A model generated the notes under the pieces. That model worked only from the letters and a program-made list of their open reading frames with translations, was not told the DNA's origin and made no database searches. Made by a program: the position numbers and the translations under genes. This document shows, piece after piece, positions 1-64,000 of a DNA stretch of 64,000 bases. This DNA comes from Antedon bifida (Eukaryota > Echinodermata > Crinoidea > Comatulida > Antedonidae), in NCBI GenBank assembly GCA_963402885.1, contig OY727096.1, positions 13,869,820-13,933,819 on the forward strand, written 5' to 3'. Each line of letters starts with the position of its first letter. The stretch's first letter is position 1.

Positions 1-429
1 AAAGCCAATAGATAAATGATAAAATCAATCAATTGTCCGATTATTATGATCACCTATAGTTTGAAAGTTTTTATGGAGTCAATCATAGTCTGTATCAATT
101 GAAATTGAAATTCCAGAATTTTTAAATTTCATTACATTAGACAAGCAAGGAGTTCACATTCTTTGACAGGCGTTCTAGTACATTCTTAATATCAATTTAT
201 TGGGAAGTTTATTAGAATATTATGTTGAAAAAGGTAACAAAATTATTGACACTGCACTTGTTCAAATTTGATTAGAAAGTGTACTGTCAGGTTATCTACC
301 TTAAATACACAGAACGTTTTGATGTTTTGTAGCAATAGTATAATATAAATACGGTAGCGTAGGGTCAAGGGGAAAAATCAAAGAGTTATTTTTTAATTTT
401 ATATAAATTTTTGCCAATAACAAAACAAA
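1..429. other. AT-rich stretch, no gene recognised
   Basis: No open frame of note and no recognisable protein, tRNA or splice pattern. It abuts the 3' end of a Helitron-like element at 430. Confidence 0.5.
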
Positions 430-2022
430 CTAGAATTTAATTCGTCACTTTGACGAATTATAGGTGATCATTTTTATCATTTTACTGAAATTAATTTTTT
501 TTTAAACATGCACGTACGTTAACATACGATCGGAAAATGTTGATGTATGCCATCCTATTATATGCTTATAGTGCTGAGTTGTGCCTATATGCCATATACA
601 ATATGTACAGTATATACTGTATATCTATATACAGTGTAGCATAGGTGAAATTGCGGGACACATGTTCTAATTTTTTGGCATGATGACGTTATCAAACTAA
701 ACTTTAAGATGACAATTTCGAAAGATAATTAATTGAGCAAAAAAATATAAGATTTGGAAAACAATTTGGCACGTAGAAGCGCTGTGCGCGCTCTTTGAAT
801 TGTGTATAACTTTGACGAAAAATATGAAAAAACTACTTTTTCACTTCAACTGGCCATATGTTAACGTCACAACATCCGATAGGCTTAATTTTTATATGAA
901 TAAATATCTACATTTCATCAGCTTTCATAATAAATTATAATCATCAAGGTAACCTTCAATTCTGAAGAGCTGTAAGATATTCAAATTTACTGCGAAGGTG
1001 AAATTACACGGCCTACGTTATTCAAGTTTTTACGCGTGATGACGTCATTAAAATGAAGATAGTGTCAACTCATGATAAAGATAATTAATTAAGCAAGCAC
1101 ATACTGAAAGTTGTGCGAAATTCGAGCACACATAACCAAGATGCGCTCTGTTGAATGTGATAATCTACACAAAAAGATAACAAATCCTAATTTTTAAATT
1201 CAAGTGGCCATTTGATGACGTCAAAACATTTTGTACGTAAAATGTGTACATGAATTCATATCTACAACTCAATGGCTTCCAGAATAAGTTAAAAAAATCG
1301 GGGGTCATCTTGCATTCTGAAGAATTATTTTCATTTTAAAAAAGACCTATTTTTCACCATTTTCAGAACTTTTGTAAAATAAATGTGCGCATTTTGTCAT
1401 TTTTAACGTGCTCGTATAGCGTTATTTTAAGTCGGAACTGACTCAAATTTGGTGAATGTACTAAGGATGGTGAGTAGAATGAGATTTGTAAAAAAAATTC
1501 ATATTTTTTACGCTTTTTAAGTATCGCGCGCGCAAAAACGCATTTTTGCGCAGTAATTTTTTGAAACACGCAAATGGCCTAATTCATGCTCTAAATTGAT
1601 CAAAACTTAATTTTGAGCTTTTTAAATTTTTAACGCGCGATATCACGCGCATGAACCTACGTGCGCGTGCGTTTTTATTTGCTAATATTTTTACCCTTGA
1701 TCTGAAGTTTACGTGTAGTGAATTTCATTAATATGTGATAATGAATTATGGAGATATGATTGATAATGTGATTTCGCAAAATGGCGTATAAATGTCGTCA
1801 CGGATGAGTGATCACGCTGGAAAGCTTATTAGGATTAAGTTGTATTATTTGAAAGATATTCTGAAATTTTTGTAATCATTGACATTAAACTTTTTGAGAT
1901 AATTGTTACACAAAATAGTGTACAGAAACAATAAAAAGAAAAAAAATAATAAAAAAAAAAATAATAATAAAGATTTTATACAATAACAATAGGTGATCAT
2001 TTTATTCTAAATGATCACCTAA
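430..2022 (-). mobile_element. Helitron-like non-autonomous element, copy 1
   Basis: Read on the minus strand, the 3' end shows an 8-bp-stem hairpin (ATTCGTCA / TGACGAAT), then about six bases, then CTAG followed by T. That is the hairpin plus CTRR|T arrangement known for Helitrons. The same terminus occurs at 7433 (minus) and 23173 (plus). The body carries TGACGTCA-like words and stretches shared with those copies (for example 650-900 matches 22745-23000 inverted). A perfect hairpin built on TAGGTGATCA lies at 1991-2022 near the presumed 5' side. No Rep/helicase coding was found, so it is non-autonomous. The 3' terminus is well placed; the 5' end is a guess. Confidence 0.55.
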
Positions 2023-2898
2023 CAAGTTTGAAAGGAAAGACCAAACAGGTGCTAAACAGTTGCAGCACTATATTTACATTCTAATAACTGTAAGATTCAA
2101 TTAATGCAAATTAATTATTATCATTAATTAATGCTGCTTCTATAAATATATTGAGCAAAATGTTAAATTGTATTATTTTGAATAAAATCATAAATAATTC
2201 AGCAGTTAAAACCACAATTTCCAAAATTCATTTCATTTATCCACTATCAACTATACATAGTGTTGTTTAAACTACACTCCAAAATAAAACAAAGAAATAA
2301 TGATAGGAAATTTGCAGAAAGAAGCAAACTCTGCTCCGCTACTGGTAACACTGTTATTTAATACGGAAATTCAGCCTAATATTATGAACGAAAACTATAC
2401 GCAAAATTATGATTTGGCTTTAAATTATGGAAAACCTCCGGCAAAACAAAATAATTATAGACAAATCGACAATCCCCATATGTGTGTGTTGGCTCAGAAA
2501 CATATCTACAAACAAAATATGTGCTGGCCGCCGATACATTGTGTACGGTATTGGTGACTCTGCTGGTTAAATGTTACAGTGCAGTCGGCCAATTTACAAA
2601 TATTCTCTTCCAGCCCTGGAAATTTATAAAAATTTATATGGATATTGTATACGATGAAATAGGATCTAAATTTTAATTTAGTGGCACTAGAGTAAAACTC
2701 TTGGGTCCGTCTCTGGTGCTAAATACCTATGCTAACATAAAACAAATACAAACATCTTAATTACTACAGTATCTACTACTATCTAGTATTTACTACTAAT
2801 TACAACATTTTAAAGAAGTTGATTGCAACATCTAAAAGAAGTTGACCAATTGCAGACATTTTTGACATTGTAAAAAAAAGTTTACATTTAAAAGAACT
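2023..2898. other. Intergenic, no gene recognised
   Basis: AT-rich sequence. A short open frame at 2300-2557 has no recognisable motif and no splice context, so it is not called. Nothing else is supported here. Confidence 0.45.
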
Positions 2899-2899
2899 A

Positions 2900-3081
2900 A
2901 AGCTTGGTTCCCACTAGAACGTAACGCAAGGACGTAAACGCAACGTAAGCGTTTTAGCCAATGACAAGCGAAGTTATAGACAGTTAGCAATCACAAGCGA
3001 ATAAGCCATCGCTTGTGATTGGTCAATTCACTTGCGTTGCGTTACGTCCTTGCGTTGCGTCGCTAGTGGGAACCACGCTTT
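2900..3081. mobile_element. MITE with GTTCCCACTAG terminal inverted repeats
   Basis: The ends are inverted copies reading AAAGC(T/G)TGGTTCCCACTAG, and the similarity continues inward through ACGCAAGGACGTAA for about 45 bp on each side. The element is flanked by TA, compatible with a TA or TTA-type target duplication. About 180 bp, no coding capacity. The superfamily is not assigned. Confidence 0.75.
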
Positions 3082-3087
3082 ATAGAC

Positions 3088-3350
3088 AAATTTAAAGCCA
3101 CATTCCCTGCAATTGTCAAAGTTTGTAAATATAATGCATATATATACTTTAAAAACATTAAACCAGGACATGTCTTGTCATGTCTGTACGTTTTATGGTT
3201 AATTATGATAAAAAGAGAAAAATAATGCGCTAAGTTTGCGTTGAATGTCTTTATGCCTAGCCTATCTAGGCTTAGCTCTGTAGGCCTACAGTGAGTAGCT
3301 TGTATAGGATCTTTCTCTAGACACTTTATCTGATAGAAGGCGTAATCTAT
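3088..3350 (+). repeat. Family A MITE, left-half copy
   Basis: It begins with TTAAAGCCACATTCCCTGC, continues with AATGCATATATATA and a run resembling AAACATTAAACCAGG, and ends in GGCCTA-rich sequence. The same order occurs at 19935, 24432 and, inverted, at 44568-45163 and 45421-46043. Only the left half is evident here. Confidence 0.6.
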
Positions 3351-3489
3351 GCTATAAGTTTGCTCTGAATTGTTTGAAAAGTATTCATTTTGGAAAATGG
3401 TTTCCAATGAAGAATGTAAGTAACATGAAACTAAGACATGTAAAGTATCAACAATGCAGAGTTGAAAGATATAGAAAAAGTGCAGTCCC

Positions 3490-3620
3490 ATACCTTATCT
3501 CACTTCTAAATGAATAATATTAATAATAATATTTAGATTATGTAAATATCCTTGTAATTAAGCTTTGGCTGCGATGACAATATTTGAAATAAATGAAATG
3601 AAAAAAAACAAAACATCAGT
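3490..3620 (+). repeat. Possible 3' tail of a non-LTR retrotransposon
   Basis: The words GGCTGCGATGACAATATTTG followed by AAATAAATGAAATGAAA resemble the short-repeat 3' tails of invertebrate LINEs. No coding part is attached. Weak call. Confidence 0.25.
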
Positions 3621-3944
3621 AACGTACAGACCTTGTAAGCTAGCTATATTGTCTTTCTTTTTTTAGCAGAATACTTTAATATTAATTGGATCGAGTCTCA
3701 CCTTGGGAAATGAAACAAAATAAGATTTTTTTTTAATATCCGTATTGTTTGTTCAATTTTAGTTCTTAGTGTATAGATTATATATGAATATGAATCATCC
3801 CGAACTCAGCTATTGCCTATATAGCAGCTTAGGAATAGTAATTAGTAAGAAACATTACCTAGCCTAGTGTCATCATTGGTAAAAGGGTGATCAATGTTAT
3901 GTTTGGCAGAGGTAAGATAGAAACATGAGTAAGAATACAGTTTT

Positions 3945-4200
3945 GTACTTACCGCCTGTTTCATTTGAAATGTTGCACGGCAGCACTGTCGCTATCTATA
4001 ACTACAGCTGCGCAGATCACATGTGTTGCTGTCTCGATATTGCTAATGATCTGAGTGACCTAATTGTGACGTAGGAAAATGGCAGAGAATTACCGAACAC
4101 ACACTAATATAGCTTTAATGGATAAAGGGGACTTAAAAGGTGCCCCAGCTCGAACGTCGCTAGTATCAGATATGCAGTTTAGGAGGAGATAGAGGAACAA
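3945..4200. promoter_or_regulatory. Candidate first-exon/promoter zone (divergent)
   Basis: This is a short, less AT-rich and non-repetitive island. On the minus strand it carries a strong donor (GCG|GTAAGTAC, exon end near 3952) preceded by ATGAAACAG. On the plus strand a short open frame starts in good context at 4074-4079 (AAAATGGCAGAG) and stops near 4195, beside a TGACGTA word. This could be the 5' end of RBMS or of an unseen divergent gene. No partner exon was found, so the call is tentative. Confidence 0.2.
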
Positions 4201-4242
4201 ATTTTGGTTTAGTGCTATTATAATACAGATGGCTTAGTGCTA

Positions 4243-5036
4243 TTAAGGTCACACACTACGTGTTATGTAAAAATAAATACTATATGAACCTATTGTGAGA
4301 TTTTATTCGTCTTTAAACAGTTAAAAGTGTAAAAAATAAGTCGATCCAATAATTTTAGCAGCCCTATAAATCCCAACATGCATCAAGCACAGATTGATAT
4401 TTTCATATTGTGCTGTGATGCACCCATTCGACCGATCGTGTGAAAGGATAAACAAAAAAAAGAACTTTTCAGCGAAAATACCAAGTCTTCCCTAATTTGT
4501 ATTAACGGATTCTGCCAAAAAAGGAAATTAATTCAGCAACGAGACAACGTTAGGCTATGTCTGTAGCTAGCGTATGATGTTCATACAAACTAAGTTAGGC
4601 CTAGAAACGTCTACGAGATAACTTTCGACGCGAGCTTAGGTAGTGCATTGTTTTTAATGTAATAATTACAATGTACGACCATTGTACACTAGCTATAGGC
4701 CTAGTCTGGCGTTGTATAATTGCTGTAATACGTAAGATGTAAGATTGCGAAAGACCCAGTATTTCCTTTGAAAAGTTATGGTTCTTCCATTTGTTTTGCT
4801 TTCGCAATTGATCGAAAAAGTGGGTGAATCACAGAAGAAAAATGAAAATAGCAATCCGCGTGCAATGCATGTTGGGATTTATAGCAGGTCACTTAAATTA
4901 TTAGAATCGACTTATTTTTCACATTTTTAAGCGTTTAAAAGAAAAAGTTATCACAATAGGACCATATAGTATTTATTTCTACATTAAATGTAGTTTGTGA
5001 CCTTAAATTAGATCTAAAAAATGTAGGGAATGGAAC
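4243..5036. mobile_element. Family A MITE, head-to-head palindrome
   Basis: Two right-hand halves of family A lie in opposite orientation. The left arm (4243-4520) and right arm (4720-5036) are inverted copies sharing the words AATAAGTCGAT, TATAAATCCCAACATGCAT, TTTTCAGCGAAAATAC-like and AAATAAATACTATATG. The right end GTAGGGAATGGAACCTTA matches the end of the complete element at 25080. The sequence folds into a long imperfect hairpin. No protein is encoded. Confidence 0.65.
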
Positions 5037-5109
5037 CTTAGAACACACATTTAAGACAAGAAATGACCTGGTTGAATGTTTTTAAAGTGATATACATCAC
5101 AGGCAGAGA

Positions 5110-5345
5110 ATAAATTTTAAAACACCCGGTGATATACTGAAATTTAATTAAATAATTTGAAACGATAAAGATGAGGAAATCTGTGAAAATGAGAAAAAGT
5201 TGACTCGAACCCGGAACCTTAACTGTTTGATATGCAGATGTCCTAACCATTAGACCACTGGGGCTTTCATGGTACTATTGTTCAAACTCAATTGGATAGC
5301 AACTCTTTAATATTCTTTGCGTGGTTAATTAATGAATTAAATTTC
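5110..5345 (-). mobile_element. tRNA-derived SINE, minus-strand copy
   Basis: On the minus strand: GTGGTCTAATGGTTAGGACA (box A) and GGGTTCGAGTC (box B) about 35 bp apart, followed by a tail with TTTTTCTCATTTTCACAG and CCTCATCTTTATCG. The same layout occurs on the plus strand at 5430-5712. Confidence 0.7.
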
Positions 5346-5429
5346 AGGATATCACTGGGTGGTTTAGAATTTATTCTGTGCCTGTGATGTTATATATAAA
5401 AGTATCTCTTCTGAGATCCTGCCTCGTGA

Positions 5430-5712
5430 ATAAAATACTGAAAGATGAGGGCGTATCAATTTGATCTCTGGTGTGCGTGTGTACAATTGAGGGACTAGTG
5501 CTGTTCCACCGTACCACGCAGAGAATGTTAAAGAGTCGCTATCCAATCGAGTTTGAACAATACTATGCAAGCCCCAGTGGTCTAATGGTTAGGACATCTG
5601 CATATCAAGCAGAAGCTTCCGGGTTCGAGTCTCGGTTGGGGCGACTTTTTCTCATTCTCACAGATTTCCTCATTCTCACAGATTTCCTCATCTTTATCGT
5701 TTCAAATTAAAG
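5430..5712 (+). mobile_element. tRNA-derived SINE, plus-strand copy with intact tRNA fold
   Basis: The segment from about 5570 to 5641 folds as a cloverleaf. The 7-bp acceptor pairs GCCCCAG with TTGGGGC, a D arm contains GGTCTAATGGTTAGGAC, the anticodon stem pairs TCTGC with GCAGA, and a T arm contains GGGTTCGAGTC. The loop would place ATC in the anticodon. The body upstream (TATCCAATCGAGTTTGAACA) and tail downstream (CTCATTCTCACAGATTTCC, partly duplicated) are shared with other copies, so this is a SINE and not a working tRNA gene. Confidence 0.7.
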
Positions 5713-5732
5713 TGATATATATATACTGTACT

Positions 5733-5915
5733 TGCACTGATGAAGGGCTAGTGTTGCCCGAAAGCTCTGCTAACTTTTCTGGCTGTTTTACTTTATAGTT
5801 TTGATTTAATAGCTTTTCGATTTATTTTTTGTATCTCCATTGAGATCCAGCCACTGATACCCACAGCATTGTCATTTTTTCAGTAATTTGCCTTTGGATT
5901 TATATATATATATAT
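5733..5915 (+). repeat. Dispersed repeat with CTGATGA...GAAA core, copy 1
   Basis: It starts ACTTGCACTGATGAAGGGC and carries a GGGC/GCCC stem followed by GAAA, then CCACTGATACCCACAGCATTG, and ends in an AT run. A second copy is at 6193-6385. The core resembles the hammerhead-like motif of Penelope-type element ends, but an extra A sits between GA and the stem. Confidence 0.5.
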
Positions 5916-5964
5916 ATATAAATCAATTGTGTTCCGTAGTACTGTGTAAATTATATATAAATCA

Positions 5965-6135
5965 TACTGTCAAATTATAGAAACCGTGCTCATATTCGGA
6001 ACATAATCACGTCGAGCATAGCTCATTGGCGAAAGTTCCGTATTTTTTAGTTGTATGAAAAAATGTCTCTGGCAGGATTTGAACCGATTATGAGATCATG
6101 TTCCAAATATTAGCACTGTTTCTATAATTTGATAT
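5965..6135. repeat. Small foldback repeat with box-B-like word
   Basis: Near 5970-6010 and 6090-6132 the words CAAATTATAGAAAC...GTGCT and their inverse face each other. Between them lies GGTTCAAATCCTGCC on the minus strand, a box-B-like tRNA word. Confidence 0.45.
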
Positions 6136-6192
6136 ATATATATATATACACCCAGGCAGCACTTGCCAGTTCTTATGCTATGACGTTATCCT

Positions 6193-6385
6193 TCACTTGC
6201 ACTGATAAAGGGCTAGAGTTGCCCGAAAGCTCTGCTAATTTTTCTTGCTGTTTTACTTTATCGTTTTGATTTAGCTTTTCGCGCTTTTTTTTTGTATCTC
6301 TATTGAGATCCTGCCACTGATACCCACAGCATTGCCATTTTTTCAGTAATTTTCCTTTGGATTTATATATATATATATGCATTAT
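6193..6385 (+). repeat. Dispersed repeat with CTGATAA...GAAA core, copy 2
   Basis: A close copy of 5733-5915 in the same orientation, with the core G changed (CTGATAA) and a shorter AT tail. Confidence 0.5.
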
Positions 6386-7432
6386 TTTTTACAAAACGAC
6401 AACAATTGCAGGTCTAGTGTCTTTAAAAGAATTATTTCTTTTCTCTTTTTATTAGTATTTGGATTTAAACATTTACATTGACAGATATGTCGGATAGTTC
6501 TGGAATTGTGATTTCAGGCAAATTTGTTTTGTTTTGAAAAAAATGCCAAACATCTTTGCTTTGTCAATGGACAATGTGACAGATTTTTTATCGTATATAT
6601 ATACGAATATCTTAGCTAGAGCCGTTTAAGATTGTTCTGAATATAGCGATTAGATTTACATTTATGTTGATTTTTAGTGGATTGCAAAGGAATCAAAACA
6701 TACAGTAGCCCAATGTATGTCAGAGTTCATTCTTTTAGCTTCCATCTAATTTACTCCTTTCTTGCAATTGATATTATTTCGCCATCATCCAAGGAGCAGC
6801 AGATTTTGACTTCTTTACTTCTTTATTGATAATAATAGAAAACACCAGCTGTATCATTGAAATTGTTGTTAGCACCAGAAAGCCCTGGTTGAAAAAGAAA
6901 AGCTAAAGAATAGTACAGAAGCCCAAAGGCGCTATTTAATTTGTTGCCTTTGACTATATTGATTACCATTTCAAAGATCATTCCAAAATTTCTTTCTTAA
7001 AATTGTGCAAATATTTGCTTGTTTTTTAGAGTCTATAAGTACTGTACTGCCATATTTTGTGAAAAGGGCTTAACTACATTTTTTTCGAAATTGAGATTTT
7101 TGTCTTATTTGACTGATGGGGGTATACTCTATTACTTGACCAGTTATCCCAAAATATGTCTATAAATATGAAATTTATGATAATAATTATTATCTTTTGG
7201 GGCTTATCTACAAACACCTATAGAAATAATTTGACAAAAGGCCTTAACTACAGTAATTGACCAATCAGATAACAGTATGATGAATATATAATGAGGCAGA
7301 TTATTGCTCTTAGGAGAAAAGCCTTTTTCATATATTTTGTAAATTTTTTACCTGATCTAAATTACAGTTATAATTTATTTTAACTAAAGTTACTAAATGT
7401 TTTGGTAAATTTTCATAAAAAATCAAACAAAA
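6386..7432. other. Intergenic, nothing recognised
   Basis: AT-rich DNA without coding, RNA or clear repeat structure that I can support. Confidence 0.4.
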
Positions 7433-8835
7433 CTAGATTTAATTCGTCACTATGACGAATTATAGGTTATATGCATTCATTTAAATCAAGATAATTGATT
7501 TTTAAAAGATATATTGATTGCTTGATTTTCTCAGAATCTTTAATTATTTTAATATATGATAGGATCTTGCTATCGGGAATACAATAGCCGGTATAACAAT
7601 CCGATCAAAGATCCCTCTGCGTATAATGTCATAAACAACATTGTTACATAATTAATAAAGACATTACTAATTACTTTTTATATAGATTTCATTATAAATT
7701 ATGTGTATAATCTATACACTAAAAAATAAAATTGAACAAACAATACAGATAATAAAAATTCATTTCTCAAGGTGCGACTCGAACTTGGTACCTTGAGTGC
7801 CATAGACACAGACCACCGATCCATACACAACTGACTAAAAGTTGTAAAAAGATTTCTCCGTGTATTTACTATGCAGGAACCACTTTGGTGCAGATAGATT
7901 ATTACATACCGCAATGAATTATAATTGTTTACTATGATGACATCTTTAAAAATGTTAAAAAATGATGCACTGTCAAACTACCGTATATACTTTTAACTTT
8001 AATATATGAACTTTTGAAGGAAGAAAGTTAATGTTAAGTTTTGGTCTAAGAAAATGTCATAATTTGTTTGATTGTTTAAATTAATTTTTTTTAATTTAAT
8101 ATGCAATTAATGATGACTTAATAAAGTTTTGTTCTCTTAATTTCATAATAAATCATACATATGATACATACACTTCAAGAAAATGAAATAAAAAATAGGT
8201 GTTCCCGAGCATTCTGACGATCTATATTAATTTTAAAATTTAGCATATTTTCACCATTTTGTTAACTTACATGTGCGTAGCCTGTCACTTTTGACGTGCT
8301 CGTATAACGCAATTTAGCGTTGAAAAGTGAATAAAATATGATATTATTAAAGAAAGGTTGTACGACAGAAATCGGACAAAAATAGTGTTAATTTTTAACG
8401 CGCAGTGCGCGTGTAAAAATCTGCACACTCATGGCAATTTTTTAAACGTTTAAAATTGCCTGAAACATACTCTAATTTCAACGAAAATAAATTTAGACAA
8501 TTTTGAACATTTTAAGCGCACGTAAGCATGCGTTATATGCGCTATGCACGTAATTGTATTGCCATATGATGAAATATGACCTGAAATTAATGAGTACCAA
8601 ATTTTGTTTAATTGTGATTCATGCTTGTGAAGATATGATTATAGACGTGATTTCATAGACCGCATAATTTTTGATTGCGCACCATGAAAACATAACCACA
8701 TCGATTCCTGGCCATAAGGAATATACTCTGAAAAATTGACTTAGCTAGATGAAACTGATATGAAGATAATTGACGGACAAAATAGTGCTAAGGAAAGAAT
8801 AAATAAATAAAGAAATAAATCAAGATTGTGACAGA
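7433..8835 (-). mobile_element. Helitron-like non-autonomous element, copy 2
   Basis: The minus-strand 3' end has the hairpin ATTCGTCA/TGACGAAT followed by CTAG|T, as in copy 1. The interior at 8180-8340 matches 1290-1440 of copy 1 (words GTGCGNNNNNTGTCACTTTT and ACGTGCTCGTATA). The direct word GGTTATATGC lies near both ends. A tRNA-like word pair on the minus strand at 7765-7830 may be an embedded SINE. The 5' boundary is uncertain. Confidence 0.5.
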
Positions 8836-9204
8836 ATCAAGAGGTTATATGCTTAACTGCAAAAGTGCCCTGTTTTCGAAGTATTTCCCGCCATTTTTAA
8901 GTACAAATAAATTGAGAAAAGGCTTTATCTGCAATTTGACCCCAAAAAATAAAAAAATAATAATTGAAAGTTATGTCAGAAATTTTTTTTAAATGTACTT
9001 TTGAAATATATTCATTTGAAAATAAAATATACTACATGAACTTTTGTAATGAAGAACAAAAACACATTTTGGTCAATTACTCAAAAGTAGATTTTTGTAG
9101 ATAAGCCCTTTTCTCAAAGTACGGCAGTGTAGTGCTTGCTTGTTTCATTAGGCTGTATGAGCTTTATTTTTTTATAAAGCTTGTTAGTCAGTGTGCTTAC
9201 ACGA
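8836..9204. other. Intergenic, nothing recognised
   Basis: AT-rich DNA between the Helitron-like copy and the satellite array, with no supported feature. Confidence 0.4.
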
Positions 9205-10055
9205 TTTCCAGTGAGCACCGGTGGATTAGTGCCAGAGCTTGTTACCTATCTTTGCGAGCACCGGTGGATTAGTGCCAGAGCTTGTTACCTATCTTTGCGA
9301 GCACCGGTGGATTAGTGCTAGAGCTTGTTACCTATGTTTGTGAAGCACCAGCGGATTAGTGCCAGGGCTTGTTACCTATCTTTGCGAGCACCGGTGGATT
9401 AGTGCCAGGGCTTGTTACCTATCTTTGCGATCACCGGTGGATTAGTGCCAGGGCTTGTTACCTATCTTTGCGAGCACCGGTGGATTAGTGCCAGGACTTG
9501 TTACCTATCTTTGCGAGCACCGGTGGATTAGTGCCAGGGCTTGTTACCTATCTTTGCGAGCACCGGTGGATTAGTGCCAGGGCTTGTTACCTATCTTTGC
9601 GAGCACCGGTGGATTAGTGCCAGAACTTGTTACCTATCTTTGCGAGCACCGGTGGATTAGTGCCAGAGCTTGTTACCTATCTTTGCGAGCACTGGTGGAT
9701 TAGTGCCAGAGCTTGTTAACTATCTTTGCGAGCACCGGTGGATTAGTGCCAGAGCTTGTTACCTATGTTTGTGAAGCACCAGCGGATTAGTGCCAGAGCT
9801 TGTTACCTATCTTTGCGAGCACCGGTGGATTAGTGCCAGAGCTTGTTACCTATCTTTGTTGAGCACCGGTGGATTAGTGCCAGAGCTTGTTAACTATCTT
9901 TGCAAGCACCAGCGGATTAGTGCCAGAGCTTGTTACCTATCTTTGCGAGCACTGGTGGATTAGTGCCAGAGCTTGTTACCTATGTTTGTGAAGCACCAGC
10001 GGATTAGTGTCGGAGCTTGTTTGTTTGAGCACACCGGTGGTTTAGGACCAGTGCT
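9205..10055 (+). repeat. 43-bp tandem satellite, about 20 units
   Basis: The unit runs from GAGCACCGGTGGATTAGTGC through CAGAGCTTGTTACCTATC to TTTGC and repeats every 43 bp. Most units are near-identical. A second type carrying GTGAAGCACCAGCGG recurs at irregular intervals (near 9350, 9775, 9910, 9990). Because 43 is not a multiple of three and each unit holds TAG, it cannot be a long coding repeat. Confidence 0.95.
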
Positions 10056-11250
10056 GGGTTCTTATGTTTTTGGGCACTGACAGATTTAATTTGCTTGTTT
10101 CCCAGTTACCACTCTCAGCAGTGGTTGATTACTCCCAACTCCTTTACTATACTTAGGTATGTTCATACGTACGGCATAAATAGAGCACTGACAATAATTA
10201 AGATGGCCATATTTCAAGAAATGGTCATAAAAAAACAAAAGACGGCTATCATGACAGTGTAAAATCTAAAATAGGGACCCTGGGCTAGTACTTTTAAAAC
10301 GTAAAATCTTCTCTGTTTAACGCCATTTATTAATATAATGAACGCCTTTCAGTATGTGTTAATGCAACCCTCCAATACACAACAAGATAGAGGGCGGAAG
10401 ATAGAGATTAGAAAGATCATAAAATGAAACACATGTAGTCATAAATGTTCTGTGAGAATAAAGCCATCCAAAACCACTATATTTGAAGTGAACGATATAT
10501 TATATGTTATATTAACAGCTTGGCATTTTAATCCACACCAGACTTATGCTGCACATCTGTATGTAGCCTTACTCACTGAATGTTAATTACAATATATTTA
10601 GAAGAATTGGCCATTGTGAGAAATGTCTATTTATACAGTAGGTTCGTCATTCTATTAAATTAGTGGGTTTTTCCTGTTGTGAAATTTGATAAGGGAACAG
10701 GATTTTTTGCTCGAGCGATTCTTTAAGCATACACATCAGCCAACTTCTAACCAGCAAGAGTTGTTGCTAACTGCTGCATGCCACCTACACTTTTAACTGT
10801 TCTCGATCAGCGTGCGTGTCTATTTGCGTAACGTGTCTGTATCAACTCATGACATACAGTAACTGTAATCTTATAAATGTCGCAAAATAAGAATAAAGAC
10901 TTGGTTGACATTGTGTTTGAAATCATGTTTTATTATTTTTCACTTAAAAAAAAAAATTTACTCAGCTGACTTTTGCACATGCTAAGGTCTAAATCTGCAC
11001 CTCACAATATATCCATATTAATGATATTATTGTACCATGTCAAATTGTATGAGCTAAAACTATACAGATAAACTAAAGTAATGTAGTTCAATTTATGGGC
11101 TTCTGTTGTTAAATAAATAAAATTGTGGACAAATATACTGTAAGATTTTTGCTTATGTACTTGTACTTCCTTTGAATTCTGTTTTTTTTTCAATTCAACT
11201 CTTGCTAGATTTTTACTAAGATGTAGATTATTTTATATTTTGTTTTACAG
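10056..11250. other. Sequence upstream of first visible RBMS exon
   Basis: Presumably RBMS intron. No exon encoding the usual RBMS N-terminus was recognised. The acceptor TTTTGTTTTACAG ends at 11250. Confidence 0.4.
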
Positions 11251-11426
11251 TTTAACCCTCAACTACGAAGCATGCCCCCTCCAAGTCCCAGTACCATCAG
11301 TACAGGATCAGGGTCACAGAACTCACCACACTCACTGCATGGAGATCAACTTAGTAAAACCAATCTTTATATAAGGGGCTTATTACCTAACACAACTGAT
11401 CAAGATCTTCACACAATGTGCTATAT
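11251..11426 (+). CDS. RBMS: RBMS exon: leader and start of RRM1
   Basis: Acceptor ...TTTTACAG, donor ...TATAT|GTAAGT. Phase 0 in, two bases out. Encodes the Ser/Pro leader and RNP2 (LYIRGL). The ATG at 11272 lies in frame, so a shorter isoform starting there is possible. Confidence 0.9.
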
Positions 11427-14400
11427 GTAAGTAAAAACAAGAGTCAATCTTTCAATGGTTCATAGTAAAATGTTTAACTTCATTTCTTCATTGTAGAATG
11501 AATATATTTGTAGAAAATACATATTTTCCCTTGCCTTGGGTACATACAAAAAAGAGCAAAGCTTAAAAACCGTTGCAATGCACCAAATTGATTCTGGTCT
11601 AGCACCTCCTCAACTCAACACACTGGTCAGCACTGAGAAACATGACCTGAACTCAGTTGCACTTCACAAACTGTGTTGGGCACGCCCTGTGTTGTGGGTA
11701 ACTAATGATGTCTTTTCATAATGAGTATTTCATATAGAATTGAGACTATATCGCAGCAAGCAGGCCAGGCTAGACCTATTTACACAGAAGATAATATTGC
11801 TGTAATTTTAAGGTTACAGTGAAAGACCCAAAAAGATTTCCATAATACATTTTTTAGTAAAAAATCAAAATGGCGGCAGTGGCGACAATGCCATTGATTA
11901 GTTGCTGCTGCTGTTGTGTCAATAATTTACGCTGCATAAACTATATTTCTGTTCACCTACATACAGACACCACTCCATGCTAATTGTCCTGTGGTAATGT
12001 AGGGCCTACTACATTATATTAGCGAATCTATGTACAGGACCTGATCGACACAAATTATGAGACTGCTATATAGGGCCTAGGCTTGTGTTACAGCTGCATG
12101 TAATTGCTTCCTCTTCGGACCAAAACTACCATATTAGTATTATTGGTCATATTTCTGCCTTTGTATTATTATAACACACTAATCACCGTACGGACACACA
12201 CATTGCCGTATGAACAAATTGGTGAAAGAACAAATTGCTGTATGGTTAAATTGCCGAAAGGACAAAAATTGACGCACGGACAAAATTGCTGCAAGGACAA
12301 AAATTGGACAAATGTGCTTACAGTCTAACTAAATTTAAACGTTGAGGGCAGCATAGTATTTTAAAACCACGTCACTGAAATCACTCTGCTGGGAGCTGGG
12401 TTAAAAAAATAATCATGGAAGCGAGAATTGCAGGGCCGTACACAGGGGGGGTGCCCCCCCTCCCAAATTGCAAAAGGTCCACATTTTATATGGTCTTAAA
12501 ATAAATAAGTACTCAATATTATGAAAATGGTCCAAAATATATTAATCCGCACCCACCTAAATAAAATCCTGCATACGGCCCTGAATTGTAACTAACTTTG
12601 GAAACAGAATTTAGCCCCTTGCAACTTGAAACAACTCGAAAATAAGGAAATTAATCTAAATCAAGTGCAATATATTTTAGATGGGTTATGTAATTTGAAC
12701 AATACTCGGAGTTGATGACTAATCAATCAAAAGTTTCGCGCCACAGAAAATTTTCATGTTTCTGTGTTTCCTTGTTGCATATTGGTTGCATGTTGCCCTA
12801 TTAGAGCTGCTGCTAAGAAAATTGTGAAAATAGATATAGGTCCCTGCAAAATGCAGTTTACATTGATATATGAAACGAAATTATATATATAAAAAATTGG
12901 TGAACATACGAAAAATGGATCACGAACATAATTCGTACCCTTTTGCTGTAGTGTACGTCGATACACAGTATCTAGGTAGCTAGGCTCCCTGACGAAGGGA
13001 ATAGAGCCTCCGTAGCCCCCCGATGGCGCTACCACTGGATAACGCTACATTAACGCCGTGAGTCTGAACATACCCTACCCATTTAATTCAATAAAATCAA
13101 GTGGCAAATTACTGACAACCTGCTGGCTTTACATTCCACACATTTTATTATAACAAATTTCATTGTTATCGAAGGAATTAGGTTTAGTTATTCTGAGCGG
13201 TTTATATGGCTGCAGTGCTATATAAATACAGAATAACATACAAGTGTTTGACTATTACTTATTTCTGCATATCAATATCAATTAAAAATAGTACTCCTAT
13301 TGGCCACTTTTGGTCTTAGGCCTAGCTTAGTTAGACTTAGGCCTAGCTGGTAACAGTGGTGGCGCCAGCGGGGAGCTACGCCTAGTCCCCCGTCGGAGAA
13401 TGCGGATACTTTTCGTTGGGGAATATAATATACAGTAAAAATCATTCGCATTCACTTCGTAGCTTCAGCGCCTAGAAAAACGCGACGTTCCATTGGCTGT
13501 GAGGGCTATTATACACTCTATATGCATTCATTATTGCTAACTACTAAACAATAGGTACACTTGGGAGGTATAAACTGATTTCCCCAACGGAAAATGTCTA
13601 ACCAACCCCTAAAAAAAGAAAACGGTCCACTTTTTAAAATTAATTGTTTTCAAAGTATAAGTGCAAGCTCGATATTTGTGCCAAAATAGATTTTATTGGC
13701 TAACTTTGTTTATTCTTGAGTTGTTGATTTCCAAAAAAGTTAGGTGCTATTTTTTTACGACCACCCCTTCAGCCGCCATTTTTTAATTTCAAAATGGCCG
13801 ACATTCCACACTAAACTTTGTCATCCATGGTCTCATTGGAAAGGGAATGTAATACTAATAATTTTATCCCATTACATCCATATCAAAAAATGTATATATA
13901 AAATAATACAGTTTTACTAATATCTATTAGATTTTCCTTTGGCTTTTTGTCATAATTTTCCAATTGTGTACATAAATTGTTTTTAAATGTACAAGGAAAA
14001 AGGTCTCCTTCGTATTAAGATAAATACGGTTTTTCTTATGTTGGTAACATTTATCTGGTTATAACAATTTTAGTGTGTGAAAATACTTTCTAGTAAAGTT
14101 AAGTTGAACTATCAAGATCCTCGATGTGCTCGGTTTTCACATTGCAAGTAAAAAATAAGAAAACAACCATTGCTTTGCAGGTAAATTAGGTGCGACGCAA
14201 AATTGTTGTTTGATCTTGGAACTACTACAGCAAAAACGTAACTTTGGAAAGTAATCTAGATTTGTCTTATCTGCTAGTTAATCTAGTTTTCTTTATAACT
14301 ATATCCAGTGCAGTGACCGGTGTCTATGTTGTTTTTTCAAACATGGTTTTCTGCCAATAGAAAAGAATTATGGCTACCCGGGCAAAAACAAACAATTGTG

Positions 14401-17400
14401 TTGATTGCATGTTGCATACACTCATAAGAATACAAATATGAACAACAAACGGATAAAATAGGATAATGCCCGGGAACAATAAAATAATAATAATTCAAAA
14501 AGGTAGTAAAGGCATTAGGACACATTTTCTTTATTTCGTGTTAATTTGAGGAAAACTGATTTTAATTCTATTAAAATCTTCCTAATATTTTAATATAATT
14601 TTACTGTATAATAATATTAAATGCAAAAATTCTGTTTGCTGCACCTGACGTTCAAAGAGAAATGCATGCCAATTAACATTGACATTCTTGACAGATGGTT
14701 TTATATTGTGTGGTACCCGGTTTGACAAAAATAACACTGTTATACAAATGATTATGAACGCTACGCAAATGATACCATGACCCGTAGCATTTTGTTTTTT
14801 ACGAAATAGAAATTTAAACTACTCAAAATAAAATAGATTTAGAATTTAAAAAAGCTATCCAACGAAACAAAACAAAGATGTGATTTTACAACAGTGCACA
14901 TTTATTTATATGTTTATATTAATAATAAAAAAGTAAATTTTGTGTATTTTGTTGTTTTTTTTTTAGATATGGAAAAATTAATTCCACAAAGGCAATACTG
15001 GATAAGAATACTAATCAATGTAAAGGTGAGTGAGCTTGTGAAAGTGAAGTTTAATCATAATAAACATACACTTTTTTCAACCCAGTCCCAAATCCGTAAC
15101 CTACTTGCCCTGAAACACTGAAAAAATCTCCAAGCAACTAATTAGTACATATATTATTGTTCCATGTCAGCTTGTTCAAAAAATGGTTACAATCAGAAAA
15201 TGTACTGCTGCTGTAACCATGCCATACTTTTGATCAAAAGCAAATAAGGTATCACATATGAAAACTCTAAATAATACTGTGTTACACCAAAATACACAAA
15301 TTAATACAAAGACCATTTTTAAAAACTATTTTCATGTTTTCTTTTCATAGCACCGTAGGCTCATGTTAGCTGTGAATATTTTTTCGCCAAAAGTTAGATG
15401 TAGGCCTAGCTTTGACATCATTCTTTTGATAAACAGAGTACTTTGACAATAATACTAGCAGTATATATTAGCTATGTACCTAGCAGCTAAATATGCATTA
15501 AATAGCTATTACTCTAATGATAACATGAAGATTTAAGAGTATTAGTAAATGTTACCAAACTATAGTTATTATGCATTGTATTGGAGAGAAATGTAATTTT
15601 TTATCATGTATGGATTTTTTATTAATGCAAAATAAAAATATTGTGTTAACCACGCCCGACCGACTCTAAACTGTAATTTGTGAGCCAAACTGCAATTGTG
15701 AAACCAAAAGGTGAAAAAATGTTGTCTTCTTCGCTAAATTGGCGAATATATGGTTTTGATAGATATTTGGCATAACTTAGTCATTGTTTCTGCTTCCAAA
15801 TAAATACTTTATATTACTTTATATTTTTTGAAGAAATGGTGCTCATAAAAAATATACCATATTTTCACCACCAAATTTGTGGACCCTTTCTACTACCAAT
15901 GCAAATGATGTATGTTTTTTGACCTACAGCATATTAGGGGTTTGATCTTCTTTCATTATCCACTTTTTACACACTCTTTGTAGATAGTCTAGTTAGTCAA
16001 CATCACATATATATATGTAAGTGCCAAATCCAAGCTAGGTTACTGTGCTTGTGTTCACTGAAGGGTGTCAAGTGAACAGGTGACCAACCATATGGGTTAT
16101 GCTAATGAGGGCATAGCTTGCTTGGGCTGTGGCTGGCAGTTGGATAGTTAGGCTTGTTGGGTAAGGACCTAGCAAGCACAAAAGGCTTACTTAGAAGCCT
16201 ATAGAAGTGGTAGATGTACCAAGGCTTACTTAGAAGCCTATAGAAGTGGTAGATGTACCAAGGCTTACTTAGAAGCCTATAGAAGTGGTAGATGTACCAA
16301 GGCTTACTTAGAAGCCTATAGAAGTGGTAGATGTACCAAGGCTTACTTAGAAGCCTAAGCTGGCCTAGCTATAGATGGTAGATGTACCAAGGCTTACTTA
16401 GAAGCCTAAAGCTGTAGTACGGTAGTAATTGATATAGTGTATAGCTATAGCTGCACATGTTATCCAGGCATATCTTTGGTAAGCAATTGAGACTTATCTT
16501 ATTATTATTATAGTTGTAATTATTTTGAACCAAGAATTATTTATATTGTACTGTTTTATCTATGACTTATTTAGATACTTATGTAAGGTCTATTATTATT
16601 GTATAGAATTATTTATGTTGTACTGAATGATAGATACCGTATATATTATTTGTAATCATTATTTATTTGTTATAGTAAATCGGATCAAGTTGGAGAACAA
16701 TTAAATTCCGCATTTGCAAGAAACTTGTTTGTGCAGTTATAAAATTTACAAAGTTATATCCACGATGGCTGAAGCTGCTTCAGAGAAATCTGTTAGAGTA
16801 AAACGTAAGACCGAGAAGGGTGCAGAGTATGAAAAGGAACGAAAGCTGAAAGGAATCAAAGAGTTGTGGCGTCGTGTTAAATTTGTGTCAGAAGCGTTGA
16901 AAGCTTCTTTGAATAAGGAAGTTACAAGAGAAAATCTGATTAAGGTGCATCAAGATTGGTTAATGGTGTATGGTGAATTTATGTTCCTTCATGATGAAAT
17001 TTGTGGCTTGCTGAACGAGGAAGAGAAAATAATGTATAATGAATGGTTTGAAGACAAAGATGTGTGGTTGGCAAACTTAAAAGCTAAAGTAGAGGATTGG
17101 TTTGCGGTGCTTGAGGTAGAGCAGTCTGCGGCGGTAAATTCTCATCGCTCCGCAAGCAGGAAATCAACTAACAGTTCAAAATCTTCTAAGCGATCACTAA
17201 GTGCTTTTGTGATGCAAGAAGAGCAAAAACATGCAGAGTTGCTAGCCAGGCAGAGGAGTCTCACAGAAAAGCAGAGAATTCAACAGGAAGAGTTCAAACT
17301 CAAACAGTTAAAAGAAGAAAACGCTTTAAAAGAAGAGATAGACGTCGCCGAAGCAAGATTGAATGTTGCAAGGGATTTCGCAAGCGGAAGTGGTTCTGGT

Positions 17401-20400
17401 AGCCACAAAAGTACGTCATCAATGGAAGGGTTTCTAGATAGTGCATACCGACGAAATGTGTTATCCTTTGCTCCAGCGGATCCTGCTACTATTCCTGTAT
17501 TAGATTTAGACCCATTGGATCCTGTTGTAGTCCCTGTTGTTCCTGGTGATGTAACACAAGCCTTTGCTCCAGCCGATCATGTTACAATTCCTGTGCTAAC
17601 GTCAGTTGCTCCTGTGGTAGTACCTGCTGTTCCCGTAAACGTACTGGCAACCCAAAACTTTGCTCAAGCAGATCCTGCTCCTACTACAATTCCTAACTTA
17701 GCTTCGAACACAGTGACTCCTGTGGTAGTTCCTGTTACGCAAACTCATCTGTTTCAGCAAAACCGGCAGGGTTGTCAGGATTCTTTTTCTTCTAATAGAA
17801 AAGTTGGTTCTACTGATATGAACGAGGTGATAAGGACTATGCGGAAGCCACAAATGGAAATTAAGAAATTTGCAGGTGAATCCTTGGAATTCAAACGTTT
17901 TATAAGACAATTTAAGTCTAGAGTGGAACAGTTTTGTTCAGCAGATGAGAAATCCAATTGCTTCCGGAGAAGATGGAAACAAGCTCAATATTTGGCTGAT
18001 CGTTTCTGGGAGAGATGGAAAAGTGAATATCTTCCGCTGTTACAAAGAAGACAAAAGTGGTTATCTCCAAAACAAGGATGGGTTTGTTCGGCAAGTAAAG
18101 GTAAAGACACATGCAAGTATCCTGACAAGGCCTGTGAGTAAACTATGTTTGCTGTTGGAGAATGATGATCCGGAAAAGTAAATCCGAGGCGTTGTCTATA
18201 TTATTCTGAATTCAACAAAACAAAGAAGGAAGCTGAGAAAACTTAAGAAACTTTAAATGAACTTTATATTTAACTTTATTTTTTTTCGCTACTTATATAC
18301 ATTGTTGTTTAACATTATATTCAATAAGTTGATGGATAATTTGTGTTATAGGCCTGGATTTTACACTTTCATTGTATGAACTTTATATTTAACTTTATTT
18401 TTGTCGCTACTTATATACATTGTTGTTTAACATTATAGTCAATAAGTTGATGGATAATTTGTGTTATAGGCCTGGATTTTACACTTTCATTGTATTTGTA
18501 TGTAGAATTGTGCAATGCGCAATTGTGGGTGGGTATGTAAGTGCCAAATCCAAGCTAGGTTACTGTGCTTGTGTTCACTGAAGGGTGTCAAGTGAACAGG
18601 TGACCAACCATATGGGTTATGCTAATGAGGGCATAGCTTGCTTGGGCTGTGGCTGGCAGTTGGATAGTTAGGCTTGTTGGGTAAGGACCTAGCAAGCACA
18701 AAAGGCTTACTTAGAAGCCTATAGAAGTGGTAGATGTACCAAGGCTTACTTAGAAGCCTATAGAAGTGGTAGATGTACCAAGGCTTACTTAGAAGCCTAT
18801 AGAAGTGGTAGATGTACCAAGGCTTACTTAGAAGCCTATAGAAGTGGTAGATGTACCAAGGCTTACTTAGAAGCCTATAGAAGTGGTAGATGTACCAAGG
18901 CTTACTTAGAAGCCTAAGCTGGCCTAGCTATAGATGGTAGATGTACCAAGGCTTACTTAGAAGCCTAAAGCTGTAGTACGGTAGTAATTGATATAGTGTA
19001 TAGCTATAGCTGCACATGTTATCCAGGCATATCTTTGGTAAGCAATTGAGACTTATCTTATTATTATTATAGTTGTAATTATTTTGAACCAAGAATTATT
19101 TATATTGTACTGTTTTATCTATGACTTATTTAGATACTTATGTAAGGTCTATTATTATTGTATAGAATTATTTATGTTGTACTGTATGATAGATACCGTA
19201 TATATTATTTGTAATCATTATTTATTTGTTATAGTAAATCGGATCAAGTTGGAGAACAATTAAATTCCGCATTTGCAAGAAACTTGTTTGTGCAGTTATA
19301 ATATATACTATATGGTCATATTGAGATAACTTTTTTCGTCTTTAAACGGTTAAACATGAGAAAAATAAGTCGATACTAGTAATTTTAGCGGCCCCCTATA
19401 AATCCCAAAATGCATTGCGCGCGGATTGATATTTTCGTTTTTCTTCTGTAATTCACACACATTTCGATCGATCGTGAGGCCAAAACAAATGGAAGACTCC
19501 TAACTTTTCAGCGAAAATACAAAGTTTTCCCCAATTTGTATCAACGGAGTCTGGTAAAAATAGAAAGACAATTAATGCAACAACTATACAATTTTTTAAC
19601 ACTGACACTATTATTATGAAAGATTGCAGAAAATACATACAATTATTTACAGGAAAAAAACCTCCCCTCCGCCCTTCTTTTTTTTATTTTGATTTTTATA
19701 TGCAGCCTGATTATTATTATTTTTAACTCTTTTTTTTTCCTTCTTATGTAGGTTATGGTTTTGTAGATTTTGAAAATGGCCCAGCAGCACAAAAAGCAGT
19801 CACTGCATTACAAGCCAAAGGTGTGGCTGCCCAGATGGCTAAGGTAAGAATACAATAGAAAGTATGGAGTCTGGTGTAATGGTTTGACTTATTGGAGAAT
19901 GATTATCACAAAAAAAATGTTTTAAACACACTAGACCTGCAATTGTTGACGTTCGACGATATAATGCATATATATATAACTTTAAAAACATTAAACCAGA
20001 TCATTTCTTGTCTTAAATGTGCGTTCTAAGGTTAATTTTATGATAAAAAGAGAAAAATAATGCACTACCTAAGTAGTTTTGTAGGCCTAGCTCGTAAAGA
20101 GCGGTAACATATAAACATCGTACACTAGCTATAGGCCTAGCCTGACGTTGTCTTATTGCTGAATTAATTGTCTTTTCTTTTTTGGAAGAATCCGTTAATA
20201 CAAATTGGGGAAGACCTGGTATTTTCGCTGAAAAGTTACGGTTCTTTTCTTTGTTTACCTTTCACGCGATCGGTCAAAGTGGCTTTATCACATCACAATA
20301 TGAAAATATCAACCTGCCCACGATGCATGTTTGGTTTTATAGCTAATATTATTAGAATCGGAATTAGAAATTTTCGGACATGCTAGCTACGGCCCTGGAG

Positions 20401-23400
20401 ATAAAAAATGGTTGGAAAGCTTGCAAATTTATATTAAATAACACAAATTCTTTGCTTTTTGACAGCAACAAGAACAAGACTTTACAAATTTGTACATCAC
20501 AAACTTACCTAAACATATGGATGAGAAGGAACTAGAAAAATTGTTATCTCCTTATGGCCAAGTTATCAGTACTAGAATTTTAAGAGATGAACTGAAGCAG
20601 AGTCGAGGTATAGGATTTGCTCGGTAAGATAAATACTATGTGTTCTTTTTGTATACTGAAAACAAAAAAAGTCATTGCATTGATTAGTAAGATGAGGGCA
20701 TATCAATTTGAATCTGGTGCGCATGCTTTAGTGCTGTTCCACCATATCCACGCTGATGGTAATTTGTGCCAATATCATGGCAGCCCAAGTAATATGAAAT
20801 AATTTCCAGATCTTTCTCCCCATTTAATATCATGTATTTATTTTGTTATTTATTAATTTTTTTTTTTACTTACTGTACTATGTACGCACATTCATTCAAG
20901 AAAGTGTGCCACTGTTTCAAAAGTATTACTTTTGTTAATGTTATTTTTTATATCTTGTACATAATTTAGTTTCCTTGAACTGTAAATAGGTTCAATCATT
21001 TTTTTTTCTCTAACTTTATTTACACCATCATTCAGAAGTGTGCCACTGTTTCAAAAGTGTAGCTTCCAAATAAATTATTATTATTATTTCAAGTATAATT
21101 TAAATATTTATTTATAGAATGGAATCAAAAGAAAAATGTGAAGAAATTATTGGTATGTTTAATGGAAAAGTTTTAACAGGACAGACAGAACCTTTACTAT
21201 GTAAATTTGCTGATGGTGGAGTAAAGAAACGAAAAGAATTCACCAAACATCCTAACAATGCCGCCAACTGGCCAAAAGTTGAGGAAGTTCAGGTTTACGA
21301 TTCAGTATATGCTCCAAATGGGTATGTATATCTTGGTAGTGTACCACGATTAAAAATGGATACAAATTTCAATTAAATTATGTAACCTAGGTACTACAGT
21401 ATGTGCTGTATTACATTCTCCCTCTTTTGGTTACCAAATAAATATTATTATTCCTAATAGCAGACTTTCCGGAAAACCAGAAATATTTGGCCAGCCCAAA
21501 GGTGTCCAATATTAGAGGAGTTGGTTGTATTTTAAAGCTAAGAAGAACTATAATAGTATGTATACTTATTTTCCATAGACGTGTTATGACACCAACAACA
21601 CTTATTCAAAATCCATATGGAAACCATGTTCCATACACAATTCCCGGAGTCCATAGCGTTCCATATGTACATTCTCCATATATGGTCCAGCAACCAGTTC
21701 ATCAGGTAATGTTTATTTTTTAAGCTAAAACTTAATGTAGTTAAAACAATAGTTAGTGGGGCTCCTTAGAATAAAAACCTGGTATGCAAACTTGTACCAA
21801 AAAATCGCAACTTTTAAGATTTGAAGCCATTTAAAAGCGGTTGACTACAAATATCGACCTATTTCATTAAAAAGTGGCCAAATGCCAAAAAATAGATTTT
21901 CTTCATACTTTGGTAATTAATCACACTTTAGGTAAATATAACAAAACTGAAATATTTTTTTTTTTAAAGTAATGGTTGCCACGGTAACAGGTGTGTGATT
22001 TCCTTATTAGATATGGCACCTATGAAAAACAAAAAAGAATTTGTAAATTGTTTTTGTGAAATCTTTTTGTACCAATCTTGCTCTAATGTAAAACAAAATT
22101 TTAGGTGAATTAATTATTGAATTTAGGAGATATCATTATTTTTCTTAGGAGTGTTTTCAGGAATTTCATACATGGGAATTTTTTAATGTTTACTCCGATG
22201 GTAACGCTTCAAATGCAACCATGGTGCAGGCATGATTGGTTGAATGGTTGCTCTTGCTGTTTCCATTAAAATTATCGTGGGGAATCATGTAATTTCTGTG
22301 TAGTGTTTCTAGATAAATGCATTTTCTCATGTTATTTTGTAATATAGAAATAGGTGGTATAGCTTTTTCAGTCATTTTTCAGAAAATGTTTTTTTTTTTG
22401 TTAAAACATACTAAAATATATGCCTATATAGATATTAGTATCTAAAATCTACCCTGGTTTGTTTATTAGTAATTACCTATTTTCCATAAATTCAAAATGG
22501 CTGCCATTTGAAAACTTTGTCCCTAATTATCTCTTTAACCACAAAGTTTCTTGTAAAGAATGTTTTAAACACATATAAACATTATCCTTAAGATTCAGAA
22601 TAACTAATTTAATTTTGCCTTTGGAGTCTAGGTCAATGGTCAATTTATTACACTATATCAAATTATTTTATATCTTAAACTAGATTATTTTGAATAAGAA
22701 TGTATTGGGTACAAATATAAATGTGGCCTTAAAGCTTTAAAATAACATTTAATTTGTGCTTTAATAAAATCAGATGTTGTGACATTATGAAATGGCCAGT
22801 TGAAGTTAAAAAGTAGTTTTTTTCTCTCTTTCGTCAAATTTATACAAATTTCAAAGAGCACGCAGTGCGCTTCTACGTGCCAAATTTTCTTTCAAATCTT
22901 ATAATTTTTTGCTTAATTCATTATCTTTCGAAATTGTGATCTTCAAGTTTATTTTGACAACGTCATACCAAAAACTTAGAACATGGTGTGGTTCCCGTAA
23001 TTTAACCTATTTTACACTGTATATAAGCATATATGCATCAGGTAATAGGATTGCATAAATCAATATTTTGCGGTCATATTTAACGTATTTGCATGTTTTT
23101 AAAAAAATTAAATATCAGTAAAATTATAAAATTGATCACCTATAATTCTTCAAAGTGACGAATTTAATTCTAGTTAATAATAAAAACATACTATTTTAGT
23201 CTTCAAACATTTTGGTTCTGGTTTTTATACATACAAACAGGGAACTGCTAACTGCTACTAAAGCTAGCGTTTTAGAGTTGTACCTAACACTGTACTACTA
23301 GGTTAGCCCAACTACATATTCTAGAGAAATTATATAATCCTATATTAATAAAACTTAATAATAGATGAGATAGTATAGTAATATAATCTATGTTCTTTAA

Positions 23401-25825
23401 TACTAACATTAGTTTCATATTTTTCATACATAGATGACCCAAGCACTGGACCCAACCGGTAATCTTTCTCTTCCGCAACAAAGCATTGTACCAAATGTCG
23501 CACACATGGGACAGATCCAGCTTGCTGGAACAGTAAGTTCTCACAAAACTGTTTATATTATTATCCATACAGCTTTGAAAGCACACAGTATTTCTAATGG
23601 TGTCCAAAACTGCTTTATTTTATCAGGCAACACATGAAAGCATAACCTAACTTAGCCTACTAGGCTTCTGTACTATCAGGGAAGAGTGTAATTTCACTCT
23701 TGTACAACTAAGCCCCTAACCTACTGTAGGGTTCTATTATATACCCATGCTTTATCATGTAATACCATCTTTAATGAGGTTGGCCTATCCAATTCCAAGG
23801 AAGAAACTGATCATTAACTTAGGGCCCTCGACAAAACATACTGTATAAGTACAAACAAATAAATATTCAGAACAATGTAACATATATAGAATCTGTACAT
23901 TAAAATTTAGAATCGTAAAATTGTTGATGGAAAAAAAAACGAACTTATCTCCAAGAAAAGTCAAGAAATAAAATAAGGACAATTATAGTAGAAAATCGTG
24001 TAGTTGGTCGACCTCCTGGCCTGAGTTGACGAATGGCTGAACCGTTAAGGCTGAGGCACTGTATCTAAAGAGCCAACAATATTGGCATGGGTTCTAGGCG
24101 TGCCAACTGGTGGTGGAACAAGTCTTCTCGGATAAGGACTACAGTATAAACTGTAACCCCGGTGTACATAGTTATAACCCGTGGGCACTTTAAAAAACCC
24201 AGTTTATTGTTCGTGGCAAACTGGTTCACAAAACAGCCCTGTATCAGGGGGATTACCACCTATCTGATAGGAAAGTAATTAATTTACTCTTGGCCAAACA
24301 GGTGCGGATCCAGGCGCAGATATTATTAGCGACCTAGCCCTGGGCCTGGCCTACTAAATGGATTTTTACCTTAGGGTTATTACCGAGAGTTGATTCCATT
24401 GTTATTTAATTGACACGATACTCCTTGTACGTTAAAGACCTATTCCCTACAATTTTCCCTACGTTTTGTCAAAATAATGCATATATATTACTAAAAATTA
24501 AACCAGGTCATTCCTTGTCATAAATGTACGTTTTATGGTAAATTATGATGAAAGGAGCGAAACAATGGACTACCTAAGTAGCTCACATTGAATTTCCTCT
24601 CGTGGACGGTCTTTAGGCCTAGTCTAGCTAGTCTTAGTATTGTAGGCCTAGCTGGTAAACACCGGTAATGTACGAATACATCATACGCCACCTCTAGGCC
24701 TAGTCTAGCTAGTCTTAGTATTGTAGGCCTAGCTGGTAAACACCGGTAATGTACGAACATCATACGCCACCTCTAGGCCTAGTCTGGCGTTGCTGTATTT
24801 CTTTCTTCTATTTTTTAGCAAATTCTGTTAATACAAATTGGGGAAGACTCGGTATTTACGCTTAAAAGTTACGGTTTTTCAATTTGTTTTGCTTTCGCGA
24901 TCGTTCAAAAAAATGGGTGAATGACAGAAGAAAAACGAAAATATTAATCCGAGCGCAATGAATGTTGGGATTTATAGCATATTTTTAATTGGAATAGGAC
25001 CATATAGTATTTATTTCTACATGAAATGTAGTTTATGACCTTATATTAGAACTAAAAAACGTAGGGAATGGGACTTTAATATTTATTATTCAAAAATTCA
25101 ACCACCTAACATGTGAATAATATGTGGTTAAAATATTGTATCTATCGATTATCATGAACGCGTGTGGGTTTTGACACTTGCTTCTATTCTATACCAAGAC
25201 TTCTATCCTCCCATGCTTATACTCTATACTCATGCTTCTATACTCTACCCAGTCTGCTATCCTATACCCAAGATTCTATTCTATTGATATATGCAGACAT
25301 CCTCATAATAGAAACTGAAGCTTTCATGGTATGTGTAAGCATCTCTTTTCTTAAAGTGATACTGTTTACAATTTTATTACCAAATAAAATAGTCCTGTTT
25401 GATTACAAAATAATGTTGATTATCTTATTTAAGATTTATTATTCGCAGAATATTGAGTACTAACATCTTATGTATTTATTTTGACAACCACGAACCGTTA
25501 ACACAAAACCACTTACAATATCTTGTTCTCATTTTGTTCTCATTTGTAGTATTTACAAGCTCAGTACCCACAAGGCTATTCCACACAAGTTCTTCAGCCA
25601 TTAACTGTTGAGGTAAGACTTAAAATAAATAAATTATTAGACCATGAAGAATAGGATGTGAGGAAATTCATCTCCATCCCTGTAAAAAAAGTTAAGATTC
25701 TTGTGTATGTTGAGTTGGGTAGCATGTGTTATTCAAACCTGTATATTATTTGTAACACCTAGGATGCCAGTGGACTGCCAGTAGATGAAGCACAGCAGTA
25801 TTATACTGCTCAGCAAGCCAAGTAA
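11251..25825 (+). CDS. RBMS: RBMS-family two-RRM RNA/ssDNA-binding protein (5' incomplete)
   Basis: Nine exons (11251-11426, 14967-15025, 19752-19843, 20466-20623, 21118-21321, 21579-21705, 23434-23532, 25550-25612, 25763-25825) join in frame to 346 codons plus TAA. Visible protein: a Pro/Ser-rich leader (PPPSPST near residue 9), RRM1 with RNP2 LYIRGL (39-44) and RNP1 KGYGFVDF (78-85), RRM2 with RNP2 LYITNL (118-123) and RNP1 RGIGFARM (156-163), then [11 protein letters not shown] and a Tyr/Gln/Pro-rich tail ending AQQAK. The order and the [13 protein letters not shown] and AQMAKQQEQD words are diagnostic of RBMS1/2/3 and fly shep. Family members bind A/U-rich RNA and single-stranded DNA and act in mRNA stability, splicing or translation. 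The first exon enters in phase 0 and no start codon exon was found, so the N-terminus lies upstream. Vertebrate members are somewhat longer at both ends. Confidence 0.93.
12170..12320 (+). repeat. Degenerate minisatellite
   Basis: About seven imperfect copies of a roughly 17-20 bp unit of the form GGACAAAATTGCCGTAT. Confidence 0.65.
12431..12583. mobile_element. 153-bp MITE with CAGGGCCGTA ends
   Basis: Perfect 10-bp terminal inverted repeats (CAGGGCCGTA ... TACGGCCCTG), flanked on both sides by AATTG (12426-12430 and 12584-12588), a likely 5-bp target duplication. Contains runs of G and C just inside the left end. No coding. Confidence 0.8.
14967..15025 (+). CDS. RBMS: RBMS exon: middle of RRM1
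   Basis: 59 nt, acceptor TTTTTTTTTTTTAG, donor AAAG|GTGAGT. Encodes [19 protein letters not shown], the classic RBMS RRM1 segment. Confidence 0.92.
16016..16741 (+). repeat. 5' LTR of BEL/Pao element
   Basis: Starts TGTAAGTGCCAAATCC and ends TTGTGCAGTTATA. It carries six GGCTTACTTAGAAGCC cores: four intervals of 39 bp and one of 51 bp. The core GGCTT/AAGCC can form a small hairpin. Confidence 0.9.
16765..18141 (+). pseudogene. BEL/Pao Gag N-terminus fused to Pol tail (deletion fusion)
   Basis: An uninterrupted frame. The likely start is the ATG at 16765 (MAEAASEKS), with an in-frame ATG at 16714 that lies inside the LTR. The Lys/Glu-rich helical N-terminal part is typical of BEL/Pao Gag ([17 protein letters not shown], later VEDWFAVLE). 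A long Val/Pro/Ala low-complexity spacer with repeated PVVVPV words follows, then the Gag motif [20 protein letters not shown]. Immediately afterwards, near 17955-17965, comes [19 protein letters not shown], the start of the DUF5641 domain that ends BEL/Pao Pol. About a thousand codons normally between them are missing. The frame shifts again near 18061-18077 and ends out of register. Whether the fusion protein is made or helps packaging is unknown. Confidence 0.8.
18062..18181 (+). pseudogene. Extreme C-terminus of BEL/Pao Pol, out of frame
   Basis: In the third frame the sequence reads [11 protein letters not shown] ... [13 protein letters not shown], the normal end of DUF5641, closing with TAA at 18179-18181. 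A second deletion of the middle of this domain puts it out of frame with the upstream Gag-tail fusion. Confidence 0.75.
18257..18495 (+). repeat. 119-bp tandem duplication in the element's 3' region
   Basis: ATGAACTTTATATTTAAC ... TTTACACTTTCATTGT occurs twice in tandem with a 119-bp period, between the Pol remnant and the 3' LTR. The stretch after it (TGTGGGTGGGTA) is a plausible polypurine tract. Confidence 0.85.
18536..19300 (+). repeat. 3' LTR of BEL/Pao element
   Basis: Same sequence as the 5' LTR but with seven instead of six GGCTTACTTAGAAGCC cores, which explains the 39-bp length difference exactly (765 against 726). Confidence 0.9.
19306..19600 (-). repeat. Family A MITE right half, inverted
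   Basis: Inverse of the family A right half: ACTATATGGTCATATTGAGA, AATAAGTCGATAC, CCCTATAAATCCCAAAATGC, TTTTCAGCGAAAATAC. It begins directly after the LTR element's target duplication, so the LTR element may have inserted into it. Confidence 0.65.
19752..19843 (+). CDS. RBMS: RBMS exon: end of RRM1
   Basis: Acceptor TTCTTATGTAG, donor GCTAAG|GTAAGA. 92 nt, encodes the second half of RNP1 (GYGFVDF) to AAQMAK. Flanked by oppositely oriented copies of one MITE family. Confidence 0.92.
19935..20375 (+). repeat. Family A MITE copy, forward
   Basis: Starts GACCTGCAATTGTTGACG and runs through AATGCATATATATA, TAGGCCTAGC words, CAAATTGGGGAAGACC, TTTTCGCTGAAAAGTTACGG and GATGCATGTTTGG. It is the inverted counterpart of 19306-19600 across RBMS exon 3. 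Confidence 0.65.
20466..20623 (+). CDS. RBMS: RBMS exon: RRM2 first part
   Basis: Acceptor TTTTTGACAG, donor GCTCG|GTAAGA. Encodes [16 protein letters not shown] through RGIGFA. Confidence 0.92.
20624..21117 (+). other. RBMS intron 4
   Basis: Holds fragments similar to the SINE leader (near 20690-20760, GAGGGCATATCAATTTGA) and a duplicated GTGTGCCACTGTTTCAAAAG word (20905, 21040). No gene. Confidence 0.45.
21118..21321 (+). CDS. RBMS: RBMS exon: RRM2 end and linker
   Basis: Acceptor ATTTATAG, donor AATGG|GTATGT. Encodes [18 protein letters not shown] and [16 protein letters not shown]. Confidence 0.92.
21579..21705 (+). CDS. RBMS: RBMS exon: Tyr/Pro/Val/His-rich tail
   Basis: Acceptor TTTTCCATAG, donor CATCAG|GTAATG. 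Encodes [14 protein letters not shown] and repeated VPY/SPY words typical of the disordered RBMS tail. Confidence 0.85.
21706..23433 (+). other. RBMS intron 6
   Basis: Holds Helitron-like copy 3 (22745-23173). The part 21740-22740 contains ATGGCTGCCAT-type words but no gene. Confidence 0.55.
22745..23173 (+). mobile_element. Helitron-like non-autonomous element, copy 3 (3' part)
   Basis: Plus-strand 3' end: a hairpin-like pair ATTCTTCA/TGACGAAT, six bases, then CTAG followed by T at 23174. The body (GCACGCAGTGCGCTTCTACG, TTTCGAAATTGTGATC) is the inverse of 650-900 in copy 1. The left boundary is not defined. Confidence 0.6.
23434..23532 (+). CDS. RBMS: RBMS exon: C-terminal region
   Basis: 99 nt, phase 0 both sides, so skipping would keep frame. 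Acceptor TTTTTCATACATAG, donor GGAACA|GTAAGT. Encodes [19 protein letters not shown]. Confidence 0.8.
23533..25549 (+). other. RBMS intron 7
   Basis: Contains the complete family A element (24432-25080). 25180-25300 has short CTATNCTATACCC-type tandem words. No gene. Confidence 0.55.
24432..25080 (+). mobile_element. Family A MITE, complete reference copy
   Basis: Ends are imperfect inverted repeats, TTAAAGACCTATTCCCTAC and GTAGGGAATGGGACTTTAA, so the outermost TTAA could be a piggyBac-like target site (inference). Internally a unit of about 90 bp with TAGGCCTAGTCTAGCTAGTC is duplicated in tandem (about 24610-24690 and 24693-24780). No coding. Confidence 0.7.
25550..25612 (+). CDS. RBMS: RBMS exon: C-terminal region
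   Basis: 63 nt, phase 0 both sides. Acceptor TCATTTGTAG, donor GTTGAG|GTAAGA. Encodes [18 protein letters not shown]. Confidence 0.85.
25763..25825 (+). CDS. RBMS: RBMS terminal coding exon
   Basis: Acceptor TTGTAACACCTAG. Encodes [20 protein letters not shown] then TAA. A donor (AACAG|GTAATT) follows 12 nt after the stop at 25837, so there is probably an intron in the 3' UTR. Confidence 0.85.
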   Translation, partial: DASGLPVDEAQQYYTAQQAK

Positions 25826-26289
25826 CCAGTAAAACAGGTAATTATTAACTTCTCAATGCCATACATTTAATAATTCATGATTGTTGCATTTTGTATCTAA
25901 AATTATTGAATTTGTAAATAACTTAAGCTTTGGAATGGCCAACTGAAACTCCCAAAAATCATGAAAAATTAAGCATTTTCTATGGCCACTGAAAAGCATG
26001 TCAACAATTTATTTTAGGTCTTGGTTTCTTTTAGTAAAACACTCAATCCTCCTTAGATCACGACATTAAACTACAAATAATATATGATCATTTATTTTTG
26101 CGTCAAATTGAAATATTTATATTTTATTATTTTATAATAGGTGTGTGTGTGTCAGCAATGCAGACTTTACAAAGGTACTGAATATAGGGGCTGATAAGTT
26201 TCAATTATTATCTTTCACATTTTTCCTCTCCAATGATGAAAATCAACAAAATGAATGCAGATGCATTTAAGTGCCAGAAAAAACAAGTA

Positions 26290-26550
26290 GCCAAAGCTTC
26301 CTGGATCTCTCATGAAAGCTTTCGAGGATCTCTGAAGAAAGGTCTCTAGGATGTCCGACAAAAGGTCTCTAGGACTTCTGAAGAAAGGTCTCTAAGACGT
26401 CTGAAGAAAGTTTGTTGGATGTCTGAATGTCTGTAGGATATCTGATGGCAAGTTTCAAAGGTCTTTATAGACTGTTGATTGCAAGCTTATTTTCTCTCAT
26501 TTGTATGATTCTCTTTGAAAGTCCTCTAGGATGTCTGAAAGAAGCTTTAT
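26290..26550 (+). repeat. Degenerate ~22-bp tandem repeat in 3' UTR
   Basis: Repeated words GGTCTCTAGGATGTCTGAAG with variation, about eight imperfect units. Confidence 0.7.
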
Positions 26551-26801
26551 GTTTTAAAAGAGTAAAATTGTTTTATTGATTTTTGTGTGTACCTAAATTT
26601 ATGTATATACTTGTACAAACAATGTTACAATAGTAACTGTAGAGTTACTAATTACTGTTTTAATCATTGTTCAGTTATTACAGTAAGCCCTAATAATGTT
26701 TTAATTGTTAAAATCTTTTTGAATTCCATTACTAAAAAAGTGGATTATTTTGCATGAATTTGCACCTCAAATTACTAAATTTTTGTGATGTGAAATAATT
26801 A

Positions 26802-27194
26802 GTCCAGTAAAAAATATGGTTGAACCTAGAACAAATTGCAACAGAATTGGTTGTAATGGTCCAAATGAACGTCATATCCAAAGTTTACCAAAATCGGACT
26901 TCAAGAAGGGGGGTTAATTAGCATAAATTCAAAATGGCCTCTATTTACTATACAATTTTGAAGCCCTGTATCCCCTTAACATTCAGGTATCAGAATGTGT
27001 ACTGTAGTTACTTTCCAGTACAGGCGAAGTTTACCATTTTCATTTAGCCAACATCTTAATTTATGCTAATTAACCCAATTTAGTAAACTTTGGATATGAT
27101 GTTCATTTGAACCATATTTACCAGACAAAACAAAAACAATTTCTGTTGTAGTTTCTTCTAGGTTCACCCTATTTTTGACTTATCTTTACTGGAC
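26802..27194. mobile_element. Foldback MITE in RBMS 3' UTR
   Basis: Starts GTCCAGTAAA and ends TTTACTGGAC, flanked by TA (TA target duplication, Tc1/mariner-like by inference). The arms match for over 150 bp: GGTTGAACCTAGAA, CATATCCAAAGTTTAC and TTAATTAGCATAAATT all recur inverted on the right. A transcript through it would form a long imperfect hairpin. Confidence 0.8.
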
Positions 27195-27639
27195 TATAGT
27201 GTACAACATACTTTGGTAACTTGAACAACATAAACTACAGGAAAACAATATTCAAGAAATGGGTAACAGTGTTTAAAAATCATTGTTTTAAAGTAAAAAA
27301 AGTAGCATTATTCCAATTAAAGATCATTTCTAGTGAAATATGATATGTAGTAATTTTTGTATCTTCAAGAAGTGGTCTTTAGTTGTAAGATGATATGCAC
27401 TTTTGTGTATAATTGTTATTTAAGATAATTTTAAGTTTATGCATACATTGTCTTCAAGTAGATTAGATTTAACTTTGATTTGTAATATAGACTTGTTGAG
27501 GTTTTTATGTGTAGTATAAGTATAGTTATTATCCTGTGGATTTCAGATGCATTTTAATTGAATTGATCATTCAAAATGTTTAAGCATTCAAGAATGTGCT
27601 TTAATTCAGCAACAATAAGTGTTTACAATTTTCAAATTG

Positions 27640-27645
27640 AATAAA
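27640..27645 (+). terminator. Candidate polyadenylation signal
   Basis: AATAAA in a U-rich context, the first canonical signal after the MITE. Confidence 0.35.
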
Positions 27646-30139
27646 AAATATGAATGTGTAATGTCATTGGTTATCTGGAGGTGTATGTTTCATTAGTGCT
27701 AACAAAAAATAAGAAAAGATGCTAATCTAAATATTAGGTAGGTTTTTAAACATTACTGTAGAATTGATTCTAGAATTTAACAAAATGTAATTTGGCTAGT
27801 AAAAGTGTTGGGTGAAAGTGTTACATGTTTAAATGTTGGTTAGAAATTGCCCAATACAGTAGTTATTATATGGTGAATCAAAGAATGGTAGATTTTGTGG
27901 TCAATTTTGAATCTAATTGTTAATGTCAGTGGTTCTTAACACTTCAAAAAACTTGTTTTTGTAAATTAAATTGTTTATTGAAATTATTTGTTTTTAAAAA
28001 TGTTATGCATTACCTTCTACAGAAGTACACATGCTTGGTAAATTGTTGTGGAATGATTATAGTATAGTACATAATTGAGTTAAAAGAGTAAGAATTTTTG
28101 AAAACTAAATTAATGTGAAATTGAAGATTTATACCTATGTAAGTGAAATCCACAATTTACCATTTAATGTTTAATTCCAGATGATAAATAAGAGAAAAGA
28201 AAGGTGCAGTAACGTATAAAACGGTCTACCATCATGATGCGGTTAAGGCATCAGTGGTATGTGCATATTCCAAGGTTTATTCCATGATAAGGTTGAAAAT
28301 AGTCACAATAATTAGTCTGAACAGTTGCTGTATTAATGACTTAGAAGGCAACAGATGATAAATAATGTTTAGCATTAAGGTATATGTGTAGCATTAAATA
28401 TCTATGCAACAAATGAATGGTTAAAATAAAGTGCCAATCTACATATCATGTACACATTACCTTTTAAATTGTTGAAAGGAATCTAAATGAGAAAACATGC
28501 AATGTATGTATGAATCCCATTTACTTTTCATCCTTCAAAAAACAAATCGAACAAATCTATTGAATATCTAGCAACCAAATGAAAATAGGCAATATAACAA
28601 TATATTTTGTACGGATGGAAAGAGAACATGATGTGATTGAACATAGTTTTATATGGATGGAATCAGGGAATTTTGAGGAGTGATCATGGAGTTGCTTAAA
28701 TTTTTACATGGCAACTATGTAAGTAAAGATGGAAATGAACATTAAACAAATCATAATTAGCTGATTTTGTTAATTTTTAAGAGATTTTTTGTTCTGTTAT
28801 ATGTGTTTTACAGTTGAAAATAGATTAGCAATTTACTTAATAATGATAATAGACCCGCTGAAATAATATGCAAATTTGATATTCAAATCCAGAGGTGCAC
28901 TCATGAATATCAAACCTTAAACAAAGGTACTTTGTTTTGAGCAGATTGGCAGGTATTAGAAATTGTGGTGGTGATGATGATTTTTGTTTGATACGTTTCT
29001 ACTCATGTTCTTCCATTTATCATTGCCTTTAGTTGTGTTGTTTGTCATTGTTTATAACTCCTGGTAAATTCTCTATGTAAAGTTGTTACCCGAAGCAGTG
29101 CGAAAAAAGGGATTATATGAATTTGTTGCTGTAAATGTGCTGCAAGTAGAGTAGCTGACATTTCTGTGTTTTGTTTTTGTGTTACCATGTTTTGCATAAT
29201 TATAGTTAAGGTAGTTTTAGAACAACACATTTGTAGCTTAAGGTAAATTTTCAGTTTGATACTCTTTTTAGTGATGAATGGATTGTATCAAGTGGTTAAA
29301 GGTAAAATTATGGATAAAGATATAAATGATGATAGATGTGATATGATTGATGAAAAGTTGGTTTTTCAATCAACAATGAATAGATTTTGATTTGCATCGT
29401 TCACGTGATGACCCCGTTTTTTGTATAGGCTGTGGTTGTTAAAAATCATACAGTTGATATAGGCATATATAATAATACATGATATGTTATATGCACAGTC
29501 CTTTTTTTGTATAATATACTATATAATGTTTAACATAACAGTTTCAATTTAGCTTTAGATAGTAGTATCTATAGTTATGTACAATACCTTTTATTTTAAA
29601 TCCTACCTTAAATTCAATTGAAATTGTTCCAAGGGTGTTTTTACTGATTCCAGGCACTCAGTATTTGAGATATTACCAAAAAAACAGAAAAGTAGAGCCT
29701 TTAAGAAGCACTCAATTTATGTTAAAGTATGGTATGTATGTACAGGTATATTGGGTTTGGTTTTGTTTTTTTTTCCGACAACGTTCCATGTATTGTTTGA
29801 TGCGTTCCACAAAAATTACAAAAAATATAACCAATCTTAATATTATAATAAACAAGTATTCAAGTATCTTTCCTGCATGTTGTAAAGCATATTTGGTTCT
29901 GTACATTATTATTGCATATCATTAATAGAACAAAATATTTTTACGATGTGCCTTACTGTAATATTATAACATACAACTCATTTGTATTGCAACTTTTAGT
30001 TACTGTAGTTTTGCTTACTCCTGTTCTGTAATGGTTTCTTATATTATTGATATGTAATGGTTTAGCCCATGAATCCTTTACAATTATTTCAGTGCAATAC
30101 ACAGTTTTATATGAAAGAAATTCTATCAAATTAATTATC

Positions 30140-30145
30140 AATAAA
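30140..30145 (+). terminator. Candidate distal polyadenylation signal
   Basis: AATAAA followed 15 bp later by GAATAAAG. Confidence 0.35.
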
Positions 30146-30199
30146 TGGCAAAGGAATAAAGATTTTATAAAGATTATAATGCGCCATATTTTACTCAAT

Positions 30200-31069
30200 T
30201 TATTTATTTCAAATAATTATTACTGCCAGTAATGGCACAAAATCAATATCCTTGAATGGTTAATGAAATGGAACTAAATTAAATTATTTATTTGGTATTT
30301 TATGCATACAATTATTGATCAGTTCATTGACAATACTGATGTATATAGCACAGAACATAATCTATCTAAAATGAAATACTTAATTTTAGCAACTTTTAAG
30401 TATCTATTAGTTTAGATGGTATGAACATTATTCCAATCTAAGAGGTCCTTTTACATTCTACATATTTGATAAGTACAGTAGTAGATTGTATTGTAAATGG
30501 TATTAGTTATTGGATGCAAAAGAGTGCCAATGGAAGCCCTTCCTTCTAGAATGGGCAAATTTTGTTTTTATGTCGCCTAGGTTGTAACCATGGATATGCC
30601 GATGTTATAATGGGTTTTGAATCTACCTCACATTCCGGACTGTTAAACTGATTATAAGTTATTGCTGCAGTCTAGTGGGCCAATCATAGTTGTTTTTTAG
30701 AAAATATTTGGTTTTTTATTGATATTATTGTAAAGATTCATCACGTGAGAGATGCAAACATCATTGTCTCAACATTGCAAGAATTTTTTCAAAAGTTAGA
30801 AGATTTAGGGTTTTAATTGTACACATCTTTAAACACTTGTATGTGTTTCTGGCATAGAAAACAAATCATCACAGCTTATGTTAGGCAATCTCTCTATAAA
30901 CTCATTTTGATTAAAAAGAATTTTCAAGAAAAATGTTATGAATACGAGTTTTATTACCAGTATATTAAAAACCTTTGGTGTTGCGGATAACCCTTGTCAT
31001 TAGGTGTACATCCCATTAGGGAATTGAAAGAGATTTCCTTATTACATAACATTTAAATATAGTCCGGCA
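30200..31069. other. Intergenic, nothing recognised
   Basis: AT-rich sequence between the presumed RBMS end and a dispersed repeat. Confidence 0.4.
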
Positions 31070-31700
31070 GCCATAACCTTGCAATATTTTCTATAGTTTT
31101 TTTTTTTGATGGATTTTGATTCTCAATACCATCAGAATGAAGAATTTTTTTATCAGCATTGAGCAATTTGCGTAATTAGCATAAACAAAATGGCCGCTAT
31201 TTTCATACAAACATGCTATATCTCAGGAATTTCTGGACATATTGGGTTGATTCAACAGAAATGTATTTGTCAAATTGACCGGAAACCCTATTTTTAGCAA
31301 TTTTGACCTTTGAACTATTTTCGCCATATCTAATTAACGGCAGGTCGGAGAGAATTAAAACTAGGTGCAAATTGTTCCCAAGGTATATATTTATATTCAG
31401 TCTAACAAAAGATTTGGTTATTGACCTTTGACATAAATTAACAAATTTATTCTATATTTTGATAATATAAATAAATAAATAATTAATAAATATTTGTCAT
31501 AGGAAGCCAATTTTGGTGTCAAATTGTTCAGAATATATGTGTTTATATTTGTCATAGTGCAAAATGTTTTCCAAAAGTGACCGGAACATGCACTTTTTGT
31601 GTATTAACATTTGACCCACTTTTCTCATTTAAATAACGACATTGCATAGAGTTTAAACTAGGCGCACATTTTTTATAATAAAAGATATATACTTTTATCT
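31070..31700 (+). repeat. Dispersed repeat C, single copy
   Basis: It runs from AACCTTGCAATATTTTCT to GGCGCACATTTTTTATAAT and matches 50310-50945 almost throughout (GGATTTTGATTCTC, AATTTGCGTAATTAGC, AAATGGCCGCTATTTTC, TTTTGACCTTTGA). The inverse of its first 200 bp is at 52245-52790. Confidence 0.75.
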
Positions 31701-32071
31701 CTTAGTGTACGTGAATTCTGTAATCCGTATTACGCCCATTTACTCAGTCAAGCGGATCAGAAGGGTAATATATCCCGTATTACCTGTTTGATGTTTCTAC
31801 GCGCGCGTTGTTTATGTATTGTATTTTTATGGTTGAGCGCATACGTAGTTGTGATTTCAATCATCGAATATGAACCCGTATTCGACGGTCCGTCAAAAAA
31901 GCTAATCGTAATCGTCGAAGGCTCCCTATTGTTGTGTACACTAAGAGATAAAATCGTTGCACCCTGCTTGTTCTTACGAAATACGGGAAATATCTACCGT
32001 GAACAAGCAGGCAGGTAGGTCTCATTTGCAAACTACACAAAAATAGCGTTGTAGGTTATTAAATCCACGTC
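31701..32071. other. Intergenic, nothing recognised
   Basis: An open frame at 31788-32018 has a hydrophobic start but no motif or exon context, so it is not called. Confidence 0.4.
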
Positions 32072-32079
32072 CTAAAAGG

Positions 32080-33188
32080 GGGTGTCACGAAACCTAAGAT
32101 TACAAAAACTAAGACCCACTAAGACCTAAGATCACAAAACCTAAGACCCAAGATCTTAGATTGCCAATAGTTCCCTTTCGCACCTGCCTGTAACTGTAAA
32201 TGTGTTAACCAACTTTATCCTGAATACCACACCTTATTAGAATTACTACTTTTATGAAGAAGAATCAAACAAATAATAAATAACATTTTACAGACGTTTT
32301 TTATGCGAATTTCGCATACTCCAATAATTATGTTCAATATTTTTGTTTCTATGGAACGCCAAAAGAGCAACATTAATAGAGTGCTAAAAACTATGTGGAA
32401 TCCATCTATTTAACAGATTTTTTTTGGTAAAAATCATGTTCAATTTCAATATATTTTGTCACTGTCAATACAAATAAAATGAATGAAATTTATATATCCC
32501 CCTCAGGTCGCCCTTATGACCACGCCTAGTGTATGTAGTGATGCTGATTTAAAGATCGATTAATATTCTTTGAAAACAGAAAAGTATCAGCAGTAACAGA
32601 TTACAGCATTTTTATTGCCAAAATATATTTAAATTAAACATGCATTTCACCAATAAATTCATTAAAAGTAAACGCATTCCACCCTCTATCACTGTTGCTC
32701 TTTTGGCGCTCTATAGAAACGAAAATTTGTGAATAGTGTGCGAGAAGCACATCTGTAAAATCACCAATGTTTATTTTATAAATAACACCAAGTATTTATT
32801 TGTTCCTTTTTATGTGTAAAAAGTACTTATGAGGCCTAATTCTAAGGTGTGATTTTTCAGGATAAAGTTAGTTGAATTAATTTGGAGTCAAAATACAAGG
32901 CAGGTGCGAAAAGGAAACACCCCTGAAACCAATGCAATGGAGTAAATATATATCAACAAACAAACGGGTGAAAATATTGAGTGTATTGAGAGTTGCCTTC
33001 TGTTTGTAATAAATATTTAATTAAATTTATGGTAAAAAGCATTGATAAATGAAACCTACTATGTTTAAAATTATGTATAGATCAACAATTATTGTTTTTA
33101 AGCTATCGTATATATTAGAAATTGTAATCTTAGGTCTTGGGTCTTGCGTTTCGTGATCTTTAGGTCTTAGTAGGTTTCGTGACACCCT
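32080..33188. mobile_element. 1.1-kb inverted-repeat element with 8-bp target duplication
   Basis: Ends GGGTGTCACGAAACCTA and its inverse, flanked by CTAAAAGG on both sides (32072-32079 and 33189-33196). The arms continue inward: CTAAGA(C/T) words, AACTTTATCCTGAA, GCGCCAAAAGAGCAAC all recur inverted. An 8-bp duplication fits the hAT superfamily, and no transposase is encoded, so it is a non-autonomous foldback type. Confidence 0.85.
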
Positions 33189-33465
33189 CTAAAAGGGGTC
33201 CTACTATTACTAAACACAACCAGATACCTACCAGAGCAACAAATCCTACCACCAGAGAGCAGCCACCTGCTTGAAATTGATTCAAAGCTCAATTCTTTAA
33301 GAAACTGATAAAATTTAAGTTAAAAGTGAATTTCTCGCCGTCGCAATTTCAGAATCGATTGCGTTTGATCATCATAAGTAAACAGTACTGTAGAGTAGTG
33401 CCGAAACGAACGCGTTCATCCGTGTCTATGTGTAATCTATGGCGCGCCAAGCTGTCATTTATTCG

Positions 33466-33685
33466 CAAATAAAGATATCTTAGTTTAAAACTAAGATATC
33501 TCTATTTAAAACTAAGATATCTCTATTTAAAACTAAGATTTCTTAGTTTTTAATAGAGATATCTCTATTAATAGAGATATCTCTATTTAAAACTAAGATA
33601 TCTCTATTTAAACTAAGATATCTCTATTAATAAAGATATCTCTATTAATAAAGATATCTCTATTAATAGAGATATCTTAGTTTTG
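33466..33685. repeat. Left palindrome array
   Basis: About a dozen units mixing TCTCTATTAATAGAGATATC and CTTAGTTTTAAATAGAGATATC-like words. Every unit is centred on GATATC, and half-units appear in both orientations. Confidence 0.9.
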
Positions 33686-34721
33686 TTTCCGGTTCAGTGT
33701 TTTATGGGTAATACGATTTTCCATCTGTGACTAAGGTATGGTCATATTCCCATATTGTAACAATATCTTATCACCGTCCCAGTTGTAATATAAGAGGCTA
33801 TAATGAAACAAAAGGGAACAGAGGCAGAAACAGGATGTTTGAGAAAAAATTATAATGAGCACATAAACACGTTTCCATGCATTCTAACCGAAAAAAAGAG
33901 ATAAAAACCCCATGGTACAGTATTTGATCACTATTTAATTATGGATGACAGCAGTTTCTATGTATAATTTTGAATACGCTTTCGTGAAATAGCTTGGCGG
34001 ATAATGCCGATCTTGTTTTATGGTAAACAAACTTGAAGTGCCTCTAGTTTTCTAGAAATTTCAATCTTATTTGTCTGGTCCGCGGTAATAGAAAATTATT
34101 TATAAGCCATGTGTTAATCCAAGTGCAGTCAGTAGGGAGGAGTAGAAGATGTAGATGATGATAATTGTTATCTTGAAGTTTGTAATACGAAAAATAAATT
34201 TAAATGTGAACACATCGATGCTCATTGCAATGAAACCGACTATTGTCTTTTAGACCGTCTATATTGTACATAAATTTTACTATTAAATCGGAAAGGGAAA
34301 AAAAGACTAGTTTGAGAGAATGCAACACTCAGAATGCGTGGTATACACACGTAAATAATTTGTCCGTTTGTGATGTCGATGGGTGTCCCTTTTCACTTCT
34401 TTTTACTAGATTTTCAACCTTCCAAATGCTCGGTATAAGAGCCCACATCCAAGTTTATTATTGCAACTCGAAACTCCACGAAATTAATACAGTACAATAT
34501 CGGCTCTCTCTGCAACAATTTTATTATAATGTTTTTCCGTTTTATAATATACTAATAATACTAGTTACAGCAGTGTAGCTTATACCTGTCTGACCTGGAA
34601 ACCAACAACTATAAACACCTTGGGATGTCCCTAATGGGACATTAATCTTCCATTCTAAATGGCACACTTCCCACCACGTTCACAACTATACCCTTCCCTT
34701 CATACTTTGCAACAGGAAACA

Positions 34722-35146
34722 AAACTAAGATATCTGTATTAATAGAGATATCTCTATTAATAGAGATATCTTAGATTCAACTAGAGATATCTTAGTTTTA
34801 AATAGAGATATCTCTATTAACAGAGATATCTTTATTAAAAACTAAGATATCTCTATTTAAAACTAAGATATCTTAGTTTTAAATAGAGATATCTCTATTA
34901 ATAGAGATCTCTCTATTAATAGAGATCTCTCTATTAAAAACTAAGATATCTTAGTTTTAAATAGAGATATCTTAGTTTTTAATAGAGATATCTTAGTTTC
35001 AATTAGAGATATCTCTGTTAATAGAGATATCACTATTAATAGAGATATCTATTTAAAACTAAGATATCTCTATTTAAAACTAAGATATCTCTATTTAAAA
35101 CTAAGATATCTCTATTAAAAACTAAGATATCTCTATTGCTTGATTA
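34722..35146. repeat. Right palindrome array
   Basis: Over twenty units of the same GATATC-centred words, twice as long as the left array. A few units carry AGATCT in place of GATATC (near 34907 and 34926). Confidence 0.9.
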
Positions 35147-35206
35147 AATGTCAGATTGGCGCGCCAAAGTAATCAAAGAACTTCTAGCTAAAGTTCTTTG
35201 ATTGTA

Positions 35207-35420
35207 TTCAGCTAGCGGTCAACTGTGAGGCGCTACCGATGCATTTATTTGGTAAAATAAATTCTTTTCTGTGCACTATAACATTTAAAAATAAATAACT
35301 TATTTGTTACTCAGTCAACTACTCTCACAGCATTTATTTGGCCAAATAAAATCAGAAATACTTTCCTGTACACTATAACATTTAATAAATAAAACTATAC
35401 AACTATGTTCACACAATTTG
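35207..35420 (+). repeat. ~92-bp tandem duplication
   Basis: GCATTTATTTGG ... CACTATAACATTTAA(A)AATAAA occurs at 35239 and again at 35331 with changes. Confidence 0.6.
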
Positions 35421-35449
35421 TCTTTTTTGAAATGAATGAAACCATAGGA

Positions 35450-35832
35450 TTAATAATAATAATAATAAAAACTGGTACTTGATATAGCGCATTATGCTGA
35501 AAGCCTCAATGCGCTTTACATTGACAGAAAAATTTAGAAAATTAAACATTCAAAAGGTGGGTTTTGATGAGAGATTTGAAGACGGAAGTTGAAGTTGCCT
35601 GACGGATGTCAATGGGCAACGCATTCCAAAGAGAAACGGATGCAGAAGAAAAAAAACCGATTTCCATAAAACGTGGTGGAAGGATGAAATAAATGGGCAA
35701 GAAGAGACTCTGATCCTGATCTCAAAGACCGCTTAGGAACATAAGGTTGAATAAGTTCAGAAATGAACTTAGGTGAAGAATTATGAAGAGCTTTGAAAAC
35801 AAATAGCAGGATCTTGAAGGTAATTCTTTGTG
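35450..35832. repeat. Dispersed repeat (GCGCATTATGCTG / CAATGCGCTTTAC)
   Basis: Starts with an AAT microsatellite, then TAGCGCATTATGCTGAAAGC and CCTCAATGCGCTTTACATTG, words common in marine invertebrate repeats. No preserved coding. It abuts the decayed coding region on its right. Confidence 0.45.
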
Positions 35833-37380
35833 TTACCGGAAGCCAATGACTTGATCAAGAATGCGCGGAAAAATTTCAGCGGCATGTTTAACATGAACAA
35901 ACATACGTTCATCTGCCTCTTCTATGTTACATGGCATCAGTGGTTGTATATTTACAGACTGGTTTGTTACAGCTCTGTCTCCCAGAGACCCTACAAACAT
36001 TCCGTGATTTGTGTCAATGTTCTCTACTACTTCATTTACAATTAATGAAAACAAATCTGATTTGTTGTCATCACATCTAAAAAATGTGGTCCAATTGTTG
36101 GGCATGCTCCCGCTGGCTTTGTGCTTCATTTTGCGCTGTGTGCTCGATAGCCAAAATAGTATCTACAATACCTGCAAAAAAAAACACCCAAAACTGAACT
36201 ACTGTACCATACAAATCATCAAGATCACCTGATTCTGTCCTTCCCGGTTGAAATTGAAGATTCACTGATGAATAAATTTATTATGTCAAAACTATTACAA
36301 ACATCACTAAAGAAACCTAATATGTTGCAGATAGTTATAACCTGATTTGTTCTTGGCTGGTCGTAGATTCCACTGTCCGAAAGACTTGGAGGTGCTCCTT
36401 GGTTTTCGTGAGAGAAAAACTCATTTAGGTCCCCATCTCTATTTTGGCATGCAATTAACAGTCTTGAGTACAAAGCAGCGTTACTTCTTGCTACTTTTAG
36501 TCGTGTGTCTTGTTTTAGGCTTTGGGTTTGCACATTTGAAGATTTGCATGTTGTTCCTCTTGATGGTATCCGAAATTGGCTCGTTCTTTAAAATTCGAGA
36601 ATTCATATAAGTTTCAAACTGCTCTTTCCCCATGGCTTCAACAGCATGTACGTTTTTAACTGCTTTAATACCAGGTACTAGCTTTGTATCCAATGCGTAG
36701 GCCTACAAATCTTCACTATCATCCATGAATGGGTTGCCAAACTCAGCTAAGCAATTATACATTGCCTTTACATCGTTAATAAAATATTTATGTGCACTTT
36801 GTTAGAATCATGATGTTCTAGGATGGTATCCGACTTGGGTAGTCTGTTGTTGCCCTCGAATTCTTCTATCATTCGATAGACTTCAGGACCTGCCATCAGC
36901 CACTTTGCAATGGATGCATCATTTTCAGTAAGCCCAATGGCTCCTCCGACTCCTTTGATTTGGCATTGATTTGATCATGGTTATCATGGTTCAATCCTAT
37001 ATGGGAAAACTGTTCGACTTACATCTGGATGGACATTTTGCAGTGTGACCATACTATTGATGAACTGGCAACCATCTAGCATAATTATAGTGATCAAGAC
37101 TGAACATCCATGAGGCTATTAGGTACATGGATTTTACATACAAGTCGAAATCGGCCGATCTTATAGCTTTGACGAACTGCAACAAGATAAGTTCCATCCT
37201 TAGTGTAATCGACCAGAACTTGAACATAGGATGCCTCATATTTTCCCTGGACCAATTAGTCTCAGATAAAGGAATCGTAGTATTGTTGCAGTACGACAAA
37301 TATGCATCCTTCTTGTGAATATAAGACGCATGCTGTAACTTGATGAAAATATCTGGCCGCCATGCAATCAAAATGTTAGT
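35833..37380 (-). pseudogene. Decayed mobile-type protein family with EAD and ARWLPVH motifs
   Basis: Reading right to left on the minus strand, pieces of one long protein occur in order but in changing frames. Around 37060-37240 MFKFWSITLRMELILLQFV ... HYNYARWLPVH, at 36800-36950 GGAIGLTEN ... GPEVYRMIEEFE, then EFGNPF and LDTKLVPGIKAVKNV (about 36690), YMNSRILKNEPISDTIKRN, DGDLNEFFSHENQGAPPSLS (about 36400), and at 35850-36110 a block with CDDNKSDLF and PCNIEEADERMFVHVKHAA. I recognise this order from many invertebrate predicted proteins of unknown function that multiply like transposon ORFs. Stops and frameshifts (for example after ARWLPVH and before AYALDTK) show it is dead. The EAD block recalls PIN/FEN-type nuclease acidic motifs, and a link to Academ-type transposons with XPG-like nucleases is only a guess. 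Confidence 0.65.
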
Positions 37381-37662
37381 TATACCAATATGTTTAGTGA
37401 CCCCATTACCATAATATTTGCACCTAAAATCAGAACCCTAGGTGCCTCTTTAGCAGAGATATACCTGAAAAGTGAATTTGAAATCCGCCATTTTGAAATC
37501 CAACATGGCCGCCATGCAATCAAAATGTTAGTTATACCAATATGTTTGGTGACCCCACTACCATATAATTTGCACCTAAAATCAGAACTCTAGGTGCCTT
37601 TTCAGCAGAGATATACCTGAAAAGTGAAAATTTGGGGGTCCGCCATTTTGAAATCCAAAATG
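37353..37662 (+). repeat. 152-bp tandem duplication
   Basis: GGCCGCCATGCAATCAAAAT ... ATACCTGAAAAGTGAA occurs at 37355 and 37507, with AAATCCNNNATGG words between. The two copies differ at a handful of positions. Confidence 0.8.
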
Positions 37663-38839
37663 GTGGCTTTCCCCTGACCAAATGTTGTGCAACCCTTCCA
37701 TTTCATGTTTTTGACACCCTAATGAATTGTGTAGAATATACTTGGGTTAATTTTATTTCTGGTGACCTATCTATTAAGATTCAATATGTCCTAGGAAGCA
37801 CGTTATTTCATAAAAATAACTCTCAACATTTATGCTGTGTTTGACAGTTATTGTAAAATGTACACAAGCCGTGCTTGGAAACTAAGAAATGCAATTGTAT
37901 TACAACTTTGAACTGTTTTATTTAAAAAAAGTGTTTTCTTTTCCATTGCTGTTGCAAAATTAGTAGTTGTATTAGTGCAGTTGTAGTTTTAAAATAAGTT
38001 TTGTAATAGCGTCGAGTCAAATTTTATGTCGTTATTTCAAATATGTTTTATTTTAGTTTCAGTTTATATTTTCCATTGTTTTTGTATTAAATTTTGTAAT
38101 TGGTATGGACGCACCATAACTACGCATGTGTGCCACACTGTTAAAAAAGTGTTGTTCCAAATAAATTTGCTTCCATGTACAACAGCTCCCTCAATTATTA
38201 ACCTGGCTCGTGTGTATATATATATATACACGTACCCAAACAATGACCCAAATAACGGTTGTGGAAGCTGTGCTTTTTACGTACGAGTCTGTAAATATAT
38301 TACACTATTTAGGTCAGTAGTTTTTGGCATTATATTATCGATCATTATGATTGGTATCTAAAAATGTAATAAAACTGGGTATAAATGTAATATAAATATA
38401 CTTTAAATAGCATTAAACATGGGTACCGGCCAGCCCATGATGGGTACGAGTGGGCCAACATTTTGGGTACGAGTTGGTGAGTACGAGTGTTGACATGTGT
38501 ATCCCTACTTTAATAGGCTACTAGCTAGAATCCGGCTAGCTAGGCCGGTGTACTACACTATCGTACCACCAAGCTTACACAATTTAAAAACATTTACCCG
38601 CTGCGCCGAGTTGATGGTGAGTGACCGTGAAGAATGCACAGGTAGGTGAAAAAGTACATTAGTCTCCTGTGCTGGTGGTGAACTCGCGGTCCTACTAGCC
38701 TACTCTATACTTGCTTGCTTGATACTTGCTTGATGTTTTTGGGTCGGTTAGCAAGCTAAATATAGCTTATATGACCCTTCCTGTCTTCTTCCCAAAATAT
38801 AGATGCTTAGGGCTCCGGGTGTACACACAATGTTCCAAA
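37663..38839. other. Intergenic, nothing recognised
   Basis: AT-rich sequence with repeated GGGTACGAGT words at 38440-38480. Short open frames have no motifs. Confidence 0.4.
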
Positions 38840-39285
38840 ATGCTTATAAATGTGAAAAAGTAAACTTGCAGTCAAGGGACTTCCAATGATCATTGAGGAG
38901 TGACTTGAATAGATTTAAGTTTGGAGCTTTTACAACATTAGATGGTAAGCTATTCCACGAGTCTACAACTGAAGGAAAACTTCCTGGAATTAAGCCTAAA
39001 CTTGTTTTTATATAACTTGTATTCATGCCCTCTAGTTCCATGACAATCAACAAATGTAAAGAACTTCCTGCTTTCTATAACGTCAAGACCATTTATAATT
39101 CTGAAGATTTGGATCATATCCGCTCTTAATCGTCTGTACTCCAGTGTAGGTAAACCCAAAAACTTCAATCTATCCGGATAAGCCAAATTTTTTATTTCTG
39201 ACAATGACTTGGTAGCTCTTCGCTGAACCGACTCGATGAACGCATTCATCCGTGTCTCTTGTGTATTGTATTCAACGGTCAACTA
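38840..39285 (-). pseudogene. LINE ORF2 C-terminus, 5'-truncated
   Basis: The minus strand encodes FIESVQRRATKSLSEIKNL, LGLPTLEYRRLRADMIQIF, INGLDVIE, then in a neighbouring frame SFPSVVDSWNSLPSNVV and FKSLLNDHW. This is the usual end of CR1/jockey-like reverse transcriptase ORFs. The copy begins abruptly near 39243, where it meets sequence also found beside the foldback element (33410, 35208). Confidence 0.8.
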
Positions 39286-40500
39286 TGAGGCGCTACCGAT
39301 GCTGTTTTGTTAATTAGTCAGTCACATAAAATACACCAATCGGATCGGATTCTCATGTGAAAGGTCTGACCGAACACTAGACTCTGGAAAATCCATTGGA
39401 GGCGGTGTTTGCGTTTTTGTCAACAGTCTATGGTGCAACAATGTAACGGTTAAATATCGGCGGTGTACTACTAACTATGAACTCATTACTGTTTCGCTTC
39501 GTCCATTTTATCTTCCGCGCGAGTTCAATACAATTTTTGTCACAGTAGTCTACATCCACCCGAGAGCTGATATGAAAGTAGCTGCATCTGACATTCAAAC
39601 CATATATTAAGTCTCGCACCTTTCGAGCAGTTATAGTGAGCCCAATGCAGATTGGGGCAGTTATATGTTAAAGATGACTGTAAATACGCATGTACTCAGA
39701 ATAAGTTTTGCTCCAGATAAAGTGTGGAATAATTGTCACGCATCTTGGATCAGATATTGTGAGCCCAATGCCCATTGGTACTCACATTGGCCAAAGATGA
39801 CTGAAAATACGCATGTATTCAGAATAACGTGAGAATTAATTCATGTACCCTTCGTCACATACTGAAAGGATCTGAGTATTCCGGTACGAGGCGGACAACT
39901 TTGCGCTCTGCTACTTCTCAACTCAACCCACTCAATGCCGTGATGAAAAATGCTGCAGGCATAACAGCAGAGAGCAACAAATTTAGAGAGATTGACCGTT
40001 GATACAAGAACACTGCCCGTGTTGCTCTGCCGAGCAAATGACTCATGAAAGTAGGCAGCTTTCAATCATCTGAGGCAGCCCAGTCCTCTCGTCTCTAAGC
40101 AGGATGGTGAAGAGAATTACCATAATTAGACCTGCCCCTGACTAATGAAGCATTGCTAAAGATTCTTTCACAAATATTAAATCCAAGTCGATAACATTAA
40201 GTGAGGTTAAAGTCAGTTGCTGTACTGTAGACTCAGCATCTATTGCATAACATTTTATGCTTACAATTACATCATGAAAAGCTAAAGCAAAGGATATTTG
40301 TGTTCTCGTGATAGAGAACATAGCGATAGCAGTAGCTGGGCACTCAGTAAACCATCGCAAGTAGCAGTAGACTTGGGAGGTCTGTGTGGAGGAGTATCTA
40401 ACTAATTGCAGCAAGCAGCAAAGTTCCCTACAGCAGAGCAGCAGTAGTGCAGCAGGAACACAGCATGCTTTTGCCCAATTAAAGCTCTAATTGGGTTGAT
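39286..40500. other. Intergenic with a duplicated 120-bp segment
   Basis: GTGAGCCCAATGC and AAGATGACTG(T/A)AAATACGCATGTA occur at 39637 and again at 39758, and a partial third copy lies at 41100. Open frames at 39428-39619 and 40142-40414 (minus) have no recognisable motif. Confidence 0.45.
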
Positions 40501-40519
40501 TTATGAAGAAGAAGCTACA

Positions 40520-40720
40520 AGCTTCAATTCAATAAACTTTATTGTCAAACTCATAAATGGCTTGAAACTTTGGCTGAAAGTACACACATTAACAGTGTCT
40601 AAAAACATTGTCGCACAAACAGTAAAAAAGAATAAAATCACATAAAACAGAGAACAAGATGTTATATAAAAAAGTTAAAAGAGGACACAAAAAGTACAAA
40701 TTGAGTTAAAAATACAGTAA
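40520..40720 (-). repeat. Possible LINE 3' tail
   Basis: On the minus strand TTTGACAATAAAGTTTATTG precedes a GAATTGAAGC end, a word typical of non-LTR 3' regions. Weak. Confidence 0.25.
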
Positions 40721-42632
40721 GTACGGTTAAGCGTAATCTGTCAAAGTGTTTTGAATGTTGGAAAACACATTAAATCCACTGTGTTGATGCTCGGGTCTGT
40801 CAGACCGGCCTGGGTCTTTAGACATCGAGTCTACAAAAATGTAAGTACCTCTCGTGGGTCACATTTCTGAGGAAAATGTTAGCGTTTCATTCGGTATGTC
40901 TGCACAGTCTAATGCATACGTAGCATACCATCTGCATCTGTTTGTGACAATCCTTCTCAGATCTACCGCCGGTAGACTAATATCGCTACATTACCATTAT
41001 GCTTTTTCGAGTCAACAAGCTGTTGACTGCTTTTGCAATGACTAATCTCTTCAGCAGCAGTGCTGAAAAAACTAATCTCACAGATTAGGAGCAGTTATTA
41101 TAAGCCCAATGCAGATTGGTGCTCTTAGTTGTGACATGACTGCCATTATAATATTCCCTTCAGTCCTACTGCCAGTAGAGCGTCTACAAAAGGGTTCGGT
41201 ATACAAGCATGAGGAACTTGCAAAAGCTCCATGTTGTTGCTGTACTAGGTCATTTGACAATTGGAGTGATTTACTTTCACCATATCCAAGGCTAAGATGT
41301 ACAACCAGAGTACATGAGTAGCCCAATTATTATTTTCAGTAAAATAAAATACCAAAAACAGTCACCCATGTGTCAACATGATAGAGGTCAGGCCACCTAG
41401 GCCCACCTCATGTTATGGTACTGTAGGTAGGCAAAGGGCATTGTCCTCCACCCAGCATAGGGTGGGTCTGTCACTCTAGGCCTAGAGCCTAGGCCCCCTA
41501 AAGCAACAATCAAAATGTTGCTCTGACATACAAACACTTTAAAATGCTTGTAATATTACTAATATCACAACAACTACTTACCTTCATGTTCTCAGTAGTT
41601 GTAGTAGTAGTCAGCAGTATTTAAGCTCAAGTTTCTACTCAGTGCTTAACAAGGGTTCACGGAATGTACCATTATCTGACAGGGGTGTTTCAAAATTTGT
41701 TTATTTATTCGAGTTGTAGCTCTCTTCTCGGAGAGAATAGGCAAATGCCAGTTTATCCAGGTAAGCTAGGCACGAAATAGACTATAATATCCTACATAAT
41801 GGGCATGTTTATTGAATTTTGAATTTTAAATAGAAATAAAAATAAATTAGTTTATCAAAAAAATAATGTTTTTTAAACATGGATTTGTAATATTCGCTAC
41901 AGTATGCAATCAGAAAAATATACCACTAATCAGGATAGCAATACATCTTACACTTAAACATGTTTACTTTTAAATATCAATAAAAATGAGTTGAGTGTCC
42001 TAATTTTTAACGAAATAGATTTAGAATATCTGCTAGGCTATGATTTAATTATGATTAATTAATTAATATGATTTAAGTATAAAAATTAATTTTCATTTTA
42101 AGTAATATAGTAAATTGATTGTTTATTAATAAATTGTTCTCTTGCGTATTTTTAAAATATCAAAAGCATAGCTCCAGCGACGCACCATACACAATGTCTC
42201 GACCGATACCATCGTAAACCAAAACAACCCGTACCCATGCCATCTCATACCCAAGCCTATTGTTATGCCTCTAGAGGTCCAACTCGTAGTACCCAGTTTA
42301 GTTTTCTCGTATCTTAACCTACTTGAACAAATATCAACTTCAAAGATTTTGTTTTGATAAGGTGTCTTATCTAATTTAGACTAGTGTTTAACTTTCAAAC
42401 CAGATAATCAAATTGGTTATTTATATTACTAGTCTACAGAATTACATTTTTATAATTCAGGCCTACTGATACCCTAGCACTCAAGCTAAAAAATGATCTG
42501 ATGGAAGTTGTGCTGAATCAGTTACATCAATAGAATCTTTCTTAGCAAGAAATTGCGAGAAAAGACTGCTATTGTCATTTGTGCTCCGTTACTGCTAATT
42601 GCACATGTTTTATGTACTGTTTATGAAACAAA
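40721..42632. other. Intergenic upstream of STK16
   Basis: No supported gene. The last 100-200 bp before 42633 presumably hold the STK16 5' UTR and promoter, without a clear core element. Confidence 0.4.
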
Positions 42633-42709
42633 ATGGGCTGTAACTGTACAAAGGAAAAGTTGGTAATCAACTCAAGAGCATTCTATGTCCATAAGAGATT
42701 AGGAGAAGG
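42633..42709 (+). CDS. STK16: STK16 exon 1 (start codon, lipidation motif)
   Basis: Starts ATGGGCTGTAACTGT (MGCNC), context AAAATGG. Ends GAAGG|GTAAGT inside the Gly-rich loop. Confidence 0.92.
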
Positions 42710-45700
42710 GTAAGTTAATTAATTCCCCATTTTGAAAAACCTACAGTATAGCATAAAGGAAAGATAATAACATATGCAATGGAAGTATGTTTTAAATGTC
42801 AAATATTATATTTTTAAGATTCAAGATTTATAATTAGATTTAAAATACAATTTATTGTCCAAGAAAAATTAACCTGAAATTTGTTTTCCAGAACTTAATA
42901 AAACACACAAATACTTAATATAAACATAAACAATACATTTTTATTTTGTTATCACTATTCATTATTTTTTTACACAGTGGCTTCAGTGTTGTCGATCTTG
43001 TGGAAGAAGGTGGAACAGGCAAATTATTTGCATGTAAACGGATAATGTGTCACAGTAAAAGTGATGAAAAATTTGCATTACAAGAATTGGAATTTTACAG
43101 ACGGTTTACACATGCTAATCTTATTATGTTAGAAGACTCTGCAATGGTTTCACATGGTGGTGATGTCTGTGAAGTTTTACTTATTCTTCCATTTTATAGG
43201 GTGAGTGAGGTTACTATACTGTACATTTTGATGGGTTTTTTTGTTCAACTTCTGTACACTAATATTATATTTGAGGTTTTTGTCTTCAATAATTCTGTAT
43301 TAATTGATATTTATTAGGGTCTCAATAATAAATAATTTTGCACTATTAAAACTAAAGTTACCCAGCCAATTTACACAGATAGGCGGTAAACGGTAAGTGG
43401 AAAACAAATATATGGAATCTCTTTTATTTCTTATTACCATTTACACAAAACGTGGAGCTGGACAGGAAGTTGAGCGGAAACCCGCTCAGGATAGATGCAG
43501 AATCATCTGTGTATGTTGGCCTTAATGACTTTAAACCTTGAGAAACAAAGAGCATCCTCATGTATTTGAATCTAGTGAGTCTTCCAGTCAAGGAAAGGTA
43601 CTGTGCTGTTTACACAGGAGTTAATGTATTAAACTTACTATTTTGGTATTGTTTTACTTGCTGTAAATGTGATGCTGTATTGCCTTCTTGTTACATGATC
43701 GTTGTATTTTCTCATCTCATTTTCTCAAGTTACGAGCGATTTTATGAATTTCGCGTATTTAACATCGAAAACCATAAAACAATTTAAATTGAAACTTGGC
43801 AAAAGTGTAATTTATATTATGCGCTAACTTTCTGTGAAAAAAAACCCCATGTTTTACAGAGAGTTACGATTTAAAATGCAAAAAATCAATTTCTAATCAA
43901 CTTTCTACGCGTTTCATGTCATTTTAAGCATGTAAATATTTCCACGAGAGCGCAAATTTTTAAACAGTCATAGATTCTAAACTACATGGTGAACTTATTT
44001 TTTTTCACATATTCTGGAAGTTGATAAGTTGTAGATATCGAATCATGAATCAATATGGCTAACCGGACATTGTGACGTCATCGTATGGCCACTCGAATAT
44101 AAAATATAGGATTTTTGTCTCTTTCGTCATAGCCCATCACATTTAATAGAGCGCATCTTCACTTTATCCGTATTCCATTTTCCCCCATATTTTGATATTG
44201 GATAGGTCAATCAATTATCTTTCGCCTGATTTAACATTTTAAATTTTTTATGACGTCATCATGCGCAAAAGCGTGAATAACTTTGGTCACTTATTTTCAT
44301 CATTCCAATAAATTTCAATTTATTATAGCTCCTTAGAATGAAAACTGATACACATGATTAAAACGTTTTCTGGAAGCTGTTGAATTGTAGATACGAATTC
44401 ATGTACAAATTATGCGCATCGGATGGTATGACGTTATCGTATGGCCAGTTCAATTGTAAAAGTCGTAATTTCATATTTTGCGTTATAGTTCATGACATTT
44501 AAAAGAGCATATTCTACGTATCCAAATTTCTTCAACACGTTGATATGTTGTTGCCCAAGTCTGTCCCTACTCTGACACAGACTTGTGAACTTTCAGGCTT
44601 TATGATTTAGTGATCGTGACCCAGCACCTGTCTTCTTTCTGAAAAGTGCAACAATTTGTGTGCCCTGGCTTTGAAAATCATGCACCCACAAAAGATCATT
44701 AAAAAACAAGGACAATTTCTTGATTGATATTACGATATATAATAAACCATTATATCTGAAGAAAGAACAATGATTAAAAATGATAGTCAAGTTTTTTGTA
44801 AGAAATATTTCTTGTTTAACTTACTTTTGTGCAATAATGTGTGTGTACCGTATTTATTTTTTTTTATATATTTCTGTTTTTTATCGTACTAACATTTGCC
44901 AATCTTAACGAAGAATTTCTATTGTTATTTTATTATGATAATGGACAAATAAACCTTTTCAGTATTCAGCTAGGCCTTCAAAACGAAGCCTAGCTAGGCT
45001 AGGGCTAAAGACCATCCACGAGAGAACAATCACCGCGAGCTACAGTACTTAATAGGTAGTGCATAATACGTACATTTAATACAACGAATGACCTGGATTA
45101 ATGTTTTTAAAGTAATATATATACATTATTTTTACAAAACGTCAAAAATGGTAGGGAGTCTTTAATTAATTTGTACAGAAAGTGGAATATAATGTATAAA
45201 AGAAGTCAAGTTTCACATTTAATTATACACACAATTTACTTTCGTTTACAGCGTGGAATGCTTCAAGAGGCTTTAGATAAATTGAAAGAAGCTGGACAAC
45301 ACTATAACCAAGCACAGCTTATACGAATTTTCAAGGCAACATGTGAGGGTGTCAGAGAGCTGCACAATGCCAAGCCAACACCAATAGCTCATAGGTATGT
45401 AATTAAATTGGTCAGATAATACTCCCTACTCTGACACAGACTTGCGAACTTTCAGGCTTTATGATTTAGTGATCGCGACCCAGCACCTGTCTTCTTTCTG
45501 AAAAGATCAACAATTTGTGTGCCCTGGCTTTGAAAATCATGCACCCACAAAAGATCATTAAAAAACAAGGACAATTTCTTGATTGATATTACGATATATA
45601 ATAAACCATTATATCTGAAGAAAGAACAATGATTAAAAATGTTAGTCAAAAAGTCGACAAGCGCCGTTTTTTTGTAAGAAATATTTCTTGTTTAACTTAC

Positions 45701-48700
45701 TTTTGTGCAATAATGTGTGTGTACCGTATTTATATTTGAATTTTTTTTATATATTTCTGTTTTTTATCGTACTAACATTTGCCAATCTTAACGAAGAATT
45801 TCTATTGTTATTTTATTATGATAATGGACAAATAAACCTTTTCAGTATTCAGCTAGGCCTTCAAAACTAAGCCTAGCTAGGCTAGGGCTAAAGACCATCC
45901 ACGAGAGAACATTCACCGCAAGCTACAGTACTTAGGTAGTGCATAATACATAAATTTAATACAACGAATGACCTGGATTAATGTTTTTAAAGTAATATAT
46001 ATACATTATTTTTACAAAACGTCAAAAATGGCAGGGAGTCTTTAATTAATTTGTATTATTTTAGGGATATCAAACCACATAACATAATGTTTGCAGATGA
46101 TGACATGCCTATATTGATGGATTTTGGATCAATGGCACCTGCAAGGTTAGAGGTAAAGGGAAGGTCAGAGGCTATTGCTTTACAGGTAAAAATTAATTAT
46201 TAGAGCAATGAATAATTTAAACAAATTAACATCAACAATTAATTGTTCTAACAGAGGTAAGTTAAATAGTAATCTGTTACAGTCACACTTTCACCCCATT
46301 TAATTTAACATGATACAAATAATGCTGAGTCATTCCAGATCTCTAGAGCTTCAGCTAATGATTCAAAAGTAAACTTTTATTCAATTCCACGTTCAATGTT
46401 GAAAGCTACAGTAGGTGATGGAGCTAGACATTCGAAAAGGTAGCGCTCAGATTTTGGTTGTGGAGTAGTATTTACACTACAGGTTGGTTATCGAACCCCC
46501 AACAGTTAATACCAGCCTCAACAAGTTTACAAAAGGTTAAACATGCAATAGAACTATTTAATTGAACTTTTCTGAACTATCTGAAGATGACAAGGGTACA
46601 CATTACAACTTTTTGCAGGACACTGCTGGTGAAAAATGCAGCATGCTGTTCAGAGCTCCTGAACTCTTCCATGTCGAAAGTCATTGTGTGATTAACGAAA
46701 AGATAGATATTTGGGTATGTATGTTTTTAATTACTGTATTGTACTAAATTAGTACTTGTCCTTGTACTGGATCCCCATCCCTGACATGCCCAATACCCTC
46801 ACCTCATCTCTGAAAATCCTCCTTTTTTCGAGGCTTCCCTAGACGTACGTTCGCATTGAACTTGAACGCAAACAAAATACTGAGTGAATGATCAAACAAT
46901 CTGCGGTTCCGCACATCTAACATACGTCAACAACATTTTATTGTCCTTTAAATAGCCCGTGTGTGAGGAGGAGGAGGAAAAAGGTATGCGTTTTGCTCAT
47001 TGGTAGCATGCTGCATGCGGCCAATTAGAGGTACCATTTATCATAAATTTTTTGTGCGAGAGATTTCTGGCCGTTTCTGCTAAAAATACTTCTTGGGTAG
47101 TCGTGTTAAAATTCATCCTTTTTTCCCAAACTGCCATTCATGAGCCGGAAGTCTGTGTTTGACATAAGTATATTGAGTGTGCGCACTGTAACTCTACTCT
47201 CGAGGAATTCCCCACACGAATTCTCGATCTCCACACTCACTTGGTACACATGTGCTTTTCCGCTTTCCCGATAAAGACCTAACGAAGAACGTCGTAGGGC
47301 CTAGTTTTGATTTCACTTTTTGGTCGATAATTAAAAGTCGCAATGAAAGAAGTTTTACACCTAACTATTTTTTTTATGAGCGCCGTTTCTGCTGCAAACA
47401 AAATACTGTAAATACGGTATTAAAAAAATACTGTATTAAAAACAGGGCCTAAAAAGCAAACTTAATCACTATCTAGTAGGTCTCCTATTGCACTGATTGG
47501 ATAAAAAACATTTAGAATATAATTGTATAAATATTAAAAATGCATAAAAATACTATATCAAAATAAAATTAAAATATACTGTATTACAATATCATTAAAA
47601 ATCATCAAAAGATAGCAAAATCTTACTTACAATAAATTTAAAGCTTATTTATAAAATTCGTAATACCTGTATTTAAAAATAGTGAATCACTTATCAAAAT
47701 AGTTCAATTCTGTCAACAAAAAGATGAATTGAAGTGTAGGCCACAACGAATCTGTAAAGTTTGCAAATGTAATGAGGTTGAAAATGAATATCACTTTGTT
47801 TTTAGTATGTCCATACTACACAGAAATTTGACACTCCTTTTTATATTATGAGAATGTACTGATTCAACGTAACATGTCCACCAAGTCGGAGCCATTTTAA
47901 ATTGAATGTACAGTAATAGCCATTGATGACATCCATCTCAGTAATTGTAACATTCTACTACATGTTTGTCCAAAGATAAAGGATGGACATGGATGAACAT
48001 GCATAAAATTAACACAACTGGTTATTGACAAATGTGATCACCCAATGAATGGTCTTAAAATTATCCTTGACCTTGAAAACATGGGTCTGGACACACAATT
48101 GGTTAGGTTATCATGGGTATTTGTTGAGATATGGCAACAAGTTGATGTACTGTAATGACAGCATTTTTTACTCAATTTTTTTAGTCTAGTGGCACTGACT
48201 AAAAAATGTTTCCGTGGCTACTAATACTTTTTTATTGTGTGTATGACCATTTAATTAAATCAATTCAATTGATGTTTAGTTTCCAGGAATATCATAAAAA
48301 TCTTATGAGATTAGGAGGAGCACATTAAACAAGTTCTTTTAGATGTCGCTAATTATGCCTACATGATTACAGAAATATGTGATTGTTTACGTAGACATGT
48401 TATTCAAATAAACTACAGTGACCAAGGGACATATATATTTTTTGGGAAATTCTAGCGTTATGGACATAGACTTTTGTGAACTTTATTTTTGAAAGTATAC
48501 TAACTGTGTAAATGAATAGGTGTCATATTGGCTAATGATTAAAATATTGTCTAATTTTGCCACAATTACCTCTGCCCCAGCCTTCTTTCCCATTTTTAAG
48601 TCAGGAAAACTGACTATTGAAAAAAGGAATTGCACAGTTTTCTATCTGTTTGTTTTATATTTTATGGGCTGATACATTACTCTTTTAAGGTTCATATAAA

Positions 48701-50037
48701 TACTATATTATGCGTTTTGTAATTTTTCCTTGTCTCTTAGCCATGGTTTGGAGTCCCTCAGCAGTATTCAGCATCAATGATTATGCTTGTTGGATGTGTT
48801 GCAATCAGTATGTTTGGTCCTTGGTTGTGCTGCCAAGCCAAACAGGGGCCTTATGTTAATTTTATTGTGCGAACATAACATGTAGACACAGAAATCAAAA
48901 TCACCCTCGTCTCAGACACCACTTTAAGCACATGTCTGGAAATCCAAAGGATATGGGGATTAGGCAGTTCCTTCACGAAACATACCTGCATGAGTTTGCA
49001 CTTACTGGGATTGACCTCGAATCGGTCAGACATGACCCACACCTACAGTCAAAATCCAATGACAATGGTACCAACATTCTGTTTCAATGTCAGTGCCTTT
49101 AAAAAACAAATCAAGAATTTCAACAAGACAATGGGAAGTATGCACCACATTGGTTAGGGTATTTCCACTTGGAAACAAATCCCTCACATAAGGATGTACA
49201 ACATTGACCTTGAAGCAATGGTTGTCTTTCGGATTGGGGAAACTGGCTTTTTTTTTCACACTTGGAGAACAACAACAACTCACAAGCAAACATTTTGAGT
49301 ATCATGCAGTGAGGCCATCAGGTCTATTCTGCCTTTTTGTTTTTTTCCACCATAGCCAAACAGTGTCCATTCAACAAATACATCAATTCTTGGTACAATA
49401 ATTAATATGATTCTATATCTTTAGTCTTTAGGCTGTACACTATTCAACATGGCTTATTTATATTCACCATTTGAACCCATCTACATGAAAGGTGACAGTA
49501 TTCATCTGGCAGTTATAGGACGAAACTTCAAATTTCCAGAAGGCTCTGAGTAAGTTTGATTATTGAATAAAAATAATTAATGTTGTTTAAGTTGACTCCA
49601 CTTATACCATTTTCACACCTGCAGAAAGTAACAAGTTGTAACTAGGTTTAAATAGTGTGAAAACAATTTCTGAAAATTCTGCCGAGATTTAACAAGGGAT
49701 CCATGTAAAATCTCTTATTTGTTCAGAAATGTCCTAAGTTGTTACTACGTGCACGTGTATTGCCCTGGTATTAAACTGACCAATCATGGTAATCAAATAG
49801 CACACAACTTTGCATTCTCCCTTTACTGTATAAAGAACAAATAAATAAAAACTGTAACTTTAATATAAATGCATTGCTTGTTCATAAAAAAAGATTTTTT
49901 TTATTTGCAGATATTCACCATCTATCAATGAACTTATATCTTCTATGCTAGTGGTTGAACCTATGGAACGTCCCACCATAGAATGGGTAATTGATCGTTT
50001 AAACAACATGACCGTTGAAATGGAAAACAGAGTATGA
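42633..50037 (+). CDS. STK16: STK16-like serine/threonine kinase, complete (303 aa)
   Basis: Seven exons (42633-42709, 42978-43200, 45252-45394, 46065-46185, 46619-46714, 49425-49549, 49911-50037) total 912 nt in frame from ATG to TGA. That is very close to the about 305 aa of vertebrate STK16. Features: N-terminal MGCNC (Gly2 for myristoylation, Cys3/Cys5 for palmitoylation), Gly loop LGEGGFSVV (23-31), catalytic Lys46 in FACKR, catalytic loop HRDIKPHN (147-154), DFG 167-169, APE 201-203 and HCVI just after, which is typical of STK16. STK16 (PKL12/MPSK1) is a constitutively active NAK-family kinase anchored to Golgi and other membranes by its lipidated N-terminus and linked to secretory traffic. 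All catalytic residues are present, so an active kinase is expected. Introns 2, 5 and others are full of transposon debris but the splice sites are clean. Confidence 0.95.
42978..43200 (+). CDS. STK16: STK16 exon 2 (N-lobe)
   Basis: Acceptor TTTTTTTACACAG, donor TATAGG|GTGAGT. Encodes GGFSVVDLVEEG, FACKRIM and LLILPFYR. Confidence 0.93.
43800..44540 (+). repeat. Helitron-family related fragment
   Basis: Shares ATTCTGGAAG...GAGTTGTAGAT-like words, TGACGTCATCGTATGGCCA and TTTGTCTCTTTCGTCATAG with the Helitron-like copies (inverse of 840-1320). Two related sub-blocks follow each other (44010-44170 and 44370-44520). No hairpin-CTAG end was found here. Confidence 0.5.
44568..45163 (-). mobile_element. 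Family A MITE in STK16 intron 2
   Basis: Runs from CCCTACTCTGACACAGACTT to AATGGTAGGGAGTCTTTAA. Nearly identical and in the same orientation as 45421-46043 in the next intron. Confidence 0.8.
45252..45394 (+). CDS. STK16: STK16 exon 3 (C-lobe start)
   Basis: Acceptor CGTTTACAG, donor CATAG|GTATGT. Encodes RGMLQEALDKLKEAG to PIAHR; the HRD motif is split across the next junction. Confidence 0.93.
45421..46043 (-). mobile_element. Family A MITE in STK16 intron 3
   Basis: Ends ACTCCCTAC and GGCAGGGAGT. It differs from the 44568 copy by scattered substitutions and small insertions (for example GTCGACAAGCGCCG near 45653 and a TTTGAATT insert). Confidence 0.8.
46065..46185 (+). CDS. STK16: STK16 exon 4 (catalytic loop and DFG)
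   Basis: Acceptor TATTATTTTAG, donor TTACAG|GTAAAA. Encodes DIKPHNIMFADDDMP and LMDFGSMAPARL. The acceptor lies 22 bp after the MITE end. Confidence 0.93.
46619..46714 (+). CDS. STK16: STK16 exon 5 (APE segment)
   Basis: Acceptor CTTTTTGCAG, donor ATTTGG|GTATGT. Encodes FRAPELFHVESHCVINEK. Confidence 0.92.
47725..47860 (+). pseudogene. LINE C-terminal zinc-knuckle fragment
   Basis: Encodes RICKVCKCNEVENEYHFVF, resembling the CxxC...EDExHFL knuckle at the C-terminus of several non-LTR retrotransposon ORFs. The final Cys is lost. Short and isolated. Confidence 0.5.
48850..49300 (-). pseudogene. LINE reverse-transcriptase fragment with core deletion
   Basis: The minus strand reads HTSHCLVEILDLFFKGTD (RT finger/palm entry) and, about 30 codons later, RFEVNPSKCKLMQV followed by a decayed LGV-type block. 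The YADD-containing palm between these motifs is absent. Dead fragment of a CR1/jockey-like element. Confidence 0.65.
49425..49549 (+). CDS. STK16: STK16 exon 6 (C-lobe)
   Basis: Acceptor ATATCTTTAG, donor TCTGA|GTAAGT. Encodes SLGCTLFNMAYLYSPFEPIY and GDSIHLAV. Confidence 0.92.
49911..50037 (+). CDS. STK16: STK16 exon 7 (C-terminus, stop)
   Basis: Acceptor TTATTTGCAG. Encodes YSPSINELISSML, PMERPTIEWVIDRL and ends ENRV-TGA. Confidence 0.92.
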
Positions 50038-50080
50038 AGGCTTTGGGTGTCCATTGTGAAAGAAGGATAAAGCCATTTCT

Positions 50081-50086
50081 AATAAA
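50081..50086 (+). terminator. STK16 polyadenylation signal
   Basis: AATAAA 44 bp after the stop codon, implying a very short 3' UTR. Confidence 0.7.
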
Positions 50087-50099
50087 CTGAAAATTATGT

Positions 50100-50265
50100 A
50101 TCCAAATGAGGGCTTATCAAATTGGTCAATTGACTACATACTAGTGCTGTTCCGCTGTACCATGCCAAGTGTTCAAGAGTCGCTATCAAACTGAATTTGA
50201 ACAATACCAAGAAAGCTCCACTGGTCTAATGGTTAGGACATATGCAAATTGTATGTCAATCAGAA
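50100..50265 (+). mobile_element. SINE copy, partial
   Basis: GAGGGCTTATCAAATTGG, AGTGCTGTTCCGCTGTACCA, AAGAGTCGCTATCAAACTGA and TGGTCTAATGGTTAGGACAT match 5455-5600. The box B end is degraded. Confidence 0.65.
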
Positions 50266-50299
50266 TAGTGTGGTTGGCCAGGTTGGTCCTCTGGCAGGT

Positions 50300-52830
50300 T
50301 GTTGTACCCAATGGTTAGCCTTGCAATGTTTTCTGTATTTTTTTTTTTAATGGATTTTGATTCTCGATACCATCAGAATGAAGAATTCTTTTACTGGACG
50401 GCTGTCTGCATTGAGCAATTTGCGTAATTAGCATAAACAAAATGGCTGCTATTTTCATACAAACATGTTATATCTCTGGATTTACTGGACATATTGAGTT
50501 AATTTTGGTGTCAAATTGTTCACATTGTATATGTTTATATTAGCTCTAACAGTTTTTTTTTGTAAAATTGACTGGAAACCCCATTTTTAGCAATTTTGAC
50601 CTTTGACCTCTTTCCGCCATATCTAATTAGCAGGTTGGAGTGAATTAAAACTAGGTGCAAATTGTTCCCAAGATATATATTTATATTCAGTCTAACAGAA
50701 GATCTTGCTTGAAAATGACCAGAAGTGTGGTTATTGACCTTTGACATAAATTAATAAATTTATTCTATATTTTGATAATATAAATCAATAAATAATTAAT
50801 GAATATTTGTCCTAGGGAGCCAATTTTAGTGTCAAAAAAGTGACCGGAACATGCATTTTTTGTTTATTAACATTTGACCAGCTTTTCGTTCCATCTAAAT
50901 AATGACATGGCGTAGAGAGTTGAAACTAGGCGCACATTGTTTATAATAACAGATATATACTTATATTCATAATATAATGATATATATAATAATTGATTGT
51001 AACACTTTGCTACTGTATGAAAAGCTCACATCGAAAATATGTATAGGAAAGGGGTGCCTTCTCCTTATGAAGTGACCTATAACGTTTTTCCGAATAATCT
51101 CACATGCCATATGGGATCCTTATGGGATCGGATCTTTTCTGTTCTCTATGGGTCATATCGGCTCTGTAATGGAAATGGGTCAAACATTTGGTCCCAATAG
51201 GCTGGCCCAAACAGGAAAAAGTTGCCTGTACACACAGTACAAATAAATAACCCATATGTATTTGCCCGAATTAACCCTCTAAGAATTCTTTTGGGATCTG
51301 TATACATAAGGACATGTATTAGAGATACCTGTATGGGGTAAATAGTTCATAGATTTAACCATAATATGGAATAAAACTAAATATGTACCCTTGATCTTTA
51401 AGGAACATTTATGGATTTGCCCAAATGAACCCAAGGGCTGATCCTTCATGGACTCTTCTGGGTTCTCTATGTGGGGCTACAAGAGACCCTACATTGAAAA
51501 TACTCTATGTGGGGTGAAAATGTTGGTTCATATAGATATGTGAAATGGAATAAATCTCCCTGTGCTACCTTGATCCTTAAGTAACATTTATGGATTTGCC
51601 CAAATTAACCCAAGTGCCAGTCCTCAATGGACATTCACTATGTGGCCTGGGCTACATAAACCCCATATTAGAAATATAAGGGGTGACACTGTGGGTTCAT
51701 GATGAATAAAGTTGCTTGTGCACTCTCGAACCTTTAGGAACCCATATGGATTTGCCTAAAATGAACCAACAGCAGGTCATCATTTAGACCCTTCCGTGGT
51801 TCTCTACTGTATGTTCAGTTCTACATTTTCCCCCTGTATCAGATCAATGCATTTGGTTACATAAAGCCCTGTATTAGAAATATATCGGGGAAAACTGTGG
51901 GTTCCAAGATTAATCCATGGGAAAAGCCTGTCTGTGCACCATCGATCCTTAAGGAACCCACATGGATTTGCCAGAATGAACCATGGGTAACTTCTGGATT
52001 CTTTATGAGCCATACATGCCCTTTATTGGATGAAACTGTTTGTCATAATATATGGATTCGCCCATTTGGAAAAAAGCTATTCACCCACAATTCTTAAGGA
52101 ACTTTCATATCGAAACCAAATGAAGCTTTTGGGTACTCTATGGCCTATAAATAAATAATAAATTGGCTTGCATCGGATATATATCGATCGAACTGCATTG
52201 GTCTATGTGGGAAAAGTGCTCAATAAATCTTTATAAATAAATTATCTCAATACGTCCAGTATTTCCAGAGATATAGCATGTTTGTATGAAAATAGCGGCC
52301 CTTTTATTTATATCTCGATATCTTTATTTCACTTTAGAAAAAAACATCAAAAACAATTCAAAGGCAAATAAAAATCCGTAGCAGCCAAAAAGCTGAATTG
52401 AGGATTTTTTTTACAAAAGGCCTTAAATTAAAAACATCAAACAATTTCATACAAATAATCTACAAAAAAAAATTAGCAACAAAATTGAAAACGTTGGCAA
52501 CGAGCGTCGGAGGTGAAAATCCAAGAGAATCAACAGATGGGAGGCAAAACAATTAAGAATTTAGCAGACTAATAAGATATGGAAGTGGGCTATTTTTATA
52601 TCTTGATGATGTGACACAAAAATGTCCATATTTTTTTGCAGTCCTAAGACTCATACTGTGGGTGCAGTTAGGCAATGCTAATTATGCAAATTGATGCTCA
52701 ATGCTGACAGCCGTCCAGTAAAAAAATTCTCCATTCTGATGGTATCGAGAATCAAAATCTGTTTAAAAAAATTAGAAAACATTGTAAGGTTATGGAAAAA
52801 ATAGGCATTTGGCTGTTGGATTAGAAGGTT
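50300..52830. mobile_element. Composite foldback element with repeat C arms
   Basis: The left part (50310-50960) is a copy of repeat C. The right part (52245-52790) holds the inverse of its first ~200 bp (GCATGTTTGTATGAAAATAG, CTGACAGCCGTCCAGTAAAA, ATTCTGATGGTATCGAGAAT). Between them lie degenerate tandem units. About 2.5 kb, no coding. The boundaries are approximate. Confidence 0.65.
51040..52130 (+). repeat. Degenerate ~160-180-bp tandem repeats
   Basis: CCTTAAGGAAC(A/C)NATATGGATTTGCC and AAATGAACC recur at about 51260, 51413, 51590, 51748, 51963 and 52053, with TATTAGAAATAT and CTGTGGGTTC between. Strongly diverged. Confidence 0.7.
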
Positions 52831-52889
52831 TAATTCTCAGTTGATTAATTTTCAGTACAACCTCCTGTAAATTTATATATATATATAAA

Positions 52890-52990
52890 GTGGGCAACTT
52901 TTTCTCATTCTCACAGATTTCCTCATCTTATCATTTCAAATTAAATAATAAATTTTCAGTATATCACGGCAGTTTAGAATTTGTTTTATA
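52890..52990 (+). repeat. SINE tail fragment
   Basis: CTTTTTCTCATTCTCACAGA and TTTCCTCATCTTATCATTTC match the SINE tail at 5645-5705, without the tRNA head. Confidence 0.6.
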
Positions 52991-53429
52991 CCTGTATATA
53001 TAAAGTGGATATACTATATTACGTATACTGAAAAATGAGTGCAATTTTAAATACTGTATTTTATTTGAAAATATTCTTTTGCATATTTATTGAAATTTAA
53101 AGTAGTGTAAACATGTTTTTAGTATAAAAAAAAATTTCGCTTTAAATCAAAACAATTTTTAAAATTTAAAAATTCTTCAACGTAGAGCTTATTGGTTAAT
53201 TTTGTTTTTTTTTATTTATTCTTTCTTTTGACTGGATTGCATTTTCAGTAACGCAGTACTGCTTTCCAAAATGGTCCGGTTACAAGTTTAAAAGTAAAGA
53301 AAAATTATAACATAAAAATATAGAAAGATAAAAGCATAGTAGGCCTAATTTAAAAGATATATACAGAACAGTTAAAAACAAATTTTCTACATAAAAAAAA
53401 AAAAATAAATAAATAAAATGTAGGATCAC

Positions 53430-53640
53430 TTAGAACATTAGAGTTGCTATATTTTTGAGTTTATAAATATTTTTCCCAGTTACTTTTGTTCTAGTTTCAG
53501 TTGGTAAAAGGTTCCATTCTTTTGTTGCTCTGTATTTGAAGGTTCTTTTACCTTGAGCATTTTTCCAATTTGGTGTTATTAATGTTTTACAACTTTGGCT
53601 ACGGGTGCATTTGATTTATTAACCATGAATAGACAATTAG
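53430..53640 (-). pseudogene. LINE ORF C-terminal fragment
   Basis: The minus strand encodes NWKNAQGKRTFKYRATKEWN followed by LLPTETR and ends at TAA (53430-53432). It is the usual last segment (TFxYRAxxxWNxLP) of CR1-type ORF2. Upstream parts are missing. Confidence 0.7.
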
Positions 53641-55139
53641 AATACTGTACTTGATAAACTCAGTATATGAAAATGTAAATAAAATCTTATGAAACTGATA
53701 TGTGGCTGTTTTCTACATTATCAATTTGGAGATGAACACAAATATCCGGAGCAACCATTAAAACATTATTTTTCTTTGTCTGCATTCATACCTTGTATAT
53801 CTACTGGTATATATAAATGATGGTTAATTCTGACATAGGCGAGCACAATGGAAAAACTTCGGTACAAATCTCTGCCTTGGATACCTACCTGATCTATCTC
53901 AGATGTACCGTGAAATGTAAATTTGATAACATTAGTTTTCACTATTACGATATTGTTCCATATTTCTGTCTTAGGAAGATATTATAAAGAGTTTTAATTT
54001 TTAACAAAATTTATGATTTCAACAGTAGATTTTCAACTCAATTTCAATTCTTCACGGTCAAAGTATTTCCGGGTTCACGATGAGTTCACCTTGCAACAAC
54101 CTGGTTTCAACTATTTTCTCTCTTTTATACACAAGGGAGCAGTTAAATAATAGATTTGACCCTAAAGGTGACTGGAAACAGGCACTTTCCATCAATCAAT
54201 ACAGTGTCCCTTTGGAAGACGGAAGAAAAAAACCGATAGTAGGACTGGAGCTTAAGTTGACCATTAGTGGCTATAGCCATTTCAGTTTTTTTTCTATTTT
54301 AGGAACGGACCGCGTGTGTGAAGGTACAGTATTTAAAAAATAAAAATTATACTGCAAATTAATAAAGATCAAATTAAATATACGCCATAAAGAATCGGAA
54401 TATATTGTGGGGAATAGTATTATAAAATTACATACTTAGGGAGATTTGATTTAAAGACATTTTGTTTAAAATCGAGTGAAATCCCGATAGCCGAGTTTTA
54501 TTGAGTAAGCTGGCAGGAATAACTGTAGGCTATCTGTGTCCCGTTAGGACCGAGATATCTGCCCATGTTGCAAGCCGCAATGTCTTCTTTATTGGGCCGA
54601 AACGGCCCACTCTGTCACGGAAGTTAGTTTCAAAAGATGTTTAAATTAAATAATGTATTAATTATTAGGATGGTATTTATTTGAATAAACGCCTCTCCAA
54701 TAAAACATTACTTTGAATAATAATCTCCCCATCCCCCGCCCAACCCAACTATAAATAAACGTCCATCCACATTTATAATAACACAATTATACTATTTGTA
54801 GTAGAATTCATCGCACTGTTATCTACAATTTACCAAGCATTTGTTATTCTTTTTTACCACTTTTCATATCTATTAGAGGATTTCATTTGATTATAAATGT
54901 TACCATATTATTAAAACTAAAAAATTTAACATATCCCTCGAATAAGCACCTCCCTCAAATGAACTCCGCCTCCCCACCTCCAAACAATAAACACTATACT
55001 TTAAAATGGTATTAATCATCTAAGACACTGTGAAACAGGGTAGTTTAGTTTTACGAATGTCAAGCATTTTCAATAATGGTAACCGACAGAAAACGTACAA
55101 GGAGAACATTATCATTCCGAGAACCATCGTCTACACTTC
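53641..55139. other. Intergenic, no gene recognised
   Basis: An open frame at 54080-54343 has no motif and no clear splice partner. The rest is AT-rich. Confidence 0.4.
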
Positions 55140-55176
55140 CTAGAGGGGGAGCGAGCGAAGCGAGCTCACCCTCTAG
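55140..55176. repeat. 37-bp near-perfect palindrome
   Basis: CTAGAGGG...CCCTCTAG encloses GAGCGAGCGAAGCGAGCTC, which is itself close to self-complementary. The CCCTCTAG ends recur in the arms of the neighbouring foldback element. Confidence 0.75.
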
Positions 55177-56188
55177 TACATTAAATAAACAATATAGTTG
55201 GGGAGCCAGAAAGGGGTTACCTGCACCCTCTAGCAAACTATGCCAACAATGTTTTTTTGCTTCCTTATATCAATAAAAATCAATTTTTTGCTGTTGGCCG
55301 AAAAAAATTGGGATGCTTGGTCAGTACAGGGGCCAAAAGGTCAATATGGTCAAAGTTAAGTCTTTGCGTATTACCTTGGTAACTACTGGGTGTATTGGAA
55401 TATTTTTTGTGCCAAACTACTCAAAAGACCCATATTTCTATTCACTCTAATAGGAAACTTTTGCCAAAAGTGGACGGAAACCCCTTTTCGAACCACTTGT
55501 CAAGAAATTGGCCATATGAATATCTCAGCAACCACTAGTCAGAAAGTTATAATTTTAGTCTCAAATTACTCACAATATATATAATTATATTTTCTCTAAT
55601 ACAACAGAAATACACAAAATGTTTAAAAACACCTTATTTTGACATTTAACGTATAGCTGGTACAAACATGTTTGCGTGGAGCACACTTACATTTTTAATA
55701 ACTAGCGAATATTGTCTTGCTTAATATCAAAATATCAGTGACTGCTGTGTGAGTATGGTATATACTGTGAATACTTTGTATCGGAACTCTAAGTAGGTAC
55801 ATAATTCTATTAATTTTAATGAATAACATCACAGTTAAATCTTTCATCACTAAGATCATTATTAATATTTAGTATTATAATTACAATCTAAACTATATCA
55901 CCGATTTTAAAGAACTCCGGTAAATGAATGACAAATGCTATACAGTATACTGTTACATAGTTTTAAACCATAGTTGAACAATAAAAACAAATCAAAGTAA
56001 CCGTAGTATGACTATATATTATGTTATAAAGGAAATCGTTTATTTACTCGTCCTTTTTGTTGAAATCACTAACATATAATAATTTATAACTAATACTAAT
56101 TAAGAAGCTTACCATGTTGGTTATTTGCACAGTAAACCTTAAACATCATACTACTCAGTAGCCTATATGTGATTTTAATTAAAACTAA

Positions 56189-56853
56189 AAATTAATAATT
56201 TAATTCTAAAGAACTTAGGTTTGTTTTGTTCAGATGTTCCAGTGTTTCCCTTCATTACAATAAGCTGTTTGATGCAACATACTTAGTTATATTGAATCTT
56301 TTTAATACAAATAAGCAAAAATATGTAAATTAGTTGCATAGTAATCTTTATTCACAAACCTATATTTAGGATACTAGTTTTAATTAAAATCACATGCTCA
56401 CTGATGTAGTATGATGACTTACTATGCAATGTTCATTCATTTATTTTCTTCTTAAATTATTAGTAAATCCAACAAAAAGGAGGATGAGTAAATAACAATG
56501 TCCTCAAAATTAATAATTTAATTCTAAAGAACTTAGGTTTGTTATGTTCAGATGTTCCAATGTTTCCCTCCATTACAATAAGCTGTTTGATGCAACATAC
56601 TTAGTTATATTGAATCTTTTTGATGCAACATACTTAGTTATATTGAATCTTTTTATTACAAATAAACAAAAATATGTAAATTAGTTGCATATAGTAATCT
56701 TTATTCATACACCTATATTTAGGGTACTAGTTTTAATTAAAATCACATGCTCACTGATGTAGTATGATGGTTTACTATGCAATGTTCATTCATTTATTTT
56801 CTTCTTAAATTATTAGTAAATCCAACAAAAAGGAGGATGAGTAAATAACAATA
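56189..56853 (+). repeat. ~320-bp direct duplication inside the foldback
   Basis: ATTAATAATTTAATTCTAAA ... AAGGAGGATGAGTAAATAAC occurs twice (from 56189 and 56508). The second copy has an extra in-place repeat of TTTGATGCAACATACTTAG. Confidence 0.85.
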
Positions 56854-57187
56854 ATGTCCTTTAGGATTATTATAATATAGTCATACTAGTAACGGTTTAC
56901 TTTGATTTGTCTTTAGATTTTCATAAGAAAGAAACTGGGTATAGTTTTAAAGTGAAATATTGCAAGAGTTTAAATGTGGTATTATAGCATAATGATTTGG
57001 GCAGTCTATATGTGTGGAGACGGCGTGACTTTCCCTATCCATAAATTAAAAGTATACAGTACAAACAACAACATTAGTGTTAAAGAATTGAGAAGTTTGA
57101 TACGATTGTACTAACTAAAAGGTCCATGTTTACCTCAGCCCCAACCATGATGGGACTGAGGTGGTGCAGAAGACACCCTTCACTTAA

Positions 57188-57205
57188 CCCCCCCCCCCCC
57201 CCCCC
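57188..57205 (+). repeat. Poly-C tract, 18 C
   Basis: Uninterrupted run of C after ACTTAA, unusual in this AT-rich window; the length may be inexact in the assembly. Confidence 0.9.
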
Positions 57206-58100
57206 TACCATTGAATTGTATTGTATATTTCAGATTCAAATATCTTTTTAAGGTTTTATACAATTGACTCCAAGCTGGAACTTTGATATGATACTATAGG
57301 TCCATATTTTCAAAATATCCTTGCTCAATCCCAACACGATGGGGGCTGAGGTTGAGAATTCCCTCCTAATCGCTAAATCTTCCACTGAAAACCATCATCC
57401 ACAGAGCCGGTGTATTTGAAATTTAATACACATACAAATTAATCGTAGTCTATCAAAGGCTTCCAAATTCGAACCCCTCTATAAAAACTAGTTTACGGGC
57501 CTGGAGTAGCCTACCGTATGGTGTATCGTGGGCAATGCGTTTCAATTCATCATGTGATACCTGAAAAGAAAGGCTCCACTTTTTCATAACTTGTTATTTC
57601 GTTTTTAAACATATTCATTCCTAGTATTTTAAGACCAAAATGATCACTTTGTGACCTGGTTGCTAAATATTTCTGTGGTCATTTTCTTGATGATCAGTGG
57701 TCATGATATGTCTTTTGGCACAGAGGTCAATCAATATGAGTGTATTTTGATATTTAGCAACGACAATATTCCCTAGTTATTAACATGTAAGTGTGCTCCA
57801 CGCAAACATGTTTGTACCAGCTATAGGTTAAAGGTCAAAATAAGGTGTTTTTTAAACATTTTGTGTATTTCTGTCGTATTAGAGCAAATATAAATATATA
57901 TTTTGCGAGTAATTTGAGACTAAAATTATAACTTTCTGACTAGTGGTTGCTGAGATATTGACTTGGCTATTTACTTAACCAATGGTCAAAAATAAAGTTT
58001 CACTGTCATTTTTGGCAAACAGCAAAAAATTGATTTGTATTGATATAAGGAAGCAAAAAAACATTGTTAAAATAGTTTACTAGAGGGTGCAGGTGAACCC

Positions 58101-59239
58101 TTTCTAATATGATTTTTTCCACCATTAAAGATGTTTTGTCCACTATAAGCATAAAAAATGAATTGGCCATTTAATCACTTCCATAGAAGAAAAAACGAGG
58201 AAAAAATTGTTTTCATAATATATAAAAGCAAAATAAGCAGTTTAGTTATTACTTCAACCAAAGACATCAGTCAATTGTTTGCGTTAATAATGAGTTTTTG
58301 ATGAATTTTTTTTTTCCCAATCCAATTTGTCAAAGTGAAAGTGATATTAAAATGACAATATATATTAAGCTATCTACAACGATCGGAAAAAGAAATGAAT
58401 ATCTATATCCATTGCCTTAAAATTAATGTATATGGTACTTTTTTTTGTTTGGTTACCTAGAATTTAGTATAAAGGTAGAGTTAATGCCAACAACAACAAA
58501 TTGCAGTGGATGTGTTCACTGGGCTGATGCACAACGTAATAGGGCTTTCCAAATTCAACTAACTAAAAAGATCAGGCAAATGAAGCTGATTCATGTACAT
58601 TTCATTTCACCTTTGATTATGAATCCATACAAGAATGTGATAGAATGCAAACAAAACTTCAAAAACTGTTTTTATAACACATGTTATTGAAATAATTCAC
58701 AGTAGATGTTTGAAACAAATAAAGATAGTTAGATTGACTGTTCGAGACGGACATCAATGTTCTATCACATAATTATTTGCATTTAATTGCTTCATATCAG
58801 CATCACATAACATCAAATATAACGTTTCTAGTTTCTCAATGTTTAGTGGCGATGGTCCAAAGATACATGTAGTGTAGTGAAATATGTATTATGTATTAAA
58901 GCTATGGCAGATAGGCCTATGATAGTGATAGTAAAAGCCCTAATCTTTAGAATTGCATGTTATGAATGTTAAACCTGCACACTGACTAAACTAAAGCTTA
59001 AAAAAGATCAGTGCTTTTGAGTTATGATAATTGACGTATGCTACATCGATGAAAATAACTTCCACTAACACTACGATACCGTATTAAATAGTATTATGAT
59101 GGTATTATGGTATTAAATGGTATTATGGTTTTTTTACCTCCGTTAGAAGTTTCGAGGGCGATAAGAAAATGGTCTATGAAATGGAGTGTTTTTTATCTTA
59201 CATATTTGTGATCAAAATACCATTTTAAACTGTAAAATA
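58101..59239. other. Intergenic, nothing recognised
   Basis: An open frame at 58445-58690 has several Cys but no known motif and no exon context, so it is not called. Confidence 0.4.
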
Positions 59240-61430
59240 AATGTATGATATAAACTCGATCATAAATAACCTTCGTTCCTTTGACTATATTTGCAAGGTC
59301 AGTGACTATAATATTTTCTATAAGAGCCGCACAAATACCAGAGGAGGAGGTGTAGCAACCTACGTCCACAACAGCATTCCTTCTGATCACGTTGATTTTA
59401 TTACTGTTTCAGACGAACTAGAATGTGTTTGGGTCAAATTATAGCCTTATAAGCTTCCCCGTGAAGTTTCTGAAATATATGTGTGTACCATTTATTGTAG
59501 CCCTAGCCAAAACAAAGACCATCAACATGACCTCTTAAACCATCTTAGAAATTCGATTGACACTATTCATTCAAGGAGAAATTTAGCAAAAGTCATTATT
59601 GCTGGGGATTTCAACAGTGTTGATATCTCCCCTCTAATTAAACATGTCGTTGATTTGCACCAAGTTGTTAAAGATAAAACCAGAGGAGACAAAATTCTTG
59701 ATCTCATAATATCGGACCTTAAAGATTTTTATATGACTCCTATAATTCAAGCCCCACTTGGAAAAAGTGATCACAATGTCATTATTTGGAAACCGCTGAA
59801 CTCCATCAAGTGTAATGGTAAAATGGTTACAAGGATTTTTAAGCCTTGTACTGATTCGTCGATGAGAAGTTTCGGAAACTGGATTACCAAATTTGACTGG
59901 TCGCAGGTCTATGGTATAAAAGATGTAGAAGATAAAGTGAATATAATGAACGATACCCTCACCACCGCGTACAACAAGTTTTTTCCTACCAAACATTTGC
60001 AAGTTTATTCTACCGATAGACTTTGGATTACTCCATACATTAAGAAACTGATCAGGTATAGACAAACTCAGCTGCTTTTAGAAAGAAAAAACATGAACGT
60101 TACAAAACACTTAGAAATAAGATAATTTGGGAAATAAAGAAAGCCAAGGAGAAGTACTATCGTTATAAAGTAAAAACGCTTGAGGTGAGCAATCCCCGTA
60201 AATGGTACAACAAAGTGAAGCAGATTTGTGGTAAACGAAAAGACAAACCAAGAATTGCATTTGATAATCCTTTACCGATCCCAGATTCCGTTCCGATTCC
60301 TCTAAACAAATTAATGAACACCTCGCAAAAATTTGTCGTGAACTGGATCCTCTCAAACTTGATGAATTGCCTACATACCTCCCAGCTGAGAGTCCACCGC
60401 CACAGATTTTATGCTTTGAAGTCAAACAACAATTATTAAAAGTGCAGATTAATAAATCAGTTCCACCTGGAGAAATTCCACCAGTTATCATCAAGGAATT
60501 TGCACCCGAAATAGCAGAGCCCCTAACGCATATATTTAATTCTTCTTTGAAAGAGGGTATTGTACCGAAAGCTTGGAAACAAGCTACCGTTATACCGATA
60601 CCAAAGGGTTAGGGTTAGGTACAGTCAGTATGAACAGATTAGACCGATCTCGCTTACGCCACTGTTTATCCGAATCTTTGAACATTTTCTAACTAAATGG
60701 TTAAATGAAGACCTATCTACCATTATAGATAAACAGCAGTTTGGTAATGTCAAAGGTATCAGCACGAGTCATTACCTTATTGGGCTCTTACACTATAAAT
60801 AAAATGGCCCTTAACCCTAATAAGTGTAAATCAGTGGAGATTAACTTTTGCAAAACTCCTGGTTACTATGATTTACTGACTAATAATGGAGTCAAAGTTG
60901 AGACTTTTAAGCAATTGAAGCTTTTAGGTGTAACTATCCAAGATAACCTTAAGTGGGATACACACATTGGTGAGATCGTTAGCAAGGCCAATAAAGCCAT
61001 GCATATTGTGTCGGTCCTTAAAAGATTTGGTGCACCAGAAGATCAGTTAATCAAGATTTATAAATCTTTCATACGCCCCATAATTGAATATGCTTGTCCT
61101 ACCTGGCACTCTTCTCTGACTTCTTAAGCTGTGACCTCGAGTCCAGAAGAGGTTTTTAAGAATTGTACTAGGGAGGAGGTACTATTCGTACACTGCAGCC
61201 CTAGAGAAATTTTCTCTTGATATGCACTGTGACCGTTGTCTCCAGCTTGTCCTGAAGTTTGGGAGGAGTGAAAAATTTAGTGATATTATCCCCAATACCC
61301 GTGCTGAAGCGACAGGTAGATCTCTCAGAAACGTGAACAAAATATCCCAAATTAAATGTAGAACAGAGAGATTTAAGAAGTCCACACTCCCATTCCTGAT
61401 TAACAATGACCTTATACAGTAGTGCAATAA
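59240..61430 (+). pseudogene. CR1-like LINE ORF2, broken and lacking RT core
   Basis: The endonuclease half is readable: RGGGVATYV (59340), VIIAGDFNSVD (59600), GDKILDLIIS and LGKSDHNVI (59770), the APE-type GDFN and SDH motifs, with a stop at 59442. After frameshifts near 60120, 60370 and 60610 the RT entry follows: PPVIIKEFAPEIAEPLTHIFN, VPKAWKQATVIPIPKG, RPISLTPLFIRIFEHF and STSHYLIGLLHY. It then jumps directly to MALNPNKCKSVEIN, LLGVTIQDNLKW and SFIRPIIEYACPTWHSSL, so the palm with the catalytic Asp pair is deleted (junction near 60790). The C-terminal ALEKFSLDMHCDRC ... RTERFKKSTLPFL block ends near 61422. Multiple lesions, non-functional. Confidence 0.85.
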
Positions 61431-61800
61431 TATATGTGAAATTCGTAATTTTGATAGATAGGCCTACGGATGATAAATAATTTTGCTTGCAGTTTGTAAA
61501 TTTGTAATTGTATATTCTTTATTTTTTTAATGCATTTATGTATATATATATATTTTTATATTGGATGTTTGTGTAAATTTTGCTTGTTTTTAACCATCTT
61601 AGCTCTTAGCCGTGTGGCTCTTAACACCATTTTTGAGTGGTCACTTGGGGCTACTGTCTCGGGCAACTTACAAGATAAAGTTGCTGTCATTGTATACACA
61701 TATACATATACCATTTTTTACCCTCTCATTTTGTGTCCCCGGGTAAATTTACAAGATAGGAACCAGCAGCAATATTGATTTTTTAATCTTGGCCATATAT
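61431..61800 (+). repeat. LINE 3' UTR-like region
   Basis: Directly downstream of the ORF remnant. Contains an AT run and CGGGCAACTTACAAGATAAA/GGGTAAATTTACAAGATAGG words. Probably the element's 3' UTR; the end is not defined. Confidence 0.45.
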
Positions 61801-61878
61801 CTACATAATCAGTCCATCAAACCATTTTGTGGTTTTTACATGAATAAATTCTCTGGGTGCCCGGTCTATTAGTTTTTC

Positions 61879-61884
61879 TTTATT
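61879..61884 (-). terminator. Candidate polyadenylation signal of the Acl4-like gene
   Basis: AATAAA on the minus strand about 110 bp beyond the stop codon. Confidence 0.5.
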
Positions 61885-61991
61885 CGATACTTTTAAAATT
61901 GTGTAATTAGATAAATATAGTTTATCTTTCAAGTTTTTATAACACAAATATTTTTCGATAGTTAGAAGATACACTGTATGAATGAGTAACA

Positions 61992-62189
61992 TCAATGTTC
62001 CATATTCTCTTCTTCCTCACCACTTGATTCATCATCACTTGATACATCATCATCATTTTTCTTTGCTCTTTCAAGTGATTTTTGTAGCCAATCTTCAGCA
62101 TCCCCATCTCCAGGTCCAACATTCTTTAATAGTTCATTAATATGTGAAGTCATGGATACATAGCTATCATCATCAACATTTTGACTGAG
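61992..62189 (-). CDS. Acl4-like last exon, acidic tail
   Basis: Acceptor TGCATTTCAG on the minus strand. Encodes LSQNVDDDSYVSMTSHINEL, EDWLQKSLERAKK and the Asp/Ser/Glu tail. Confidence 0.8.
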   Translation of the reverse strand, partial: LSQNVDDDSYVSMTSHINELLKNVGPGDGDAEDWLQKSLERAKKNDDDVSSDDESSGEEEENMEH

Positions 62190-63360
62190 CTGAAATGCAG
62201 AAAAATGTATGTAAAGAATAGTTTAGAATAAGCTCTCATAGATTCCGATAAATTAATTCATTATTCTTCACATTTCACAAGCATTTACAGTAAATGTAAA
62301 GTACCTTCTTGGCTTTTTGTAAAAAATATCTAGCATATGATTTATTTTCTTCAGTGTCTTGTAAACAATGGAGCCAGCCAAGGAGGTACCACACTTGAAT
62401 CACTTCATCATCCTCTTCTAACAACATTTGTAAAATTTCTTCAGCAACCTAAACAAGGTAAAACCAAATGATAAAATGTAAAAACATAATGAATGTTTAT
62501 GAATTGGATGGTGAGAATATTTCACGAGTTAATGCTAGGCCGGGAAGCTAGGCCCTTCAAAAAGGCAGTGGTCCAACTAATTGATTTTCAAATGCAGTCT
62601 ACAATATCGTATGGCACAAATTCTGAAAACATTTAGAAAAAGTTGAATGTGCAATTATCAACATTAGATGAAACGTAATGCAATCAGATTAATAAGAAAA
62701 AGATTATTATGAAAAAGGTTAATATGAAAAAGATTGATAAAAAAAAGATTAATAAGAAAAAGATTAATAATCTTTGATATTGAATTTTTTTCTGGTAACT
62801 TACATCAAATTCTTCAACTTCTATAAGAATCTTAACAGCACTAATTCGACTGAGGTAACTCAGTGGACAAACCTCAACAGGGTCAAACTCGCCACCAACT
62901 GGTTTACTGCTCTCAATTTCTTTCAGTTTTGGCAACCACAATGCTATACTCTTTTTGATCATTTCTTTAGCATGCTGAAAAAAACAACAAGGTTTTTAAA
63001 ATTGCAAACCTACAGTACCTAAGTCTCGTACCAACGGCTCTAAAATCCTGCCTCTACCTCTCATTATGCTCAACGTTATATTTGTTCTTAGTGAACATTA
63101 AACTTAAATTTTATGAACATTTTATAAATCATCAATTTTACAAATTGTCGATTTTATGAATAAAATAAAAAAAGAGAAATGCAATGTTTCTTTACAGTGT
63201 ATGGAAGATATACAAAAATATAAATGCAAAATGTACCTGATTGGACTGTGTGCTAAGGAAGTAGCTTGCCATCAATTGATATGCTTCGGGGTTGTTTGGG
63301 TTGTACTGCAAGGCTGACTCTAGGTTTTCATGACACTGGGTTTCTGCTTTATCTTCGAAA
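61992..63360 (-). CDS. Acl4-like TPR protein, C-terminal half
   Basis: Four minus-strand exons (63360-63237, 62974-62804, 62448-62305, 62189-61992) join in frame to the TGA at 61992-61994. Encoded in order: a TPR-like helix pair (LESALQYNPNNPEAYQLMAS), a segment SIALWLPKLKEIES ... YLSRISAVKILIEVEEFD, then EEILQMLLEEDDEVIQVWYL followed by LGW, and an acidic tail (DDDVSSDDESSGEEEE). The VWYLLGW block and acidic C-terminus match the family of yeast Acl4, the assembly chaperone of ribosomal protein uL4, which has animal and plant relatives. The role in ribosome assembly is transferred from that family. The first visible exon enters mid-codon (T of a likely Cys), and the exon before it was not found, so the N-terminal TPRs lie upstream or outside the window. 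Confidence 0.72.
62305..62448 (-). CDS. Acl4-like exon with VWYLLGW block
   Basis: 144 nt, phase 0. Acceptor CTTGTTTAG, donor AAGAAG|GTACTT. The most diagnostic exon of the family. Confidence 0.82.
62804..62974 (-). CDS. Acl4-like exon
   Basis: 171 nt, phase 0. Acceptor TTGTTTTTTTCAG, donor TTTGAT|GTAAGT. Encodes HAKEMIKKSIALWLPKLKEI to EVEEFD. Confidence 0.8.
63237..63360 (-). CDS. Acl4-like exon, TPR segment
   Basis: Acceptor TTCTTTATTAAG, donor AATCAG|GTACAT. Encodes FEDKAETQCHENLESALQYN onward. Confidence 0.75.
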
Positions 63361-63679
63361 CTTAATAAAGAAACATAGAAATAAACAATTTTTATATATA
63401 TAAAAAAGAATATATAATATGTATATTCATGCTTTCATATTCTAAATCTCTTTTTGCGACAAACTCATAGTTCCTTGCAGTGGAAATGGTAGGATGATTT
63501 TTCTTTTATATTCATTTTAATTTTTATTCTGTGTCAATATTTTTCTCTATGGATTTAAAATCGGCTGTTTGTCTCACAAAAATTCTTACCTGCCACTTTA
63601 TTACATTGATAACTATGGCAAGTGCCCATGTTATTAATAACACAAACAGCTGTTGATTATTATTTACCATTTATTTTTC

Positions 63680-63760
63680 TAGAGAAGGCAGGTAAAAGTT
63701 CAAAATAGTTAATATGATGCTGCTTCTCCTCAATAGTCCAATGAGATATTGCCCATACAA
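63680..63760 (-). pseudogene. Retroelement RNase H-like fragment
   Basis: The minus strand reads WAISHWTIEEKQHHINYFEL, similar to the Wxxx(E)xxxHINxLEL motif of LTR/DIRS RNase H. Only about 25 residues remain. Confidence 0.4.
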
Positions 63761-63893
63761 TTGGTTTAAGTATAAACTTAAACAGAGTCCTGTAGGACTG
63801 CTTCCCTGAAATCCCTCGGTTTGTTAAAGCTTTTTAATCCACTCCATATGTTCATTTACCCGGGAAACATAATTTCATTAGATTACCAGGTAC

Positions 63894-64000
63894 CTGACAA
63901 TACTTGTCAACAATAGCTTTTCTCTTTTCTTGTTTAAGTAAAGTTTCAAATTTTGCATTCACTATTTTGGTAATCTTATCTAAATTGTTAGGCCCACATT
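63894..64000 (-). CDS. Possible exon at window edge, product unknown
   Basis: An open minus-strand frame (NNLDKITKIVNAKFETLLKQ) ends at a donor-like CAG|GTACCT. Its phase does not match the next Acl4-like exon, so it may belong to another transcript, a retroelement, or be chance. Confidence 0.2.

Follow-up and report, generated by a model that had tools for sequence, protein, structure and literature searches.

The window analyzed here, a 64-kb stretch of the Antedon bifida genome, contains a discrete element of 1,731 bp (33438-35168) that belongs to a dispersed mobile family and is not satellite DNA. The family is defined by its 27-bp termini and not by its arrays of GATATC palindromes, which are optional and can be of any length or missing altogether. 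Considered as a whole, the observations are likely explained best by a nonautonomous cut-and-paste transposon, most plausibly of the IS3EU/GingerRoot type, with arms generated by slippage and foldback copying.

Table 1. Parts of the element in the window, from left to right
Feature	Position	Strand	Remarks
Target-site duplication, left copy, GTAATC	33432-33437	.	Identical to 35169-35174
Left terminus (TIR), TATGGCGCGCCAAGCTGTCATTTATTC, followed by GCAAATAA subterminal stretch	33438-33472	+	Terminus alignment
Left array, 10 linkers joining 11 AGATATCT cores, one of them mismatched	33473-33677 (205 bp)	.
Left inner border, TAGTTTTGTTTCCGGTT	33678-33694	+	Inverse of right inner border
Non-coding centre, ~1 kb	33695-34710	.
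Right inner border	34711-34727	-	Inverse repeat of left border
Right array, 21 cores and 20 linkers	34728-35132 (405 bp)	.
Right terminus (TIR), diverged (TTTGGCGCGCCAATCTGACATTTAATC), with CAAGCAATAG-type subterminal stretch	35133-35168	-
Target-site duplication, right copy, GTAATC	35169-35174	.	Identical to 33432-33437

The motif GGCGCGCC was found at two sites in the window (33441 and 35158), which are the two ends of the element, as opposed to 0.04 sites expected from base composition. GATATC occurred 38 times, 29 of them within the element, with about 22 occurrences expected for the entire window. The inner borders are inverse copies of each other over 33633-33694 and 34711-34772 (95% complementary). 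These results bear out the outer inverted ends, the mutually inverse inner borders and the centre of about 1 kb described in an earlier note, which had been made from the sequence of the window. The arms are indeed unequal, although at 205 and 405 bp they are slightly shorter than the 220 and 425 bp estimated there, and the right limit proposed there, 35200, overshoots the element by about 30 bp, covering most of a separate small hairpin. The centre gave no Pfam match at an E value of 0.01, and its longest stop-to-stop reading frame was 114 aa; viral_contigs pattern scans returned 0 matches, and the single Rfam match was a tRNA outside the element.

Further copies were searched for in the 315.6-Mb genome in which the window lies, about 314.7 Mb of it contained in 11 contigs. 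With the whole element as query, 40 of 145 candidates were scored, giving at least 104 matches at a minimum of about 37 places, one of which is the window. The terminal 24-mer matched the genome 158 times at up to two mismatches, and its reversed control 0 times. We fetched 36 loci from the whole-element search (L009-L044) and, from the end matches, two longer stretches (L045 and L046) and 20 short ones (L047-L066). Since these loci were selected by likeness to the element or its ends, counts of association between ends and arrays are biased upwards. Flanking sequence varies between the copies read, the centre is common, partly or nearly fully, to nine loci (L009, L010, L011, L014, L015, L016, L018, L019 and L028), and the copies range in size from 3.3 kb (L010) to 88-90 bp. 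Two of the loci, L014 and L015, contain one element 58 kb apart on a single contig, in opposite orientations and with equal scores, and probably represent an inverted segmental duplication. In L046, 50 identical bases were found at both ends of the stretch, together with one 257-bp copy of the element and, by eye, a sialyltransferase-like reading frame (2885-3448, negative strand); this locus is a probable 5.77-kb tandem duplication.

Target-site duplications were scored in 24 two-ended elements, for which the best-scoring pair of ends was chosen at each locus without regard to the flanks. An exact 6-bp direct repeat flanked 17 of the 24, and 22 had repeats matching at 5 or more of 6 positions, as opposed to 7 and 34, respectively, of 2000 swapped-flank controls. 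Counting the local duplicate pair L047/L048 once gives independent counts of 16/23 and 21/23. The duplication was missing from two elements (L013 and L032). Exact repeats of 7 to 10 bp were found in 0 of the 24, as were exact repeats of 4 bp.

Empty sites were sought by joining the flanks of 23 elements, and two usable ones were obtained. The joined flanks of the window's element aligned across the junction with L025 (336-671), where the element is absent; L025 also contains a second, inverted paralogue of these flanks, in two pieces meeting at 1830, again without the element. The joined flanks of L033 aligned across the junction with L044 (64 bp, 77%). Of the other matches, that of L038 was too gappy, and those of L044 and L047 were to themselves or to a duplicate. 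The L025 paralogues are not a perfect empty site because a hairpin adjoining the right end of the element (35171-35203, with 13-bp stems) is also absent from them; for the same reason, the hairpin seems to be a tiny separate insertion. Directly to the right of the element, this hairpin and the CTAG that follows it (35212-35215) had initially looked Helitron-like. That reading was rejected: the element-free paralogues lack the hairpin, the remaining flank continues there, and CTAG is followed by C instead of T.

Several other repeats were observed in the window. Directly to the left of the element, an inverted-repeat unit of about 1.06 kb (32114-33175), with outer arms 86% alike and two inner pairs, is a possible separate foldback or MITE. 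A 43-bp minisatellite occupies 9213-10021 (18.7 copies, 92% alike). An identical perfect 39-bp tandem repeat occurs at 16182-16357 and 18702-18916, in 4.5 and 5.5 copies; it is contained in a pair of ~775-bp direct repeats (95% alike) that bracket a reading frame containing DUF5641 in the manner of retroelement long terminal repeats.

The terminus shared by the family comprises 27 bp (TATGGCGCGCCAAGCTGTCATTTATTC). Two ends can be distinguished, of the GGAAATAAAG and CAAGCAATAG types, whose consensus sequences agree over about 27 bp, then differ and then both reach AGATATC. Judged by eye, one end of each type was present in 13 of 14 subfamily A pairs, and the fourteenth (L010) has one altered end. 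TATGG begins 36 of 46 aligned ends, a count that leans upwards since the alignment query itself began with TATGG. The ten deviating ends begin with TATAA, TATAG (two), TATGA (two), TATGT, TGTGG (two), CATGG and TTTGG, the last being the right end of the window's element.

Termini also occur without arrays, and in many copies the centre is missing. An array-free form with the same interior was found at three independent places (90 bp in L047/L048 and in L050, 88 bp in L049), and the 90-bp copies carry 6-bp duplications. Arrays are therefore not needed for insertion. The element probably tolerates them as cargo without requiring them for movement. Three further loci (L058, L065 and L066) have complete-looking end pairs only 43-45 bp apart, with exact 6-bp duplications in two of the three. 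We take these to be probable deletion products formed in place; were they mobile, they would rank as extremely small transposons. L064 retains one 36-bp end alone, with a copy of TTTAAC on each side, and five loci (L053-L055, L057 and L060) had no partner end within about 1 kb.

Arrays were present in 36 loci (the window included; L028 has none), 31 of which have a terminus beside the array, 14 of them two. Two arrays are also present in L011, L031 and L032. The five array loci without a terminus are L016 and L019, both of which carry the centre; L027, probably the far half of the L011 element, split by another insertion; L040, whose terminus looks truncated; and L022, a bare array. An unrelated observation concerns L011 (~4657) and L027 (~3000), where an apparently different element, about 8.4 kb long and bounded by inverted CACCCGATTCTGTAGCTG ends, lies within a GATATC array and has a GATATC(T) repeat on either side.

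The array unit is a 21-bp minisatellite, AAAACTAAGATATCTCTATTT, with two palindromic nodes, the 8-bp self-complementary core AGATATCT and a junction (TTTAAA or TTAA). We denote the half-linkers CTATT and TAGTTTT as x and y, respectively. In 57 arrays with 500 cores, from which L015 and L048 were left out as duplicates, AGATATCT was exact in 425, a fraction biased by the acceptance of cores at up to one mismatch. The linkers comprised 144 xy, 141 yx, 91 xx, 26 yy and 41 unclassified. Thus, palindromic linkers (xx and yy) account for 117 of 402 classified (29%), and the others form asymmetric 21-bp repeats in either orientation. In the window's element, 11 of the 30 linkers between cores are palindromic, 17 are asymmetric and 2 are unclassified; the linker order in the left array is yy xy xy yx xx xy xy xx xx xx. 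The description of the arms as made of self-complementary units consequently holds for the core and for a minority of the linkers.

Two subfamilies differ in how the units are arranged. In subfamily B (L024, L030, L033, L038 and L039), the ends are TATGGCGGGCCAAACTG or close to it, and the arrays are nearly pure direct repeats, as is that of L040 with its truncated-looking end. Examples are 14 consecutive yx in L024 and eight in L040; a lone xy interrupts the yx series of L033, and a single yy occurs in each of L030 and L039. In subfamily A, orientations are mixed and self-reverse-complementary blocks (for example, yx yx yx xx xx xy xy xy) recur, whole or nearly so in L012, L013, L017 and the window's right arm. 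The right arm forms one long imperfect hairpin (e.g., 34819-34907 paired with 34910-34998, 94% complementary), with a predicted folding energy of -136 kcal/mol as opposed to -45.5 +/- 3.8 kcal/mol for 100 dinucleotide shuffles. The left array was predicted to fold at -54.6 kcal/mol, compared with a mean of -12.5 kcal/mol for 30 mononucleotide shuffles. Folding energies ranged from -0.10 to -0.18 kcal/nt in four direct arrays (L024, L030, L033 and L040) and from -0.27 to -0.40 kcal/nt in six with inverted blocks, all of subfamily A (the window's two, L009, L012, L013 and L017). Given its long hairpins, mixed orientations and one-ended remnants, the structure probably rearranges readily, as the earlier note had suggested.

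A search for an autonomous copy among distant end pairs, among unpaired ends and with the IS481 profile found no transposase between such ends. The profile search of the genome yielded 65 scored matches among 635 candidates, 44 of them in open frames of at least 867 aa, as in retroelements, and 21 in shorter ones. None of the 65 lies within 39 kb of any of the 100 ends listed among the 158. The best short-frame candidate is followed, by eye, by an OTU-like stretch, as in Ginger1, and looks Ginger1-like; none of the family's termini was found in the 832 bp upstream or the 948 bp downstream of it. Individual loci were also rejected as autonomous copies: the left end of L045 belongs to a 188-bp element, L046 is the probable tandem segmental duplication described above, and the extra length of the 3.3-kb L010 copy resembles a LINE by eye. 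The first kilobase inside eight ends without a partner within about 1 kb contained no autonomous copy. L067, beside L056, contains a broken host-like gene and a truncated element; Pfam searches of two pieces of L067 returned PLA2_B alone, at an E value of 0.068, below its cut-off.

The arrays could be satellite or minisatellite DNA that flanks unrelated sequence, with the ends arising by chance. This is hardly credible: the bare array of L022 and the other array loci without a terminus are of the kind expected, but 31 of the 36 array loci, chosen with a bias by whole-element similarity, have a terminus beside the array, 6-bp duplications lie directly at the termini, and termini also exist without arrays. 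Arrays without the ends or the centre, which the earlier note had named as the observation that would reduce the structure to satellite DNA, are thus the exception. A different proposal, compatible with the IS3EU/GingerRoot explanation, is that the palindromic units are functional, for example by giving a dimeric transposase more sites to bind, and are kept by selection. The frequency of exact cores (425/500, biased by the one-mismatch acceptance) favors it, and the repeats of Galileo have been reported to provide additional transposase binding sites (accessible text of PMC4079207). We regard it as unlikely, given that the array-free 90-bp copies carry 6-bp duplications and that homogenisation can also produce conservation.

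As for the transposase, hAT elements carry the end motif YARNG, from which the ends found here differ, and Dada elements leave duplications of 6-7 bp. A nonautonomous element of hAT6 or Dada, a Polinton derivative, or a member of some other superfamily that makes 6-bp duplications is rather improbable. It would be consistent with the duplication length: hAT families with 6-bp duplications exist (PMC12730594), so that this length alone would fit hAT6, and Polinton duplications are 6 bp (PMC10045372; here and below, papers are cited from their accessible parts). However, TATGG..CCATA matches the published IS3EU ends (PMC12730594), and the flanks of the copies read vary, unlike the small-RNA-gene targets of Dada (PMC3706591). 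No coding copy was found. Foldback elements of the P superfamily (Galileo) or of Mutator (Tetris, Tm1 and Rehavkus), in which long repetitive TIRs are moved by a P or MULE transposase, have the same anatomy of long inverted arms with tandem repeats and a wide spread of arm lengths; in Galileo (PMC4168063) and Tetris (PMC4079207) such arms surround a middle domain. Nonetheless, their duplications are 7-8 bp in Galileo (PMC4168063), 8-10 bp in Tetris (PMC4079207), 8-11 bp in MULEs and 9 bp in Rehavkus, and here exact repeats were seen in 0 of 24 elements at 7 or 8 bp and likewise at 8, 9 or 10 bp. This origin is very improbable. Ginger1, with a 4-bp CCGG/CCGT duplication and TGTNR ends (PMC2836005), was rejected, as 0/24 elements had an exact 4-bp repeat and the ends are TATGG.

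IS3EU elements usually have 6-bp duplications and TA..TA termini (PMC10045372), and those of fungi end in TAYGG..CCRTA (PMC12730594), in the accessible parts of these papers. Because the family combines 6-bp duplications with TA..TA ends, as opposed to the other lengths in Galileo, Tetris, MULEs, Rehavkus and Ginger1, it is a probable member of IS3EU. The assignment is made from the ends and duplications, as the searches above turned up no transposase bounded by such ends. The earlier note had proposed a new foldback family and compared it with FB/Galileo-type elements; the mobile foldback form with highly variable arms stands, given the dispersed copies, target duplications and shared centre, while kinship with FB and Galileo is rejected because duplication length and termini differ.

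We propose that a transposase made elsewhere in the genome recognizes the two slightly different ends and integrates the element with a 6-bp stagger. Arrays would grow by slippage, and foldback (hairpin-primed) copying at either palindromic node (core or junction) would invert blocks, both perhaps during gap repair after excision. As the core AGATATCT and the TTTAAA/TTAA junction are both palindromic, inverted re-copying would leave the junctions undisturbed. Direct arrays like those of subfamily B would in this way be converted to the nested palindromes of subfamily A and the window's copy, and the same processes would yield centre-less and very short derivatives. Both the foldback copying and the order in which B precedes A are inferences from sequence. 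In yeast, foldback at breaks produces templated inverted duplications (accessible text of PMC11724301).

The origin of foldback arms is an old question, and here one family displays plausible stages side by side behind closely related ends: array-free 90-bp copies, direct tandem arrays (B) and hairpin arrays with inverted blocks (A). If the IS3EU assignment is true, the foldback form arose in at least a third transposase superfamily, which would argue for an outcome of replication and repair over a trait of one transposase. Tentatively, an IS3EU-type transposon may have evolved its own foldback form, independent of the P and Mutator foldbacks, with arrays that flip block by block and preserve the steps from direct to nested-palindrome arrangement; at its boldest, this idea has the hairpins used in transposition or as templates for arm growth. 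The family also supplies naturally occurring palindromes on which hairpin-driven inversion could be tested.

With long inverted arms that contain internal tandem repeats and surround a middle domain, the element has the form of the foldback class, a known type; for arms of small palindromic repeats we found no published account. The TU elements of sea urchin and FB of Drosophila have short tandem repeats in long inverted arms, and we know of no report that their units are palindromic. The family resembles IS3EU/GingerRoot in its 6-bp duplications (17/24 exact, control 7/2000) and TA..TA termini (TATGG at 36/46 aligned ends, query-biased). A possible difference is the TIR, with a shared core of about 27 bp where "longer than 30 bp" is given for fungal IS3EU; another lies in the foldback arrays, which the accessible IS3EU texts do not mention. 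No account of IS3EU foldback arms of this build was found in the accessible parts of the open-access literature (subscription papers and Repbase were beyond reach), nor any open-access paper treating GingerRoot together with foldback; in the accessible text of PMC8268682, "IS3EU" and "foldback" co-occur as table labels and a reference title. The oyster satellites CgiSat35 and CgiSat47, labelled DNA/IS3EU there, likewise tie tandem repeats to IS3EU, but as table labels, with nothing on palindromic units or foldback arms in that text. Galileo shares long TIRs that are extended by internal tandem repeats and structurally variable, but it has a GTANTAC-type target and, in one D. willistoni copy, direct tandem repeats of about 140 bp, as far as the accessible text goes. 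Tetris of Drosophila virilis, assigned to Mutator by its authors, is also a nonautonomous foldback element with tandem repeats in its TIRs, but it is distinguished by duplications of 8-10 bp and by its TIR-220 repeats (accessible part of PMC4079207).
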